From Robiginitomaculum sp. (GTDB lineage: Bacteria; Pseudomonadota; Alphaproteobacteria; Caulobacterales; Maricaulaceae), in contig JAJFFS010000001.1 in the NCBI GenBank assembly GCA_021776515.1, positions 1-61,223 of the forward strand: a stretch of 61,223 nucleotides of DNA, written 5' to 3'. Positions 1 to 61,223 of the stretch are shown here, piece after piece. Under the pieces are notes generated by a model. The model ran no database searches. It saw only the letters and a list, made by a program, of their open reading frames with translations, and was not told the origin of the DNA. The position numbers and the translations under genes were made by a program. Positions within the stretch are counted from its first letter, which is position 1; each line of letters starts with the position of its first letter.

Positions 1-90
1 GGACTACCCGCCTCTGCCTGCTTCAATATGCCGATGATCTGGCTGTCCGAATATCGTGACTTCTTCATGGATGAATCTCCTCAATCCTGA
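1..90 (+). CDS. C-terminal end of an unidentified protein (partial)
   Basis: An open frame enters from the left edge and ends at TGA 88-90, giving a 29-residue tail with the stretch NMPMIWLSEYRDFF. It is too short to assign. It converges on the minus-strand genes that follow, and the base composition rises just here, so it may be a chromosomal or neighbouring-module gene next to the mobile element. A random open frame cannot be excluded, because no start is visible. Confidence 0.3.
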   Translation, partial: GLPASACFNMPMIWLSEYRDFFMDESPQS

Positions 91-135
91 TTAAGAGAAA
101 ATTCTACTTATGAGCACCCTTAAAATACGGGGGTA

Positions 136-489
136 TTACCATTTCCATGTAAAAACTTGGCCTAATACTGAAGCCATAATAATGTGTACTACTTCATCAC
201 GACTTGGTTTTCTATAATTATCATGTTGAGCTAAAGCTACAGGGCTTCGTGCTATAACATCATTATTTTTAAGTCCCCTTATCACAACTGCTGGAAAATT
301 CGCTCTAACTTTAAATTTCGTCAAACACGACCTTATAGAAATTGGTAGGCTTTGTGAAAGAACAGCACCCATTTTTGCTAAATCAAGTACATTCGAATGT
401 GGATATTTATGATAGAAACTATCAACTAGCTGTTCGACCAAATCACACTCACTTCGTGTAAGATTAAGTATCATTACTTCATTTACCAT
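136..489 (-). CDS. Truncated or stand-alone N-terminal domain of an asparagine-oxygenase-like protein
   Basis: The 117-residue product resembles only the N-terminal part of clavaminate-synthase-like Fe(II)/2-oxoglutarate oxygenases of the AsnO/VioC type: a segment AVVIRGL near the middle and a C-terminal SVLGQVFTWKW. Full-length enzymes have about 330 residues and bind iron through an HxE...H triad; none of that is present, so catalysis is not expected. I chose the ATG at 487-489 because it overlaps the stop of the upstream LuxR-type gene by 11 bp, which suggests translational coupling; an ATG ten codons earlier is possible. After TAA 136-138 no frame continues the family sequence, so this is either a decayed gene at a junction or a small single-domain protein. 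The family link is by eye. Confidence 0.5.
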   Translation of the reverse strand: MVNEVMILNLTRSECDLVEQLVDSFYHKYPHSNVLDLAKMGAVLSQSLPISIRSCLTKFKVRANFPAVVIRGLKNNDVIARSPVALAQHDNYRKPSRDEVVHIIMASVLGQVFTWKW

Positions 490-763
490 ATTTAAAACCT
501 TTGTAAAAAATAAAACCATCTAAAATTGTTCTATCGATTAAAAAAATTGCATGTGCATTCGATTTAGCATTCAGTTTCTTACGTATAGATATGACATGAG
601 CATTTATAGTCTCAGATTTTAACCCAATCTCAAACGCAATTTCTTTAGTTCTGTAACCAGACGCAATTAGACCTAACACCTGTTTTTGACGTTTCGTAAG
701 CGTCACAGGTGATTTTGGACTTGGTGTAATCCATATCCAGTCTCTTTTTACTTTCTTCGACAT
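479..763 (-). CDS. Single-domain LuxR-type HTH transcriptional regulator
   Basis: The 94-residue protein is almost entirely a GerE/LuxR C-terminal DNA-binding domain (about residues 21-72), with LTKRQKQVLGLIASG, then KEIAFEIGLKSETINAHVISIRKKL as the recognition region. There is no autoinducer-binding or receiver domain, so its activity is probably set by its amount or by a partner. It lies 93 bp downstream of the relaxase stop on the same strand and overlaps the oxygenase-like ORF by 11 bp, so the two probably form a unit. The gene is AT-rich like the rest of the element. The target genes are unknown; control of element transfer is one possibility, but this is inference. Confidence 0.72.
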   Translation of the reverse strand: MSKKVKRDWIWITPSPKSPVTLTKRQKQVLGLIASGYRTKEIAFEIGLKSETINAHVISIRKKLNAKSNAHAIFLIDRTILDGFIFYKGFKYGK

Positions 764-856
764 AAATGGAAATCAGCCGCCCATGAGCAACTAACAACCA
801 ATAACGTCAAAATTTATATATAACTATATATGGGTGCGATTTGCAGATTTTCAATA

Positions 857-2224
857 TCAACCTAATGACAATTCATATTGCTGCTTACGCTTTTTGTCCT
901 GCTCCCGTCTCATTTGAGCGCGAGTTTTTTCTTGCCCTAGTCTCGATGATAACCTTTCAAAACTCCTTGCCTCGCGCCTTTCCTGCTTGGTTATCAAATC
1001 CGAATAACGGTTTAAGCGCATAAGCTCTTGCTTCTGACTTTGTGCCAATAGCTGTTTTTCAGTTGTATGTTCCTGCACTCGCCACCTATCTTGATGAGCA
1101 TATTTCCAACGTAGAAATAGTTCATAGCCAAGAACAGCTTGAATATTTTTAGTTATTCCTTGCGGTTTCTTCTTATATCTCTGTCGTAAGATTTTTGCTT
1201 CTTCGGCTCGCTGTTTTTTCAAGAGCAAATCAACTTCATCACGGTGTCGTATTTTCGCAAATGTAATTTTCCGTTTTAATGTCTTTCTCCTACTTTCTGC
1301 AAGGCGGTCAATACGAGCCGCCATACCTCTAAGCTTTCGATAAAGTTTTTGTTCCCGTGTAAGATCAATACGGGTTTTTACTTTTGGCTGTTTCTTCGTA
1401 GCCGCCTTAATTATACGCTGCTGTTCTTTGGCTTCTTCTACTGATGGGTAGCTTTCTAGTAGACTTAAACGCTGTTTAACCTGCCTAGTTTTTACCCCAT
1501 CAATTTGCCGTGCCAAAGAATGTATTTGATTGTCTCTATCGACAACAACAAAGGCTCGGCGTTGCCCTTGGGCAATAATGTAGCCTTGATTACTCATAGC
1601 AATAGCAAACTCTTTTTTATCACTATGCTCATGCCATAATTTGGTAATGCTATTTTTGCGAGCTTCCACACTGTCAACATCACAGTTCTTACCTTGTGAC
1701 TTGCCAAGGTCATAGCCTTGTTTTCTGGCTTCTATTCGATCTTTACCCGTCTTGTAATAAATTTGTAGATCAAAGGTTTTTGCTAGTTCTTTAGTGCAAG
1801 TACGAAGATGGTAATGGTCGTTAGACATGTGAATAGCTCTTAATTCTCGCCCATCGATTCTGCTCCACACCACATGACAATGCTTGCGAAGTTCACCATC
1901 ACTTTCACCAATCTTCTCATGGAAGATTATTGCTCTAGGTTGCCCCGACAAACCAAGCTTATTTTCAATATGGTCAATGGCATATTGCCATTCTTTTTCT
2001 GTCCAATCTCGTTGTGATTTATCAGGGTTGATAGAAAGAGAATAAAAGCCTTTTTTGCAGTTGGTGTTATCTGCGATAACTTCCCACTCGCGGAAAGCTT
2101 CATAAATATTATCGCTTGCCGAACCAGAGAGGGAATGAACGATTATTTTTTGATTGTCTACTTCGTTAGACAGGTGCAACGCCAAATCAACCGCACCACG
2201 TCTTTGTGATCCTTTCAAGATCAT
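857..2224 (-). CDS. Relaxase / mobilization nuclease
   Basis: Predicted relaxase of 455 residues that would nick oriT and pilot the strand during mobilization. The N-terminal about 160 residues form the nuclease domain: a start MILKGSQRRGA typical of a rhizobial-type relaxase family, FYSLSINP near residue 60 and the metal-binding histidines in KHCHVVWSRID (H115, H117). The catalytic tyrosine is probably Y61, but this is only inferred. The C-terminal two thirds is rich in Arg, Lys, Gln and Glu, as expected for a helical DNA-binding tail. The ATG overlaps the mobC stop by 4 bp. No coupling protein or type IV secretion gene is visible, so transfer would depend on a helper. Confidence 0.85.
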   Translation of the reverse strand: MILKGSQRRGAVDLALHLSNEVDNQKIIVHSLSGSASDNIYEAFREWEVIADNTNCKKGFYSLSINPDKSQRDWTEKEWQYAIDHIENKLGLSGQPRAIIFHEKIGESDGELRKHCHVVWSRIDGRELRAIHMSNDHYHLRTCTKELAKTFDLQIYYKTGKDRIEARKQGYDLGKSQGKNCDVDSVEARKNSITKLWHEHSDKKEFAIAMSNQGYIIAQGQRRAFVVVDRDNQIHSLARQIDGVKTRQVKQRLSLLESYPSVEEAKEQQRIIKAATKKQPKVKTRIDLTREQKLYRKLRGMAARIDRLAESRRKTLKRKITFAKIRHRDEVDLLLKKQRAEEAKILRQRYKKKPQGITKNIQAVLGYELFLRWKYAHQDRWRVQEHTTEKQLLAQSQKQELMRLNRYSDLITKQERREARSFERLSSRLGQEKTRAQMRREQDKKRKQQYELSLG

Positions 2225-2637
2225 GGCTTACGGCCTAGAGCCACAAAGCATTGATCGCGGGTGGCTAATATCTGCCTGTGAAGCGAGTCCAGCTTTTCAC
2301 GCTGTGGTGTGGTTTCTTCGGTAATGGCAAACAAGGTCGCAAAGGCTTTGAGGTCATCAGCAAGTCGTCCAAGACAAGCCAAGACCAAAGCAATTTGTTT
2401 GCCCTCGCTTAACGAGACGCGCTTGCGCCGAGAGGCCGTATTATCTCCGCCAGCAAGTGATGCATCACGCATATAGGCACTTAGGCTGGTGCGCCTGACA
2501 TCGGCTTTATGGCTGATGGTTTGTTTTTCACTGTCGTTTAAGCGCACGGTTACTGACCTGTTGCGCTGACGGGTTTCTGAACCACTATTCGTGATCTTGC
2601 CAGAACCCGGAAGTTTGGGTTTGGTGGTCATATTCAA
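2221..2637 (-). CDS. mobC: MobC-like relaxosome accessory protein
   Basis: A 138-residue basic protein with a ribbon-helix-helix-like segment at about residues 28-62 (VTVRLNDSEK...ADVRRTSLSAYMRDASLAG), typical of MobC-type accessory proteins that bind oriT and help the relaxase open the strands. It precedes the relaxase with a 4-bp overlap, the usual mobCA arrangement, and its start faces the hairpin-rich non-coding block at 2638-2860, the expected place for oriT. The C-terminal half has a helix-forming segment that could mediate contact with the relaxase. A generic RHH regulator is the alternative, less likely given its neighbour. Confidence 0.77.
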   Translation of the reverse strand: MNMTTKPKLPGSGKITNSGSETRQRNRSVTVRLNDSEKQTISHKADVRRTSLSAYMRDASLAGGDNTASRRKRVSLSEGKQIALVLACLGRLADDLKAFATLFAITEETTPQREKLDSLHRQILATRDQCFVALGRKP

Positions 2638-3048
2638 TTTTCCTGATTGGGGGTTGCTTTAACCCTCATCCGCTTACGTTCCGCTTTGCAGAACTACAGC
2701 GCGACAAGCATTTTGGTGCTTTGTCGAACGTCAAATTACGGCTCGATGCCTGTTTGACGTTATATGGGGAGGGATCCAATGGGAGGGGCAAAGCCCACTC
2801 CCTTGGCAAGGGCGCGGTAACACCGCGCATACCTTGCACCTAAACTTAACTTACCAGAGGTGAAGCTATACCTGCAACATAAATACGCGCAGCCTGATAC
2901 TGTTGCGCAACTTCGAACCGGATTCGTTTATTTATCTCAACGGGATAGCATGAAGCGTCATGACCCGTTTGCCCGGATCATGACGCAAAATTCGATTTAT
3001 TCAAAAAATCCCTTAGGATATTCGGTAATGAGCAATGGGTCTTCTATT
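2638..3048. other. Non-coding block of the mobile element, probable oriT region
   Basis: About 410 bp without a supportable gene lie between mobC and the small membrane gene to its right. The mobC-proximal part holds strong inverted repeats (2781-2837) and must contain the mobCA promoter. The rest is AT-rich, with no recognised domain in any frame. Confidence 0.5.
2781..2837. other. oriT: Candidate oriT: tandem inverted repeats beside mobC
   Basis: Two hairpins stand side by side. The first (2781-2802) pairs GGGAGGGGC with GCCCACTCCC around AAA. The second (2806-2837) pairs GCAAGG then GCGCGGT with ACCGCGC then CCTTGC, with loop AAC and an ATA bulge. Such a hairpin next to mobC is the classic oriT layout. 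The flank ATACCTTGC loosely resembles the YATCCTGY nick region of MOBP-type origins; the nick position is a guess. Confidence 0.42.
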
Positions 3049-3312
3049 CTAAGATGAAAAAAGAAGAGCGGATAAAACTATAAGTATTATTATAATTGTT
3101 ATTTCTTTGCCTGTTTCATAATTACCAGTACTCCCCGTTCCGATATAAGAAATAAGAGCAAATAAGCCATTAATAACTAGGATTGCTGGTATAAAAAAAA
3201 GAGCAGAAGTCCAATCACCTGTAGCCAGCAACACTAGTGTTACAGACCCGACTGTTAAATACATCAATGTTTTTACTACAACATTTAAAAGACGACCCTT
3301 TATGCTAGACAT
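3049..3312 (-). CDS. Small hydrophobic membrane protein, unknown function
   Basis: I do not recognise this 87-residue protein. It shows three likely membrane segments (about residues 12-30, 34-56 and 69-86), with a short polar loop around TGSTGNYETGKE and almost no soluble part. The ATG at 3312 has a GGGGT-rich stretch a few bases upstream that could serve as ribosome binding site. It lies 72 bp downstream of the next membrane gene on the same strand and may be co-transcribed with it. Both would be expressed leftward from the side of the putative invertible segment at 3766-3910. Conjugation entry exclusion or an element-specific envelope function are possibilities only. Confidence 0.6.
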   Translation of the reverse strand: MSSIKGRLLNVVVKTLMYLTVGSVTLVLLATGDWTSALFFIPAILVINGLFALISYIGTGSTGNYETGKEITIIIILIVLSALLFSS

Positions 3313-3384
3313 AGTAATACCCCGGTATCTCCAATTGTTTCATTTTATATCTCCCTGAATTATTATGTGAGTTGGTTATTGGCC

Positions 3385-3747
3385 TCATTGCCGTGCTTGA
3401 ACATTTCGCGCCATGTCAATTATAGCCTTAGCTGATTGCGCCAGCATGATGATGACAAGACCAGCTATGGTAAGGCGAATGATCGGTGGTATTTCAAAAG
3501 AGCTAATCTGGCTTGGGTTTTTGGAAAGTTGAGTGAGGTAATCAAAGCCAATATTGGTGAACCAATTGGGCATGTTGATGAAAGCCCAGCCATATGAGAG
3601 CGAATACAAAGCCCACAATGTAAGCGCCGTTCCAACAAGCACCATTGCGCCGCCAACCAGAGTAACAATCACGGTTAGTGCATAGCTAAAATCATAAACA
3701 TTCTTGCTTGGCCTTACAAAAGATGCCGCTTTGGTTTGACTGCCCAT
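3385..3747 (-). CDS. Two-helix membrane protein, unknown function
   Basis: A 120-residue protein with a short cytoplasmic N-terminus, a long hydrophobic segment (about residues 23-52), a polar loop of some 35 residues (NWFTNIGFDYLTQLSKNPSQ) and a second membrane segment (about 86-106). No family is recognised. The start codon at 3745-3747 has an AGGAGCG ribosome binding site. Only 18 bp separate the start from the left copy of the 23-bp inverted site (3766-3788), so its promoter must overlap or lie beyond that site. It could be an output gene of a recombinase-controlled switch; this is inference. Confidence 0.62.
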   Translation of the reverse strand: MGSQTKAASFVRPSKNVYDFSYALTVIVTLVGGAMVLVGTALTLWALYSLSYGWAFINMPNWFTNIGFDYLTQLSKNPSQISSFEIPPIIRLTIAGLVIIMLAQSAKAIIDMARNVQARQ

Positions 3748-3765
3748 TTGATCGCTCCTGATTTG

Positions 3766-3788
3766 CCCAATTGCTTTATGAAAGTTGG
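3766..3788 (-). repeat. Left copy of a 23-bp inverted recombinase-like site
   Basis: Read on the minus strand it begins CCAACTTTCATAAA and ends AATTGGG. It matches the copy at 3888-3910 at 20 of 23 positions, in opposite orientation. Each copy has short inverted arms (CCAACT...AATTGG here) around a 10-bp centre, like tyrosine-recombinase core sites. Confidence 0.6.
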
Positions 3789-3887
3789 GATAGGCTACTA
3801 GCTCTGGGCTATCGCTTGATTTTGCCTTTCACTTTTTTGTGTTCGCCTTGCCAAATCGCTTGACCAGTTAGACCTTTACATATTATA
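3789..3887. other. Putative invertible 99-bp segment with a rightward promoter
   Basis: The segment lies between two inverted 23-bp sites and directly upstream of the tyrosine recombinase gene. Near its right end a -35-like TTGACC (3860-3865) and a -10-like TATTAT (3881-3886) face rightward, but with a short 15-bp spacer. A 9-bp direct repeat ATCGCTTGA occurs at 3811 and 3855. Inversion would point the promoter at the membrane genes on the left. Inversion itself is inferred, not seen. Confidence 0.4.
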
Positions 3888-3910
3888 CCAACTTTCATAA
3901 AATAGTTGGG
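3888..3910 (+). repeat. Right copy of a 23-bp inverted recombinase-like site
   Basis: CCAACTTTCATAAA followed by ATAGTTGGG. The 6-bp arms CCAACT/AGTTGG are perfect, and an extended 12-bp arm comparison gives 9 matches. It is the inverted partner of 3766-3788 and lies about 100 bp upstream of the recombinase start. Confidence 0.6.
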
Positions 3911-4009
3911 TTATTACTCTCGCTCTGATAGGGTTCAATAAATAAGAAAGGTAATCTGTGCGAAGCAAGAAATTGATCAATAATATTGTGGGGTCGTGTG
4001 GTTAGAAAA

Positions 4010-4609
4010 ATGCCTTTAGCTAATCCCAATCATCCTAAAAAGGGTTCCTCTATCAAGGTTGAGCCCATTCGTGATTCCAAAGATATAAAAGCAATTAAAA
4101 AGCACCTTAAAGATCACCCTCGTGATCTTTGTTTATTTAGCTTTGGGATTAATACTGCCTACCGCGCTAGTGAAATTTTATCTCTTACCATAGGCCAGAT
4201 TGAGCATTTACAAGCTGGTGATCGTTTAGAGATCAAACAGCCAAAGAGTGGTAAGTACCGCGCCATCACACTGAACAAGACGGTGGTTGCCGCGATGCAG
4301 AACTGGCTACAGGTTCACCCCGATAAGCGTAGTGATGCGCCATTATTTATCTCTCAGCGCACAGCTAAGGCTTTAAGCGTCTCGACGCTCAATAATATGG
4401 TCAAAAAGTGGTGCCGGAGCATTGGCCTTAAGGGCAATTACGGCTCGCATTCCATGCGCAAAACATGGGGGTATCATCAAAGGGTTAGAAACAAACAACC
4501 CATTCCCTTGCTCATGGTTGCCTTTGGACACACCAGCCAAGGCCAGACGCTTGATTATCTCTGCATTCAAGATGATGAAATCAGGGATTTGTACGGGATG
4601 GAGTTGTAG
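4010..4609 (+). CDS. Short (FimB-sized) tyrosine recombinase
   Basis: A 199-residue tyrosine recombinase that consists almost only of the catalytic domain. All active-site residues can be placed: R52 (NTAYRASEI), K79 or K82 (beta-hairpin KSGKYR), H147-x-x-R150 (SHSMRK), H174 (FGHTS) and the nucleophile Y183 (LDYLCI). It lacks the usual N-terminal core-binding domain, as do FimB and FimE, invertases of about 200 residues. I prefer the ATG at 4010; a TTG eight codons upstream is in frame. Two inverted 23-bp sites lie just upstream, so local DNA inversion is a reasonable role. Excision, or resolution of element dimers, is the alternative. It ends 3 bp before the stop of the convergent antitoxin gene. 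Confidence 0.85.
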   Translation: MPLANPNHPKKGSSIKVEPIRDSKDIKAIKKHLKDHPRDLCLFSFGINTAYRASEILSLTIGQIEHLQAGDRLEIKQPKSGKYRAITLNKTVVAAMQNWLQVHPDKRSDAPLFISQRTAKALSVSTLNNMVKKWCRSIGLKGNYGSHSMRKTWGYHQRVRNKQPIPLLMVAFGHTSQGQTLDYLCIQDDEIRDLYGMEL

Positions 4610-4612
4610 TTT

Positions 4613-4906
4613 TTATACCAGTTCAAAACGTAAGCTACGCCCAATCGCATTAGCCGCTTTAGCCAATGTTCCTAATGTTACGCCTTGGTGCTCCGGGTCA
4701 AGCAACCGATCAAGAGCGGCCCTTGATGTTTGCATACGGTTTGCCATGGCAGTTTTAGAGAGCTTCTCATTCTTCATATGTTCGGCAATTTGACGTGAAA
4801 GCACGGCCTTAATGGCAGATTGCGTAACGTCTTCGTAAATCCCCTCATCATGTAAGAAATCCTCAAATGACGAACCCATATGTTTGTTTTTATGTTTTTT
4901 AGCCAT
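4613..4906 (-). CDS. higA: HigA-type antitoxin, XRE helix-turn-helix
   Basis: Antitoxin of a type II pair, 97 residues. The C-terminal part carries a Cro/C1-type HTH (LSKTAMANRMQTSRAALDRLLDP, about residues 50-72), followed by VTLGTLAKAANAIG, a helix seen in HigA-like antitoxins. The chosen ATG (4904-4906) overlaps the toxin stop by 8 bp, which fits translational coupling; an ATG ten codons earlier would lie deep inside the toxin gene. As in other host-inhibition-of-growth pairs the toxin gene comes first. HigA presumably binds the palindrome in front of the toxin gene and represses the operon. Confidence 0.8.
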   Translation of the reverse strand: MAKKHKNKHMGSSFEDFLHDEGIYEDVTQSAIKAVLSRQIAEHMKNEKLSKTAMANRMQTSRAALDRLLDPEHQGVTLGTLAKAANAIGRSLRFELV

Positions 4907-5261
4907 TGTCCAATTCCTTTTGTCTTTTTGCCGCAAGTTTTAAATCTCGGTCAGGCGTTTTTTGTGTTTTCTTTTTTATGGCATGGAGCAAAACCATTTT
5001 ACTCTCATGAACACAAAAAAACACCCTTGCGATATTGCCCCTCTCAAGTTTTGATCTAACTTCCCAAAGTCCGGAATAGTTAGAAATTGACTTACAAAGC
5101 GGCATTCCAATTGGCCATGAAAACTCACAATCGCGAATATCGTGGCCTATTAATTTTTGATCAGCGAGAGATAAATCGTCTTTTAGCCATTCTCTCACAG
5201 GTTCTTTTCCGCTTTTAAGCCGAAAGAATATTGCGGGTAGTTTCTTAAGGCTTTTAGTCAT
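4899..5261 (-). CDS. higB: HigB-type toxin (RelE/ParE fold, Gp49-like)
   Basis: A 120-residue member of the phage-derived Gp49-like/HigB group, ribosome-dependent mRNA interferases with a RelE fold. Diagnostic stretches are EWLKDD near the start, GLWEVRSKL in the middle, NIARVFFCVHESKMVLLHAIKKK, and the C-terminal KTPDRDLKLAAKRQKE, where basic residues would contact RNA. The start codon lies at the -10 end of the predicted promoter with no ribosome binding site, so the transcript may be leaderless. The pair probably stabilises the mobile element after loss. The exact RNase specificity cannot be read from the sequence. Confidence 0.82.
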   Translation of the reverse strand: MTKSLKKLPAIFFRLKSGKEPVREWLKDDLSLADQKLIGHDIRDCEFSWPIGMPLCKSISNYSGLWEVRSKLERGNIARVFFCVHESKMVLLHAIKKKTQKTPDRDLKLAAKRQKELDNG

Positions 5262-5266
5262 TCATT

Positions 5267-5295
5267 ATCGTACCAATATTGATACGATTTGTCAA
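5267..5295 (-). promoter_or_regulatory. Promoter and overlapping palindromic operator of higBA
   Basis: On the minus strand TTGACA (5290-5295) and TACGAT (5267-5272) are 17 bp apart, a good sigma-70 promoter. The same DNA is a 22-bp palindrome (5267-5288) with arms ATCGTA/TACGAT and 20 of 22 symmetric positions, a likely binding site for HigA. Repressor and RNA polymerase would compete here. Transcription would start at or next to the toxin ATG. Confidence 0.65.
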
Positions 5296-5409
5296 GAAAT
5301 TTTTGATTTAGGGTCTCCCGATAAAAACTGTGCGCAAGGCACGTTAGATTCTAGCGCCGATTCCACCATTATGATAAAATAGCTTATCCTAAGCAGAAAG
5401 CAGGTCTGA

Positions 5410-7061
<1,652 letters not shown>

Positions 7062-7111
7062 CCTGTAACGCACCTAGGATTTAGCACGTGATGCGCACTG
7101 CATAAAGAAAA

Positions 7112-7136
7112 ATCCCGGTACGTAAAGTACCGGGAT
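7112..7136 (-). terminator. Rho-independent terminator
   Basis: A perfect 10-bp stem ATCCCGGTAC/GTACCGGGAT with a 5-nt loop. On the minus strand it is followed by TTTTCTTTAT, so it works for leftward transcription and most likely ends the transcript of the small membrane peptide gene at 7233-7340. Confidence 0.8.
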
Positions 7137-7232
7137 CAGTGTTTTGCTGGGGGGCAGGGGTTTATGGTGTTTTATATAAGCCTGCTTCTTTGATGTGCTG
7201 TTGTTCAGCACCGGCAGGTTTGGGCGTATTGG

Positions 7233-7340
7233 TTACGCCAAAATGGTTGTGGCGATTGATACGCCAATTGTTGTAAGGACGGCGGCGTACATGACGACAC
7301 CAATGATTGATTGAAGCGGGTTGTTACCAAAGCGAACCAT
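7233..7340 (-). CDS. 35-residue membrane peptide, unknown function
   Basis: A small ORF, MVRFGNNPLQSIIGVVM followed by a hydrophobic helix ending IATTILA. It starts at ATG 7338-7340 with a strong GAGGAG ribosome binding site 10 bp upstream and stops at TAA 7233-7235. One membrane helix (about residues 10-34) fills nearly the whole peptide, with a short polar N-terminus carrying one Arg. A good terminator lies about 100 bp downstream and two direct repeats about 110-150 bp upstream, so the gene has the full layout of an independently regulated unit. The family is not recognised; small toxin-like or regulatory membrane peptides are possible. Confidence 0.6.
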   Translation of the reverse strand: MVRFGNNPLQSIIGVVMYAAVLTTIGVSIATTILA

Positions 7341-7713
7341 AATTTTATTCTCCTCATTTGCCCCGGGGGAGTGTCTGGGGCGTTGACCGAAATTGACCTC
7401 TTTGTGGGTCTGGGCGGGTTATTCCGTCCATGTCGATAATCAATAAACACATATCGAAAAACAATCAAGTTTTATTTATCGTAAAACAATGAAATATTGG
7501 TAATAAACGATAAATTTATTGACCTAATTTCATTTAATTATTTGAAATCATTCATATTTAAAATTTAGCAAAAAAAAGCAGTTTTTGCACACAACATCCA
7601 GGCATCGAACAAAAGACCCTGGAAAAGCCTCTCAGTGGTTAATCTAGGCAAGTCAGGTTAGTCTCATAAACAACAGATTCGAAAAAACTGTAATATGGGC
7701 GGTGGGAATAATT
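7341..7713. other. AT-rich intergenic region between divergent genes
   Basis: About 370 bp without a gene, markedly AT-rich. It holds the 17-bp direct repeats at 7452-7493 and further CGATAA-like words near 7432 and 7507. It must contain the leftward promoter of the membrane peptide gene and the rightward promoter of the deacylase gene. I found no clear -35/-10 pair. Confidence 0.5.
7452..7493. repeat. Two 17-bp direct repeats, possible operator
   Basis: TATCGAAAAACAATCAA (7452-7468) and TATCGTAAAACAATGAA (7477-7493) agree at 15 of 17 positions, with a 25-bp period. They lie upstream of the membrane peptide gene and may be regulator binding sites. Confidence 0.45.
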
Positions 7714-9471
7714 ATGTTTGACTTGAAAGTCTGCGGAGGAACCATTGTTAACGGAGATGGCGGCGCGCCGTTCAATGGCGATATGGCTATCCAGGATGGT
7801 AAAATTGTACAAATTGGCACTGTTTCAGGCCCGGCAAAGCGGGAGATAAACGCTCAGGGCGCGATAGTTACGCCCGGCATTATAGACGTGCACACACATT
7901 ATGATGGTCAGGCCGTGTGGGATGCAGATCTTGCACCGTCCTCCTGGCACGGCGTGACCAGTGTGTTGATGGGTAATTGTGGTGTTGGTTTTGCCCCTTT
8001 GCGTCCGGGTGATCAGGACCGACTGGTCAGTTTGATGGAGGGGGTAGAGGAAATTCCAGGCACGGCTCTGCACGAAGGACTGGATTGGCAGTGGGATAGC
8101 TTTGGTGACTATATGGATCGGCTGGCGGCCATTCCCCATGCAATTAATGTAGCAACACAGATCCCTCATGACCCTGTACGCCTTTATGTGATGGGTGATC
8201 GGGCAGAAACCCGCGAAACAGCAAGCGAAGATGATGTTCGCACCATGACGGCACTGGTCCATGAAGGACTGAAAGCCGGTGCGTTTGGGTTTTCAACAGG
8301 GCGTACTGACACGCACCGCACATCTGATGGCCACGATACGCCAGCCTCTATTGCCGAACGACAAGAACTGGAGGGGTTAGCATCAGCATTTCGGGGCTTG
8401 CCATATCGTATTTTATCGGCGGTTTCTGATTTTGACATGCACGAGGGCGAAGAACGCTTTGATCCGGAATTTGATATTCTGGAAGCCATGGCCCGCATTG
8501 CCGGGCGGCCCATGACCTTGTCCACCATGCAGCGGTTTTTGTACCCTGAACAATGGGAACGTATCGCCGGGCGTATTGAAAATGCCCGTGCCAATGGCCT
8601 GGATATGCGCATGCAAGTGGCCCCGCGTGGCGTTGGTGTATTGCAAGGGTTGCGCACAACGTTAAATGCACTGGTAGGCAAGCCCAGTTACCGCAAGATT
8701 ATGGATTTGCCATTTAAGGAAAAACTGGCAGCGTTACGAGACCCTGTAATGCGCCAGAAAATCCTGAGCGAAGGGCGAATAAGGGTGTCAGAAATAGACC
8801 CTGCGGCCCCACCGCAAATTGATCAGGTACTGGATAATCTGGATTTTCTATCCGCGCGCATGTTTCCACTTGGTGACCCACCCAATTATGAGCCAGCAGC
8901 AGAACACTCCATCCAGACCCGCGCCGAAGCGCGTGGTGTTAGTGTGCTGGAGGAATTATACGATCAGATGCTGGAAGATGATGGTGAAGCAATCATCTAT
9001 TTCCCCATTTTCAACTATAATGATGGCAATCTGGATACGGTGTATCGCATGATGACTCACCCGGCATCGCATTTGGGGCTGGGTGATGGTGGCGCACATG
9101 TGGGGACTATAGTGGATTCGGCATGGTCGAGCTTTTTCCTGGCGCACTGGACACGAGACCGCACACAAGGGGATGGCCAGCACATACCCCTTGAACGTGC
9201 GGTACAGATGACAAGCGCCGACCAGGCTGATTTTTTAGGGATCAAGGACCGTGGCCGTCTGCAACCTGGCCTGATGGCCGATATAAATATTATTGATATG
9301 GATCGCTTGCTGGTGCGTCGCCCACACATGATTTACGATCTTCCCGCCGGCGGACGGCGACTGGTGCAAGAGGCGCAAGGCTATATCGCCACTATGGTGG
9401 CGGGCGTTCCTATATTGGAAAATGATCAGCTTACCGGGGCTACGCCCGGGCATTTGCTGCGGGCGGTATAA
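7714..9471 (+). CDS. N-acyl-D-amino-acid deacylase family amidohydrolase
   Basis: A 585-residue metal-dependent amidohydrolase of the D-aminoacylase group, which hydrolyses N-acyl-D-amino acids in the cytoplasm. The first metal motif is H60-x-H62 in GIIDVHTHYDGQ, followed by the family segment LMGNCGVGFAP. A late metal-region segment GLGDGGAHVG and the C-terminal barrel-closing DRGRLQPGLMADINIID, typical of composite-domain amidohydrolases, are also present. A GTG four codons upstream is in frame; I prefer the ATG at 7714. There is no signal peptide. The gene stands alone between the AT-rich region and a convergent DUF1761 gene. The exact substrate (D-Asp, D-Glu or neutral acyl-D-amino acids) cannot be told. 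Confidence 0.85.
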   Translation: MFDLKVCGGTIVNGDGGAPFNGDMAIQDGKIVQIGTVSGPAKREINAQGAIVTPGIIDVHTHYDGQAVWDADLAPSSWHGVTSVLMGNCGVGFAPLRPGDQDRLVSLMEGVEEIPGTALHEGLDWQWDSFGDYMDRLAAIPHAINVATQIPHDPVRLYVMGDRAETRETASEDDVRTMTALVHEGLKAGAFGFSTGRTDTHRTSDGHDTPASIAERQELEGLASAFRGLPYRILSAVSDFDMHEGEERFDPEFDILEAMARIAGRPMTLSTMQRFLYPEQWERIAGRIENARANGLDMRMQVAPRGVGVLQGLRTTLNALVGKPSYRKIMDLPFKEKLAALRDPVMRQKILSEGRIRVSEIDPAAPPQIDQVLDNLDFLSARMFPLGDPPNYEPAAEHSIQTRAEARGVSVLEELYDQMLEDDGEAIIYFPIFNYNDGNLDTVYRMMTHPASHLGLGDGGAHVGTIVDSAWSSFFLAHWTRDRTQGDGQHIPLERAVQMTSADQADFLGIKDRGRLQPGLMADINIIDMDRLLVRRPHMIYDLPAGGRRLVQEAQGYIATMVAGVPILENDQLTGATPGHLLRAV

Positions 9472-9512
9472 AGGAAATCAGGGAAGGCCATGCGCACCTC
9501 CCCGCTATTTGA

Positions 9513-9923
9513 TTAACCAAAGAACGACCAGATAGCGGCAACCATTGCATAACCTATCAATGTATAGGCACCGTCAACCAAACCCATCTGGATCGGGTAA
9601 TCACCGTATATCCAGCCATAAGCGCTCGTGGTCAGACCAAAACAAACGGCAACAATGAGACCGTATTTGATGGCGGTGACAAGCTTGCGGACATCCAACC
9701 ATTTCAGCAACAGGCCAATACCGACAGATACGACGGCCACATTAATAAAACCCAGGGCCATTTGTACCGGTTGCTCAAAATTAAATTTCGTATTTGCGTC
9801 ATAACCCAACGCGCTCATCATCTCGTCTATAAACAAAATGCCGTACCAGACAAAGCCAAGCAAAAAGAAAGCGACGCTTGTGGCCAGAATGCCAACCATA
9901 TTCAATCCAAAGACTTTAGGCAT
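9513..9923 (-). CDS. DUF1761 family membrane protein
   Basis: A 136-residue protein with four predicted membrane helices and the DUF1761 features: N-terminal ATSVAFFLLGFVWYGILF, then an acidic short loop, ALGFINVAVVSVGIGLLLKWL, and a C-terminal TLIGYAMVAAIWSFFG. The ATG at 9921-9923 follows a GGGGGGT ribosome binding site, so I chose it over an in-frame start 18 codons upstream. It is convergent with the deacylase gene and divergent from metG. The function of the family is unknown. Confidence 0.8.
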   Translation of the reverse strand: MPKVFGLNMVGILATSVAFFLLGFVWYGILFIDEMMSALGYDANTKFNFEQPVQMALGFINVAVVSVGIGLLLKWLDVRKLVTAIKYGLIVAVCFGLTTSAYGWIYGDYPIQMGLVDGAYTLIGYAMVAAIWSFFG

Positions 9924-10055
9924 TGGTTTACCCCCCGTTATATGATGGTCGCCCTTGTCAGCGCGCCATCGCCCCACTAGTTCATGATGGTCTTATCTGC
10001 CGTCCAAGCATGTAAACTAGTTTACTTTGTAGCATTTTTCTAGTCAGGAAAAAAA

Positions 10056-11765
10056 ATGAATCGGATTCTTATCACCTCGGCTTTGCCCTACATTAACGGG
10101 ATCAAGCATTTGGGGAACCTTGCCGGTTCAATGTTGCCTGCTGACATCATTGCCCGTTTTGAGCGATTGCGTGCAAATGAAGTGCTCTATATCTGCGCCA
10201 CAGATGAACATGGCACACCGGCTGAGCTGGCAGCCGCCAGTGCCGGACAATCCGTGCGCGCCTATTGCGATGAACAGTTTGAGGTGCAACGTCGGGCATG
10301 CGAAGGTTTTGACCTTTCCTTTGATCATTTTGGCCGCTCTTCCAATGCCCCCAATGCGCAACTGACACAGCATTTTGCCGATGTACTGGAAGATAACGGA
10401 CTGATCGAGGAACGGGTTTCCGAACAGGTCTATTCACTAGATGACAAACGGTTTTTGCCAGACCGCTATGTTGAGGGCACCTGCCCGCATTGCAGCTATG
10501 AAAAGGCACGCGGTGATCAATGTGATGATTGTGGCCGGATACTGGATCCGGTGGACCTGATTGAGCCGTATTCAACCATTTCTGGCTCGAAAAAACTGGA
10601 AGTACGGGAAACCCGCCATTTGTTTTTGCGCCAGTCCAAAATGCAAACCCGCGTGCGTACGTGGGTGGAAAGTGCAACTGACTGGCCACCTTTGGCGCGC
10701 TCCATTGCGCTCAAATGGCTGGACGAGGGCTTGCAGGACCGCGCCATAACGCGGGATTTAAGCTGGGGTATCCCGGTTTTGCGTCATGGCAAACCACGCC
10801 CGGGTTTCGAAAACAAGGTGTTCTATGTCTGGTTTGACGCCCCCATTGAATACATTGGCGCTACCCAGGAACATACAGAGGCATGCGGCGAAAACTGGGA
10901 AAGTTGGTGGCGCACTGATAAAGGTGCCGATGATGTCACCTATGTGCAGTTTATGGGCAAAGACAATGTGGCCTTCCATACGGTCAGCTTCCCCATCACC
11001 TTGCTGGGCTCTGGTGAACCATGGAAGACCGTGGACAAGTTAAAGGCTTTTAACTGGGTTACCTGGTATGGCGGCAAGTTCTCCACCTCGCAAAACCGTG
11101 GTATTTTTATGGATCAGGCGCTGGAACTTGCACCATCTGACCTCTGGCGCTGGCATTTGATGGCCAATGCCCCCGAAAGCGCGGACGCGGCTTTCACGCT
11201 GGAACACTTCCAGAGCACCGTGAACAAGGACCTGGCGGATGTTCTGGGTAACTTTGTCAACCGGATCACCCGTTTTGCCACCTCAAAGATGGATGGTGCC
11301 GTACCCGGTGGCGGCACACCTGGTGCGCTGGAAAATGAGCTATCAGCGCAACTTCAAACTCGCCTTATCGCCTTGACCGGATATTATGAAGCTATGGAAT
11401 TTCGCAAAGCCATGGCTGAAACCCGGGCCATCTGGGCCATGGGCAATGAATACCTGGCTGAAGCTGCCCCATGGACGACGTTAAAGACAGATACGGATGC
11501 GGCAGCATTATCTGTCCGCACAGGACTTAACCTGGTGGCCATCGCCGCCATAATTGCGCAGCCTGTAATTCCACAGGCTGCGGCAAAAATTCTGGATGCT
11601 CTGAGCGTGCCGGAAGAAAACCGCAATTGGCCAGAGGCTACAGATGCAAGCTTGCTAAGCGCATTACCCATAGGTCTCAAGTTCACACCACCAGACGTGC
11701 TTTTCACCAAAATCACGGATGAAGACGTTACAGAATGGGGTGAACAGTTTGGGGCAGAATGTTAG
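10056..11765 (+). CDS. metG: Methionyl-tRNA synthetase
   Basis: Class I synthetase that charges tRNA-Met, 569 residues. The HIGH-type motif is HLGN (residues 18-21) and the KMSKS-type loop is KFSTSQNRG (about residue 341). The zinc knuckle in the connective peptide is CPHC...CDDC (about 144-160). The N-terminus [19 protein letters not shown] and the segment [12 protein letters not shown] are family signatures. It ends without the C-terminal dimerisation (Trbp111-like) domain found in longer MetG proteins. The gene is preceded by a short AT-rich leader and is convergent, by 3 bp, with the low-complexity gene to its right. Confidence 0.95.
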
Positions 11766-11768
11766 CGC

Positions 11769-12098
11769 TCAGCTTTCGCTAGCACCTTCTGCTTCTGCTT
11801 CTGCCTCACCCTCGGCTTCGGCTTCAGTTTCTGCCTCACCCTCGGCTTCAGTTTCAGTTTCAGTTTCAGTTTCTGCCTCACCCTCGGCTTCAGCTTCGCC
11901 CACGGCTTCACTTTCACCTTCTGCCTCAGCTCCGTCATAATCGCCCATCACGTCATCTGTGATGACTGCTTCTGATGGTTCTTCAATGACTTCTGGTGCG
12001 TCTTGGGCTTCAGGTTCAGCGGGAGCAGACAGGCTATAATTAAGCAACCCCCCGCCTAATCCTGCCAGCAATAAACTCATAATTCCACGAATTAGCAT
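11769..12098 (-). CDS. Exported low-complexity Glu/Ala-rich acidic protein
   Basis: A protein of 109 residues. The ATG at 12096-12098 follows a strong AAAGGGGGAA ribosome binding site. The N-terminus MLIRGIMSLLLAGLGGGLL is a signal peptide or membrane anchor. After a spacer with acidic residues the last 55 or so residues consist only of Glu alternating with Ala, Gly or Thr, encoded by short GCTTCT/GCCTCA/GTTTCA-like hexamer repeats on the plus strand. The tail would be very acidic and disordered or helical. Repeat-number variation would not shift the frame. The function is unknown; a periplasmic spacer or cation-binding tail is conceivable. Confidence 0.6.
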   Translation of the reverse strand: MLIRGIMSLLLAGLGGGLLNYSLSAPAEPEAQDAPEVIEEPSEAVITDDVMGDYDGAEAEGESEAVGEAEAEGEAETETETETEAEGEAETEAEAEGEAEAEAEGASES

Positions 12099-12315
12099 GA
12101 TACTTCCCCCTTTAGAACACTTTCGTAACACAATTCAAATGTACGAAGCGAGAGAATTAGTGTGGGAGGAGAAGTTTTTTTGCATGTACTCGCTGGACGG
12201 GTTTTACGATCAGGATTTTATGCTGATGTCGAGGCAAAAAAACATCGCTACCTTGCGTTATTGGTGTAAAATATGAGAAAACACCTAATGCTGAGTAGAT
12301 GAAAGCAGGTGAGTT

Positions 12316-13779
12316 ATGAAGGATTCAAAAGAACTGACGCCGTGGAAACACAAACTGGGGCTGGAGGGTAAAAAGGGTGAGAAGAGAAATTCTCATTTAC
12401 CATTTTTACCTGAAATTTCAGAAAAAAAACTAAGCCGTGAGCTTAAGTTGGGCCGTTTGGCAAAAGATGTGCGACGCAGTGGAGAGGCTTCTTCAGAGAC
12501 ACAGGTCGGAGAGATTATTGAAGGAAAGCTTTCCAACCATTTAGGTGACATCCATGAAAAGGGGCTGGGCCAGTTTAAAGGACGCATCAAACACCTAAAA
12601 GGTATGGTCTCTCGCTATGCCGGGGCATTTGACACTGAACCTTTGGAAACAGCACTCGAAGGCACTATACATGAGATAGAGCAGGAGACCCTGCGCCATG
12701 GTGCAACATTGGAACGCTTGCGCACTGAATACGAGGATGCAGATCAGCATTATCAGGAATTTCGTGAAACCCATGGCTTGAAACGCCCGCCGGACCTTTC
12801 TGCGGGCCTCGTCGGTGCACTGCCAATATTCATTATGATGATGGTCATCGAAGCCGGGGCCAATATGTTTTTTTTCAGCCCGGGCAGTGATTTTGGTTTG
12901 CTGGGTGGGTTTTTCTATTCGGTTATCATCAGCGTGCTGAACATCGGTGGAGCCGCTCTTTTTGGTTATGCCTTTTTTCGCTGGCTTAACAGTCGGTCCT
13001 TTTTCCGCCGGGTGCTGGGTTCATTAATGGCACTGGTGTTTGTAAGTTTTCTTCTTGTTTTAAATGTTGTTGTTGGTTTCTACCGTTCCGCTTTCGTCAC
13101 TTTAGGCGGTGAGGGTAATGGTAATTTGCTGCAAACAGCCATTGGTCACATCATGGCCCTTGATTTTGGGATACTGGATGAATTTTCGTTTGCGATGATG
13201 TTGATCGGCATCACATTAGGTGCCCTTGCCTGCGCCAAGGGCGCAAGGGTTGGTGATGCTTATCCGGGATACCACAGGGTTTACAAGTTTCGTGAAAATT
13301 ATCGTCAGCGCTTTGAGAGTGAAGCCGACGTTTTGGCGGAGCATTTAGGAAGTTTACGCGACAAGGCGCTGAGTGATATTGAGAGCTTTCAGGAACAGGC
13401 GCGCAATTCAATTGCGCCATACCGGGAAATTGGCAAAGAGATCAGTGAGCTGATGTCCAGGTTTGACGCCTTTGAGGCCCATTTGGAAAACGTAGGCAAT
13501 GAAGTTCTTGGCTCGTACCATGGCTCCAAACAACTCACGGCTTCAAATAACAATAAAAAGCACTTCAAACATCAATGGGTGCTGCCGGGTAAACTGTTCG
13601 CCTTTGGAGAGCCCAATGCCCGGTTTGTTAAACTGGCTGGCGATTCTGTACTGGGTGAAATCATGAATGAGGGACGCATTCAAAACGCGCTGGATAAAGC
13701 AAATACAATGCGTAAACGGGTTTTGGACACCTTGAACCGGATGGAGCATTTATTTGTTGCCCGCCAGGGTTCACTATAA
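12316..13779 (+). CDS. Four-helix membrane protein with flanking coiled coils, unknown
   Basis: A 487-residue protein that I do not recognise. The N-terminal 160 residues are charged and helical (coiled-coil-like around 70-150). Four membrane helices follow at about 163-186, 196-222, 232-256 and 289-306, with an acidic/Gly-rich loop near 263-272. The C-terminal 170 residues are again helical, with a long coiled coil from about 325 to 410. Both large domains should lie on the same side, probably the cytoplasm. The ATG has a GGTGAG ribosome binding site. The stop codon touches the start of the next gene, so the two are a translationally coupled pair. Mechanosensing, envelope scaffold and defence roles are all open. 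Confidence 0.75.
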   Translation: MKDSKELTPWKHKLGLEGKKGEKRNSHLPFLPEISEKKLSRELKLGRLAKDVRRSGEASSETQVGEIIEGKLSNHLGDIHEKGLGQFKGRIKHLKGMVSRYAGAFDTEPLETALEGTIHEIEQETLRHGATLERLRTEYEDADQHYQEFRETHGLKRPPDLSAGLVGALPIFIMMMVIEAGANMFFFSPGSDFGLLGGFFYSVIISVLNIGGAALFGYAFFRWLNSRSFFRRVLGSLMALVFVSFLLVLNVVVGFYRSAFVTLGGEGNGNLLQTAIGHIMALDFGILDEFSFAMMLIGITLGALACAKGARVGDAYPGYHRVYKFRENYRQRFESEADVLAEHLGSLRDKALSDIESFQEQARNSIAPYREIGKEISELMSRFDAFEAHLENVGNEVLGSYHGSKQLTASNNNKKHFKHQWVLPGKLFAFGEPNARFVKLAGDSVLGEIMNEGRIQNALDKANTMRKRVLDTLNRMEHLFVARQGSL

Positions 13780-14607
13780 ATGGCCATCAGACGTAGGCGT
13801 TCTCGCAGCTCATTTGATGCTGGTTTGCTCTTTGGCTGGATCGGTGCCTTTGTAGCAGTAGCTATTCTTGTTGTTGCGGGAATTGGTTTGATGCGGTTAC
13901 GCGGGGATCTGGCCAACAGGGATTCTGTGTCCTTATGCACAACCAAAAATCCGGCGGCGATTACCGCCCTTTTATTTGATTCCAGTGATAGTTTAAGCGC
14001 TTTACAGCAAATCAAAGTTCGTCAAATTCTGGATGCCACCCTTCAAACTGTGGCAAAAGGCGAGAGGGTGGACGTCTATATGGCAACAGCAGAAGCCGGA
14101 CAACTCGCCCGCCCTCTCTTTAGCAAGTGTAATCCTGCCGCTGTTGAAGGGGCAACAGGATTGAGTGAAAACCCGGAACGGATGCTGGAATTAAGACGCA
14201 CGCAATTCGTGCAGCCGCTGGAGCACGCCATAGAAAAGGCCTTACAAGCAAAATCACGTAAAACATCTCCTATTTTAGAAACAATTGCGGCAGCAAGTGT
14301 ACAATCTTATGGGCGGGCAAGCACGGGATATGGGCCTCGAAGAGGAACTTACCGGCTTGTTGTTGTATCTGATTTTTTACAAAACAGTGACGTTTTAACC
14401 CACTATAAAGCCTTCCCGGATGTCAATGAGTTTTCATCAATGGCGGGGTGGGTAAGTACACTTGCAAGTTTAAATGGCGTATCAACTAACATGATATATA
14501 TAAATAGGCCTGGATCATTACGCTTTCAAAACAACAAACATAGAATATGGTGGTGCGAATACTTAATAAAACGCGGAGCAACTGCCTGTGAAATAGAACA
14601 ATTATAA
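13780..14607 (+). CDS. Membrane-anchored VWA-like protein, partner of the preceding gene
   Basis: A 275-residue protein with an Arg-rich start (RRRRSRS), one membrane helix (about residues 15-40) and a soluble domain of about 220 residues. The first strand ends in D67-S-S69-D-S71, which fits the D-x-S-x-S metal site of von Willebrand A domains. A later strand LVVVSDFLQNSD resembles the VWA aspartate strand. Further conserved-looking segments are PLFSKCNPA and SPILETIAAAS. By the positive-inside rule the domain would face the periplasm. The ATG directly follows the upstream stop. The end of the gene is more AT-rich than its start. I infer a complex with the upstream membrane protein; no function is known to me. 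Confidence 0.72.
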   Translation: MAIRRRRSRSSFDAGLLFGWIGAFVAVAILVVAGIGLMRLRGDLANRDSVSLCTTKNPAAITALLFDSSDSLSALQQIKVRQILDATLQTVAKGERVDVYMATAEAGQLARPLFSKCNPAAVEGATGLSENPERMLELRRTQFVQPLEHAIEKALQAKSRKTSPILETIAAASVQSYGRASTGYGPRRGTYRLVVVSDFLQNSDVLTHYKAFPDVNEFSSMAGWVSTLASLNGVSTNMIYINRPGSLRFQNNKHRIWWCEYLIKRGATACEIEQL

Positions 14608-14806
14608 AAATACCATTGCTTTAATAAAGGAATTTTACACGCCACGCGAGTGTTCTTTTTTATAATGTTCCCATTTTTGGTGCAAAGCATGGCCAACCCT
14701 GATTTATTGAGATAAGAAACCATTCTGGGTGTTTTATTATGATTGCCCGGATATTTATTTGAAACAGCCTGGACATAAAAACAGTCCGGGCACTAAGGGG
14801 GTAAAA

Positions 14807-15034
14807 ATGCGAGGGATTGGCATTATCCTGATTTTGGTCGGGTTAGGCGCTATTGGTATCAAAGCCGGCGCAGTTTATGGTGGTGTGGATTTAGCACCAT
14901 ATTTCGGGATGGTTTTTGACCACGCCCATGGTTTAATTGCAAAATATGGCGACATGGCCGATTATGGCATCCGTGGTGCCGTAGTGCTTTTGGGCATTGT
15001 GTTCTTGATGCTTCATTCTGGTGATGACGAATAA
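14807..15034 (+). CDS. Small two-helix membrane protein
   Basis: A 75-residue protein with a GGGGGT ribosome binding site before the ATG at 14807. The first helix is MRGIGIILILVGLGAIGIK and the second is near the C-terminus (GAVVLLGIVFLML), separated by about 35 residues (FDHAHGLIAKYGDMADYG). The C-terminus is acidic (SGDDE). No family is recognised. An in-frame start 26 codons upstream exists but lacks a binding site. The gene ends one base before the stop of the convergent glycosyltransferase gene. Confidence 0.6.
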   Translation: MRGIGIILILVGLGAIGIKAGAVYGGVDLAPYFGMVFDHAHGLIAKYGDMADYGIRGAVVLLGIVFLMLHSGDDE

Positions 15035-15035
15035 G

Positions 15036-16223
15036 TCACTGAATAGTTGTTTTTGGACGATTTGATCCGGTAATTGCATCACGGTAGTTTTCTACGAGAC
15101 CTGCCAAAATTGCATCCCATTCAAATTCATGTGCCGCTTGAATTGCTGCACGACCTAAGGTCGTGCGCAATTTTTGCGATTTTATCATCGCGCCCAGATG
15201 AAGAGCAAAGTCTTTGTGATTGCCAAACGGTGCCATAAACCCGGTTTTATTTTGTAAAACCAGTGAACGGCTTCCCGTTGCCTCCGCACACATACATGGG
15301 AGGCCGCTGGCCATGGCCTCCAGTGTTACATTGCCGAAAGTTTCCGAGATGCTGGGGTTAAAAAAAATATCGGATGAGGCATAGGCGCGAGCCAGTGGTT
15401 CATCCGACAGGTGGCCTGTGAAATGTGCGCCTGGTAGTCGTTTTTGCAGTCTGGCGCGTTCGGGCCCCTCCCCTACAATCATCACTTTGTGGGCAAAATT
15501 CTGCTTTTCAAGTATTTCGATAACTTCGGCAAAGAATTCCAGCCCCTTTTCCAGCACCACTCGCCCGGTGAACGAGATCACCACATCATCATCAGCGAAC
15601 CCGATGCTGCGTCGCCAGGCAAGATCACGCCAGGCAGGGTTGAAACGCTCACAATCCACTCCGCGGCTCCAGATGCGAAGATCGGTTTTAAAATTTTCCT
15701 TGCGCAATTCCTCAACCATGGAATCTGATGGTGCATATACCTGGTCACACAGACTGTAAAAATGATGAAGGTATTTATTCAGAGGTTTTTCCAGCAACCC
15801 AATACCGTAATAGCGCCCATAGGTATCAAAGCGCGTATGAAACGAGGCAACAGCAGGCAGTTTCCAGCGTTTGGCCAGACGAATAGCCGAGGAACACATA
15901 GGGTCAGGTGAGGCCAGGTGAAAAATGGTCGGTTGAAAGGCCTTCAGTTTAGCTTTGATGCGCGGTGAAAGGCCTAGTCCCAGGCGATATTCAGAACGCA
16001 TGGGGATAGGAATAGAAGGCACAGAAACAAGCGTACCATTATGCTCAAACGCGGCCTCTTTGGCCGTTGGTGCAAAAACCATCACAGCAATATTTTGCCG
16101 TTCAAGATAGTCCACAAGCCGGTTTAGCGCCCGCGCCGGACCATCCATAATATAATTATAATTTCCTGCGAAAATGGCAACGCGCAAAGGTGTTTGCATG
16201 GAATCTTCCCTGTTCATACTCAA
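15036..16223 (-). CDS. Glycosyltransferase, GT4 family
   Basis: A 395-residue cytoplasmic or membrane-associated GT-B glycosyltransferase. The N-terminal Rossmann half starts with LRVAIFAGNYNYIMDGPARAL. The C-terminal half has SFTGRVVLEKGLEFF, IVGEGPERARL and the retaining-enzyme motif E-x7-E in SETFGNVTLEAMASGLP. The architecture resembles GDP-mannose-dependent mannosyltransferases and sulfolipid synthase SqdX; the sugar donor cannot be decided. ATGs eight codons into the ORF and at its start are both possible. It stands alone, with no polysaccharide cluster nearby, which favours a lipid glycosylation role over capsule synthesis. Confidence 0.85.
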   Translation of the reverse strand: MSMNREDSMQTPLRVAIFAGNYNYIMDGPARALNRLVDYLERQNIAVMVFAPTAKEAAFEHNGTLVSVPSIPIPMRSEYRLGLGLSPRIKAKLKAFQPTIFHLASPDPMCSSAIRLAKRWKLPAVASFHTRFDTYGRYYGIGLLEKPLNKYLHHFYSLCDQVYAPSDSMVEELRKENFKTDLRIWSRGVDCERFNPAWRDLAWRRSIGFADDDVVISFTGRVVLEKGLEFFAEVIEILEKQNFAHKVMIVGEGPERARLQKRLPGAHFTGHLSDEPLARAYASSDIFFNPSISETFGNVTLEAMASGLPCMCAEATGSRSLVLQNKTGFMAPFGNHKDFALHLGAMIKSQKLRTTLGRAAIQAAHEFEWDAILAGLVENYRDAITGSNRPKTTIQ

Positions 16224-16392
16224 CTGGTCCTAGCCTGATTTACAGAGGATTGTGGCAACAATATTGCCATTGATGTTGTAGGCAGTGATATAGGTAAATT
16301 TCGATACAGTTGCCAGAACTTTGCTGTAGTTTAAAGTTAGTGATTGTGGCTCAGCTCTTGATCCAGCCATGAAACTTTTCCATATATAACTT

Positions 16393-16752
16393 ATGGCAAG
16401 CACCAGACCCAGACCACAGATTGTTTCCCTATCCGATGCCGCCGCGGCACGGGTAAAAGAGATCATGAGCGAGCGTGGCAAAGGTTATTTGCGCGTCGGC
16501 GTTGCTAATGGAGGGTGTGCCGGCATGGAATATGTCATGGATTACGCCGATGCTCCGGCAACACTTGATGAAATAGTTGAGGACAAGGAGGTGACTATTT
16601 TGGTCGATGCCTCTGCGGTTCTTTTTCTTTTGGGCGCACAGATTGATTACGAAACAACAGCGCTTCATTCCAAGTTTGTTTTTTCAAACCCGAACGAGAC
16701 CGACGCATGTGGTTGCGGCATTAGCGTGACAATCGAGCCCGCCAAGGCCTGA
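16393..16752 (+). CDS. A-type iron-sulfur cluster carrier (IscA/SufA/ErpA)
   Basis: A 119-residue HesB/IscA-family protein that carries Fe-S clusters to apo-enzymes. The three ligand cysteines are visible: one in NGGCAGMEY and the pair in ACGCGISV near the C-terminus. The body IVSLSDAAAARVKEIM is typical of the fold. No isc or suf genes are adjacent; in many alphaproteobacteria a SufA copy sits at the end of the suf operon, so here the gene is detached. SufA versus ErpA cannot be decided from these motifs. It is divergent from the glycosyltransferase gene. Confidence 0.88.
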   Translation: MASTRPRPQIVSLSDAAAARVKEIMSERGKGYLRVGVANGGCAGMEYVMDYADAPATLDEIVEDKEVTILVDASAVLFLLGAQIDYETTALHSKFVFSNPNETDACGCGISVTIEPAKA

Positions 16753-16823
16753 GTTTTCCGGCTGAACATATCCTGATTGAGCCTTATAACCGCATAGCCG
16801 CGCCGGTTTTGGTCGTGTCTGAC

Positions 16824-18242
16824 TTAGCCAACGTCCGCGCCGCCGACAGTAACGTCGCCGATTTTTAAGGTTGGCTGGCCAACGCCCACAGGAACGCCTT
16901 GCCCGGCTTTACCGCAAACACCAATGCCGGGGTCCAGTTCCAGGTCATTGCCGATCATTTGCACCTGGGTCAGCACGCTGGGACCATCGCCGATCAGAGT
17001 TGCGCCCTTCACTGGTGCGCCAACTTTACCGTTTTTAACCAGATACGCTTCGGTGCATTGAAAGACGAACTTGCCAGAGGTGATGTCCACCTGTCCGCCG
17101 CCAAAATTGACCGCGTAAATGCCATCCGTGAGTGACGCCAGAATTTCTGCCGGGTCGTGTTCACCGGCGCGCATAAAAGTGTTGGTCATGCGCGGCAAAG
17201 GCGGGCAGGAAAAGCTTTCGCGCCGCCCATTGCCGGTGGTCTCCATGCCCATCAGGCGGGCATTTTGCCGATCCTGCATATAACCAACCAGTATACCGTC
17301 ATCGATCAAAGTGGTGGCGCTGGTGGGTGTGCCTTCATCATCGACGGTTAGCGAGCCACGGCGCTCAGAAATAGTGCCATCATCGACAACAGTGACCCCT
17401 TTGGCGGCCACACGTTCGCCAATACGGCCAGAAAACGCGCTTTCACCCTTGCGATTAAAATCGCCCTCCAGGCCGTGACCCACCGCTTCATGCAGCAAGA
17501 CACCGGGCCAGCCGGGGCCAAGCACCACATCCATTTCACCAGCGGGGCAATCCACAGCCTGCAAGTTCACCAGCGCCTGGCGCAAGGCCTCGTCGGCCAG
17601 GTTTTTCCAGCTTTTCGGGGTAATCCATTGGGCATAGGTTGTGCGGCCACCCGCCCCGGCATTTCCGCTTTCACGGCGCCCGTTTTCCTCAACCGTAACG
17701 GCAACGCCAATGCGCACCAAAGGGCGGCAGTCAAACACCGGGTCTGCACCGGGGCGCAAAATGGTAATGTTGCGCTGTTCGCCAGCAAGTGAGGCGCTGA
17801 CCTGAATAACCCGGGGGTCTTGCGCACGTACATAGGCGTCTATTTCAGCCAATAATTCTGTTTTGGCGGTAAAATCGGGCGCATCGGCGGGGTCCGCATC
17901 CCCATAAAGCACCGCATTGGTGCGCCGGGGGGCATCGGCAAATGTGCCATCATGCCCGCTATCGGCGGCGCGCACGGCATTGGCGGCGCGCGTTAATGCC
18001 GCCGGGCTTAGTTCCGTGGAATGGGCATAGCCGGTTTTTTCACCGCAGACGCGGCGCAGGCCAAAGCCGCGCACCGCATCATAGGAAGCGTTTTTGAGGC
18101 GCCCATCATCAAAGACAAAGCTTTCCGAGACACTGCGCTCGGCAAACATTTCGCCATCGTCCGCGCTTTTTAGCGCCTCTTCGGTTATGGAACCGGCTTG
18201 CGCAAGGTCCAGATCTGTGCCGTCAAATACTGAATGAGTCAT
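16824..18242 (-). CDS. tldD: Metalloprotease TldD
   Basis: A 472-residue TldD protein, the catalytic half of the TldD/TldE protease involved in peptide maturation and CcdA degradation in E. coli. The zinc motif HExxxH is seen in LLHEAVGHGLEGDF (about residue 252). Other family stretches are SFVFDDGRLKNASYD at the N-terminus and the C-terminal GNDLELDPGIGVCGKAGQGVPVGVGQP. The partner gene tldE/pmbA is not in the window. tldD next to coxB, in opposite orientation, is a common alphaproteobacterial layout. Confidence 0.95.
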   Translation of the reverse strand: MTHSVFDGTDLDLAQAGSITEEALKSADDGEMFAERSVSESFVFDDGRLKNASYDAVRGFGLRRVCGEKTGYAHSTELSPAALTRAANAVRAADSGHDGTFADAPRRTNAVLYGDADPADAPDFTAKTELLAEIDAYVRAQDPRVIQVSASLAGEQRNITILRPGADPVFDCRPLVRIGVAVTVEENGRRESGNAGAGGRTTYAQWITPKSWKNLADEALRQALVNLQAVDCPAGEMDVVLGPGWPGVLLHEAVGHGLEGDFNRKGESAFSGRIGERVAAKGVTVVDDGTISERRGSLTVDDEGTPTSATTLIDDGILVGYMQDRQNARLMGMETTGNGRRESFSCPPLPRMTNTFMRAGEHDPAEILASLTDGIYAVNFGGGQVDITSGKFVFQCTEAYLVKNGKVGAPVKGATLIGDGPSVLTQVQMIGNDLELDPGIGVCGKAGQGVPVGVGQPTLKIGDVTVGGADVG

Positions 18243-18273
18243 TCTCTCTAGTTAGAGAGTTTGCTCTTCCTCA

Positions 18274-18837
18274 TCAACGCGAAACAACCTGGTAACGCAG
18301 TAATTCATGTTTGGCCTGGTTCCACTGAGGGGCCATTTGAGTGGCTTTTTTCAAATCTTCATAAGCTTCGCGCGTCTGTCCAAGTTTTTCGTAGACGATA
18401 GCACGATTGTAATAGACACGTTCCGGGTGTTCCAGATCCAGAGTCAATGCGGTGTTAAGCTCATCCAGTGCATCATTGTACCTGCCCATACGGATATAAA
18501 CATTCCCGCGATTGGCAAATGCCTCGGCAAATTCAGGCTTGATAATCAATGCTTCCCTGTAATCAGCCAAGGCGCCCTCAAGATCATCACGATAGGCGCG
18601 CACGATACCACGGTTAACGAGCGTCGATGCACGGTCCTTGCGGCTTAGCGCTTCTTCATCAATGGCCCGGTTGCAGGCATTAATATCGCTAACGCCAATG
18701 TTGCTGCTTTTGGCATTGTGATAGCATTCTGCACCATAACTCTGCCCAATGGTCATAGTGCCGGCACTGGCAGCACCTGCAGCAATCATGAGCGGCAAGA
18801 CACTTAACCCGGCAAGTATTTTCGGAAAAAAAGTCAT
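18274..18837 (-). CDS. Exported TPR protein
   Basis: A 187-residue protein with a signal peptide (MTFFPKILAGLSVLPLM to about residue 25) and three tetratricopeptide repeats between about residues 75 and 180, seen in STLVNRGIVRAYRDDLEGAL, AFANRGNVYIRMGRYNDAL and VYYNRAIVYEKLGQTREAY. A Cys-containing segment (ECYHNA, NACNRAI) near the N-terminus could form a disulfide. It is probably periplasmic and acts as a protein-interaction module; the partner is unknown. It is divergent from coxB across about 265 bp that contain no other gene. Confidence 0.8.
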   Translation of the reverse strand: MTFFPKILAGLSVLPLMIAAGAASAGTMTIGQSYGAECYHNAKSSNIGVSDINACNRAIDEEALSRKDRASTLVNRGIVRAYRDDLEGALADYREALIIKPEFAEAFANRGNVYIRMGRYNDALDELNTALTLDLEHPERVYYNRAIVYEKLGQTREAYEDLKKATQMAPQWNQAKHELLRYQVVSR

Positions 18838-19102
18838 ATCATCACTCCCTGAATTAAGAAGGGCGGACCTAATGAGCTACCCTGAATGAGCGTCTGTAAA
18901 ACACAAAGTCAGTCGCAATAATGGTATTTCATAGCTTATTTTTGATAAAAAGCGAATGAATATACGTTAATGCTGCTGTAATGCTGAAATTGGTCTTGCA
19001 AAGTCGGGTACGACTCTGCGACAAGGGACACCATGTCGAACACGCCTTGGGGGGCGCTGGCGGTTTGCCGACAGCTTCCGGGCGAAAGTATATGAGGGTA
19101 GG

Positions 19103-19957
19103 ATGCGTTTCGGATCAAAACTTGCTGTTGGTCTCGTATTGGCGTTGATAGCGCTGCCAGCTTTTGCGGACTTGCCGCAACATGTTCCACAGGACAAAGC
19201 CTTTGGCTTTCAGCCTCCCGCCACCGAAGTGGCCAGGCAAATTCAGGCTTTTCATAATAATTGGCTATTGCCAATCATCTCAGTCATTTTAGCATTTGTG
19301 ACGGGATTGTTGTTGTATATTTTTGTACGGTTCAACCGCAAGGCTAATCCAGAACCGGCACAGTTCAGTCATAACACTTTAATCGAGGTTGTGTGGACGC
19401 TGATCCCGGTTCTCATTCTTGTGGTGATTGCGGTACCGTCTTTTCGTCTGCTCTACCTGGAGGATGAAATTCCCGAAGCTGACCTCACGGTAAAGGCCAT
19501 CGGCGCACAATGGTATTGGGATTATGAATATACTGATCCGGCGGGCGATCCTGATAAAACGATAACGTATTCATCTATTCTTCTTGAAAAAGAAGACGCT
19601 ATTGCTGCTGGCAAACCCTGGTTGCTGGGCGTGGACAGCCCCATGGTTGTCCCTGCGGGCAAAATCGTACGGGTTATCGTTACCGCGGCTGATGTTCTTC
19701 ATGCTTTTGCTGTACCGGCCTTTGGTGTCAAAATTGATGCGGTACCCGGGCGACTGAATGAGATCTGGTTCAAGGTTGACGAGCCCGGTATTTATTATGG
19801 CCAGTGTTCAGAGCTGTGTGGCTCTCGTCATGCCTATATGCCGATTGAAGTACATGTACTTCCACAAGCCGACTATGATGCCTGGTTTGCAAAAACGCAG
19901 GCAGAATATGCCACCTACCACGCGCTTGATGGCGTTAAACTGGCATCTGCCAAATAG
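19103..19957 (+). CDS. coxB: Cytochrome c oxidase subunit II
   Basis: CuA-carrying subunit II of aa3-type cytochrome oxidase, 284 residues. It has a cleavable signal peptide (to about residue 22, AFAD), two membrane helices (about 48-70 and 91-110) and a periplasmic cupredoxin domain. The CuA ligands are in QCSELCGSRHAYMPIEV (about 232-248) together with an upstream His in DVLHAFAVP, and the aromatic patch is QWYWDYEYTDP. It receives electrons from cytochrome c. There is no fused cytochrome c domain. First gene of the operon, 15 bp before coxA; 265 bp of upstream DNA hold its promoter. Confidence 0.96.
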   Translation: MRFGSKLAVGLVLALIALPAFADLPQHVPQDKAFGFQPPATEVARQIQAFHNNWLLPIISVILAFVTGLLLYIFVRFNRKANPEPAQFSHNTLIEVVWTLIPVLILVVIAVPSFRLLYLEDEIPEADLTVKAIGAQWYWDYEYTDPAGDPDKTITYSSILLEKEDAIAAGKPWLLGVDSPMVVPAGKIVRVIVTAADVLHAFAVPAFGVKIDAVPGRLNEIWFKVDEPGIYYGQCSELCGSRHAYMPIEVHVLPQADYDAWFAKTQAEYATYHALDGVKLASAK

Positions 19958-21571
<1,614 letters not shown>

Positions 21572-21637
21572 GCGCACTGCGCGCCAATGGTCCCGGTATG
21601 CCTTGCGCCACCGGGACCGCATTTTAGAGTATGGACC

Positions 21638-22627
21638 TTGAGTGACCTAAGTTTGACATCACCAATTGGCCATGGTTTGGCCGAACCCCGAGACTTCATT
21701 CAGCTGATGAAGCCACGGGTTATGTCTCTTGTTGTCTTTACAGCATTTGTAGGGCTTGTTGCCGCGCCAAATGCGATGCACCCCATCCTTGCCATCGTCT
21801 CGGTTTTTGCCATTGCGTTAGGTGCCGGCGCTGCGGGTGTTCTGAACATGTGGTTCGACGCCGACATTGATGCGCAGATGCGCCGTACACGCCTGCGCCC
21901 TATTCCGGCAGGCCGGATAGAGGGTCGTGCTGCGCTTGGCTTTGGCCTTGTTATGGCAGTAATTGCGGTGGTGACACTGGGCGCTGCGGCTAATTATTTT
22001 GCGGCTGGATTTCTGGCCTTCACCATTTTCTTCTACGCCGTTATTTATACCATGGTGCTCAAACGCCGCACACCGCACAATATTGTTATTGGTGGTGCGG
22101 CCGGGGCATTTCCGCCAATGATTGGCTGGGTCGCGGCAACGGGTACGGTTGATATAAACGCGGCAATTTTATTCGGGATTATTTTTCTGTGGACACCACC
22201 ACATTTTTGGGCGCTGGCGCTTTATAAAGCGGGCGATTATGAGAAAGCGGGTGTGCCCATGTTGCCCGTGGTCGAGGGCGCGAAAACTACGCGTCATCAG
22301 ATCATGATCTATGCACTGGCTTTGGGCGCCATAGCGCTGGCCCCGGTTTTTACTGGCCTTGGTGGTGTGCTTTACGGTCTTGTGGCGGGACTGCTTAGTC
22401 TGGCATTCTTCACGCTTTCATTGCGCGTTTTACGCAGTCAGGCTGGCGAAGGCGGCGCAAAGGCCGCCGACGGTGGTGCAGATCTTTATGAAGTGCGCAA
22501 AGGTGACAAGGCGGCCCGGGATTTGTTTGGGTTTTCCATCCTGTACCTTTTTGCACTGTTTGCAGCGCTTTTGGCTGAACATGGTTTGGGTTTATATACG
22601 GCTGTATCCATAGGGGGCGGTGCATGA
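21638..22627 (+). CDS. ctaB: Protoheme IX farnesyltransferase (heme O synthase)
   Basis: UbiA-family prenyltransferase that adds a farnesyl group to heme b to make heme o, the precursor of heme a. It has about nine membrane helices; the Asp-rich prenyl-diphosphate motif lies in [18 protein letters not shown] and the second in [25 protein letters not shown] propose the TTG at 21638, giving an N-terminus [19 protein letters not shown] as in other alphaproteobacterial CtaB proteins (329 residues). An ATG at 21587 would add 17 unusual residues. The stop overlaps the coxF start (ATGA). Confidence 0.93.
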
Positions 22628-22788
22628 GTGTAGACAAGTTGGAATATATTATCCCGACAGAAGAGCAAAAAGCAGCGCAGCGAAAGCGTAACATTGCTAT
22701 TGGACTGGGACTTGCCGGGTTTTGTGCACTGGCCTTTCTGGTGACGCTTATCCGCATACACGAGAATATGAATGCCGCAGTCTCCTGA
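22624..22788 (+). CDS. coxF: CoxF-like small oxidase assembly protein
   Basis: A 54-residue protein between ctaB and ctaG, with a charged N-terminus ([11 protein letters not shown]) and one membrane helix ([19 protein letters not shown]), ending in a short tail. Its position and size match coxF of alphaproteobacterial cox operons, a poorly known gene. The ATG overlaps the ctaB stop by 4 bp, and the last 17 bp overlap ctaG, so all three are translationally linked. Function beyond oxidase assembly is not established. Confidence 0.85.
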
Positions 22789-23368
22789 TAAATCTCACCG
22801 CAACAAACGTTTTTTAATAGGCTTTTCTGCCTTTGCCTTGTTGATGGTCGGTGCCGGGTATGCGTCGGTGCCACTTTATAATATTTTTTGTAAAGTCACC
22901 GGGTATGGCGGCACAACACAAACCGCCACTGTTGGTGCAGATGAAGTGTTGGACCGTATGGTAACGGTTCGTTTTGATGCCTCTACGGCGCGTGGGTTAG
23001 CCTGGAAATTTCGCCCGCTGCAACTGGAACAAAAACTGCGTGTCGGTGAAAATGGTCTGGCACAGTTTCGGGCTGTCAATCTTTCAGATAAGCCCATCAC
23101 CGGTGTAGCCAGTTATAACATTACGCCGCAAAAGGCGGGTGCCTATTTCGTCAAGATGGAATGTTTTTGTTTTACTGAACAAACTTTGCAGCCGGGCGAA
23201 AGTGTAGACATGCCCGTAATTTATTACGTTGCGCCAGAAATTGCCGAAGAGGCGCGTCTGGACGATATAAAAACCATCACACTTTCTTATACTTTTTTTG
23301 AAAAAGAGAGTAAGAAGCTACAAAAAAGCGCAAGAGTTAGTGACGGGTCTGAAAAAACCTTGCATTAG
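22772..23368 (+). CDS. ctaG: Cytochrome c oxidase assembly protein CtaG/Cox11
   Basis: Copper chaperone that inserts CuB into subunit I, 198 residues. A single N-terminal membrane helix (about 11-30) anchors a periplasmic immunoglobulin-like domain; the copper ligands are the cysteines of MECFCFTEQ (about residue 129), and an additional Cys follows the helix (YNIFCKVTGYGG). Family segments VRFDASTARGLAWKFRPLQ and YYVAPEI are present. Overlaps coxF and precedes coxC by 101 bp. The length is normal. Confidence 0.95.
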   Translation: MPQSPDKSHRNKRFLIGFSAFALLMVGAGYASVPLYNIFCKVTGYGGTTQTATVGADEVLDRMVTVRFDASTARGLAWKFRPLQLEQKLRVGENGLAQFRAVNLSDKPITGVASYNITPQKAGAYFVKMECFCFTEQTLQPGESVDMPVIYYVAPEIAEEARLDDIKTITLSYTFFEKESKKLQKSARVSDGSEKTLH

Positions 23369-23469
23369 CAGGCTGTGCTAAGTTGCCGCAGCCGTGCGGG
23401 GCCGCTATATTCTGGCCATTACGTTATTTTGAGGATTGATTCCTTGAAGCAACCATAGGGGGGGAAACC

Positions 23470-24297
23470 TTGTCGAGCCACGCAGTTGAACACGATTATC
23501 ATTTGGTCAACCCGTCACCCTGGCCTTTGGTCGGCTCGGTGTCGGCGCTTTTGCTTACTTTGGGCACTGTCATCTGGATGAAGGGGCTTTTTGGTATTCC
23601 TGCCGGTTCACCCTGGGTGGCAGCTGCGGGCTTTCTGGGTGTGATTTTCACCATGGTTGTGTGGTGGGCAGATGTATTGCGCGAAGGCAAAGCGGGTGAT
23701 CATACACCTGTGGTGCAACTGGCCATGCGTTATGGCATGATCCTCTTTATTGCCTCCGAAGTGATGTTTTTTGTCGGTTGGTTCTGGATGTTCTTTGAAG
23801 GTGCCTTGTTTCACGAAGCGCGTGTTGCCGGTGCGGCAGTACAAGGCTTTGAGATTTGGCCACCTGCAGGTATTGAGACCTTTGATCCATGGCACTTGCC
23901 GCTTGTGAACACCATGATCCTCTTGCTATCGGGTACTACTGTGACCTGGGCACACCATGCCTTGCAGCATGATGATCGAAGAGGGGCTAAAATTGGCCTG
24001 TTGCTAACTGTGCTTCTGGGCGCAAGTTTTACCATGTTCCAGGTGATAGAATACTCTGATGCCGGGTTTTCGTTTGCGGGCAACCTTTATGGTGCCACCT
24101 TCTTTATGGCTACAGGTTTTCATGGCGCACATGTGCTTATTGGTACCATTTTTCTGGCCGTCTGCCTGTTTCGCCTGTCGGCGGGCGGATTCACACCGAA
24201 GAAGCATTTTGGTCTCGAAGCAGCGGCCTGGTACTGGCACTTCGTTGATGTGGTCTGGTTGTTCCTCTTCACCTTCATTTATGTGATCTTTGGATGA
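23470..24297 (+). CDS. coxC: Cytochrome c oxidase subunit III
   Basis: Subunit III, 275 residues with seven membrane helices. Markers are HDYHLVNPSPWPL at the start, GMILFIASEVMFFVGWFW with the conserved Glu, and the C-terminal AAWYWHFVDVVWLFLFTFIYV. It stabilises the oxidase core and binds lipids near the oxygen channel. The start is TTG at 23470, supported by a strong AGGGGGGGAAA ribosome binding site and by the absence of a better ATG. The stop overlaps the ATG of the DUF983 gene. Confidence 0.96.
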   Translation: MSSHAVEHDYHLVNPSPWPLVGSVSALLLTLGTVIWMKGLFGIPAGSPWVAAAGFLGVIFTMVVWWADVLREGKAGDHTPVVQLAMRYGMILFIASEVMFFVGWFWMFFEGALFHEARVAGAAVQGFEIWPPAGIETFDPWHLPLVNTMILLLSGTTVTWAHHALQHDDRRGAKIGLLLTVLLGASFTMFQVIEYSDAGFSFAGNLYGATFFMATGFHGAHVLIGTIFLAVCLFRLSAGGFTPKKHFGLEAAAWYWHFVDVVWLFLFTFIYVIFG

Positions 24298-24680
24298 ACA
24301 ATCCGGGCATTTCGCCCATTATCGCAGGCCTGAAAGGCGTTTGTCCTCAATGCGGCAAAGGTGTGCTGTTTAACGGCTATCTGAAACTTGCCGACGAGTG
24401 CGAATGCTGCGGACTGGATTATCGTAATGAAGATGTTGGCGATGGCCCTGCCAGTTTGATGATCCTGCTGGTTGGCACTTTGGTAGTATTTCCGGCACTT
24501 CTGGTCGAGGTCGCATTCAAACCGCCCATCTGGGTTCATGCGCTTTTGTGGTTGCCACTCACCACCGTGCTGACGCTTGGTTTTCTTCGCCCGTTCAAGG
24601 CCTTCTGGTTTGCCCTTATGTTTCGCAATAATGTGGTGCAGGGGCGTAAAGAGCTTGAAAACCCTGGCCAGGATCAATGA
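24294..24680 (+). CDS. DUF983 family membrane protein of the cox operon
   Basis: A 128-residue protein with a zinc-ribbon-like N-terminus (CPQCGKGVLF and CECCGLDY) followed by two membrane helices (about 55-76 and 80-100). The family accompanies coxC and SURF1 in alphaproteobacteria and is thought to take part in oxidase biogenesis, though its function is not proven. It overlaps coxC and the SURF1 gene by 4 bp on each side, so translation is coupled along the operon. Confidence 0.9.
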   Translation: MNNPGISPIIAGLKGVCPQCGKGVLFNGYLKLADECECCGLDYRNEDVGDGPASLMILLVGTLVVFPALLVEVAFKPPIWVHALLWLPLTTVLTLGFLRPFKAFWFALMFRNNVVQGRKELENPGQDQ

Positions 24681-25402
24681 TCCGTTTTTCACCTGCCCCC
24701 GGTCTTAGCGTGGTGCTTGTGCCTGTGTTGGCGATTTTGCTCACCCTTGGTGTGTGGCAGGTCAAACGTCTGCACTGGAAAACAGAGCTGTTGACGCAGA
24801 TAGAGCACAGCAAATCATTGCCCCCAACGCCATTGATGGCGCTGTTGCATGAAGAAGCGCAGGGGCGCGAGATTGCCTGGCGCAAGGCAGAGGTGCGTGG
24901 ACGCATCGCCGATAAGCCGGTTCGTTTTCTGCACGCTATCAGAAATAGCCAGCCGGCCATGCACGCACTTGCGCCGTTTATTACTGATGAGGGCGTTATC
25001 ATCGTTGTTGATTTTGGCTACATCAATGCAGCCATTAAACCGGATTATCGTCTGCCCCGAACCGGCCAGTCAGTCACATTGCACGGCATCGTTAAACCGG
25101 TGCGCAAGCCAGGGCGTTTTGCCCTTGAAAATCAGCTGGATGGGCTTTGGTTTTGGCCAGATACTACCACTATGTTGTCCCCGTTTTTTGCCAGTCAGAC
25201 AATGGAAGCCTATGTCCTTGGCCTTGAGGGGGGGCGGTTGCATTCGGACTGGCCGGAACCAGCACCTGCCCATGTACGCATTGCCAACAATCATCTGGAT
25301 TATGCGCTGACCTGGTTTGGTCTGGCACTTGCGGCTTTTGGTGTTTACCTTGGCTGGCATGTGCGTAACGAACGACTGCGTTTTTCTGGGCCGGGTAATT
25401 GA
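24677..25402 (+). CDS. SURF1 family protein
   Basis: A 241-residue SURF1/Shy1 homologue, which helps heme a insertion into subunit I. Two membrane helices flank a periplasmic domain: the first at about 10-26 (LSVVLVPVLAILLTLGVWQ), the second near the C-terminus (about 213-230, ALTWFGLALAAFGVYLGWH). Family stretches are GVWQVKRLHWK, LPRTGQSVTLHGIV and NNHLDYALTWFGLA. Last gene of the oxidase operon here; the ispH/thrC genes that often follow in alphaproteobacteria are absent. Confidence 0.93.
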   Translation: MIRFSPAPGLSVVLVPVLAILLTLGVWQVKRLHWKTELLTQIEHSKSLPPTPLMALLHEEAQGREIAWRKAEVRGRIADKPVRFLHAIRNSQPAMHALAPFITDEGVIIVVDFGYINAAIKPDYRLPRTGQSVTLHGIVKPVRKPGRFALENQLDGLWFWPDTTTMLSPFFASQTMEAYVLGLEGGRLHSDWPEPAPAHVRIANNHLDYALTWFGLALAAFGVYLGWHVRNERLRFSGPGN

Positions 25403-25455
25403 GTCCAGCCCCTAATAGGCTTTCAATGGCCCATAGCAATTTTCCGGACTAATTA

Positions 25456-26052
25456 ATGGCTCTTTTTCGTTCTGACCTTTCTGATCTTCCCGGCGGTGAA
25501 GTTTCCGGTGCCGGGGTCATATTGCGTCATCCCCAATTGGAAGATTATGACGATTGGGCGCGCCTTCGCGCACAAAGCCGGGATTTTCTCATGCCGTGGG
25601 AACCGAGTTGGGCCCGTGATGAACTAACCCGTTCAGCATTCAAGCGACGCTTGCGGCGCTATGGCGAAGACCGTTATCTGGGTCGAGGTTATGCCTTTTT
25701 GGTATTCAGAGAGCATGATGAACGCCTGGTCGGGGGCTGCAACCTTTCCAATGTACGCCGCGGCGTGGCGCAAATGGCCAGCCTTGGCTATTGGGTTGGC
25801 CACTCTTATCGTCGCCAGGGATTTATCAGCGCCGCTGTCAAAGCAGCTTGTGAATTTGCCTTTTCCGAATTGCGATTACACAGAATTGAGGCCGCCTGTA
25901 TTCCTGATAACATGCCATCCAGAGGCCTGCTGGAAAATGCCGGGTTTACCGAGGAAGGGGTGGCGCGTGGTTATCTGAAAATCAATGGTGAATGGCGTGA
26001 CCATGTCACCTATGCACGCATTGCGCCAGACACCCCTCAAAAACCAGAGTGA
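25456..26052 (+). CDS. GNAT N-acetyltransferase, RimJ-like
   Basis: A 198-residue GNAT-fold acetyltransferase of the RimJ/RimL type (ribosomal-protein or small-molecule N-acetylation). Visible features are the N-terminal VILRHPQLEDYDDWARLRAQS, the acetyl-CoA loop region YWVGHSYRRQGFISAAVKAA and the closing HRIEAACIPDNMPSRGLLENAGF. The acceptor is not predictable. The gene lies 53 bp after SURF1 and may share its transcript. It is convergent with the decarboxylase gene. Confidence 0.85.
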   Translation: MALFRSDLSDLPGGEVSGAGVILRHPQLEDYDDWARLRAQSRDFLMPWEPSWARDELTRSAFKRRLRRYGEDRYLGRGYAFLVFREHDERLVGGCNLSNVRRGVAQMASLGYWVGHSYRRQGFISAAVKAACEFAFSELRLHRIEAACIPDNMPSRGLLENAGFTEEGVARGYLKINGEWRDHVTYARIAPDTPQKPE

Positions 26053-26056
26053 GGGG

Positions 26057-27415
26057 CTAGCGTAAGCCTTCATAGTGCGTGGTAATTTCATCGATTGCCG
26101 TTTCTATATCAGCGTCTTCGGTTCGCCATGATGAAACACTTAAGCGAAAACCGGCCCGGTCATTCCACCGCGTACCGCCAAACCAGATCTTGCCACTGTC
26201 CTGCACTCTTTTTACCAGTTCCAGCGTTAGGGCATCATCATCAAGGCGGGCCAAAACCTGATTGAGCACAACACGGTTGAGAACTTCAATCCCGGCCCCT
26301 CGCAACCCTTCAGCTAACCGTAGCGCCTGATTGTGGTGGCGGGTGATCATCTCATCCAGCCCTTCTTTACCCAAAGTACGAAGGGCGGCCCAAATGGAAA
26401 TGCCACGTGGCTTTCTGGAAAATTCAAGTGTCAGGTTTTTCTGCGCATCTGGCTCGGCATTGGAATAAACAGCATCAGCATTCATGGTTGCCGCCATTGC
26501 CGCCGCATTGCGACAAATAGCCATAGCACTATCATAGGGTGTATTTAGCCATTTATGGCCATCTGTTGTCCAGCTGTCGGCACCTTCCACACCCTCGGTT
26601 AAGTGGCGCAAGGTTTTGCTGGCCCGCGCCCATAAACCAAAAGCACCATCAACATGAACCCAGGCACCCGCTTTGTGTGCAGTATCAATTAAGGGAATAA
26701 ATGGGTCAAACTCGCCGGTGTTTACCTCGCCCGCCTGAAGGCACAAAATGGTGCACTCATCCAGTTTGGGAAGGCGCACCGGGTCTATGCGACCATGTTT
26801 GTCAACAGGTGCATACTGAATTTTACTCACGCCAAACCCTAATATGCGCAAGGCTTTGATCACGGTGATATGGGTGAGTTGGGATACCACAACCTTGATT
26901 TCGGGCGCGCCTATTAAACCATCGCGGTCAAAGTCCCAACCTTGACGCAACAATAACTCGCGCCGGGCAATGGCCAAACAGGAAAGGCCGCAGGCGGTGG
27001 CGCTGGTGCCAAACCCGATGGCGGCATCACGAGGCAAGTCCAAAGCCTCCAGCACAAAGCCTGTGGCCGCTTTTTCAATGGCGGCAGCGGCGGGTGAATT
27101 AACATGTGATGATGCACATTGATCCCAGCTTTGGGCTAATCGGTCTGCCGCAGCAGCAATGGGCAAATTGGCCCCGATCACAAAACCAAAATAGCGAGAT
27201 CCATTGGAAACCACTGTTGCTGGCGAGCCATATTCGTCCAGCATATCCAGAGTTGCCAGTGCATCTTGCGGTTTTTCTGGCAGGGTCTCTTTAAAAATAT
27301 CGAGAGCAGCTATGGTTTCAGTATCGGGAAAAACGCGGCGTTCTGTTGTCGCAGCAAGATAATTTTTAGCACGGCGATCCGCTTCGCTGATCAGCGCTTG
27401 TTCATTATTACTCAT
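26057..27415 (-). CDS. PLP-dependent group II decarboxylase-like enzyme
   Basis: A 452-residue fold-type I PLP enzyme of the aromatic/glutamate decarboxylase group. The Schiff-base lysine is in TTDGHKWLNTPYD; the cofactor-stacking and phosphate regions are seen in GFGTSATACGLSCLAIAR and HVDGAFGLWARAS. The C-terminal SVSSWRTEDADIETAIDEI is characteristic. I chose the ATG at 27413-27415; an in-frame start nine codons upstream would overlap the yqgE gene. The substrate is uncertain (aspartate, glutamate or aromatic amino acids). Transcribed after yqgE with a 13-bp gap. Confidence 0.85.
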   Translation of the reverse strand: MSNNEQALISEADRRAKNYLAATTERRVFPDTETIAALDIFKETLPEKPQDALATLDMLDEYGSPATVVSNGSRYFGFVIGANLPIAAAADRLAQSWDQCASSHVNSPAAAAIEKAATGFVLEALDLPRDAAIGFGTSATACGLSCLAIARRELLLRQGWDFDRDGLIGAPEIKVVVSQLTHITVIKALRILGFGVSKIQYAPVDKHGRIDPVRLPKLDECTILCLQAGEVNTGEFDPFIPLIDTAHKAGAWVHVDGAFGLWARASKTLRHLTEGVEGADSWTTDGHKWLNTPYDSAMAICRNAAAMAATMNADAVYSNAEPDAQKNLTLEFSRKPRGISIWAALRTLGKEGLDEMITRHHNQALRLAEGLRGAGIEVLNRVVLNQVLARLDDDALTLELVKRVQDSGKIWFGGTRWNDRAGFRLSVSSWRTEDADIETAIDEITTHYEGLR

Positions 27416-27428
27416 ATCAAGACCTAGC

Positions 27429-28004
27429 CTAAGCTTGACCAATAGCTTCTACATAACGCGCAGGATCAACGCCAATGCTGGCCATGGCGCGATCCCATTT
27501 GGTGCTGTGGACATCATCAAAAATAAGGTCTTCATCGGCATCACACACCAGCCAGGCGTTTTGTGCCAATTCATCCTCGATCTGTCCTTCGCCCCAATTG
27601 GCAAATCCCAGCGCCAGCGCCGACTGGCGCGGTGGGTGTGAGGAATTTATCGCCAGTAAAATTTCTTTGGAGGCTGTAAGTCCCACTTGCTCGGAAATAG
27701 GCATGGTTGAATCTTCGGTGCGGAAATCCATGCTGTGCAAGACAAAACCGCGCTCACGCTCCACCGGGCCACCATAAAGCACGGCTCTGTCCGGTGTTTG
27801 AATATCACTTTCGATATCCAGTTGTTCCAGAAGGTCAGGAAGACGCAACCCGTCCAGCGGGGAATTAACTACCAGGCCCATGGTCTGGGTGTCTGAATGG
27901 CCGCACACATAGATCAGCGATCGGGCAAACCGTGGATCACTCATCCCAGGTGCCGCGATCAGCATACGACCGCTTAAATACCCTGAATGTGAATTACTTT
28001 CCAT
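27429..28004 (-). CDS. YqgE/AlgH family protein
   Basis: A 191-residue UPF0301 protein. The diagnostic start GRMLIAAPGMSDPRFARSLIY and the segments MGLVVNSPLDG, VLYGGPVERERGFVLHS and LGFANWGEGQIEDEL are all present. The fold is known but the role is not firmly established. It is divergent from the peroxiredoxin gene across about 107 bp, an arrangement seen in other alphaproteobacteria. Followed on the same strand by the decarboxylase gene. Confidence 0.92.
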   Translation of the reverse strand: MESNSHSGYLSGRMLIAAPGMSDPRFARSLIYVCGHSDTQTMGLVVNSPLDGLRLPDLLEQLDIESDIQTPDRAVLYGGPVERERGFVLHSMDFRTEDSTMPISEQVGLTASKEILLAINSSHPPRQSALALGFANWGEGQIEDELAQNAWLVCDADEDLIFDDVHSTKWDRAMASIGVDPARYVEAIGQA

Positions 28005-28111
28005 ATTATCTATTTTGGTCTTTTGGCGCAGAAGCGCAAGGGGGCTGTGTTTTCTGTCGCACTTTTATCTTCGCCACGCTAAACTGTTATGCACAGCATA
28101 AGGAGAATCGC

Positions 28112-28594
28112 ATGGCGATCAAAGTTGGTGAAAAAATTCCCGATGGTAAGTTCATGACCTGGGGCGCAGGTGGACCAGAACCCAAAAGCACAGATGATGT
28201 GTTTGCGGGAAAAACCGTGGCATTGTTTTCTCTGCCCGGTGCCTTTACCCCCACATGTAGCGCCAAACACCTGCCAGGTTATAAAGATAACGCCTCAGCG
28301 TTTAGCAAAAAAGGTGTGGATAGTATAGTTTGCACTGCTGTTAATGATATATTTGTTATGAACGCGTGGGAAAAAGACCAAAATACAGCAAATAGTATAA
28401 CTATGCTTGCTGATGGCAATGGTGATTTTGTAAAATCACTCGGTCTTGACTTTGATGGCTCAGATTTTGGCATGGGTACACGAGGTCAACGCTTCTCCCT
28501 ACTTGTAAAAGATGGTGAGGTTACCCATATTAATATAGAAGAGCCGGGCGAGTATCGCGTTTCCTCAGCGGAATATCTACTTGCACAGCTCTAG
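28112..28594 (+). CDS. Peroxiredoxin (Prx5 type)
   Basis: A 160-residue atypical peroxiredoxin that reduces hydrogen peroxide and organic peroxides. The peroxidatic cysteine is C49 in PGAFTPTCSAKHLPGY; no clear resolving cysteine follows in the usual place, so a thioredoxin or glutathione partner is likely. The segment DFDGSDFGMGTRGQRFSLL matches the Prx5/AhpE-like group. The ATG at 28112 follows AAGGAG. A longer in-frame extension lacks a binding site. Confidence 0.92.
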   Translation: MAIKVGEKIPDGKFMTWGAGGPEPKSTDDVFAGKTVALFSLPGAFTPTCSAKHLPGYKDNASAFSKKGVDSIVCTAVNDIFVMNAWEKDQNTANSITMLADGNGDFVKSLGLDFDGSDFGMGTRGQRFSLLVKDGEVTHINIEEPGEYRVSSAEYLLAQL

Positions 28595-28635
28595 TTCTTA
28601 TCGTCGCCGGGGGGCGACATTCCAAGGAGAAATTT

Positions 28636-29559
28636 ATGTCAGGATTAGCCATTGGAGTCATTGTATTCCTCATCATTTTATTTGGATTTAGTGCGTTTAA
28701 AACTGTGAACCAGGGCATGGAATTTACCGTGCAGCGCTTTGGCCGTTATACTAAAACATTAAAACCCGGCTTCCACATCATCATCCCGTTCATCGATACC
28801 ATTGGTTACAAGATGAACATGCGTGAGCGGGTCATTGATGTGCCTAATCAGGAGGTTATCACCAAGGACAACGCCATGGTCAGTGTTGATGCGGTGGTAT
28901 TTGTGCAAACTATGGACGCGGCCCGTGCTGCCTATGAGGTGGACAGCCTTGATTTTGCCGTGGTCAATCTGTGTCTGACCAATATCCGGACCGTGGTTGG
29001 CTCTATGGACCTTGATGAGGTGCTGTCGCGCCGCGATGAAATCAACGGTATGTTGCTGGGCGTTATTGACCGGGCCACCAATCCCTGGGGTTTGAAAGTA
29101 ACCCGGATTGAAATTCGTGACCTGACCCCGCCGGCGGATATTACCGCAGCCATGGCAAAACAAATGAAGGCTGAACGTGAAAAACGTGCAGAGGTATTAA
29201 TTGCTCAAGGCGAAAAGCAATCCGCTATTTTGCGCGCTGAGGGTGAAAAACAATCAGCAGTTCTGGATGCCGAAGGGCGTAAAGAAGCTGCCTTTAAGGA
29301 TGCCGAGGCCCGCGAGCGACTGGCACAGGCAGAGGCCAAGGCCACTGAAATGGTTTCTGAAGCCATTGCCAAAGGCGATGTGCAGGCGATCAATTATTTT
29401 GTCGCCCAGAAATATATTGATGCCTTTGGCAAGTTGGCCGAGTCCGATCAACAAAAAACGGTGATTATTCCGGCAGAGTTTTCTACGCTGGCCTCAACCG
29501 TTGGCGGTGTTGGTGCCATTATAGAAGCCGCAGGGCTTTCCAAAAAGGAAGGGAGCTAA
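28636..29559 (+). CDS. SPFH/band 7 membrane protein, QmcA-like
   Basis: A 307-residue stomatin/QmcA-type protein. One N-terminal membrane helix (about 3-21) is followed by the SPFH domain (about 22-190; VNQGMEFTVQRFGRYTKTLKPGFH) and a coiled-coil region rich in Ala, Glu and Lys (about 190-250), ending in a conserved hydrophobic tail. Such proteins form large ring oligomers at the membrane and hold protease partners. The NfeD gene follows after 5 bp, the usual partner pair. RBS AAGGAG. Confidence 0.93.
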   Translation: MSGLAIGVIVFLIILFGFSAFKTVNQGMEFTVQRFGRYTKTLKPGFHIIIPFIDTIGYKMNMRERVIDVPNQEVITKDNAMVSVDAVVFVQTMDAARAAYEVDSLDFAVVNLCLTNIRTVVGSMDLDEVLSRRDEINGMLLGVIDRATNPWGLKVTRIEIRDLTPPADITAAMAKQMKAEREKRAEVLIAQGEKQSAILRAEGEKQSAVLDAEGRKEAAFKDAEARERLAQAEAKATEMVSEAIAKGDVQAINYFVAQKYIDAFGKLAESDQQKTVIIPAEFSTLASTVGGVGAIIEAAGLSKKEGS

Positions 29560-29564
29560 ATCAC

Positions 29565-30029
29565 ATGGCAGAAGTGTATGACTTCCTTATGCAGATGGAT
29601 GCCTGGCACTGGTTAATCATTGCTGCCGCGTTATTAGTGCTGGAATTACTGAGCGGGGGGACAACCTATGTCCTCTGGCCTTCGGCGGCGGCTTTTGCCA
29701 TTTCCCTTGTCCATTTTATCCTGCCTATGGGCTGGCAAGTGGAATGGGGCCTGTTTGCTTTTCTGACACTGGTGCTAACAGTGGTGGGCAGTGCTTATAT
29801 CCGGCCCTTGCTGAACAAAGGTGGGCAGACGGATTTGAATGACAAGGCGGCACGGCTTATTGGCCAAAGCGCAGAGATTAGCCATGATTTTATCAATGGT
29901 GCCGGTCGGGTGCGCCTGGGCGATACCCAATGGCAGGCCGTCAGTGATACCGGTGACAACCTCAAAGCGGGCCATAAAGTCAAGATAAAATCAGTTAATG
30001 GCGTCACCCTGACGGTTGTGCCCGCTTAG
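29565..30029 (+). CDS. NfeD-like membrane protein
   Basis: A 154-residue NfeD short form: three membrane helices (about 15-33, 38-58 and 63-82) and a C-terminal OB-fold domain (about 95-152; ARLIGQSAEISHDFINGAGRVRLGDTQWQA). Partner of the SPFH protein encoded just upstream and probably part of the same membrane complex, with the OB domain on the cytoplasmic side. No protease domain is attached, in contrast to long NfeD forms. Confidence 0.92.
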   Translation: MAEVYDFLMQMDAWHWLIIAAALLVLELLSGGTTYVLWPSAAAFAISLVHFILPMGWQVEWGLFAFLTLVLTVVGSAYIRPLLNKGGQTDLNDKAARLIGQSAEISHDFINGAGRVRLGDTQWQAVSDTGDNLKAGHKVKIKSVNGVTLTVVPA

Positions 30030-30122
30030 GGTCCCTGCCATCTGAATGAGGCTGGACCCTGCGCTCTTGATCGTTAAGATCAAACCGATAATCAGGATTT
30101 GCAAGAAAAAAAAGGGCGCGAC

Positions 30123-30755
30123 ATGACGGCGCGAAAATCAGCAAAACCATTTAAGGCTCCTGCACGGGCCTGGCAGCGTATGTTAAGCGGGCGGCGGCTG
30201 GATATTCTTGACCCGTCTCCGCTTGATATAGAGATCGAAGATATTGCCCATGGTCTGGCCCGCGTTGCCAGATGGAATGGGCAAACGGCCAGCCTGCATG
30301 CTTTTTCTGTGGCCGAGCATTCATTACTGGTTGAGAGCATTGCCCGGCGTTTGAAACCTGGATTTCCTGTGCGCTGGTGCCTTGCGGCGCTTCTTCATGA
30401 TGCGCCTGAATATGTGATCGGCGATATGATTAGCCCGTTCAAGGCTGCCCTTGGCCCCGAGTACAAAGCCATTGAGCACAATCTTGAACAGGCCATTCAT
30501 TTGCGTTTTAAACTGCCCGCCTCGCTACCCGTAGGCATTGCCCGTTTGATCAAAAAGGCCGATCGCCTGAGCGCTTATTTTGAGGCCACACAAATTGCAG
30601 GGTTTTCACGTGAAGAAAGCGACAAACACTTTCTAAAACCGCCTGCTGACCTCAAAATTTCTCTTACTCCATTGTCCGTGGCCGAGGCACAAATAGCCTT
30701 TATGGATAGATTTACAGTTTTGAATACGGCTCTGGGTGAAAGCAAGAGTACATGA
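30123..30755 (+). CDS. HD-domain phosphohydrolase, YfbR-like
   Basis: A 210-residue HD-superfamily hydrolase. The metal ligands can be placed: H66 in VAEHSLLVE, H92-D93 in LLHDAPEYVIGDM, and an Asp near residue 153 in KKADRLSAYFEA. The pattern fits 5'-deoxynucleotidases of the YfbR type. I prefer the ATG at 30123, eight codons inside the longest frame. Its stop overlaps the start of the NrtR-like regulator gene by 4 bp, an arrangement common in alphaproteobacteria and suggesting a link to NAD or nucleotide metabolism. Confidence 0.85.
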   Translation: MTARKSAKPFKAPARAWQRMLSGRRLDILDPSPLDIEIEDIAHGLARVARWNGQTASLHAFSVAEHSLLVESIARRLKPGFPVRWCLAALLHDAPEYVIGDMISPFKAALGPEYKAIEHNLEQAIHLRFKLPASLPVGIARLIKKADRLSAYFEATQIAGFSREESDKHFLKPPADLKISLTPLSVAEAQIAFMDRFTVLNTALGESKST

Positions 30756-31684
30756 GTGCAACTGAGGTGGAAATTTGTGCTGTGCTGGCGGCGGCGGACG
30801 GGGCTGGCCCTTATGTTCTGACGCTTGCCAGGCGCCATGGTGCGCAGGGGCATATGTTTTCCCTCCCCTGCGCCCCGTTTGATCCAACACGTGGTCAGAG
30901 TTTTGAGGGCCGTCTGCGCGACTGGGCCAGCGTACACACGACAGCGCAAATTACCCGGATTACCCAAATTGGTACCAGCCTTGCCGGTGGGCGCATCCGT
31001 ATTGGTTTGCTGGCGCTGGTCAGTGACCGCAATGCCTTTATGCCAAGGGGTGCACGCTGGACCCCTATGGGTGAAATTTTCCCGTGGGAGGATTGGCAAG
31101 CCGGTGAGCCAGACAGCCTGAAACAGGTTTTGCGACCGGCGCTCGACGAATGGGCGCAATCAGGTGGCGCAAAACAAAACCTATTACGGCTGGCAAAACT
31201 ACAAACCCTGTTTACAGACAATACAAAAGCGTGGGTGCCAAGCCTGACCAGCGAGCGCTTTGATATGCTCTATGAGGCAGGGTTGCTGCCCGAAGCCTTG
31301 CGTGACCGCACTGGCGCGGCAATTTCTGTCAGGCAACGTCATGCAGCCGTTTACGGGCAGATCATGCAAGGTGCTGATCGGCACGCGCTGGCTATGGCGC
31401 TTTCCTCATTACGGATGCAGGTAGAATTAAGTGCGGCCATGTCATCACTTATGCCTTCGCCGTTTACGCTGGGGGCATTGCAAAAAACGGTGGAGGCCGT
31501 GATTGGACTTTCCCTGCATACCCAAAACTTTCGTCGGGATTTAATGCACTCAGGTCAGATCAGCAAAACTGGCGAGCGAGGGCGTATCGGCAGGTCCCGC
31601 CCCGGTATGTTGTGGGAGTGGGCAGGTGCAGCCCAAAAGTTTACCGCCCTGGTGGGAATGCCACTACCTCGCAAAGCCCTGTAA
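30752..31684 (+). CDS. NrtR-like NAD regulator (Nudix-derived, winged helix)
   Basis: A 310-residue regulator of the NrtR-like group. The N-terminal half is a degenerate Nudix-like domain (about 5-140) that lacks the catalytic Nudix box, so ligand sensing, not hydrolysis, is expected. The C-terminal half has the winged-helix signature PFTLGALQKTVEAVIGLSL and NFRRDLMHSG, ending GRSRPGMLWEW. It probably controls NAD synthesis genes, perhaps elsewhere on the chromosome. Translation is coupled with the HD gene upstream. Confidence 0.85.
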   Translation: MSATEVEICAVLAAADGAGPYVLTLARRHGAQGHMFSLPCAPFDPTRGQSFEGRLRDWASVHTTAQITRITQIGTSLAGGRIRIGLLALVSDRNAFMPRGARWTPMGEIFPWEDWQAGEPDSLKQVLRPALDEWAQSGGAKQNLLRLAKLQTLFTDNTKAWVPSLTSERFDMLYEAGLLPEALRDRTGAAISVRQRHAAVYGQIMQGADRHALAMALSSLRMQVELSAAMSSLMPSPFTLGALQKTVEAVIGLSLHTQNFRRDLMHSGQISKTGERGRIGRSRPGMLWEWAGAAQKFTALVGMPLPRKAL

Positions 31685-31692
31685 TTTCAGAA

Positions 31693-32301
31693 CTAAGCCA
31701 GTTCAGAGCGCGCCCGGGTAATGATTTGCACCGCTGAGCTGAGGAAAAGCGCGCTCATCGCCAAGGCGACAATAAGGTCTGGCCAGTGCGAATGAAAAAC
31801 CGCAACCATAAGGGCCGCAACCATCACTGCGACGTTGCCAATGGCATCATTACGCGAACACAACCAGACAGAGCGCACATTGGCGTCACCATCACGAAAG
31901 CGCAAAAGAATAAGAACGCTGGTAATATTAGCCAAGAGCGCCAGTGCACCAATACCGCCCATTAATGGGGCTTGGGGAACACTTGCCGTGACCATTTGCC
32001 AGATGGCAAGGCCAGCCACAAACAGGCCCATGAGCAGAAGGGAGATACCTTTCAGCATGGCGACTTTGGCACGGGTTTTTAACTCTTGCCCGATGACTAT
32101 CAGGGATAGTGAATAGGTCAACGTATCACCAAAAAAATCAAGGGCATCGGCACGCAAGGCGGTAGAATGGGCTGCAAAACCAGCCAGCATTTCGACCACA
32201 AACATAACCCCGTTAATGGCGATCACTGCCCATAAGGCATGTTTATAGGCGGTGCTGGCACCATCAAAATCATGGCCATTATTCCCGCAAGTGCCGCTCA
32301 T
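31693..32301 (-). CDS. Cation diffusion facilitator family transporter (short)
   Basis: A 202-residue protein with six membrane helices and no C-terminal cytoplasmic domain. The metal-site helices show ALRADALDFFGDTLTY (helix 2) and SRNDAIGNVAVMV (helix 5), which keep the Asp residues of the CDF metal site. The N-terminus has a short His/Cys-containing stretch (GTCGNNGHDFDG). It is shorter than typical CDF exporters of about 300 residues. The metal (zinc, cobalt or iron) is not decidable. Convergent with the NrtR-like gene. Confidence 0.83.
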   Translation of the reverse strand: MSGTCGNNGHDFDGASTAYKHALWAVIAINGVMFVVEMLAGFAAHSTALRADALDFFGDTLTYSLSLIVIGQELKTRAKVAMLKGISLLLMGLFVAGLAIWQMVTASVPQAPLMGGIGALALLANITSVLILLRFRDGDANVRSVWLCSRNDAIGNVAVMVAALMVAVFHSHWPDLIVALAMSALFLSSAVQIITRARSELA

Positions 32302-32371
32302 GCCAACTTTTTACCTTGTTGCGCAGTGTATGCTAATCTCTATTGTAACTACAGGTTCAAGAGGAAAATAC

Positions 32372-32473
32372 ATGAACACCTGCTCTGGTACAAATGCCGC
32401 CCATTGCCGGGTGGTTGAAACATTGATGAACCACAAATTTTACACAAGCGACCATCACAGGCCGGTATCATGA
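32372..32473 (+). CDS. 33-codon mini-ORF coupled to prmA
   Basis: A short ORF starting at ATG 32372 with a strong AAGAGGAAAA ribosome binding site, stopping at TGA 32471-32473, which overlaps the prmA ATG (ATGA). The peptide contains CSGTNAAHC and several His (HKFYTSDHH), no membrane helix. prmA itself has only a weak binding site, so ribosomes ending here probably reinitiate at prmA. It may be a leader peptide or a small metal-binding-like protein; I know no family. Confidence 0.45.
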   Translation: MNTCSGTNAAHCRVVETLMNHKFYTSDHHRPVS

Positions 32474-33348
32474 ACACGTCTGAAAACCTTGTCTGGCAGG
32501 TGAATGCAGTGGGGAATTTTGCTCAGCTTAAAACATGGGCAGATGCGCAGGAACAACACGAAGACCCGCTTTGGCTTTGTCTTTCCGTGTTCGAGGAAAA
32601 CCTTCCTGAAGGGCGATTGCAAATTCTGTTTACCGATGAAACTGCGGCCCGAGTATTTACTCGCAACCATACGCTGGGCAACAATTTTATTGTCGAGTGT
32701 ACGCCATTAGAGAGCGAAAACTGGATTGCCAAGTCGCTGGAGGGGCTACCGGTGGTGCATGCCGGACGATTTTACCTTTATGGTGCTCACCATGATGGGC
32801 CTGATGATGCAAGCGTGATCCCCATACTCATAGAGGCTGGCGAAGCTTTTGGCACGGGCCATCATGGCACCACCAAAGGCTGTTTGCTGGCTTTTGATGA
32901 TTGTCTTGCGACTGTTGCGCCCACGTCTGTGCTTGATCTTGGCACCGGAACCGGGATGCTGGCCATTGCCGTTGCCAAAGTGCTGCCCGGTGCAAAAATT
33001 CTGGCCACCGACATTGACCCGATTGCCGTTAATGTTGCTGCGGCCAATGCCAATATCAACGGGGTGGGGGAGCGTATTGACCTTGTGGTTGCCGATGGAT
33101 TTTCGCATGACGCTCTCAAAGGCCAACAATTTGAGCTAATCTTTGCCAATATTCTGGCTAACCCGTTGATCACTCTGGCATCTGAAATTAGCGGCGCACT
33201 GGCACCATCAGGCACGCTGATCCTGTCAGGTATTCTGGATACACAGGCCAGCCAGGTTCGCGGCGCCTATGAGGCACAACATATTAATTTTATACAGGAA
33301 TATGCGCTGGATGAATGGCGCGTTCTGGTGATGAAAGCGCCTGATTAA
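32470..33348 (+). CDS. prmA: Ribosomal protein L11 methyltransferase
   Basis: SAM-dependent methyltransferase that trimethylates L11, 292 residues. An N-terminal substrate-recognition domain (about 1-100) is followed by the Rossmann-fold domain with AFGTGHHGTTKGCLLAFDD, motif I DLGTGTGMLAIAVA, and the catalytic-loop segment FANILANPLITLA. Translation probably depends on the mini-ORF ending at its start codon. Its stop overlaps by 4 bp the end of the convergent serine hydrolase gene. Confidence 0.94.
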   Translation: MNTSENLVWQVNAVGNFAQLKTWADAQEQHEDPLWLCLSVFEENLPEGRLQILFTDETAARVFTRNHTLGNNFIVECTPLESENWIAKSLEGLPVVHAGRFYLYGAHHDGPDDASVIPILIEAGEAFGTGHHGTTKGCLLAFDDCLATVAPTSVLDLGTGTGMLAIAVAKVLPGAKILATDIDPIAVNVAAANANINGVGERIDLVVADGFSHDALKGQQFELIFANILANPLITLASEISGALAPSGTLILSGILDTQASQVRGAYEAQHINFIQEYALDEWRVLVMKAPD

Positions 33349-34478
33349 AGGCACTCATAAAGTGCAGCAATCAGGCGTTTGGCACGATCATCGCTGACCA
33401 GTTCGGCATCTTGCTTGGCTGTGGCGTAACCAAAGCTGACCCGCCTGTCCGGGTCAGCAAACAGGCAGGAGCCACCAAAGCCGGTATGGCCAATTGTGCG
33501 CAGCCCCGGCCCATAAACCAGCCGCCCGGACGTGTTGCGAATAAGCCCGGCCCCAAAACTGAGATTGTTAGGCAGCACCCGATCCTGGCCGGCAACGCGT
33601 TCAGCCAAGGCCTCTTCCAGAGCCTCAGCCTCTATCACTTGCTGCTCTCCCAACTGGCCACCCCTGGCATAAATACTGATCAGTTCAGCCATGGCACGAG
33701 CCGTACCGTGACCGTTGGCCGAGGGAATTTCCATACGCCGCCAGGCCGCACCGCCTCGCCGTCCTGGCGATGACCATGGCTTCATGAAAGCCAGTTTTTG
33801 AAACTCGTTCAGCGTACCAAAATTTGGCATCCGTGTGGGCTTGCTGGTCTCTGCAACGCGGCCATGTTCCGCATCTGGCAAACCAATCCAGAAATCTATC
33901 CCTGCCGGGGCGCACAAATCATCGCGCAATATGCTGCCAATGGTTCGGCCCGTGGCGCGTTTGATAATTTCACCGGCGATATAGCCCCAGCTGACCGGGT
34001 GATAGCCCGAACCATCGCCCAGTTCCCATAACGGCTTCATATCTGCCAGACGAGCGCAGGTTTTGTCCCAATCAAACCAGTCCTCGGGTTCCCAGTCATC
34101 GGGTATGGCGCATAAACCGGCCTGATGCGACAGGGCCTCACCAACAGTCACTTTGTCTTTTCCCTTTACGCCAAATTCCGGCCAAATTGATGCAACAGTT
34201 TGCTCGTAACCTAACTTGCCTTCGCTGACCGCTTTGGCGATCACCAGTGAAGATACCGCCTTGGAACAGGAAAATACCGGGATTAGCGTCTGCGCCGTCA
34301 TTGGCATATTCTCTGCCCGGTCGGCCCAGCCACCAACCAGGTCCACCATAACCTCGCCATCCACAAGTATGGCAAGGCTGGCACCGCGTTCCGCACCTTG
34401 AGTGAATATTTCTGTGAAGGCGTTGCGGACCGGCTCAAAGCCTTGTGCGCAAACACCCGATAAAGGAAGACTGTTCAT
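33345..34478 (-). CDS. Serine beta-lactamase-fold hydrolase (EstB/class C-like)
   Basis: A 377-residue member of the beta-lactamase/penicillin-binding-like serine hydrolases, more often esterases than beta-lactamases. The active-site S-x-x-K is in VFSCSKAVSSLV; a Tyr in HPVSWGYIAGEII fits the second motif; the C-terminal HTGFGGSCLFADP corresponds to the HxG-type third motif. No signal peptide is seen with the chosen start (ATG 34476-34478), so it is likely cytoplasmic; a start 20 codons upstream exists. Substrate unknown. Confidence 0.85.
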   Translation of the reverse strand: MNSLPLSGVCAQGFEPVRNAFTEIFTQGAERGASLAILVDGEVMVDLVGGWADRAENMPMTAQTLIPVFSCSKAVSSLVIAKAVSEGKLGYEQTVASIWPEFGVKGKDKVTVGEALSHQAGLCAIPDDWEPEDWFDWDKTCARLADMKPLWELGDGSGYHPVSWGYIAGEIIKRATGRTIGSILRDDLCAPAGIDFWIGLPDAEHGRVAETSKPTRMPNFGTLNEFQKLAFMKPWSSPGRRGGAAWRRMEIPSANGHGTARAMAELISIYARGGQLGEQQVIEAEALEEALAERVAGQDRVLPNNLSFGAGLIRNTSGRLVYGPGLRTIGHTGFGGSCLFADPDRRVSFGYATAKQDAELVSDDRAKRLIAALYECL

Positions 34479-34540
34479 AGGGCCTATGTGACGATAAAAG
34501 GTATGATGTGCAAGTGCGCTAACCAACAAAGGAGGCACCC

Positions 34541-36298
34541 ATGACTAAATGGTTTTTCACATATATTGCGACAGGTTTTTTGTTGTTTACCCCCTCCGCC
34601 TTTGCACAAGAAGTTGCGCTGGATAACCTTATCAAGGATGTGCGTGCCTTTGATTTGCGCGAAGACCCTGTGTTGGCGGGCCGTGAAGGAGACAAGGAAG
34701 CCCTTTCGCACTGGCCTGATGAAAGCATAAAAGCCCGTAATCGCCGCGCCGTGATCAATGCCCGCTTTGCAGAACGCCTTGCCAATATTAACCGTGGCGC
34801 GTTTGACGATACCGCCCGTGTCAATGCCGGGCTTTTGGATTTTGTACTTAATGACCGCATTGCCAGTGCCCGCTTTGATGAGGCAGCAATGCCGTTCACC
34901 AATGATTCCGGTTTCCACACATCGCCCGGCTTTCTGGCCCGCTCCACCCGCGCCACAACGGTCCCGGGGGCCAAAGCCTGGATTGCCCGCCTGAATGCAC
35001 TGCCTGCCTATTTTGACCAACACAAAGCCAACCTTGAAGCCGGACTGAAGGCCGGCATTACCCAGCCACAGCGCGTAGTTGATGCGGTGATTGCCACGGT
35101 GGAAGGAATGCTGGCGGATGAAGGTTTTGCCAGCGATTTTGCCGCCCCGTTTGAGGCTTTGCCAGAGACCATGGCAGAAGATGAGCGCAACGCCCTTGAT
35201 GCTGAATTGAGCGAAGCGGTAAGCACCCAGGTCCGCCCGGCCTATGAGGCTTTACTTAACTTCCTAAAGGATGAATACCGCCCGGCCGTGCGCACCAGCA
35301 TCGGTATTTCAGAGGTTCCCGGCGGTGCGGCGCATTATGCCCATTTGGTCAAATCCTTCACCACCACAGATATGACACCAACTGAGGTCCACGAACTGGG
35401 CCTTGCCGAAGTGGCGCGTATCCGCAAGGAAATGGAAGAGGTAATTTTACAAACCGACTTTGAGGGCGGGTTTGCCGAGTTTTTGAACTTCCTGCGCACC
35501 GATCCACAATTTTACGTCACAACGCCGGATGCGCTTTTGCGTCATGCGGCCTGGATTGCCAAAAAAGCCGATGACAAAATGCCCGCAATGTTTGGCCGTC
35601 TGCCGCGCCTTCCCTATGGCGTGCGCCCGGTTCCCGACGCGATTGCCCCTCATTACACTACGGCACGGTACTGGCCGGGTGATGCCCGCACGCAACGCGC
35701 CGGGGGTTATATGGTCAACACTTATGCGCTGGATCAACGCCCGCTATATGAGCTGCCCGCCTTGACCTTGCACGAAGCGGTTCCCGGCCACCATCACCAG
35801 TTTGCCATTGCCCAGGAATTGGAAGGCGTGCCTGCTTTTCGCAAGGGTTTATACCTCACCGCCTTTGGTGAAGGTTGGGGGTTATATGCGGAAAAACTGG
35901 GCCTTGAGATGGGCATGTATACCACCCCTTATGAAAACTTCGGGCGTCTGACTTATGAAATGTGGCGCGCCTGCCGTCTGGTTATGGACACCGGCATTCA
36001 CGCTTTTGGTTGGGGCCGCGATCAGGCTATGGCCTGTTTACAGGATAATTCGGCACTGGCGCTTCATAATATAGAAACCGAGACGGATCGCTATATTTCC
36101 TGGCCAGGTCAGGCGCTGGGCTACAAGATAGGTGAGTTGACTATTGTTCGCCTGCGCAAAACCGCCGAAGATGTTCTGGGTGAGGCGTTTGATGTACGTG
36201 CTTTTCATGATGAGGTACTCCGCGACGGCTCCATCACCATGGCAATGCTGGAAGCCAAAATAGATCACTGGATTGAAGGGCAAACTACTCAAGAATAA
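34541..36298 (+). CDS. DUF885 family exported metallopeptidase-like protein
   Basis: A 585-residue protein with a signal peptide (MTKWFFTYIATGFLLFTPSAFA, cleavage about residue 22). The C-terminal half carries HEAVPGHHHQ (an HExxxH-type site, about residue 409) and GEGWGLYAEKLG (about 443) with a downstream Glu, the hallmarks of DUF885 proteins, which are likely zinc peptidases or esterases in the periplasm. The RBS AAGGAGG is strong. It stands alone and is followed by a repeat-rich spacer. Confidence 0.88.
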   Translation: MTKWFFTYIATGFLLFTPSAFAQEVALDNLIKDVRAFDLREDPVLAGREGDKEALSHWPDESIKARNRRAVINARFAERLANINRGAFDDTARVNAGLLDFVLNDRIASARFDEAAMPFTNDSGFHTSPGFLARSTRATTVPGAKAWIARLNALPAYFDQHKANLEAGLKAGITQPQRVVDAVIATVEGMLADEGFASDFAAPFEALPETMAEDERNALDAELSEAVSTQVRPAYEALLNFLKDEYRPAVRTSIGISEVPGGAAHYAHLVKSFTTTDMTPTEVHELGLAEVARIRKEMEEVILQTDFEGGFAEFLNFLRTDPQFYVTTPDALLRHAAWIAKKADDKMPAMFGRLPRLPYGVRPVPDAIAPHYTTARYWPGDARTQRAGGYMVNTYALDQRPLYELPALTLHEAVPGHHHQFAIAQELEGVPAFRKGLYLTAFGEGWGLYAEKLGLEMGMYTTPYENFGRLTYEMWRACRLVMDTGIHAFGWGRDQAMACLQDNSALALHNIETETDRYISWPGQALGYKIGELTIVRLRKTAEDVLGEAFDVRAFHDEVLRDGSITMAMLEAKIDHWIEGQTTQE

Positions 36299-36700
36299 TT
36301 GCATGAGAGCCCGGCAACCCTGAACCCTGATCAATGACATTACCGTTGGTGGTATAGATGTTGGCTTTGATGGATAGAGATAATGCCACTCCCCTCATCC
36401 TGAGCTTGTCGAAGGATATAGGGTGAGAGCCTGAACCTTTTTCGCCATTGCGATACCTGCCTTCACAAGCACAGGCTACGGCTGCAGTTCAACGTGAAGC
36501 ATCAAAATGGGCCCCGGCCTTCGCCGGGGTGACAGAAAGAAAGTGTTTTCGCGTTTCAGCATATCCACAAGACAACACGGTATATCACTACGCCCGCGTC
36601 CTCATCCAGAGCTTGTCGAAGGATAGAGAGTGGTTATATCTCTACTCAACACGGCACCATGCCGGTGAATTACGGCGACAGTTTACTAAACTTAGTTAGC
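36299..36700. repeat. Intergenic spacer with dispersed palindromic repeats
   Basis: About 400 bp with no gene. A 25-bp repeat beginning CTCATCCTGAGCTTGTCG and ending AAGGATA occurs at 36394-36418 and, with one mismatch, at 36601-36625. Between them a hairpin CCCCGGC-CTTC-GCCGGGG (36512-36529) is followed by TGACAG. Both words resemble short repeats found many times in intergenic DNA of alphaproteobacteria, REP-like elements. They separate the DUF885 gene from the end of fliE. Confidence 0.65.
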
Positions 36701-37012
36701 CTAAATAGGCATACGCAGAATGTCCTGATAGGCCTTGATCACCTCATCACGAACAGCAATTACGGTTTCCAGGGTCATTTCGGCTTCATTGACGGCGCTA
36801 ACCACGTCGATGAGATCAACCTTGCCACTAGCCGAAGCTATGGTCATTTGTTCTGCCCGTGTGGTATCGGTGGAAACACTGCTGATCGCATCCTTGACCA
36901 TGGCCCCGAAATCCACCTTGGCAGCACCGGCCTCTTCACTGTCACCCCCAACTTTGGCGGTATTCACAGCCTGACCATAGGCTTTCATGGCTTGTAAGGC
37001 TGTAAATGACAT
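36701..37012 (-). CDS. fliE: Flagellar hook-basal body protein FliE
   Basis: A 103-residue FliE, the adapter between MS-ring and rod, exported through the flagellar type III apparatus. The family C-terminus AEMTLETVIAVRDEVIKAYQDILRMPI is intact. Last gene of the flgB-flgC-fliE unit; 25 bp separate it from flgC. No signal peptide, as expected for type III export. Confidence 0.95.
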   Translation of the reverse strand: MSFTALQAMKAYGQAVNTAKVGGDSEEAGAAKVDFGAMVKDAISSVSTDTTRAEQMTIASASGKVDLIDVVSAVNEAEMTLETVIAVRDEVIKAYQDILRMPI

Positions 37013-37037
37013 GACTATTTCCTCTTATCTTTTAGCG

Positions 37038-37454
37038 TTAGCGACTACGCAAAAGTTCCAGTGTGCGCGCCAGCATGGCGCGGCTGTTTTCAATGACGCT
37101 GACATTGGCTTCAAAGCTGCGCTGGGCCTGACGCATATCCATAAGTTCAACCAGTGAATTTACATTTGGATATTTCACATACCCTTGCGCATTGGCGGCC
37201 GGGTGACCGGGATCATAAACATTACGAAAATCACCCTGGTCAGGTTCCGCCTTGCTCATACGAACAAGGTTGGCACCACTGGTCTTGTCCAGTTCTTCGG
37301 TAAACACGGGTATTTTGCGCCGATAAGGTTGCCCGTCTGGCCCTTGCGCTGTTGAATTGGCGTTCGCCACGTTTTCCGCAATGATGCGCATGCGCGAGCT
37401 TTGCGCACGCATGCCCGCAGCGGCAATTTTCAAAGCAGTGGACATATCAGTCAT
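37038..37454 (-). CDS. flgC: Flagellar proximal rod protein FlgC
   Basis: A 138-residue proximal rod protein. The N-terminal rod signature ALKIAAAGMRAQSSRMRIIAENVANANST and the C-terminal helix AQRSFEANVSVIENSRAMLARTLELL are both clear. Located between flgB and fliE with 12-bp and 25-bp gaps, so it is part of one operon. Length is typical. Confidence 0.96.
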   Translation of the reverse strand: MTDMSTALKIAAAGMRAQSSRMRIIAENVANANSTAQGPDGQPYRRKIPVFTEELDKTSGANLVRMSKAEPDQGDFRNVYDPGHPAANAQGYVKYPNVNSLVELMDMRQAQRSFEANVSVIENSRAMLARTLELLRSR

Positions 37455-37466
37455 CGCTCACCCCTC

Positions 37467-37904
37467 TTACCGCCCTGGTCTACTAAGTGCCAGGCGAAGT
37501 AATCCCATACTTTTTTCATAAAGCCCTGCGGCTGCTTCATAACGCATCCGCGTTTCGGCGACGCGCATGACCTGTTCCTCAAGCACCACAGAATTACCGT
37601 TGATGGTTGTTTCAGAATCAGGGCGAGAAACAATTTTATAACTTCTTGAAGGATCATTACCCGTACTTGAGCTGCGAATATGCGCCGAATCAGTGACCTG
37701 TAAAGTCACTCTGCCAACGCCTCTTCCGTTCCCCGCAGCAGATTGATTCAGTAATTTCTGAAAATGGCTTTCATCAACATCCCGGGCGACAAACCCGGGC
37801 GTATCGGCATTGGCAATATTACGAGCAAGAACTTTCTGGCGCTCACCCAGCATGGACATGGTGCCACGCAATGCCTGAAAAATTTGGATGTTGCTCATGC
37901 TCAT
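37467..37904 (-). CDS. flgB: Flagellar proximal rod protein FlgB
   Basis: A 145-residue FlgB. The N-terminal segment GTMSMLGERQKVLARNIANADTPGFVARDV contains the rod-protein signature; the C-terminal half has NGNSVVLEEQVMRVAETRMRYEAA. Start codons at 37902-37904 and 37896-37898 are both preceded by GGGAGG. First gene of the unit with flgC and fliE. The intergenic region to fliO carries a symmetric CtrA-like box at 38069-38083 that could serve both directions. Confidence 0.93.
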   Translation of the reverse strand: MSMSNIQIFQALRGTMSMLGERQKVLARNIANADTPGFVARDVDESHFQKLLNQSAAGNGRGVGRVTLQVTDSAHIRSSSTGNDPSRSYKIVSRPDSETTINGNSVVLEEQVMRVAETRMRYEAAAGLYEKSMGLLRLALSRPGR

Positions 37905-38068
37905 GGGAGGCCTCTTTGGCCCCAAGGATGCCCGGTTTATGGTTAATGGAGAGTGAAAATATTTTTATTCAGTCTGTGCTTAGGTTTTTTTGGCCCAGGT
38001 CTCTCTCCCCTGGGGGTGGCAGAAAACAACTCAATTTACCTGCCTGTTTTCAATCCATAAATTTATGC

Positions 38069-38083
38069 TTAACGGAACCTTAA
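38069..38083 (+). promoter_or_regulatory. Candidate CtrA box upstream of fliO
   Basis: TTAACGGAACCTTAA matches the full CtrA consensus TTAA-N7-TTAA and is followed by C. It lies 35 bp before the fliO start, the position expected for a class II flagellar promoter in Caulobacter-like bacteria. Binding is inferred from sequence only. Confidence 0.6.
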
Positions 38084-38117
38084 CACGCCAGGCGCAAAAG
38101 GGCAGGTAATAACGATT

Positions 38118-38450
38118 ATGGCGCAAGGTATGGCAATGGAAGTTTTCGATACAGGTCGCTATCTGGCCGGGCTATTATTCACGTTAGGGCTGATTTTTGG
38201 TCTCTGGTATCTCGTGCGCCGCTATGCCCCTGGCATGGTTAGAGGTGCGCCCGCAGGGGAAGGCAAAACCTTGCATGTGCGTGAAAGCTTGCAGCTAGAC
38301 CCAAGGCGTAGGGTTGTGGTTATCAATAGTGGTAAGCGCGAGCATGTTTTATTGCTGGGCATTACCGGCGATCTGCTGATTGAAAGCCGCGACGCCCTCC
38401 CCACACCAATAGTGGACACCATGCTGACCAAAGAAAGCCCGACATCATGA
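38118..38450 (+). CDS. fliO: Flagellar biosynthesis protein FliO
   Basis: A 110-residue FliO, which stabilises FliP during assembly of the export gate. One membrane helix near the N-terminus (about 14-33, LAGLLFTLGLIFGLWYLVRR) and a small cytoplasmic domain with LHVRESLQLDPRRRVVVINSGKREHVLLLGITGDLLIE. The ATG at 38118 is one option; an internal Met four codons on is another. The stop overlaps the fliP start by 4 bp. A candidate CtrA box lies upstream. Confidence 0.9.
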   Translation: MAQGMAMEVFDTGRYLAGLLFTLGLIFGLWYLVRRYAPGMVRGAPAGEGKTLHVRESLQLDPRRRVVVINSGKREHVLLLGITGDLLIESRDALPTPIVDTMLTKESPTS

Positions 38451-39190
38451 AGGGGCTGGGCCAAGCCCTCATCCTGGCACTTTTCAGCATTGGCTTGGTG
38501 CTCTTGCTAGCAGATCCAGCACTGGCTCAATCGCTTACTGTTGATGCCGGTGAAGAAGGGCCGTTGACCAACCGGGTGTTGCAACTCATCGCCTTGCTGA
38601 CAGTTTTATCGCTGGCACCTTCCATCGTGATCATGACCACCAGTTTTGTACGCATTGTTGTGGTGTTATCACTATTGCGCACCGCATCAGGCCTGCAACA
38701 GGCACCACCCAACATGGTACTTATCTCATTGGCAATTTTTCTCACCGCCTTCATCATGGCCCCGGTGTTTGAGAAAAGTTATGCCGACGGCATAGAGCCG
38801 CTGATGAACCAGGAGATTGAACTCGGCGACGCCTTCACCAAAAGTGCTGCACCTGTAAAAACCTTCATGCTGGCACAAACCCGAGAGGCCGATCTTGGGC
38901 TGTTTCTGGGCTTGAGCGATGAGCCAACACCGGCCACGCCCGAGGAGATTGCCCTGCATATTGTCGCCCCTGCGTTTATGATTTCAGAACTGCGCCGGGC
39001 GTTCGAGATCGGGTTTTTGTACTTCATCCCGTTCCTGGTTATCGATCTGGTGGTCGCCAGTATTTTGATGTCCATGGGCATGATGATGCTGCCGCCGGTG
39101 ATTATCTCCCTGCCCTTCAAACTGATTTTCTTTGTGCTGGTTGATGGATGGCGGCTGGTTGTTGGCAGCCTGTTGCAAAGCTTTAATTAA
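38447..39190 (+). CDS. fliP: Flagellar export gate protein FliP
   Basis: Core component of the flagellar type III export gate, 247 residues. It has a cleavable signal-like N-terminus (to about residue 28, ALAQS) and four membrane helices. Signatures are VVVLSLLRTASGLQQAPPNMVLISLAIF and VIDLVVASILMSMGMMMLPPVIISLPFKLIFFVL with its DGW sequence. fliQ and fliR do not follow here; instead a secreted VWA gene comes next. Confidence 0.96.
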   Translation: MKGLGQALILALFSIGLVLLLADPALAQSLTVDAGEEGPLTNRVLQLIALLTVLSLAPSIVIMTTSFVRIVVVLSLLRTASGLQQAPPNMVLISLAIFLTAFIMAPVFEKSYADGIEPLMNQEIELGDAFTKSAAPVKTFMLAQTREADLGLFLGLSDEPTPATPEEIALHIVAPAFMISELRRAFEIGFLYFIPFLVIDLVVASILMSMGMMMLPPVIISLPFKLIFFVLVDGWRLVVGSLLQSFN

Positions 39191-39266
39191 AAGGAAATTC
39201 AACCCGAGATAGAAACATCTGTTTTTTTTGGTATAATGCCCTCGGGACAATTTTTTGGGGGCCAGA

Positions 39267-40922
39267 ATGCGCACACTCATTATCAATGCTATCCTCGTTT
39301 TTGTTATTAGCCTTTTCAGCGGGGTGTCGTCATTTGCCGACACAGCACCATCGAAAACCATTCTTGTTTTTGATGCCTCTGGCAGCATGTGGGGGCAAAT
39401 CGATGGGCAGGCCAAAATTACCATCGCCAGATCCGTGTTTGAAACCATGCTCAAGGACTGGGAACCCGGCAATGAACTGGGCCTGATTGCTTATGGGCAC
39501 CGACGCAAGGGTGATTGTCTGGACATCGAGCAGATCATGGCCCCGGGGCCAGTAGACCCCGGTGCTTTTAGTGCCGCCCTGAATAACCTGAACCCGAAAG
39601 GAAAAACCCCGCTTTCTGCGGCGGTAAAACAGGCGGCACAAATCCTGAAATATGAAGAAGACAAAGCTACCATCATTTTAGTCACAGACGGCCTTGAAAC
39701 CTGCAATGCCGATCCGTGCGCCATGGCCAGTGAGCTTGAAAAACTCGGCGTGGATTTCACCACCCATGTGGTTGGCTTTGACCTGACGGAAGATGAATCC
39801 CGGGCCGTGCAGTGCATTGCAGAAAATACTGGCGGGCAGTATTTCTCAGCCGGAAATGCCACAGAGCTTGGCGATGCCATCAGCGTGGCATCAAAAGCAG
39901 CCACTCATGATTATAACGTATTGCTGCACGGCAAAATTCGTAAACAGGCCGAAGAACTGAACAATGGGATTAGCTGGGAAGTCTATGCGTATACGGGTGG
40001 GAAACTGGCCGAAAACTACCTTACCTATTCCTATAGAGCGCCAGCCCCCTTCACCCTTCTACCCGGTAAATACCGCATCAAGGCGGTTTATGGCAAAGCG
40101 ACTGTATATCAGGACATTGACGTTCAGGATGATGCGCTTACCGAAGCCGAAGTTCTCTTTGGAACAGGCACACTAATTGTCAGCGGACGCGCGGACGAAA
40201 ACAGCCAAGCTCCGGTTGGCAAGGAATGGGATATTTATCCCTTTGTGGATGGCGAAGCTTCAGACAAATACCTCACCTATTCCTATGATGTACCAGCAAG
40301 TTTCACCTTGCCCGCCGGGCAATACCGCATCAAGGCCTTGCATGGCAAAGCGGTTGCATACAAGGATATAGAGGTCAAAACCGATGAAACCACAAAAGCA
40401 GTTATCATCTTTAATACCGGCACACTGGTGGTCAGCGGGCGCAACAGCACCACATCACAAAACTCCGTTGGCAAGGAGTGGGATATTTATCCCTTTGTGG
40501 ATGGCGAGGTTTCAGACAAATACCTCACCTATTCCTATGATGTACCAGCAAGTTTCACCTTGCCTGCCGGGCAATATCGCATCAAGGCCTTGCATGGCAA
40601 AGCGGTTATATACAAGGATGTAGAGGTTAAAACCGATGAAACCACAAAAGCGGTTATCATCTTTAATACCGGCACACTGGTGGTCAGTGGGCGCACAGGC
40701 GAAGACAGTCAAAAACCTGTTGGCAAGGAATGGGATATATACCCCTTTGTGGATGGTGAGGTTTCAGACAAATACCTCGCCTATTCCTATGATGTACCGG
40801 CAAGTTTCACTCTGCCCGCCGGTAAATACCGCATTTTGGCCAAATATGGCGACAAAAAATATACGAAGGACGTAATAATCAAAGCCGATGAGGAAAATTC
40901 TGTCGTGATGCAATTCGATTAA
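39267..40922 (+). CDS. Secreted VWA protein with three 84-residue tandem repeats
   Basis: A 551-residue exported protein. The signal peptide covers about residues 1-24. A von Willebrand A domain (about 28-210) has a complete metal site: D36-A-S38-G-S40 in VFDASGSMW, and LVTDGLETC. After it come one divergent and three near-identical repeats of 84 residues (DNA period 252 bp, 40164-40919), each with TGTL(I/V)VSGR, VGKEWDIYPFVDGE, YDVPASFTLPAG(Q/K)YRI and a KTDETTKAVIIFN-type end. The repeats look like beta-sandwich modules. A TATAAT (39232-39237) preceded by TTGG lies upstream. It is not a known flagellar gene although it lies inside the flagellar region. The function is unknown. Confidence 0.87.
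   Translation: MRTLIINAILVFVISLFSGVSSFADTAPSKTILVFDASGSMWGQIDGQAKITIARSVFETMLKDWEPGNELGLIAYGHRRKGDCLDIEQIMAPGPVDPGAFSAALNNLNPKGKTPLSAAVKQAAQILKYEEDKATIILVTDGLETCNADPCAMASELEKLGVDFTTHVVGFDLTEDESRAVQCIAENTGGQYFSAGNATELGDAISVASKAATHDYNVLLHGKIRKQAEELNNGISWEVYAYTGGKLAENYLTYSYRAPAPFTLLPGKYRIKAVYGKATVYQDIDVQDDALTEAEVLFGTGTLIVSGRADENSQAPVGKEWDIYPFVDGEASDKYLTYSYDVPASFTLPAGQYRIKALHGKAVAYKDIEVKTDETTKAVIIFNTGTLVVSGRNSTTSQNSVGKEWDIYPFVDGEVSDKYLTYSYDVPASFTLPAGQYRIKALHGKAVIYKDVEVKTDETTKAVIIFNTGTLVVSGRTGEDSQKPVGKEWDIYPFVDGEVSDKYLAYSYDVPASFTLPAGKYRILAKYGDKKYTKDVIIKADEENSVVMQFD
40164..40919 (+). repeat. Three tandem 252-bp coding repeats
   Basis: Units 40164-40415, 40416-40667 and 40668-40919 lie within the VWA gene. 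The first two are nearly identical in protein and DNA; the third diverges in its last quarter. The high DNA identity points to recent duplication or gene conversion. Confidence 0.9.
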
Positions 40923-40956
40923 ATACAGAGTGCTCTAAACGGATAGCTACAAAGCT

Positions 40957-41400
40957 TCACACCTGGCGATTGAGGGTTATCGCTATGGCGGCATCATCCT
41001 GGCTAACACGCCCGTTAGCGCCGTAACCATTCATACGCGAGCGGGTGTTTGTTGCCTCGTCGGCGATCGCATGAACCAGACCTTCGGTTAGTTTTCGCAC
41101 CGTAGCAGCAGCCAGATTATTTCTCTTCAGAGCCTTATCAAGATCAAGGGTTTCATCACGCAAAGCTGTTCGTAATTCTGTTGGCGTCTCTGCCATAAGT
41201 GACGGGTTTTTAGCAATGCGTGCCGTTTCCAGCCGATAAGTTGTGGCCAGCTTGTTTTTCTCATCAATATAGACCGTAGCCTCATGGGGAGTTCGTGCCT
41301 CAAAGTGTGCCGTTTCGCGCTCCACCAGACCTTTTAACCGCTGTGAAAGCACAATCATTTGTTCGGCATGGTCTTCAGCATTATCCGCGTGCAGTGCCAT
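40957..41400 (-). CDS. FlgN-like flagellar protein
   Basis: A 147-residue all-helical protein encoded directly after flgI and flgJ, overlapping flgJ by 1 bp (TAATG). It resembles FlgN-type chaperones (export of hook-filament junction proteins FlgK and FlgL), with a long N-terminal helix (AEQMIVLSQRLKGLVERET) and a C-terminal NGYGANGRV segment. The similarity is weak and the call rests mainly on position, size and helix content. Confidence 0.6.
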   Translation of the reverse strand: MALHADNAEDHAEQMIVLSQRLKGLVERETAHFEARTPHEATVYIDEKNKLATTYRLETARIAKNPSLMAETPTELRTALRDETLDLDKALKRNNLAAATVRKLTEGLVHAIADEATNTRSRMNGYGANGRVSQDDAAIAITLNRQV

Positions 41401-41741
41401 TATTGCTGCTCCTTTTGCGCTTCAATTCCCTGCAAGCGCAAAATTTCAGTTTTCAATTGGTCGGAAAGGCCAATACCGCCATTTTGCGCAAAGACTTTTG
41501 CGTATTCCTCATGCAGAAGGCCGGAAAAGGCTTTCTCGCCAGCACCACCGCCAAAGGGGCCATCACTTTCCAGTCCGGCAAACATGCCTTGCACCATCTG
41601 GCCCAAAAAGAAGCTTTCAAACTCTTTCGCTGTTTGTTCGGCCTGTGCTTCAGTACGCACACCGGAAATATTGGGTGCCGTTGTCGGCTTGGCGGCAAGT
41701 GTCTGCGCAAGAAAGGCATTTGTTGCAAATGAGTCAGCCAT
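41400..41741 (-). CDS. flgJ: FlgJ-type rod-binding protein
   Basis: A 113-residue protein matching only the N-terminal rod-binding domain of FlgJ: AEQTAKEFESFFLGQMVQGMFAGLESDGPFGGGAGEKAFSGLLHEEYAK is split here as the key region (FEsFFL...GGGxxExxF). The C-terminal peptidoglycan hydrolase domain of enterobacterial FlgJ is missing, which is normal in alphaproteobacteria. It follows flgI after 4 bp and helps rod assembly in the periplasm. Confidence 0.88.
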   Translation of the reverse strand: MADSFATNAFLAQTLAAKPTTAPNISGVRTEAQAEQTAKEFESFFLGQMVQGMFAGLESDGPFGGGAGEKAFSGLLHEEYAKVFAQNGGIGLSDQLKTEILRLQGIEAQKEQQ

Positions 41742-41745
41742 AATC

Positions 41746-42867
41746 TTACAGCACCTCTATTTCAGCTTGCAACGCACCGGCGGCCTTGATGGCTTGCAAA
41801 ATGGCAATCATGTCCCGAGGTGTCAGGCCAAGCGCGTTTAACCCCTCAACAAGATCGCGCAGTGCCACACCATTACGCACTACAACCAGGCCCGTACCCT
41901 CTTCTTCTTCAACCGCAACACTGGTACGCGGCACCACCGCTGTTTCGCCACCTTGCGAGAAAGGTGCCGGCTGGCTGACCTGCGGCGTTTCTTCTACAGA
42001 AATGGTCAGACTGCCCTGGGCAATAGCCACCGTGCTAACCCGCACATTTTCGCCCATAACAATAATGCCGCTCACTTCGTCGATCACCACTTTGGCGGGC
42101 AAGTCCGGCTCAATACGTAATTGCTCAACATCGGCAAGCAGCGTCACCATATCCCCATTCCAGTTTGGCGGGCGGGTTAATTGAACCGCTGTGGGGTTTA
42201 GCGCATGCGCCAATGGCATCCCTGCGTAAGCATTGATGGCTCCGGCCATACGCAACGCCGTTGTCAGATCCGGGTTTCGCAAGGAAAGTCGCAAAGAGGT
42301 TTTTCCGGCCAAATCAAAACTGATCTCGCGCTCAACAATACCACCATTGGAAATGCGTCCGACCGTCGGCACGCCCTGGGTTATTGTGGCCGCATCACCG
42401 CCAGCCTGAAATCCGCCAATGGCCACCTGCCCCTGACTAACCGCGTACACCTCGCCATCAGCACCCATCAACGGCGTGACCAATAATTGCCCGCCTTGCA
42501 AACTATCCGCATCACCCATGGCCGAAACGGTTACATCAATGCGCGAGCCTTGCGTCGCAAAACCGGGCAAGTTTGCCGTCACCATAACCGCCGCTACATT
42601 ATCGGTTTTCAGGCTGGCACCGCGCGTATTGACGCCCAGCCGCTCCAGCATGGATTCGAGGCTTTGTTTGGTAAAAGGAGAGTTGTTCAAGCTGTCGCCC
42701 GTGCCATCCAGCCCCACGACAAGGCCATAACCGACAAGCTGATTTTCACGAACCCCTTCGATATTGGCAATATCCTTGATCCGCGAACCGGCAACAGCCG
42801 TACCCGCCATCATAACAGTCAGTAAAACGGCCAGAACCCGACCAAGAACGCTCTTTACATTTGTCAT
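41746..42867 (-). CDS. flgI: Flagellar P-ring protein FlgI
   Basis: P-ring subunit, 373 residues, exported by Sec (signal peptide to about residue 27, GTAVAGSRIKDIANIEGVR). Family stretches are NQLVGYGLVVGLDGTGD, NVAAVMVTANLPGFA and GIIVMGENVRVSTVAIAQG. I chose the ATG at 42865-42867 because the predicted sigma-54 start site near 42892 leaves no room for the in-frame start at 42894, and because TTGGGGTGT provides a binding site. Confidence 0.95.
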   Translation of the reverse strand: MTNVKSVLGRVLAVLLTVMMAGTAVAGSRIKDIANIEGVRENQLVGYGLVVGLDGTGDSLNNSPFTKQSLESMLERLGVNTRGASLKTDNVAAVMVTANLPGFATQGSRIDVTVSAMGDADSLQGGQLLVTPLMGADGEVYAVSQGQVAIGGFQAGGDAATITQGVPTVGRISNGGIVEREISFDLAGKTSLRLSLRNPDLTTALRMAGAINAYAGMPLAHALNPTAVQLTRPPNWNGDMVTLLADVEQLRIEPDLPAKVVIDEVSGIIVMGENVRVSTVAIAQGSLTISVEETPQVSQPAPFSQGGETAVVPRTSVAVEEEEGTGLVVVRNGVALRDLVEGLNALGLTPRDMIAILQAIKAAGALQAEIEVL

Positions 42868-42902
42868 CAAAGACACCCCAACAGGAATACTCATCCAGTC
42901 AA

Positions 42903-42918
42903 TGCGAGATATGTGCCA
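42903..42918 (-). promoter_or_regulatory. Candidate sigma-54 promoter of flgI-flgJ
   Basis: On the minus strand TGGCACATATCTCGCA has the invariant GG and GC 10 bp apart, with a full TGGCAC -24 element. The predicted start is about 25 bp before the flgI ATG. RpoN-driven P-ring genes are known from Caulobacter. Confidence 0.65.
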
Positions 42919-43043
42919 GTTTACTACACCTTATAAGGCATTTTTTTCGGTGTGTTTTCAATTAGTTACAGCCAGTGAAACTAAAACAAAAAGCCCCTCG
43001 GCAAGAATGTACCGGCAGAACTGGCCGGGGCGGTCGATTATGC

Positions 43044-43058
43044 TTAATGGCGTGTTAA
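43044..43058 (+). promoter_or_regulatory. Candidate CtrA box upstream of fliX
   Basis: TTAATGGCGTGTTAA fits TTAA-N7-TTAA exactly and lies 45 bp before the fliX ATG. In Caulobacter fliX is an early gene under CtrA control, so position and match agree. Confidence 0.62.
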
Positions 43059-43102
43059 TGCCCCCAAGGCACACTTGTCATTCAGAACACCAGAGAGCCG
43101 TC

Positions 43103-43522
43103 ATGAGAGTTAACACAACAGAGCAAACCCGTGTCACAGGCAAGGCCAAAGCCAAAAGCAAACAGGCGGGCGGTACATTTGTCCCTCATAGCGGAGATGC
43201 AGGCCAAAGCACGGCTATTGTGGCGACAACACAGACCAATCCTATTGCATCACTTGATGCGCTGATTGCCCTTCAGGGGGGTGAGGATTTTCACCAGGCC
43301 CGCAAAACAGCAACCGCTCGTGCGGATGAGTTATTGGATGTTTTATCCGATATGCGCCTTGGCCTTCTGGAAGGGGGCATCCCCTTGCGCACTTTGCAAC
43401 GTCTGAGCACAACACTGGAACGCACGCGCGCAAATACCGGCGATACTCATTTGGAAGCAATACTGAACGAGGTAGAGATACGGGCCGAGGTGGAAAAAGC
43501 CAAACTTGATTCTGGCACCTGA
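43103..43522 (+). CDS. fliX: Flagellar assembly regulator FliX
   Basis: A 139-residue FliX-like regulator, which in Caulobacter couples early flagellar assembly to activation of the RpoN activator FlbD. The N-terminal 50 residues are basic and disordered; the conserved C-terminal helices show LDALIALQGG, ARADELLDVLSDMRLGLLEGG and LQRLSTTLE. The ATG at 43103 was chosen over a long upstream extension that would run through the flgI promoter. Divergent from flgI. Confidence 0.85.
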   Translation: MRVNTTEQTRVTGKAKAKSKQAGGTFVPHSGDAGQSTAIVATTQTNPIASLDALIALQGGEDFHQARKTATARADELLDVLSDMRLGLLEGGIPLRTLQRLSTTLERTRANTGDTHLEAILNEVEIRAEVEKAKLDSGT

Positions 43523-43670
43523 ACACCAATCACAAAAACGTTATAATCTGTTGATTTTATTTAACATTTTCAAGCGCTATACAAGATTGACGCTGCGGTA
43601 AGTGTGGCTATACTCCGCCGCGTTTTCTTAGGGGAATTCCCCTGGTCAGATTGTTTAACAGGAGGCCGCA

Positions 43671-44099
43671 ATGGCACTTGCACAAACGACTGCTACGGAT
43701 CTACCCGAAGGATACGCGCCCAGCGAAAGCGAGGCGTTTATGGGCCCTCGCCAGCTTGAATATTTTCGGCAAAAATTGCTGAACTGGAAAAGCGAGATCG
43801 TTGAGGTAAGCCGCGAAACCATTGCCAATTTGCGCCAGGATACAGAAACTCACCCGGACCTGACAGACCGGGCCTCATCCGAGGCCGACCGAACAATTGA
43901 ACTTCGTGCCCGGGATAGACAGCGCAAACTGGTTGCCAAAATTGATGCCGCTCTGGGCCGGGTTGAAGATGGCTCGTTTGGGTATTGCGAAGACACAGGG
44001 GAGCCGATCAAACTCGCCCGCCTGGACGCCCGCCCCATCGCCACCTTGTCAATCGAGGCGCAAGAACGCCACGAACAAAAAGAGCGCACGAGTAAATAA
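43671..44099 (+). CDS. dksA: DksA-family RNA polymerase-binding regulator, zinc-poor
   Basis: A 142-residue DksA: coiled coil (about 30-105) with the tip residues TDRASSEADRT containing the D-x-x-D-x-A type, then the globular domain GSFGYCEDTGEPI...LDARPIATLSIEAQ. Of the four zinc-finger cysteines only C106 is kept; T109, S127 and A130 stand at the others, so zinc is not bound as in E. coli DksA. Reduced-cysteine DksA forms are known in alphaproteobacteria. It acts with ppGpp on transcription initiation. The RBS AGGAGG is strong. Confidence 0.93.
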   Translation: MALAQTTATDLPEGYAPSESEAFMGPRQLEYFRQKLLNWKSEIVEVSRETIANLRQDTETHPDLTDRASSEADRTIELRARDRQRKLVAKIDAALGRVEDGSFGYCEDTGEPIKLARLDARPIATLSIEAQERHEQKERTSK

Positions 44100-44119
44100 C
44101 TCAGGCCCAAGACCTTGAC

Positions 44120-44503
44120 CTAGGCTTTTTCACGCAATGAATTGGCAAGAACGGCAAGTTGTAATTCAACCCTCTTAATCTCACGAATTACCATATTTTT
44201 ATGCATTTCCAACCAGAACCACATTTTTAACATACCCACTAAAAAGATAGAGACACCCATGCCTACACCCCATAAGGCCATCATGTGTGGGTCGTTAGTA
44301 TGGATGAATTTCCAACCCGTCCACACCGCAAAGCCAAATGCTACGAATGATAAAACCATGGCATAGGCGCTCCAGAAGCGCATTTTTCCAGAAAAAATAC
44401 CGCCCAGCATAGCAAACATGCCCGGTTCACCGGCGATGGCGTCCAGTTTTTGCACCTCCGCTTCTGACAGGGCTTTGCGGATTTCCTCATCTAAAGTGTT
44501 CAT
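44120..44503 (-). CDS. DUF6768 membrane protein, partner of ECF sigma factor
   Basis: A 127-residue protein with an acidic helical N-terminus (LDEEIRKALSEAEVQKLDAIAGEPG) and two membrane helices (about 42-64 and 73-95), ending in a cytoplasmic helix. It overlaps the sigma factor gene by 4 bp and is likely co-expressed. It lacks the zinc-binding anti-sigma domain, so an anti-sigma role is possible but unproven. The family is common next to ECF factors in alphaproteobacteria. Confidence 0.78.
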   Translation of the reverse strand: MNTLDEEIRKALSEAEVQKLDAIAGEPGMFAMLGGIFSGKMRFWSAYAMVLSFVAFGFAVWTGWKFIHTNDPHMMALWGVGMGVSIFLVGMLKMWFWLEMHKNMVIREIKRVELQLAVLANSLREKA

Positions 44504-45042
44504 TGTTTTTCTCCTTCTAATTGTGTGCGCAAGGTTTTACGCACCTTGTGAAGTCTCGACTTTATGGTGCCTTGCGGCACGTTCAGCATGGTTGCAATTT
44601 GTATAACGCCAAGGCCCTGACCATAAAACATGCCAACTAGCACACGGTCCTCGGCACCAAGGCAGGCAAGCGCCGCACGAAGATCAAGATACTCGTCATC
44701 AATGACAGATGTAGAGCCTTCAGCGGGTAATTGCGTCAGTATTTCATCACCGGTGCGACGGCGGATTTTACGCCGCAGCGCATCCGTACATACCCGGCTG
44801 GCAATGCGTAAAATCCAGGCCGGAAAGCGGGCCGGATCATCAAGGCGTTTCAATCCCTTGATCACCTTCAGCCAGCATGTCTGCACAGCATCTGTGGCAG
44901 CGTCACTGTCCTGGGTCAGGCGCGTGCAATAGCGCAACAGCACAGGCGACCAATGACGAACCAGCGCATCAAACGCGGCACGATCACCGTCTTGCGCCTT
45001 CATCACCAATAACTCATTGGCTATGTCGCGTGCACTACGCAT
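44500..45042 (-). CDS. ECF sigma factor (sigma-70 family)
   Basis: A 180-residue sigma factor with only regions 2 and 4. Region 2: AAFDALVRHWSPVLLRYCTRLTQDSDAATDAVQTCWLKVIKGL; region 4 with HTH: EDRVLVGMFYGQGLGVIQIATMLNVPQGTIKSRLHKVRKTL. These are split at about residue 90 by a variable linker. Target promoters cannot be read off. It forms a two-gene unit with the DUF6768 gene, inserted between dksA and flgH. Confidence 0.92.
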   Translation of the reverse strand: MRSARDIANELLVMKAQDGDRAAFDALVRHWSPVLLRYCTRLTQDSDAATDAVQTCWLKVIKGLKRLDDPARFPAWILRIASRVCTDALRRKIRRRTGDEILTQLPAEGSTSVIDDEYLDLRAALACLGAEDRVLVGMFYGQGLGVIQIATMLNVPQGTIKSRLHKVRKTLRTQLEGEKQ

Positions 45043-45330
45043 TTACCCACCGTTTCCAAACCGACCCATGAGGTCGAGACAGAGTATAGTCGTTCTTTGG
45101 CAGGTTTTGGTTCATTGCCAAGGGTAAAAATATTTCTGCCCGCCGCGCCTTACCCTCAAAGACAATCAGGTCACGGCGCGATCGACATACTTACCCCGCC
45201 GCCATTTTGGCCGTTACGCACCATTTTTTCATGGCCAAAGGCTTTCAGGTCATGCCCTTGATACACGCAGGGGTATTGCTGCTCCTGCTTGGCTGGCGGT
45301 TAGGCAAATACGCAACTCACACCAAATAGC

Positions 45331-46053
45331 TCAAAACGGGAAAAAGATGTCGAAGAGTTCCTGACCATAGCGTGGATTTTGCACATCAGAGATGGTCCCA
45401 CGTCCACCGTAAGAAATCCGGGCTTCGGCAATCTGTGTATGTTCAATCACATTGTCAGAGGCAATGTCTTCTGGCCTCACAACGCCGGAAACCAGAAGTT
45501 CGCGCACTTCATGATTGATGCGCACTTCCTGACGCCCGGCAACAACCAGATTGCCATTGGGTAAAACCTGGGTAACCACGGCCGCAACGGTCAAATCCAC
45601 TGATTCAGAACGATCTACCGTTCCCTCCCCTTTATTGCTGCTGGACGAGCCAAAACTGGCCAGAGACGCCGGGTTAATACTCCCCAGCTTATTCTCAAGA
45701 CCAAACATATTGGTCAGGTCTGAATCTTCGCCTGATGTGCGCGTGCGTTCTGTTGAGTTTTGAATTCTGGCCTTGTCCTCGATCTGGATGGAGACGGTCA
45801 GAATGTCGCCAATTTGTTGCGCCCGCTGATCGTTAAAAAACGTCCTTGCGCCCGTGCGCCATAGTGAATTATTTGTGTCATCCTCACGCGCCAGCGCCGG
45901 CATAGGCATAGTGACGGCTTTGCGCCCATACACATTGGCAGGGTTTTCAATCGGAGTCATTTCAGGTGCTTTGCCAATGCGTTTGACGCGGTCAAACGTG
46001 CCGCAACCCGACAAGAGTACTGCACCAACAAGTATGTATGATATTTTTTTCAT
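45331..46053 (-). CDS. flgH: Flagellar L-ring lipoprotein FlgH
   Basis: L-ring subunit, 240 residues, a lipoprotein with lipobox LLSGC (C17) after a short signal sequence. Family segments: SLWRTGARTFFNDQRAQQIGDILTVSI, DLTVAAVVTQVLPNGNLVVAGRQEVRINHE and RPEDIASDNVIEHTQIAEARISYGGRG near the C-terminus. Last gene of the flgF-flgG-flgA-flgH unit, 9 bp after flgA. Confidence 0.95.
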   Translation of the reverse strand: MKKISYILVGAVLLSGCGTFDRVKRIGKAPEMTPIENPANVYGRKAVTMPMPALAREDDTNNSLWRTGARTFFNDQRAQQIGDILTVSIQIEDKARIQNSTERTRTSGEDSDLTNMFGLENKLGSINPASLASFGSSSSNKGEGTVDRSESVDLTVAAVVTQVLPNGNLVVAGRQEVRINHEVRELLVSGVVRPEDIASDNVIEHTQIAEARISYGGRGTISDVQNPRYGQELFDIFFPF

Positions 46054-46062
46054 TACGTTCTC

Positions 46063-47052
46063 CTAACCGCCAATGGCTGTGCCAATATTGGCAGTGGCTT
46101 TACCCGGTGCGGTAACCACCACATCAATGGTACGACTTGATTGCAAATTAACGACCCGCAGCGGCTCGCCCAGTGCGGCCTCACCCAGCGAGCGGCCTTG
46201 TGATGTAAGGCGAATACCCGGCACCTGGTAAGTAATGGTAATGATTTCACCCTTCTTCACCGCAGCAAGGCGTTTAAGATCCGAAAATTTCAAAGGTTTT
46301 CCAGCGCGCAAGGCCCGGCGCGCTACTTTCCCGGTAAAACTATCCGGGTCCATCAATACGCCCGCACGCAAATTTGTCTCACGCACATCTATCCACTTCA
46401 CATCTTCGGGTGCAATGGCTTCATCCGCCCGGTAAGAACGAGACAAGGCAGGGACTTGCACCAAAGCCCAGGCACGGCCACGTATTTCTATCGCCACGGC
46501 GCTTTCATAAGGCGCAATACGGGCTGTAAAGACACCGCCCTGCGCCATCATATCAAGCGATATAATTTCCGGTACACCTTTGGCATCCATAGGGATAAAA
46601 AGGGTCTGCGCCCGATTGGAAAGCGTAATTTCATAATGTACGCCATCCGCACGACTGCCCAGCTCCTCCCCAATAAGTGTGCGTAAATGCTCTGTACCAA
46701 TACGTTGGCCAGCGCGGCGCACTGTCACTCGTTTCAGTCCAGAAAGGTTCTGCCAAATACGTCCCTGCGCAGCAGCCTTGGCAGACAGCCATGAGGGATC
46801 CAGCGATACCCTGCGGCCTGGGTCTGGAGCGCGCGTTAAAACCGTTTGCGAAAGCGCACCGGCATTTGAAAACACGTCCACAAAGCGCAAGAATGCGCCC
46901 TGGGTTTCAATTTGCGAACGTAGTAACAGGGGCTCCGTTGGATCGGCTTCATCTCCCAACACCATAGTAGCACCAGCAACAAACAAAAGCAGAGCTAGCG
47001 CCAATACTGTGGTTATGCGGCGTAATCGTATATGTTCAAAAAAAATGTTCAT
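46063..47052 (-). CDS. flgA: Flagella basal body P-ring formation chaperone FlgA
   Basis: A 329-residue FlgA. After an N-terminal membrane/signal segment (RRITTVLALALLLFVAGATM) comes a long periplasmic part that ends in the SAF-type domain (about 195-320; ALSRSYRADEAIAPEDVKWIDV...GKVARRALRAGKPL and QVPGIRLTSQGRSLGEA). The longer N-terminal region compared with E. coli FlgA (219 residues) is usual for alphaproteobacteria. The ATG at 47050-47052 avoids overlap with flgG. Confidence 0.9.
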   Translation of the reverse strand: MNIFFEHIRLRRITTVLALALLLFVAGATMVLGDEADPTEPLLLRSQIETQGAFLRFVDVFSNAGALSQTVLTRAPDPGRRVSLDPSWLSAKAAAQGRIWQNLSGLKRVTVRRAGQRIGTEHLRTLIGEELGSRADGVHYEITLSNRAQTLFIPMDAKGVPEIISLDMMAQGGVFTARIAPYESAVAIEIRGRAWALVQVPALSRSYRADEAIAPEDVKWIDVRETNLRAGVLMDPDSFTGKVARRALRAGKPLKFSDLKRLAAVKKGEIITITYQVPGIRLTSQGRSLGEAALGEPLRVVNLQSSRTIDVVVTAPGKATANIGTAIGG

Positions 47053-47071
47053 TAGACAGCCAATCCCGTTA

Positions 47072-47860
47072 TTAACGACGCAAGTTAGCGCTGGTTGAAA
47101 GCATTTCATCTGATGCGGTAATGACCTTTGAGTTCATTTCATAGGCACGTTGAGCCGCGATCAGTGCGGTGATTTCCTGCACGGCATTGACGTTTGAGGT
47201 TTCTATAAATCCTTGAACTACAGACCCAAAACCGGGGGATCCCGGTGTGCCGGAAGTCGCTGCGCCTGAAGCCGCAGATTCAAGAAAGAGGTTGTCCCCT
47301 TGCGGATCCAGACCACCCTCATTGAAGAAGGTCACAATATCCAGCTGACCAACCACAGTCGGTGCCGGGGCACCAGGGGTCAGAGCCTGGACCTGACCTT
47401 GCTGATTGATGATCACATCAGTGGCATCTTGTGGCAACGTAATACCCGGCGAAACCGTATAACCATCTTCGGTTACCAACTGCCCATCACCATTAACGGC
47501 AAAATTCCCGGCCCGGGTATAACCATTTTCTCCAGAGGGAAGCTCTATCTGAAAGTAACCTTTGCCACTAATAGCAACGTCAAATTTGTTCCCGGTCTGG
47601 GCGAGGTTCCCCTGTTCTGTAATACGGTAAACTGAACCGGCCTTGACCCCCAGACCAACTTGTACACCAGTAGGCACGATTGTGCCCGCATCGGACGAGC
47701 TGGCTCCCTGTCGCTCTACGGTTTGATAAAGAAGGTCCTGAAATTCTGCCCGCTGTCGCTTAAAGGCAGTGGTATTCATATTGGCGATATTATTCGAGAT
47801 AACTTCAACGTTGAGCTGTTGAGCCAACATGCCGGTTGCTGCAGTATTCAAGGCACGCAT
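47072..47860 (-). CDS. flgG: Flagellar distal rod protein FlgG
   Basis: Distal rod protein, 262 residues. N-terminal rod signature ALNTAATGMLAQQLNVEVISNNIANMNTTAFK, then the FlgG-specific FQDLLYQTVERQGA and the C-terminal SNVNAVQEITALIAAQRAYEMNSKVITASDEML. Between flgF and flgA in one transcript; 37 bp after flgF. Confidence 0.97.
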   Translation of the reverse strand: MRALNTAATGMLAQQLNVEVISNNIANMNTTAFKRQRAEFQDLLYQTVERQGASSSDAGTIVPTGVQVGLGVKAGSVYRITEQGNLAQTGNKFDVAISGKGYFQIELPSGENGYTRAGNFAVNGDGQLVTEDGYTVSPGITLPQDATDVIINQQGQVQALTPGAPAPTVVGQLDIVTFFNEGGLDPQGDNLFLESAASGAATSGTPGSPGFGSVVQGFIETSNVNAVQEITALIAAQRAYEMNSKVITASDEMLSTSANLRR

Positions 47861-47897
47861 TTTACTCTCCTGTTCCTGTTTTCATTATTAGCGCTGA

Positions 47898-48635
47898 TCA
47901 GCGCACACTACCGAGGCGTTCAATAGTACGCCGTGAGAGGGTTTCTTCCTGATTGAGCATGTTACTGATGGATTGATACGCCCGCGTTGTTTCGATCATC
48001 CGGCTCATTTCCGCGATCGGGACAACATTTGAACGTTCCAAATGCGCTTGCATGATAACGGGATTGTCCATTATCAAAACTTCGGCGTCAGCAGAGGCGG
48101 CAAATCGCCCCTCCCCGCTTTTTTCCAACACGCCTAGAGATGTGAAATTAGCAATTTGAAGTCTGGCAACTTCCAGGCCCGCCACCCGAATCGAGCCTTC
48201 CTTGCTGATAACCGGAGATTCGCCGCCAGCATCCAAAACAATAGGCGCACCATCAACATTCAACACGGCCATACCGTCAGCAGTGCTAAGCGTCCCCGTA
48301 TCGTCAACAGAAAACCGCCCATCGCGCGTATAAAGCTCACCATCAGGCGTCTCGACAACAAAAAAACCGGACCCGGTTATGGCCAGGTCAAGCGGGCGAC
48401 CCGTATTTTCCATTTGTCCGTCAGCAAAATTACGGGCAACACCCCAATCTTGCACAAAACTTATGTTTGAAGGACCATCTGTATGTGTGGCCGCCAGATC
48501 ATCAACACGCCGCATTAATAGTTTTTCAACCTTGAAACCGGCCGTCGACATATTGGCAATATTATTAGCGGTCACGTCCATTTGGCGACGCAAGACCATT
48601 TGTCGTGTCAGCCCCACCATAAGAGCATTTTCCAT
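47898..48635 (-). CDS. flgF: Flagellar proximal rod protein FlgF
   Basis: Rod protein, 245 residues. The N-terminus MENALMVGLTRQMVLRRQMDVTANNIANMSTAGFKVEKL holds the rod signature split over the first 40 residues; the C-terminus has NVVPIAEMSRMIETTRAYQ. First gene of the flgF-flgG-flgA-flgH unit, preceded by a candidate sigma-54 promoter 57 bp upstream. Confidence 0.96.
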   Translation of the reverse strand: MENALMVGLTRQMVLRRQMDVTANNIANMSTAGFKVEKLLMRRVDDLAATHTDGPSNISFVQDWGVARNFADGQMENTGRPLDLAITGSGFFVVETPDGELYTRDGRFSVDDTGTLSTADGMAVLNVDGAPIVLDAGGESPVISKEGSIRVAGLEVARLQIANFTSLGVLEKSGEGRFAASADAEVLIMDNPVIMQAHLERSNVVPIAEMSRMIETTRAYQSISNMLNQEETLSRRTIERLGSVR

Positions 48636-48691
48636 AATATCACCTGCTTCTGCTGTTCCAGCCGCATTCAGCGACCCTGTACGAAGTAGAA

Positions 48692-48707
48692 TGCACGTGT
48701 CATGCCA
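48692..48707 (-). promoter_or_regulatory. Candidate sigma-54 promoter of the flgF operon
   Basis: On the minus strand TGGCATGACACGTGCA has GG and GC separated by 10 bp, with a TGGCA -24 element and GTGCA as -12. It lies 57 bp before flgF. The same architecture is found in front of flgI in this window. Confidence 0.65.
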
Positions 48708-48920
48708 GTTGTTATCTTGTTTATTTTCAGCATGTTAGTTTAATTTTTGTGCGGGCTTTCAGTCGAAGATGGTACACTTCTGCCCACAACCCGGCAGGAA
48801 ATGCCTTTGTCCTTCACCGTCACAAAGGTTAACAACCAGCAGTCAAAATCGCGTTCTGGCAACCTCTCCTTAACCATAACCCCCCCTAATAACAGAGAGT
48901 TATTTTTCACGGAGCGTTTC

Positions 48921-49472
48921 ATGGCTAAAGAAGGCGAAGAACCAGAAGGCGAAGAACCAGAAGACGAAGATGAAGAAGGCGGTAAAAAAGGTGGTTTGAA
49001 GAAAAAGCTGCTTTTCATCGGCCTACCTATCGTACTGGTTTTGCTTTTAGGAAGCGCGGGAGCATTCATGCTGTTGGGCGGCGACAAAACAGATGAAGCT
49101 GAGCATGCGTCTACTGAAGACGGTGATGCACATGGGGCAGCCAAAGGTGCAGACCATGACATTCCGATTCCGATTTATTATGAGTTACCGGCTATTTTAG
49201 CCAACATCACCGATGAAGATGGTGAAGTTGCTGTTTTAAAGCTGGTTGTCCTCCTGGAGGTTGCTGACGAAGAAACCCTTCACAATATCGAGCCGTTATT
49301 ACCGCGCATCGTGGATCGTTATCAGGGTTTCCTGAGAGAATTACGCATGGAAGATGTGAAAGGGTCTGCAGGGTATTATCGGCTGAAGCTTGAACTTCTA
49401 CGCCGTGTTAATCAGGCCGTTGCCCCTGTTCACGTTAATGATTTGACCATTGATACACTGTTGGTGAACTAA
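48921..49472 (+). CDS. fliL: Flagellar basal body-associated protein FliL
   Basis: A 183-residue FliL that supports stator function. A very acidic N-terminus (EGEEPEGEEPEDEDEEGG) is followed by KKGGLKKK, one membrane helix (about 30-52) and a periplasmic domain with a conserved ELPAILANITDEDGEVAVLKLVV stretch broken around residue 95. The ATG at 48921 has a GGAG binding site and gives the usual length; longer in-frame starts cross the intergenic region. First gene of the fliL-fliM-DUF6468-motE-like unit. Confidence 0.9.
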   Translation: MAKEGEEPEGEEPEDEDEEGGKKGGLKKKLLFIGLPIVLVLLLGSAGAFMLLGGDKTDEAEHASTEDGDAHGAAKGADHDIPIPIYYELPAILANITDEDGEVAVLKLVVLLEVADEETLHNIEPLLPRIVDRYQGFLRELRMEDVKGSAGYYRLKLELLRRVNQAVAPVHVNDLTIDTLLVN

Positions 49473-49474
49473 GA

Positions 49475-50650
49475 ATGGCGGATGAAGACCAGGATGCCAT
49501 GGCCGCCGAGTGGGCGGCAATGGCAGAAGAAGACAGTGCACCAGCCGATGCCGGTGGTGATGCTGGTGACGACGAAGATCAGGATGCCATGGCCGCTGAA
49601 TGGGCGGCAATGGCAGATGGCGATGAAGATACCACAGTTGCCGAAGCTGAAAACGGACCAGGTGCAGAACGAATTCTCAATCAGGATGAGATTGATAACC
49701 TTCTTGGTTTTGAAGGAGGTGACGATGATGATGAAAACAATTCAGGCATCCGCTCCATCATTAATACCGCCCTTGTCTCCTATGAGCGCCTGCCCATGCT
49801 GGAGGTTGTATTTGACCGCCTTGTACGGTTGATGACCACCTCATTGCGTAATTTCACCTCTGATAATGTTGAAGTCAGTCTGGATAACATTTCATCCATA
49901 CGCTTTGGTGATTATCTAAACTCAATACCCCTGCCTGCCATTCTGGCTGTGTTTCGTGCAGAACAGCTCGATAATTATGGCTTGCTAACTGTTGATTCAA
50001 ACCTGATTTATTCCATTGTCGATGTATTATTGGGTGGCCGCCGTGGTACCGCTGCCATGCGTATTGAAGGCCGCCCCTATACCACCATAGAACGTCAATT
50101 GGTGCAGCGTATGATTGAAGTGGTTTTACGCGATGCGCACTTGGCATTCAAACCACTGAACGAGGTTGACTTTACCCTTGACCGTATTGAAACCAACCCT
50201 CGTTTTGCCGCTATCGCTCGCCCAGCCAATGCCGCTATTCTTGTACGCCTTCGCATTGATATGGAAGATCGTGGCGGACGCATAGAACTGATGTTGCCTT
50301 ATGCCACGCTGGAACCAATCCGAAAAATGCTGTTGCAACAGTTCATGGGTGAAAAGTTTGGGCGTGATAACATTTGGGAAAGCCATTTGGCATCTGAATT
50401 ATGGTCAACCGCCATGGAGGTTAGCGCTGTCATTGATGAGCAAGAGGTTTCTTTGCGCAAAATGATGGATTTAAAAGTTGGTGACACGGTGATGATGAAT
50501 AGCACCCCGGACAGCGACATTACGCTGCGCAGTGGCGACATCACACTGGCCAATGGCCGCATGGGAAAATTGGGTCGTAAAGTCGCTATTAGAATTCAGG
50601 ATGGACTGCCAAAAACTGTGCGTCGCCAATTAGAGGAACGAATGCAATGA
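49475..50650 (+). CDS. fliM: Flagellar motor switch protein FliM
   Basis: C-ring switch protein, 391 residues. The CheY-binding motif is ILNQDEIDNLLGF (about residues 67-79). It is preceded by an unusual 66-residue acidic extension with a perfectly repeated 15-residue segment DEDQDAMAAEWAAMA (residues 3-17 and 33-47). The middle domain (LPMLEVVFDRLVRLMTTSLRNFT) and the C-terminal SpoA domain (GDTVMMN...ITLANGRMGKLGRKVAIRI) are complete. It follows fliL after 2 bp and overlaps the DUF6468 gene by 4 bp. Confidence 0.95.
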   Translation: MADEDQDAMAAEWAAMAEEDSAPADAGGDAGDDEDQDAMAAEWAAMADGDEDTTVAEAENGPGAERILNQDEIDNLLGFEGGDDDDENNSGIRSIINTALVSYERLPMLEVVFDRLVRLMTTSLRNFTSDNVEVSLDNISSIRFGDYLNSIPLPAILAVFRAEQLDNYGLLTVDSNLIYSIVDVLLGGRRGTAAMRIEGRPYTTIERQLVQRMIEVVLRDAHLAFKPLNEVDFTLDRIETNPRFAAIARPANAAILVRLRIDMEDRGGRIELMLPYATLEPIRKMLLQQFMGEKFGRDNIWESHLASELWSTAMEVSAVIDEQEVSLRKMMDLKVGDTVMMNSTPDSDITLRSGDITLANGRMGKLGRKVAIRIQDGLPKTVRRQLEERMQ

Positions 50651-51009
50651 CCCTTGCGCTCGGGTTTGAAGCCCTTCTCGCCTTACTCCTGTTACTTACA
50701 GTGTTTTATTGCTGGCGCCTTGATCGACGCCTGAACGCACTTCGTAATGGCCAGGATGGAATGCGCGATGCTGTGCAAGATCTCATCAATGCCACAGCCA
50801 AGGCAGAAACATGTATACTGGCATTGCGCGAAACAACCGGGCAAAGCAGTACCGAACTGGACGAGCGCATTACCAGCGGCAGAAAGCTTGCCGCGCATTT
50901 ACAACAACTGACACGCCAATCTCGTAACGCTACACCAACGACATCAGATAACGCCAGCATCGTGCCCCCCCGCACAAGTCTGATGGATCGTTTAAGAGAG
51001 GTGGGCTAG
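50647..51009 (+). CDS. DUF6468 domain membrane protein of the flagellar operon
   Basis: A 120-residue protein with an N-terminal membrane helix (about 3-22) and a helical cytoplasmic part (LDRRLNALRNGQDGMRDAVQDLINATAKAE). The family sits between fliM and the MgtE/MotE-like gene in many alphaproteobacteria, and a flagellar motor role is assumed but untested. Overlaps fliM by 4 bp and precedes the next gene by 4 bp. Confidence 0.85.
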   Translation: MTLALGFEALLALLLLLTVFYCWRLDRRLNALRNGQDGMRDAVQDLINATAKAETCILALRETTGQSSTELDERITSGRKLAAHLQQLTRQSRNATPTTSDNASIVPPRTSLMDRLREVG

Positions 51010-51013
51010 GGTT

Positions 51014-51760
51014 ATGACTAATTCCATGCGCATTTTAGCGCTCGTAGCGATTGCATCACTTGGCCTTTTAGGCATGAAATCCCTTAGCCTGACATCTGAC
51101 ATCCTCAGCCTTTTTGATCCGGCAACCGCTGCATGGGCCTCATCCTCCAGCGCCAAAAAAGAAAAAAAGGGAAAAAATAACGATAAAAAAGTAGACACTC
51201 ACAATGCAGCACCGGGACCAAAATTAACTTATGGTGAATATGGATCCTCAGAGCATGAAAACGGTTCTGGCGACCTCGTATGTGAGGGCCCAAGCCAGGC
51301 CGAGCAGGCAGGACTAAGCGAACAGGAATTAAATGTGTACCTTACATTGGGAGAACGCAATCGCCTTTTAAATGATCGGGAAAGTGAAATTGCGACCCGT
51401 GAAGGTTTACTCGCTGTAAGCCAGCAGCAAATCGATGACCGCATTGCCAAACTTGAATCCCTGAAAACTGATATTGGCACATTATTGGGGCAATTGGACG
51501 AGCAAGAAGAAGAGCAGATACAAACCCTCATCAAGCTTTATGACGCCATGAAGCACAAATCGGCAGCACAAATTTTTGTTGGGCTGGATACCAATGTGCT
51601 GCTCCAGGTAGCAAGCCGGATAAAGTCAGACAATCTTGCCAAGATCATGGCTGCCATGCCTCCCCAAAAGGCAGGAGAGTTGACCATGGCGCTGGCAGCG
51701 CGCAACAGGCTGCCAGAAACAGCAAAAGATCTACCCGGATTTTCCGGTGGCGAAAAGTAA
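51014..51760 (+). CDS. MotE-like periplasmic flagellar protein
   Basis: A 248-residue exported or membrane-anchored protein. After a hydrophobic start (ILALVAIASLGLLGMKSL) and a Lys-rich linker, it has a long coiled coil (about 110-170; LLNDRESEIATREGLLAVSQQQ) and an MgtE-N-like C-terminal domain (about 175-235; SAAQIFVGLDTNVLLQVASRI...MPPQKAGELTMAL). This is the layout of MotE, the chaperone of MotC in rhizobia. Whether it serves MotC or another motor protein here is unknown. Confidence 0.82.
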   Translation: MTNSMRILALVAIASLGLLGMKSLSLTSDILSLFDPATAAWASSSSAKKEKKGKNNDKKVDTHNAAPGPKLTYGEYGSSEHENGSGDLVCEGPSQAEQAGLSEQELNVYLTLGERNRLLNDRESEIATREGLLAVSQQQIDDRIAKLESLKTDIGTLLGQLDEQEEEQIQTLIKLYDAMKHKSAAQIFVGLDTNVLLQVASRIKSDNLAKIMAAMPPQKAGELTMALAARNRLPETAKDLPGFSGGEK

Positions 51761-51853
51761 ATCGTTTTACAGCCCATTAAGAGATAGGTGCTAGTGTGCG
51801 GTAAATAACACTGCTGAGGCAATGTTTTGCCTACTGACCTTTGGGAGATAATA

Positions 51854-52345
51854 ATGAATAAAAAGCCAGCCATGGGCGCTTTGATTACGCCGCCAGACAC
51901 ATTACGTAGAAAAATTGGTGGTAAGCTTGGTGCGGTTAATCAGGATGTTATTGCCAAGGCAGAAGCCGCACTCGCCAGTCTTTCAGAGAATTTTGATGAG
52001 TGGATGAGTGATGAAATTACAAAGTTGGAGGAGGCACGCAATATTGTTCGCCAGAACGGTATGGATGGCGATGCCGGTCAGAAATTGTTTGGTGTATCTC
52101 ATGACCTGAAAGGTCTTGGTGTCACCTATGGCTATCCCTTTGTCAGTTCAATAGCAGATTCGCTTTGCAAAATAACGCTGGAAAAAGATGTGCGCGCAAA
52201 AGCGCCTATAAGCCTTGTCAATGCTCATGTTGATAGTATTCGCGCCGTTGTGCGTGGTAATATCAAAACGACTGATAACCCGGTTGGCCAGAGCCTTGTA
52301 AAAGAATTGAACCAGCGTTCAGCCGAGTTTCTCGCCACAATTTAG
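51854..52345 (+). CDS. Histidine phosphotransfer (Hpt) domain protein
   Basis: A 163-residue protein whose centre has a four-helix Hpt pattern with the phospho-accepting H83 in VSHDLKGLGVTYGYP. Only this one domain is present, plus an N-terminal helix that may aid dimerisation. It lies 94 bp after the motE-like gene, and an Hpt near flagellar genes could link the switch or cell-cycle phosphorelay (ChpT/CckA-like) to motility; this is inference. RBS GGGAGA. Confidence 0.83.
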   Translation: MNKKPAMGALITPPDTLRRKIGGKLGAVNQDVIAKAEAALASLSENFDEWMSDEITKLEEARNIVRQNGMDGDAGQKLFGVSHDLKGLGVTYGYPFVSSIADSLCKITLEKDVRAKAPISLVNAHVDSIRAVVRGNIKTTDNPVGQSLVKELNQRSAEFLATI

Positions 52346-52426
52346 CTGCGCTTTTCCACTCAGGTTTTATGCGTACCGCAGAATTTGTTTGCAATTCTGC
52401 TTGATGTGTGAGAAATGGCCTCAACT

Positions 52427-52466
52427 TTTGCCGAGCGTAGATGACGTTTATACCGTCTACGGCAAA
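52427..52466 (+). other. Long imperfect hairpin in the leader of the helicase gene
   Basis: TTTGCCG and CGGCAAA enclose a second pairing GTAGA/TCTAC around a TTTATA loop. A smaller hairpin CAGAATT/AATTCTG lies at 52379-52399. The whole 277-bp spacer between the Hpt gene and rhlE holds no ORF of interest. The structure may act in the mRNA leader; no T-run follows, so it is no classic terminator. Confidence 0.4.
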
Positions 52467-52622
52467 GGTTGACTGAGCAATTGTCCGTATTGATCATTGC
52501 CATGATAAGCGTGCATTAGGCACATCATCCCCGGCGGCTGATCTACGCAAGCTCCCCATAATTATAATAGTGCTGCACGGCATTGAACATTGTGACGTGC
52601 GCCAAAACCTGAGAGTTTTTAC

Positions 52623-54011
52623 TTGAAACAGTTTAATGAACTCGGCCTTGCCGAGCCCATCCTTCGTGCTGTAACGGCAGAAGGGTACACCAGCCCTACA
52701 CCTATCCAGGCCGACGTTATCCCTGCCATGCTTGATGGACGCGATATAGTTGGTATTGCACAAACCGGCACCGGCAAGACGGCGGCTTTTGTCCTGCCGT
52801 TATTGCAGCAGCTCGTGACCAATCACACACGCCCTGCACAAAAGTCATGCGGCACCCTCATTCTGGCCCCAACACGCGAGTTGGCGGCCCAGATTGCAGA
52901 TAACATCCGCACCTATGCACAATTTATGCAGGTATCCACCACAGTTGTGGTTGGCGGGGTCAAACCCCGCGCCCAAATCCGGGCAATGGCGCGCGGTGTT
53001 GATATTCTTGTGGCCACACCGGGTCGGCTGGAGGACCATATGTCCACCGGGGCCATTCGCATTAATGACGCAACAACCATTATTCTGGATGAAGCGGACC
53101 AGATGATGGATCTGGGCTTTATGCCTGCCATCCGCCGAATTATGGCAAAATTGCCGCGCCAGCGACAAACCGTCTTGTTGTCGGCAACCATGCCCAAACA
53201 AATCCGCTCCCTGGCCAAGGACTTTCTGGATAACCCCGCCGAAATTTCCGTTGCCCCGCAATCCCGACCGATAGAACTTATCGACCAAAAGGTTTTCTTC
53301 GTTGGCAAACAAGCCAAGCGTCAATTGCTGGAAGAGCTTTTGTTAAGTGATGACATTCAGCGTGCCATTGTCTTTACGCGTACCAAACACGGTGCCAACA
53401 AGGTTGTTGTTAATCTTGAAAAACATGGGCTGGAAGCGGCGGCCATTCATGGCAATAAAAGCCAAAGGCAGCGCGAGCGAACCCTGTCAGCATTTCGCAC
53501 TGGTGAGTTAAATATACTGGTCGCCACAGATATTGCCGCACGCGGCATTGATATTGATGATATTAGCCATGTCATCAATTACGAATTACCCAACGTACCA
53601 GAGGCTTATGTCCACCGTATCGGGCGCACTGCCAGAGCCGGTAAGAGCGGTGTAGCAATCTCGCTCTGTGATGGCACAGAACGCGGCTTTCTTCGTGATA
53701 TTGAAAAATTGATCGGACGACCTTTGGGCAGAGAAGAGTCTGCTTATAGCGACACTTATGACGAAACCCAGGAGGGTTTGCCAGCCAATCCGCGCAATGG
53801 CGGTGGCCGGCGCGGACGTGGTCGCAATGGTGGCGGCGGCGGCGGTGGCGGCAAGAAAAAGCCGCATTGGTCCGGTAAAAAACCCGGAGCAAACCAGGGT
53901 AAATCCAAGTCTGCCCCCAAATCTGCCCCCAAATCTGCCAATGGGGGGTCTGGTCAAAAGGGTAATCAGGGGAAGAACACTAAACGCAGAGGTAAACCCA
54001 GAGCAGCTTAG
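52623..54011 (+). CDS. DEAD-box RNA helicase, RhlE-like
   Basis: ATP-dependent RNA helicase of 462 residues. Ordered motifs: Q-motif (TPIQADVIP), Walker A AQTGTGKT, PTRELAAQI, DEAD in ILDEADQMMD, SAT in LLSATMPK, ARGIDI and HRIGRTARAG. The C-terminal tail (about 385-462) is basic, rich in Gly, Arg, Lys and Ser, with a GGGGGGG run and repeated KSAPKSAPKSA, typical of RNA-binding tails. The start is TTG at 52623; it gives the usual RhlE N-terminus (F..LGL...I). Ribosome assembly and cold growth are the known roles of the family. Confidence 0.93.
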   Translation: MKQFNELGLAEPILRAVTAEGYTSPTPIQADVIPAMLDGRDIVGIAQTGTGKTAAFVLPLLQQLVTNHTRPAQKSCGTLILAPTRELAAQIADNIRTYAQFMQVSTTVVVGGVKPRAQIRAMARGVDILVATPGRLEDHMSTGAIRINDATTIILDEADQMMDLGFMPAIRRIMAKLPRQRQTVLLSATMPKQIRSLAKDFLDNPAEISVAPQSRPIELIDQKVFFVGKQAKRQLLEELLLSDDIQRAIVFTRTKHGANKVVVNLEKHGLEAAAIHGNKSQRQRERTLSAFRTGELNILVATDIAARGIDIDDISHVINYELPNVPEAYVHRIGRTARAGKSGVAISLCDGTERGFLRDIEKLIGRPLGREESAYSDTYDETQEGLPANPRNGGGRRGRGRNGGGGGGGGKKKPHWSGKKPGANQGKSKSAPKSAPKSANGGSGQKGNQGKNTKRRGKPRAA

Positions 54012-54020
54012 AGGAGAGCT

Positions 54021-54758
54021 TCAAGTCGTGGATTCTACTTTGGCGGCGGCAAGGATTGAGCCTTGCCCGTCCGCCTGCAAAAGAATGGCGCAACCCCCAT
54101 CAGCGGGCATAGGCAGCACCATACGCGTATGGCCACCTGTCCAGTCAGCAAGCCTGGTCATGCTGGAAACCATATTGACCTGAACCAGATTTTTACCTTT
54201 GTTTTCGCCATTTTTGACCTCGACACTCTGACTACCGGGTGCATAAGCGGCCATCCAAATTCCCATTTTTTCAACGGTATCGCCAGTAATATCAAGAACT
54301 ATCTGACCTTCAGCATTCAAATGTGCCTGCATAATGGGTGCAGCGCTATCCGCGCTTTGGTTCTCTTGGTAAATAGCCTTGCTTATCCGATCCTGATGCA
54401 CGCCTTTATAGATGCCATTGCCGTTAAGCACCACTTGAGGCGTATAGACACGTGGCTTGGCCAGCGCCTTGCCATAGGCATATTGGCGTGTCGTAAAAGC
54501 GGGCATGGCAAAGGTATCCTGCCAGCCCAGATAATCCCAGTAATCAACGGCAAAACTAAGAGCGATAACATTGTCTTGCGTCGCCAGATCAGCCAGAAAC
54601 GCATTAGCCTTGGGGCAATTTGGACAACCCTGTGAGGTAAAGAGCTCAACCACCACAGGGCGCGCGGCACGTGTGTCAGGCACAGTCTCCTGTGCGGTGC
54701 TGGCCATGGCCAGCCCCAACACCCCGATAAGAATGAAAAGTGCGCGTATTGTCATCAT
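54021..54758 (-). CDS. DUF1223 thioredoxin-like exported protein
   Basis: A 245-residue protein with a signal peptide (to about residue 23) and a thioredoxin-like domain whose active-site-like CxxC is in ELFTSQGCPNCPKANAFL. The segment VIALSFAVDYWDYLGWQDTFA is a family hallmark of DUF1223. It is probably a periplasmic oxidoreductase of unknown substrate. Convergent with the helicase gene. Confidence 0.88.
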   Translation of the reverse strand: MMTIRALFILIGVLGLAMASTAQETVPDTRAARPVVVELFTSQGCPNCPKANAFLADLATQDNVIALSFAVDYWDYLGWQDTFAMPAFTTRQYAYGKALAKPRVYTPQVVLNGNGIYKGVHQDRISKAIYQENQSADSAAPIMQAHLNAEGQIVLDITGDTVEKMGIWMAAYAPGSQSVEVKNGENKGKNLVQVNMVSSMTRLADWTGGHTRMVLPMPADGGCAILLQADGQGSILAAAKVESTT

Positions 54759-54814
54759 GGCAACCTAGCTACCATTTTATACACACACCAATCAATTGCC
54801 CGTGAAGGTCACAA

Positions 54815-54857
54815 GCACTTCCCGAAAAGTGGAACCCGGGTTTCGGATAAGAAGTGC
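54815..54857. repeat. Dispersed palindromic repeat of alphaproteobacterial type
   Basis: GCACTTC and GAAGTGC (outer) enclose CCGAAAAGTGGAACCCGGGTTTCGG (inner, 54823-54846 region), a near-perfect hairpin. The wording CCGAAAAGTGG...GGTTTTCGG is known as a multi-copy intergenic repeat in rhizobial genomes. It lies downstream of acnA. Confidence 0.6.
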
Positions 54858-54879
54858 GGTAAAGCAAAGAGACAGAGCC

Positions 54880-57558
54880 TTAATCCCGCGCCAGATTGCG
54901 CAATACGTAATGCAAAATGCCGCCATTGCGATAATACGCCATCTCGTCATCAGTATCGATACGCACCAGTGCCTCAAACGAAGTGGTACTGCCATCTGCT
55001 GATGTGATTTGCACGCCAATCTTTGATTGTGGCGCAATACTGTCCAGCCCGGAGATAGAGATGGTTTCATCGCCTGTCAGGCCCAGGCCTTCACGGTTAA
55101 GCCCATCGGTAAACTGTAGCGGCAGAACACCCATACCAATGAGGTTAGAGCGGTGAATACGCTCATAACTTTCAACCACAACAGCGCGAACACCTAAAAG
55201 CCGTGTACCCTTGGCCGCCCAGTCCCGCGAAGAACCGGTGCCATATTCCTTGCCGCCAATAACAACCAGCGGAACACCGTCATCTGCGTATTGCATGGCG
55301 GCATCATAAATGGACGTCGTATTCCCATCCGGGAAATGCTTGCTCATCCCGCCTTCAACATCATCCAGCATGAGGTTTTTAATGCGGATGTTGGCAAAGG
55401 TGCCGCGCATCATCACGTTATGATTGCCCCGGCGTGAACCATAGGAATTAAACTCGCTGGGTGGCACCTGGTGATCGCGCAGATACTCCCCGGCGGGGCT
55501 GTTGGCGGTAATGGAACCAGCAGGGCTAATATGGTCAGTGGTAATACTATCACCAAAAAGTCCCAGAATACGGGCGTTTTGAATATCCCTGACCGGGGCA
55601 ACATCCATGGTCATGCCTTCAAAAAACGGTGGGTTCTGGATATAGGTCGAAGACGGATTCCAGTCATAGGTTTGACCGCCCGTGACCTCAATTTTCTGCC
55701 AATGCTCATCGCCCTTGAACACATCGGAATAACGCTTGGCAAACATTTCCGGCGTTACGCAATCGCGCACGGTTTGGGCAACCTCCTGTGTGCTGGGCCA
55801 AATGTCGCGCAAATATACCGGGTTACCGTCACCATCTTCGCCCAAAGCATCTTTGGTGATGTCTACATTCAAAGAGCCGGCAATGGCATAGGCCACCACC
55901 AGTGGCGGCGATGCCAGATAATTTGCCTTGATGTCCGGGCCAATGCGCCCTTCAAAATTACGATTGCCCGATAGTACCGAACAGGACACCAGATCACCAT
56001 CCTTGATCGCCTTGGAAAACTTCTCCGGCAGCGGCCCGGAATTACCAATACAGGTTGTGCAGCCATACCCCACAAGGTTAAAGCCAAGGGCATCCAGATC
56101 GTCCTGCAACCCGGCCTTTTCCATATAATCGGTGACCACTTGCGAGCCCGGTGCCAGCGAGGTTTTCACCCACGGTTTTACTTTCAGGCCTTTTTCAACT
56201 GCGTTTCGGGCCAAAAGTCCGGCCCCCAACATCACCGAAGGATTGGAGGTGTTGGTGCAGGAGGTAATCGCAGCAATGAAAATATCACCGTGGCTGACAC
56301 TATAATCCTCACCATCAACGGCGACGGCGCGGTCAACATCAGCAGCTTTCCCAAATACCTTGTCCATGGCACCAGCAAAGGCAGTGCTTGCATTGTCCAA
56401 CTGGATACGATCCTGCGGACGTTTCGGGCCAGCAATTGATGGCTTTACTGCACCAAGGTCCAGCGAAATTGTTTTTGTGAAAACAGGCTCTGATCCGGTT
56501 TCGCGCCATAGACCTTGTGTCTTGGCGTAGGCTTCGACCAACGCAACACGATCCGCATCGCGCCCCGTGGCGGTCAGGTACGTGATGGTATCTTTATCAA
56601 TGGGGAAAAAGCCGCAGGTTGCGCCATATTCCGGAGCCATATTGGCCAATGTTGCCTGATCTTCCAGCGACAAATGATCCAGCCCGTCACCATAAAATTC
56701 AACAAATTTGCCAACCACACCCAGTTCACGCAGCATTTCCACCACGGTCAGAACCAGATCTGTTGCCGTGGCACCCTCTGGCATGGCGCCATTTAACTTG
56801 AACCCAACAACATCAGGGATCAACATGGAAATGGGCTGGCCCAGCATGGCCGCCTCGGCCTCAATGCCGCCAACGCCCCAGCCCAGCGCAGAAATGCCGT
56901 TGACCATGGTGGTGTGGCTATCGGTACCAACCAGCGTATCAGGGTAAGCAACCAGCTCGCCATTGTCCTCGTTGGTCCAGACGGTTTGGGCCAGATATTC
57001 CAGATTGACCTGATGACAAATGCCCGCACCCGGCGGCACCGCACGAAAATTGGTAAAGGCAGTGGAGCCCCAGCGCAGAAACGCATAGCGTTCCTGGTTG
57101 CGTTCAAATTCACGTGTCACGTTTTTGGCAAAACTGTCTGCATGACCAAAGTTATCAACCATCACCGAGTGGTCGATAACCAGGTCCACAGGCACTTGCG
57201 GGTTAATCACTTCGGCACTGGCACCCAGTCCCACCACCGCATCACGCATGGCGGCAAGATCAACCACAGCCGGAACACCGGTAAAGTCCTGCAGCAAAAC
57301 CCGCGCCGGGCGAAAGGCAATTTCATGACCGGAAGAACGCTTGTCCAGCCACTTTGCCACGGCCTCAATATCAGCCTTGGTGACCGAACCGCCATCTTCA
57401 TGACGTAGCAGGTTTTCAAGCAACACTTTTAATGAAAACGGCAAGGATGAGATACCGTCCAGGCCGTTTTCTTCGGCAACACGTAAATCATAATAGATGT
57501 AGGTTTTACCCGCTACGTTCATTGTGCGGCGGCAATTGAAACTATCGAGAGAGGCCAT
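54880..57558 (-). CDS. acnA: Aconitate hydratase A
   Basis: TCA-cycle enzyme that isomerises citrate to isocitrate, 892 residues. The [4Fe-4S] ligand cysteines are in ITSCTNTSNPSVMLGAG and GYGCTTCIGNSGPL. Further signatures are WGVGGIEAEAAMLGQP, the C-terminal swivel domain with YGSRRGNHNVMMRGTFAN and GKEYGTGSSRDWAAKG. I chose the ATG at 57556-57558 (MASLDSFNCRRT), the usual start; an ATG 29 codons upstream lacks support. It is divergent from the ccmG gene. Confidence 0.96.
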   Translation of the reverse strand: MASLDSFNCRRTMNVAGKTYIYYDLRVAEENGLDGISSLPFSLKVLLENLLRHEDGGSVTKADIEAVAKWLDKRSSGHEIAFRPARVLLQDFTGVPAVVDLAAMRDAVVGLGASAEVINPQVPVDLVIDHSVMVDNFGHADSFAKNVTREFERNQERYAFLRWGSTAFTNFRAVPPGAGICHQVNLEYLAQTVWTNEDNGELVAYPDTLVGTDSHTTMVNGISALGWGVGGIEAEAAMLGQPISMLIPDVVGFKLNGAMPEGATATDLVLTVVEMLRELGVVGKFVEFYGDGLDHLSLEDQATLANMAPEYGATCGFFPIDKDTITYLTATGRDADRVALVEAYAKTQGLWRETGSEPVFTKTISLDLGAVKPSIAGPKRPQDRIQLDNASTAFAGAMDKVFGKAADVDRAVAVDGEDYSVSHGDIFIAAITSCTNTSNPSVMLGAGLLARNAVEKGLKVKPWVKTSLAPGSQVVTDYMEKAGLQDDLDALGFNLVGYGCTTCIGNSGPLPEKFSKAIKDGDLVSCSVLSGNRNFEGRIGPDIKANYLASPPLVVAYAIAGSLNVDITKDALGEDGDGNPVYLRDIWPSTQEVAQTVRDCVTPEMFAKRYSDVFKGDEHWQKIEVTGGQTYDWNPSSTYIQNPPFFEGMTMDVAPVRDIQNARILGLFGDSITTDHISPAGSITANSPAGEYLRDHQVPPSEFNSYGSRRGNHNVMMRGTFANIRIKNLMLDDVEGGMSKHFPDGNTTSIYDAAMQYADDGVPLVVIGGKEYGTGSSRDWAAKGTRLLGVRAVVVESYERIHRSNLIGMGVLPLQFTDGLNREGLGLTGDETISISGLDSIAPQSKIGVQITSADGSTTSFEALVRIDTDDEMAYYRNGGILHYVLRNLARD

Positions 57559-57785
57559 GAGGTCATCCTTTTTGTTTGCAGCCACGGCGCAACGTAAAGT
57601 GGGAAGGACGCTGCCTGGCTGGTGAGTCTTAACCTTACCACTCATATTACACAGCCAAATCCCGGGGTCTATTCATCCGAAGCGTTTTCGCGCAGATTTG
57701 ACACTGTTGTAATCTATGCTGGTACGCACTTGCCAAACCGGGCCGGGCACGCCAAAACGAAAATGGCTTTGCACTGGAGCGCATC

Positions 57786-58322
57786 ATGCGTCGTCTTCTT
57801 ATTATTCTGCCGATTATATTGCTGAGCACACTTTTTGCGCTGTTCACCCTCATGATTTTGCGCGGCGAAAAAGAACCCGCTGGCTCACGTATTGTGGGAC
57901 GGGACGCACCCGCATTTGAGCTAAAAGCCCTGAATACAGACACACAGGTATTGCTTTCCAGTTACCGGGGACAGCCTGTGATCGTGAACTTTTTTGCTTC
58001 ATGGTGCGCCCCCTGCCGGGTGGAGCACCCGGCATTGATGCAACTTTCCGCGCAAGGCGTGGTAATTATCGGCATTAATTACAAAGACAAGCCGGAGGCT
58101 GCGCAAGCCTTTATCGCTGAACTTGGCAATCCTTTTGTTGCCATAGGCCAGGACACCAATGGCCGTACCGGCATTGATTTTGGTATTACCGGGGTGCCGG
58201 AAACTTTTGTCATCGGCACGGATGGCCGCGTGTTGGCAAGTTGGGCCAGCCCTCTGACCCCAAATATTATTGAAAACCGCATCCTGCCCGCACTTCTTGG
58301 CCCGCCGCCAACAGCAGATTAA
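57786..58322 (+). CDS. Thiol:disulfide oxidoreductase CcmG/DsbE-like
   Basis: A 178-residue membrane-anchored thioredoxin. One N-terminal helix (about 4-25), then a periplasmic domain with the active site C74-A-P-C77 in FFASWCAPCRVEH and the cis-Pro loop GVPETFVIGTDG. These features match CcmG/DsbE, which reduces apocytochrome c before heme attachment. In many alphaproteobacteria ccmABCD stand between acnA and ccmG; here they are missing, so the gene is an orphan. Confidence 0.88.
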   Translation: MRRLLIILPIILLSTLFALFTLMILRGEKEPAGSRIVGRDAPAFELKALNTDTQVLLSSYRGQPVIVNFFASWCAPCRVEHPALMQLSAQGVVIIGINYKDKPEAAQAFIAELGNPFVAIGQDTNGRTGIDFGITGVPETFVIGTDGRVLASWASPLTPNIIENRILPALLGPPPTAD

Positions 58323-58394
58323 CCTTGCGATAAGGCATCATATTTATGGTTAACACTGATTAACTATAGTGGGCGCCAGAACGGCGATAAAGAT

Positions 58395-58661
58395 ATGAAA
58401 ATCACCGGCCAGTCATCTTTGATTGCCGCGCAGCAGCTCGGCCTTCAACGCACCAATACCGAGGCCAAAGCCGCCTCTGCGGCATTTTTTGCTGAACTGA
58501 GAAAGGCAGCCCCTTCGACGGGGTCAACCCCCATGGCCCCACAAGCCAGCGCCACAGAACGACCCAACCAGAGCGCGCCAATAATGCGCGAAGCCCCCTT
58601 ACGCACCAGCCAGCCTGGCGCACCTTTACCGCCGGGCAGCTTGCTTAATATCGTGGTTTAA
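58395..58661 (+). CDS. Small Ala/Pro-rich protein, unknown
   Basis: An 88-residue protein without membrane segments. The N-terminus MKITGQSSLIAAQQLGLQR and a central helix (AEAKAASAAFFAEL) are followed by a disordered Pro-rich half that ends in a short hydrophobic motif GSLLNIVV. I do not recognise a family. Upstream, TTAACACTGATTAAC resembles a CtrA box but with a 6-bp instead of a 7-bp spacer, so cell-cycle or flagellar control is possible. It converges on yciB with no gap. Confidence 0.6.
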   Translation: MKITGQSSLIAAQQLGLQRTNTEAKAASAAFFAELRKAAPSTGSTPMAPQASATERPNQSAPIMREAPLRTSQPGAPLPPGSLLNIVV

Positions 58662-59213
58662 TTAGGTTTCTTTCTTTTCGTCATCAGCCATATAGTTAAG
58701 CATTAGCGGTATGTTGACCACAGTAAAACCCAAAGTCAGGGGCAATAACCCAAATACCTTGAAATTCACCCACACACTTTCGCTAAAATTACGCCAGATC
58801 AGCTCGTTCACTATTGCCAGAAACACAAAAAATCCGGTCCAGCGCCAGCTCAGCACCCGCCAGACCGCATCGGGCATCTGAAAGGCTCCGTCAAAAACCA
58901 CTTTCAGATAATATTGATTAAAAAATGCTCCGCCGCCCAGCGCCATGGCAAACAGCAAGTAGATCGCCGTGGGTTTCATTTTGATAAACGTACTATTTTG
59001 AAAATAAAGCGTTAGCCCGCCAAAAAATAGAACCAGAACCAAAGTAATGACCGGCATGATCCGCAGGCGTTTTTCACTAAGCCAGCCAATGACTAGGGCA
59101 GCACTTACGCCTAGCATCAACACACCGGTAGCCCAGAAAATACCGGCGAACTTGTAGGCCACAAAGAAAACAACCAGCGGTCCCATATCCAGCAAAAGGC
59201 GATTATTTTTCAT
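58662..59213 (-). CDS. yciB: Inner membrane-spanning protein YciB (septation protein A)
   Basis: A 183-residue YciB/IspZ protein with five membrane helices; family stretches are LDMGPLVVFFVAYKFAGIFWATG, a central FFGGLTLYFQNSTFIKMKPT and ALGGGAFFNQYYLKVVFDGAFQ. It is thought to link envelope synthesis and cell division. Located in the order ftsY-DMT transporter-yciB on the same strand, close to the usual alphaproteobacterial context. Confidence 0.92.
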   Translation of the reverse strand: MKNNRLLLDMGPLVVFFVAYKFAGIFWATGVLMLGVSAALVIGWLSEKRLRIMPVITLVLVLFFGGLTLYFQNSTFIKMKPTAIYLLFAMALGGGAFFNQYYLKVVFDGAFQMPDAVWRVLSWRWTGFFVFLAIVNELIWRNFSESVWVNFKVFGLLPLTLGFTVVNIPLMLNYMADDEKKET

Positions 59214-59225
59214 ATACGTTTACTC

Positions 59226-60056
59226 CTACCCGCCCAGCTGCATGAATATCAGACCAGCGGCAAGGGCAATGGCGGCAAAAATACGCCTTTTGCCAAAATT
59301 TTCCTTGAGGATAAAAACGCCCATAATCGCAGCAAACACTACACTTGTTTCACGTAAAGCTGTGATTTCACTCACATTTGCCATGCGCAAGGCCTGCAAA
59401 CTCAGACCATAACCAACAAAACTCATCACCCCGGCGATCATCGCCGTGCGCCATTGGCCTTTGCAGGCATCCAGAAAACCACGCCGCCTGACAGCAATGG
59501 CGGTTAGCGTCACCGGGAACATTTCAATAGTAAAAAACCAGACCACATAGCTGATGCCACTGGCGGCCGCTTTGGCCCCTGCCCCGTCATTGACCGTGTA
59601 AGCCCCGATCATTAACGCGGTTAGCAAAGCCCACATGAGCGCTGTTCGATGCGCCGGGCTGGTGCTTTTACGAAACTGGGTCAGTGCCAGCGAAGCGATA
59701 ACAAGACCAGCCAGTTTTATGGGCGGAAAGCTTTCATGCAGCAGCACAGCTGCACCTAATGCAGTCAGCAAAACCGAAGTGCCGCGCATCACCGGAAAAA
59801 CAGCCGAGAAATCCCCGTGTTTGAAGGCATGGATGGTGGCGATCTGATAGCCCCAGTGAAAAGCAATGCCGATGGCCAGATGTTTCGCCGCCAGTGGCGT
59901 TAGCGGTGCCACAAAAAATAAAAGCGGCAACGCAATCATGCCAGAAGTCAGGTTAATCAGGGCGCGATTGACCAGCCGGTCACCGGCCTGCTTGACCACC
60001 AGATTAACGCTCGCATGAAAAACCGCGCTGATGAGAATGAAAACAATCGCCAGCAC
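59226..60056 (-). CDS. EamA/DMT-superfamily transporter
   Basis: A 276-residue protein with ten predicted membrane helices and two EamA halves, a drug/metabolite transporter. Visible cues are the first-half end SVLLTALGAAVLLHESFPPIKLAGLVIASLALTQF split over two helices and the second-half ETSVVFAAIMGVFILKENFGKRRIFAAIALAAGLI. Substrate unknown. It is 3 bp downstream of ftsY and 12 bp upstream of yciB. Confidence 0.85.
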   Translation of the reverse strand: MLAIVFILISAVFHASVNLVVKQAGDRLVNRALINLTSGMIALPLLFFVAPLTPLAAKHLAIGIAFHWGYQIATIHAFKHGDFSAVFPVMRGTSVLLTALGAAVLLHESFPPIKLAGLVIASLALTQFRKSTSPAHRTALMWALLTALMIGAYTVNDGAGAKAAASGISYVVWFFTIEMFPVTLTAIAVRRRGFLDACKGQWRTAMIAGVMSFVGYGLSLQALRMANVSEITALRETSVVFAAIMGVFILKENFGKRRIFAAIALAAGLIFMQLGG

Positions 60057-60059
60057 TGA

Positions 60060-61223
<1,164 letters not shown>

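Follow-up and report, generated by a model that had tools for sequence, protein, structure and literature searches.

A probable site-specific DNA inversion switch beside a small tyrosine recombinase gene on a putative integrative mobilizable element of Robiginitomaculum sp.

The window analysed here, i.e. the whole stretch of 61,223 nucleotides at the start of contig JAJFFS010000001.1, contains a pair of inverted sites next to the gene of a small tyrosine recombinase. The pair probably belongs to a switch that works by site-specific DNA inversion and sits on a putative integrative mobilizable element; it would flip a segment with a promoter-like motif and make the expression of an envelope protein phase-variable. 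The original prediction, that this 199-residue enzyme may invert the enclosed 99 bp, is supported by site pairs found in related loci and by the inversion of the equivalent segment between two of them, L012 and L013. The features discussed below are the following.

857-2224, minus strand: relaxase (PF03432), mobilization gene of the carrier (857-2637 together with the NikA-like gene)
2221-2637, minus strand: NikA-like protein (PF21983), mobilization gene of the carrier
3049-3312, minus strand: second small hydrophobic protein, 87 aa, on the same strand as the 120-aa protein and possibly co-transcribed with it
3385-3747, minus strand: divergent 120-aa membrane protein, which the switch is predicted to control; its start codon is 28 bp away from the left spacer
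3767-3788, plus strand: left recombination site (very likely); outer arm 3767-3774, spacer 3775-3780 (TTTATG), inner arm 3781-3788
3789-3887, no strand: predicted invertible segment, the 99 bp between the sites, based on the inverted site pair and on L012 and L013, in which the equivalent segment lies naturally in opposite orientations
3860-3886, plus strand: promoter-like TTGACC-N15-TATTAT facing the recombinase; same motif in L002-L008, relaxed form in L019, L136 and L137
3888-3909, minus strand: right recombination site (very likely); inner arm 3888-3895, spacer 3896-3901 (CATAAA, i.e. TTTATG on the minus strand), outer arm 3902-3909
3906-3934, plus strand: possible second promoter, TTGGGT-N17-TAGGGT, lying beyond the segment; most of its first hexamer falls within the right outer arm
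3958-4005, plus strand: possible 15-codon leader peptide with a GTG start, its stop just past the candidate GTG start of the recombinase
4010-4609, plus strand: small tyrosine recombinase, 199 aa from ATG 4010 (PF00589, E 2.8e-21, residues 24-184)
5410-7023, plus strand: large serine recombinase (PF00239, PF13408), probable integrase of the element, running into tRNA-Thr 6986-7061

The inverted sites and their counterparts in related loci

Two inverted copies of a site of about 23 bp had been noticed at 3766-3788 and 3888-3910. Read from the sequence, the former agrees with the reverse complement of the latter at 20 of 23 positions, and 99 bp are enclosed. The similarity extends to 27 nt (3766-3792/3884-3910, 85% complementary). 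The inverted-repeat score of the pair is 18.2, against a maximum of 15.0 and a mean of 10.8 in 200 dinucleotide shuffles of region 3300-4700 (1401 bases), and is the highest in the window among inverted pairs 40-300 bp apart. The next-best pair, 49495-49525/49585-49615 (score 17.8), was discarded as an apparent repeat, judged by eye, inside coding sequence. Within the 2.57-Mb assembly, exact copies of the 14-mer TTTATGAAAGTTGG are confined to these two positions. The short inverted arms of each copy were recognized as described, and the centre, previously taken as 10 bp, is better read as a 6-bp asymmetric spacer (3775-3780 and 3896-3901, spacer starts 121 bp apart) flanked by 8-bp arms; arm positions matching the palindrome of their own site are 5/8 on the left and 7/8 on the right. 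Two inverted sites with an identical crossover region, as belong to promoter inversion switches, are present. Positions 3767-3788 and 3888-3909 are very likely real recombination sites, and their inner arms should move with the predicted invertible segment.

Related loci were collected by scanning genome contigs, which yielded 38 loci, and by genome searches, which added more; the upstream region was examined in detail for 25 of them, namely 18 of the 38, the window itself, L131-L134, L136 and L137. Those dropped from the 38 are L010 (recombinase beginning at a contig end), L017 and L037-L039 (partial matches) and L022-L036 (26-38% identity); within this last group no inverted pair scored above 13.2, except that L022 lies too near a contig end for scoring. 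L041 and L042 duplicate L003 and L004, L131 duplicates L011, L138-L149 lie in genomes already represented, and L135, with no open frame carrying the motif used, was left out.

The search was then made blind to the spacers, by scoring the arms only (consensus CAACTTT-N6-AAAGTTG) and taking the two best places at least 40 bp apart within 420 bp upstream. Their distance is 120-124 bp in 15 of the 25 loci (one being the duplicate L131), and all six spacer bases are identical in inverted register in each of the 15 pairs. The other ten loci, which include L004 and L137 with their deviating arms, share 1-3 of the 6 spacer bases. All together, 16 distinct pair loci are recognized among the 25: 14 from the blind procedure, plus L004 and L137, found by fitted sites or by hand. 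These 16 were located with hand-entered spacers, so that their 16/16 agreement is partly by construction and the blind procedure is the unbiased test. Automatic centring gave 6/6 for 14 of the 16; L006 and L137 fell into a wrong register and were corrected by hand, and L021 produced a spurious 6/6 with poor arms.

Spacer starts are 120-124 bp apart across the 16 pair loci, which carry 13 distinct spacers. Between near relatives the spacer changes in both sites together: TTTATG in the window and L002 versus TTTATA in L003, TTCTGA in L006 versus TTCAGA in L008, TACCTA in L012 versus TATCTA in L013. Because the arms are nearly palindromic, the binding of a repressor gives no reason for identical inverted asymmetric spacers, nor for their joint change. 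Identical inverted spacers that differ between loci fit crossover sites and not operators.

The check whether the sites always accompany the recombinase, suggested with the original prediction, gave a divided result. The pair is carried by 16 distinct loci of the 25, but no second core site with the same spacer was found by the blind procedure in six plasmid relatives of the same clade (0-3/6 spacer bases, the arm consensus fitting two of them poorly); this recombinase therefore does not belong to a switch in every case. L009, L133 and L134, also of this clade, have no proper pair. By eye, the plasmid relatives L123-L128 show, upstream of the recombinase, one palindromic core and a wider-spaced imperfect inverted element near the gene, which is possibly the ancestral arrangement. 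Eighteen (L043-L060) of 80 viral-contig loci were inspected and are kept out of the counts. Inverted similarity scores of 14.0-14.8 were observed in four of them (L048, L049, L055 and L057); L055 (3792-3944) and L057 (5723-5871) show, upstream of the recombinase, a palindromic core and an apparent inverted half-site about 120 bp away, possibly an intermediate arrangement.

Orientation of the segment and direction of the promoter-like motifs

The expectation that relatives would carry the segment in either orientation was borne out by L012 and L013, where it is opposite: the interiors agree at 96 of 97 positions when one is inverted, versus 14 of 97 in direct comparison. By blastn, the flanks run in the same direction (84.6% identity on the left and 89.7% on the right, in adjoining pieces), and L012 5741-5891 aligns to L013 5892-5742 on the opposite strand, with 96% identity. 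Turning the segment in silico gave a best agreement of 164/171 bases, versus 80 without inversion. Any breakpoint between the first compared base, which is the limit of the scan, and exactly the inner edge of the spacer gives this best value; the inner half-sites therefore travelled with the segment, and an exchange within the spacer fits. To the right of the right site the ungapped comparison drifts (92/250) through length differences, and collinearity there is taken from blastn. By this comparison of two loci, inversion has been shown once in the recombinase family; flipping of the segment in the window's own genome is probable.

Both orientations occur in one of the three close groups with alignable interiors. 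In the other two a single orientation is shared, by the window, L002 and L003 and by L006 and L008, respectively; among the weaker alignments listed that exceed the shuffled maximum, every one is direct. The L012 and L013 regions are mostly 80-93% identical and lie in metagenome-assembled genomes titled as a gamma- and an alphaproteobacterium, reflecting either transfer or a binning error.

The promoter-like pair formed by TTGACC (3860) and TATTAT (3881), with a 15-bp spacer and facing the recombinase, was found as described. Its reading as a promoter is weak, because such matches are at chance level in the region: a standard scan (16-18 bp spacing) of positions 2600-4700 gave 4 promoter-like sites, against 4.0 in shuffles (sd 1.7). 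One of these four is an overlapping alternative in the same direction, TTTACA-N17-TAAAAT at 3875-3903. The strict motif TTGAC-N15-TANNAT points toward the recombinase in 8 of the 16 pair loci (the window and L002-L008) and in 11 when relaxed forms are admitted, and toward the left gene in none of the 16 by either count; it was not found in L011, L012, L013, L016 and L132. By a looser consensus score, a left-facing candidate ranks above the right-facing one in L005 and L011. The 15-bp spacing of the motif shared by eight loci is shorter than usual, and the motif may depend on assistance or have another nature. In 7 of the 16 pair loci an outer pair, TTGNNN-N17-TANNNT, lies on the right and begins within the right outer arm; none of the 16 has one on the left.

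This one-sidedness is the strongest point that the sequences raise against a freely flipping switch, which should show both directions. The sequenced state would be that in which the left gene is off, as a biased switch would give, and a model with plain operators predicts the same bias. The evidence of the spacers and of the natural inversion outweighs it.

The recombinase, its carrier and the genes on the left

The 199-residue, FimB-sized tyrosine recombinase of the original prediction was confirmed, with 199 aa from ATG 4010 and a match to PF00589; an in-frame GTG at 3998 may be its real start. Since the match begins at residue 24, the approximately 23 residues before it leave no room for a core-binding domain. 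R52, K79, H147, R150, H174 and Y183, which we take to be the catalytic residues, are invariant in 19 aligned sequences. Best scores are obtained with Xer-type models (XerA-type, 1.5e-15), FimB/FimE-type models being weak and all scores falling far below the cut-offs; the solved structures related by sequence include XerA (2.4e-14), a XerC-like protein, XerH and XerD. A possible leader similar to that at 3958-4005 can be read by eye in L002 and L003.

The phylogenetic tree groups all 16 pair loci in a single supported clade (26 rows, 100/98), the rest of which consists of six plasmid relatives, L009, L133, L134 and L131, the last labelled 'nopair' by the script even though it is L011. A single change between the pair rows and the 23 rows outside suffices, with weak support (72/57). 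Eight plasmid loci had been fetched; six entered both the tree and the blind procedure, L130 the tree only, and L129 neither. The relatives on cyanobacterial and other plasmids are 49-60% identical to the recombinase, and the phage matches (147 records) are all below 60% identity. Among sampled genomes, the recombinase is sparse: it was found in 3 of 137 of the family (E 1e-30) and, at E 1e-50, in 6 of 398 of the order, 2 of 385 of the class, 2 of 146 relatives of G452, 3 of 394 of the family of G861 and 1 of 99 relatives of G866; the window's genome is included in the family, order and class samples and G452 in the fourth, and the last two counts comprise known genomes only.

The carrier is a putative integrative mobilizable element, as judged from a relaxase, a NikA-like protein and a serine recombinase beside tRNA-Thr, its left end having been lost at a repeat-type contig end. 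The small tyrosine recombinase was considered as the integrase of the element, and this role is unlikely, given the serine recombinase at tRNA-Thr. Eight other contigs of the assembly carry copies of window positions 1-140 (97-100% identity), in four cases at the contig start, as expected of the end of an insertion sequence; this places the left end of the element outside the window. A 127-aa ORF at 136-519, apparently cut off beside this repeat, is similar to the N-terminal third of VioC/GntD-type hydroxylases. A second copy of the serine recombinase and tRNA-Thr end (G000:C3:255260-257012, 86% identical to window 5302-7055) perhaps marks a second related element. A Gp49-like and an HTH protein, convergent with the tyrosine recombinase (4613-5261) and with homologues near the recombinase of L010, are perhaps a toxin-antitoxin pair.

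Mobility genes also lie near the switch in other loci: a relaxase in L002, L004, L007, L016 and L019, a coupling protein in L004, L007 and L019, an ArdA-like protein in L003 and an arm-binding tyrosine integrase in L012. A separate integrase is found in three carriers, being a serine recombinase in the window and L004 and the tyrosine integrase just mentioned in L012. No mobility gene was found among the three tested neighbours of the switch in L006 and the one tested in L005.

In ten of the 16 pair loci (the window, L002, L003, L004, L006, L007, L008, L011, L019 and L136) the left gene begins 27-33 bp from the left spacer, which leaves almost no room for a separate promoter of that gene; the distance is 48-83 bp in L005, L012, L013, L016 and L137 and 162 bp in L132. 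These start codons were chosen by hand, and the gene is not adjacent in L005 (83 bp) and L132 (162 bp). A hydrophobic N-terminal segment, defined as a mean hydropathy of at least 1.6 over 13 residues within the first 45, is found in 16/16 left genes and in 56/233 control ORFs (Fisher p 6e-10), the p-value being only a guide because the starts are hand-chosen, the controls are mechanical ORFs (collected without L132, L136 and L137) and the contrast weakens at strict thresholds. The corresponding figures are 16/16 and 71/233 at 1.4, 14/16 and 47/233 at 1.8, 12/16 and 37/233 at 2.0, and 6/16 and 27/233 at 2.2. Many of these N-termini read, by eye, as signal peptides or lipoprotein signals.

The left genes are mutually unrelated, except for L006/L008 and L012/L013 (clustering without L132, L136 and L137), and none of the ten left-gene products tested scored above cut-off in Pfam. 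The 120-aa and 87-aa proteins of the window have no match in plasmids, Pfam, NCBIfam or PHROGs, and the former none in viral contigs; among 299 sampled genomes of the order it is found in one, its own. The position left of the switch is taken by this 120-aa membrane protein in the window, a 38-aa lipoprotein-like ORF in L002, a 117-aa lipoprotein-like protein in L004 and a 210-aa protein with a signal-like start in L003. L002 shares with the window a NikA-like protein (87.5% identical), the relaxase (52%) and the recombinase (94%), and L004 the relaxase (80%) and the serine recombinase (60%); in the L003 DNA compared, only the recombinase is common to both. The slot left of the switch thus holds different genes, predicted to be envelope-directed, in different elements. 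Control of the left gene by the orientation of the segment is probable.

Proposed mechanism, alternatives and known systems

In the proposed mechanism, the small tyrosine recombinase would bind the two inverted core sites, 121 bp apart, and strand exchange within the identical 6-bp spacers would flip the segment, as comparison shows for one pair of relatives and as is predicted for the window. In the orientation of the assembly the promoter-like motif points at the recombinase; after flipping, its direction would be toward the membrane-protein genes on the left, where 28 bp, including a ribosome-binding site, separate the start codon from the left spacer, presumably leaving little room for a promoter of their own. 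The outer promoter-like pair, whose -35 is shared with the right site, might keep the recombinase expressed in both states, and its overlap with that site might let the recombinase repress itself. An envelope protein introduced by a mobile element would thereby become phase-variable in its expression.

The sites could instead be plain operators, the recombinase binding both, looping the DNA and repressing its own promoter with no inversion. This would agree with a promoter-like motif that, where recognized, always points toward the recombinase, with a right site that overlaps the expected transcription start, and with the wider-spaced imperfect inverted element of the plasmid relatives, which seems, by eye, to lie over the recombinase promoter. 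Operators, however, need no identical asymmetric inverted spacer, and all 15 pairs found blind to the spacers have one, changing jointly in both sites; moreover, a real inversion separates L012 and L013. We therefore regard pure operators as improbable, and autorepression may well exist in addition to inversion.

A similarly low probability is given to a recombinase that serves mainly for dimer resolution or maintenance of the excised element, as the plasmid relatives may do, inversion being a by-product. The relatives at 49-60% identity on cyanobacterial and other plasmids, the single palindromic core seen by eye roughly 110-170 bp upstream in plasmid relatives, and the place of six of them inside the same supported clade (100/98) speak for it. 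Against it, the six plasmid loci yielded no second core carrying an identical spacer (the arm consensus being a poor fit for two, and weak inverted similarity, with scores of 12.4-13.6, appearing in 3/6), inverted sites at a fixed spacing lead to inversion and not to resolution, and the bias toward envelope genes on the left would be left unexplained. Slightly less improbable, yet still unlikely, is a locked relic in the window's genome, with a degenerate left outer arm and a segment that no longer flips. The arm matches of 5/8 on the left versus 7/8 on the right would suit such a relic, as would the single orientation of the window, L002 and L003; the two spacers are nevertheless identical and jointly different from those of L003, and the recombinase frame is open with all invariant residues present. 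An inversion switch is the probable explanation for the window.

A broader reading is nearly as likely as not: a portable phase-variation cassette, made of a minimal Xer-like recombinase and a 120-bp invertible promoter, with an exchangeable slot for envelope cargo in mobile elements of marine proteobacteria, and evolved from one-core plasmid recombinases through the acquisition of a second, inverted core. If this is true, mobilizable elements would equip their hosts with a heritable on/off decision about an envelope protein, ready for use, and by carrying different envelope genes in the switched slot related mobile elements would diversify host surfaces, e.g. toward phages, grazers or mating partners, without constant cost. 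The segment being short, its orientation states could easily be counted in existing sequence reads.

The type 1 fimbriae switch of E. coli is operated by FimB and FimE, recombinases of about 200 aa that invert a promoter between short inverted repeats and so control a surface product. The window recombinase resembles them in its size, 199 aa, and in having no separate N-terminal core-binding domain. It differs in scoring 21.8 and 19.7 bits against cut-offs of 221 and 222 (NCBIfam PRK09870/PRK09871), Xer-type models scoring better, and the switch differs in having a single recombinase beside its own segment, a segment of 99 bp and a putative mobilizable carrier. The catalytic domain is similar to those of XerC/XerD/XerA-type recombinases and plasmid resolvases, and arms around a 6-bp spacer recall dif-like sites. 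Unlike XerC and XerD, however, the protein has 199 aa and not two domains, and reaches 43.4 and 40.5 bits against equivalog cut-offs of 335.15 and 329.6; two inverted sites are present instead of the one of Xer systems. Simple tyrosine recombinases have been described as a core-binding plus a catalytic domain, in the portion of a survey available to us (PMC8138268), which does not deal with enzymes lacking the former.

In the open-licence literature searched, no description was found of this recombinase group, its hosts, the fixed geometry or the exchangeable envelope slot, nor of a proteobacterial mobilizable element with an on/off switch for an envelope protein. The general kind, an invertible promoter, is already known. 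The original statement that no such switch is known inside a mobile element was too strong, since integrative and conjugative elements (ICEs) of Bacteroidales contain invertible promoters with a neighbouring invertase, according to the parts of the report available to us (PMC8748976). As far as those parts describe them, they share with the present case a promoter (here a promoter-like motif) between inverted repeats, an adjoining invertase, the setting of a mobile element and the regulation, predicted for the window, of a variable gene. In comparison with the same parts, the system of the window is distinguished by mobilization genes on a proteobacterial element, a recombinase the size of a catalytic domain (about 200 aa), sites of 8-6-8 structure with locus-specific spacers, and divergent envelope genes in place of resistance or glycan genes.
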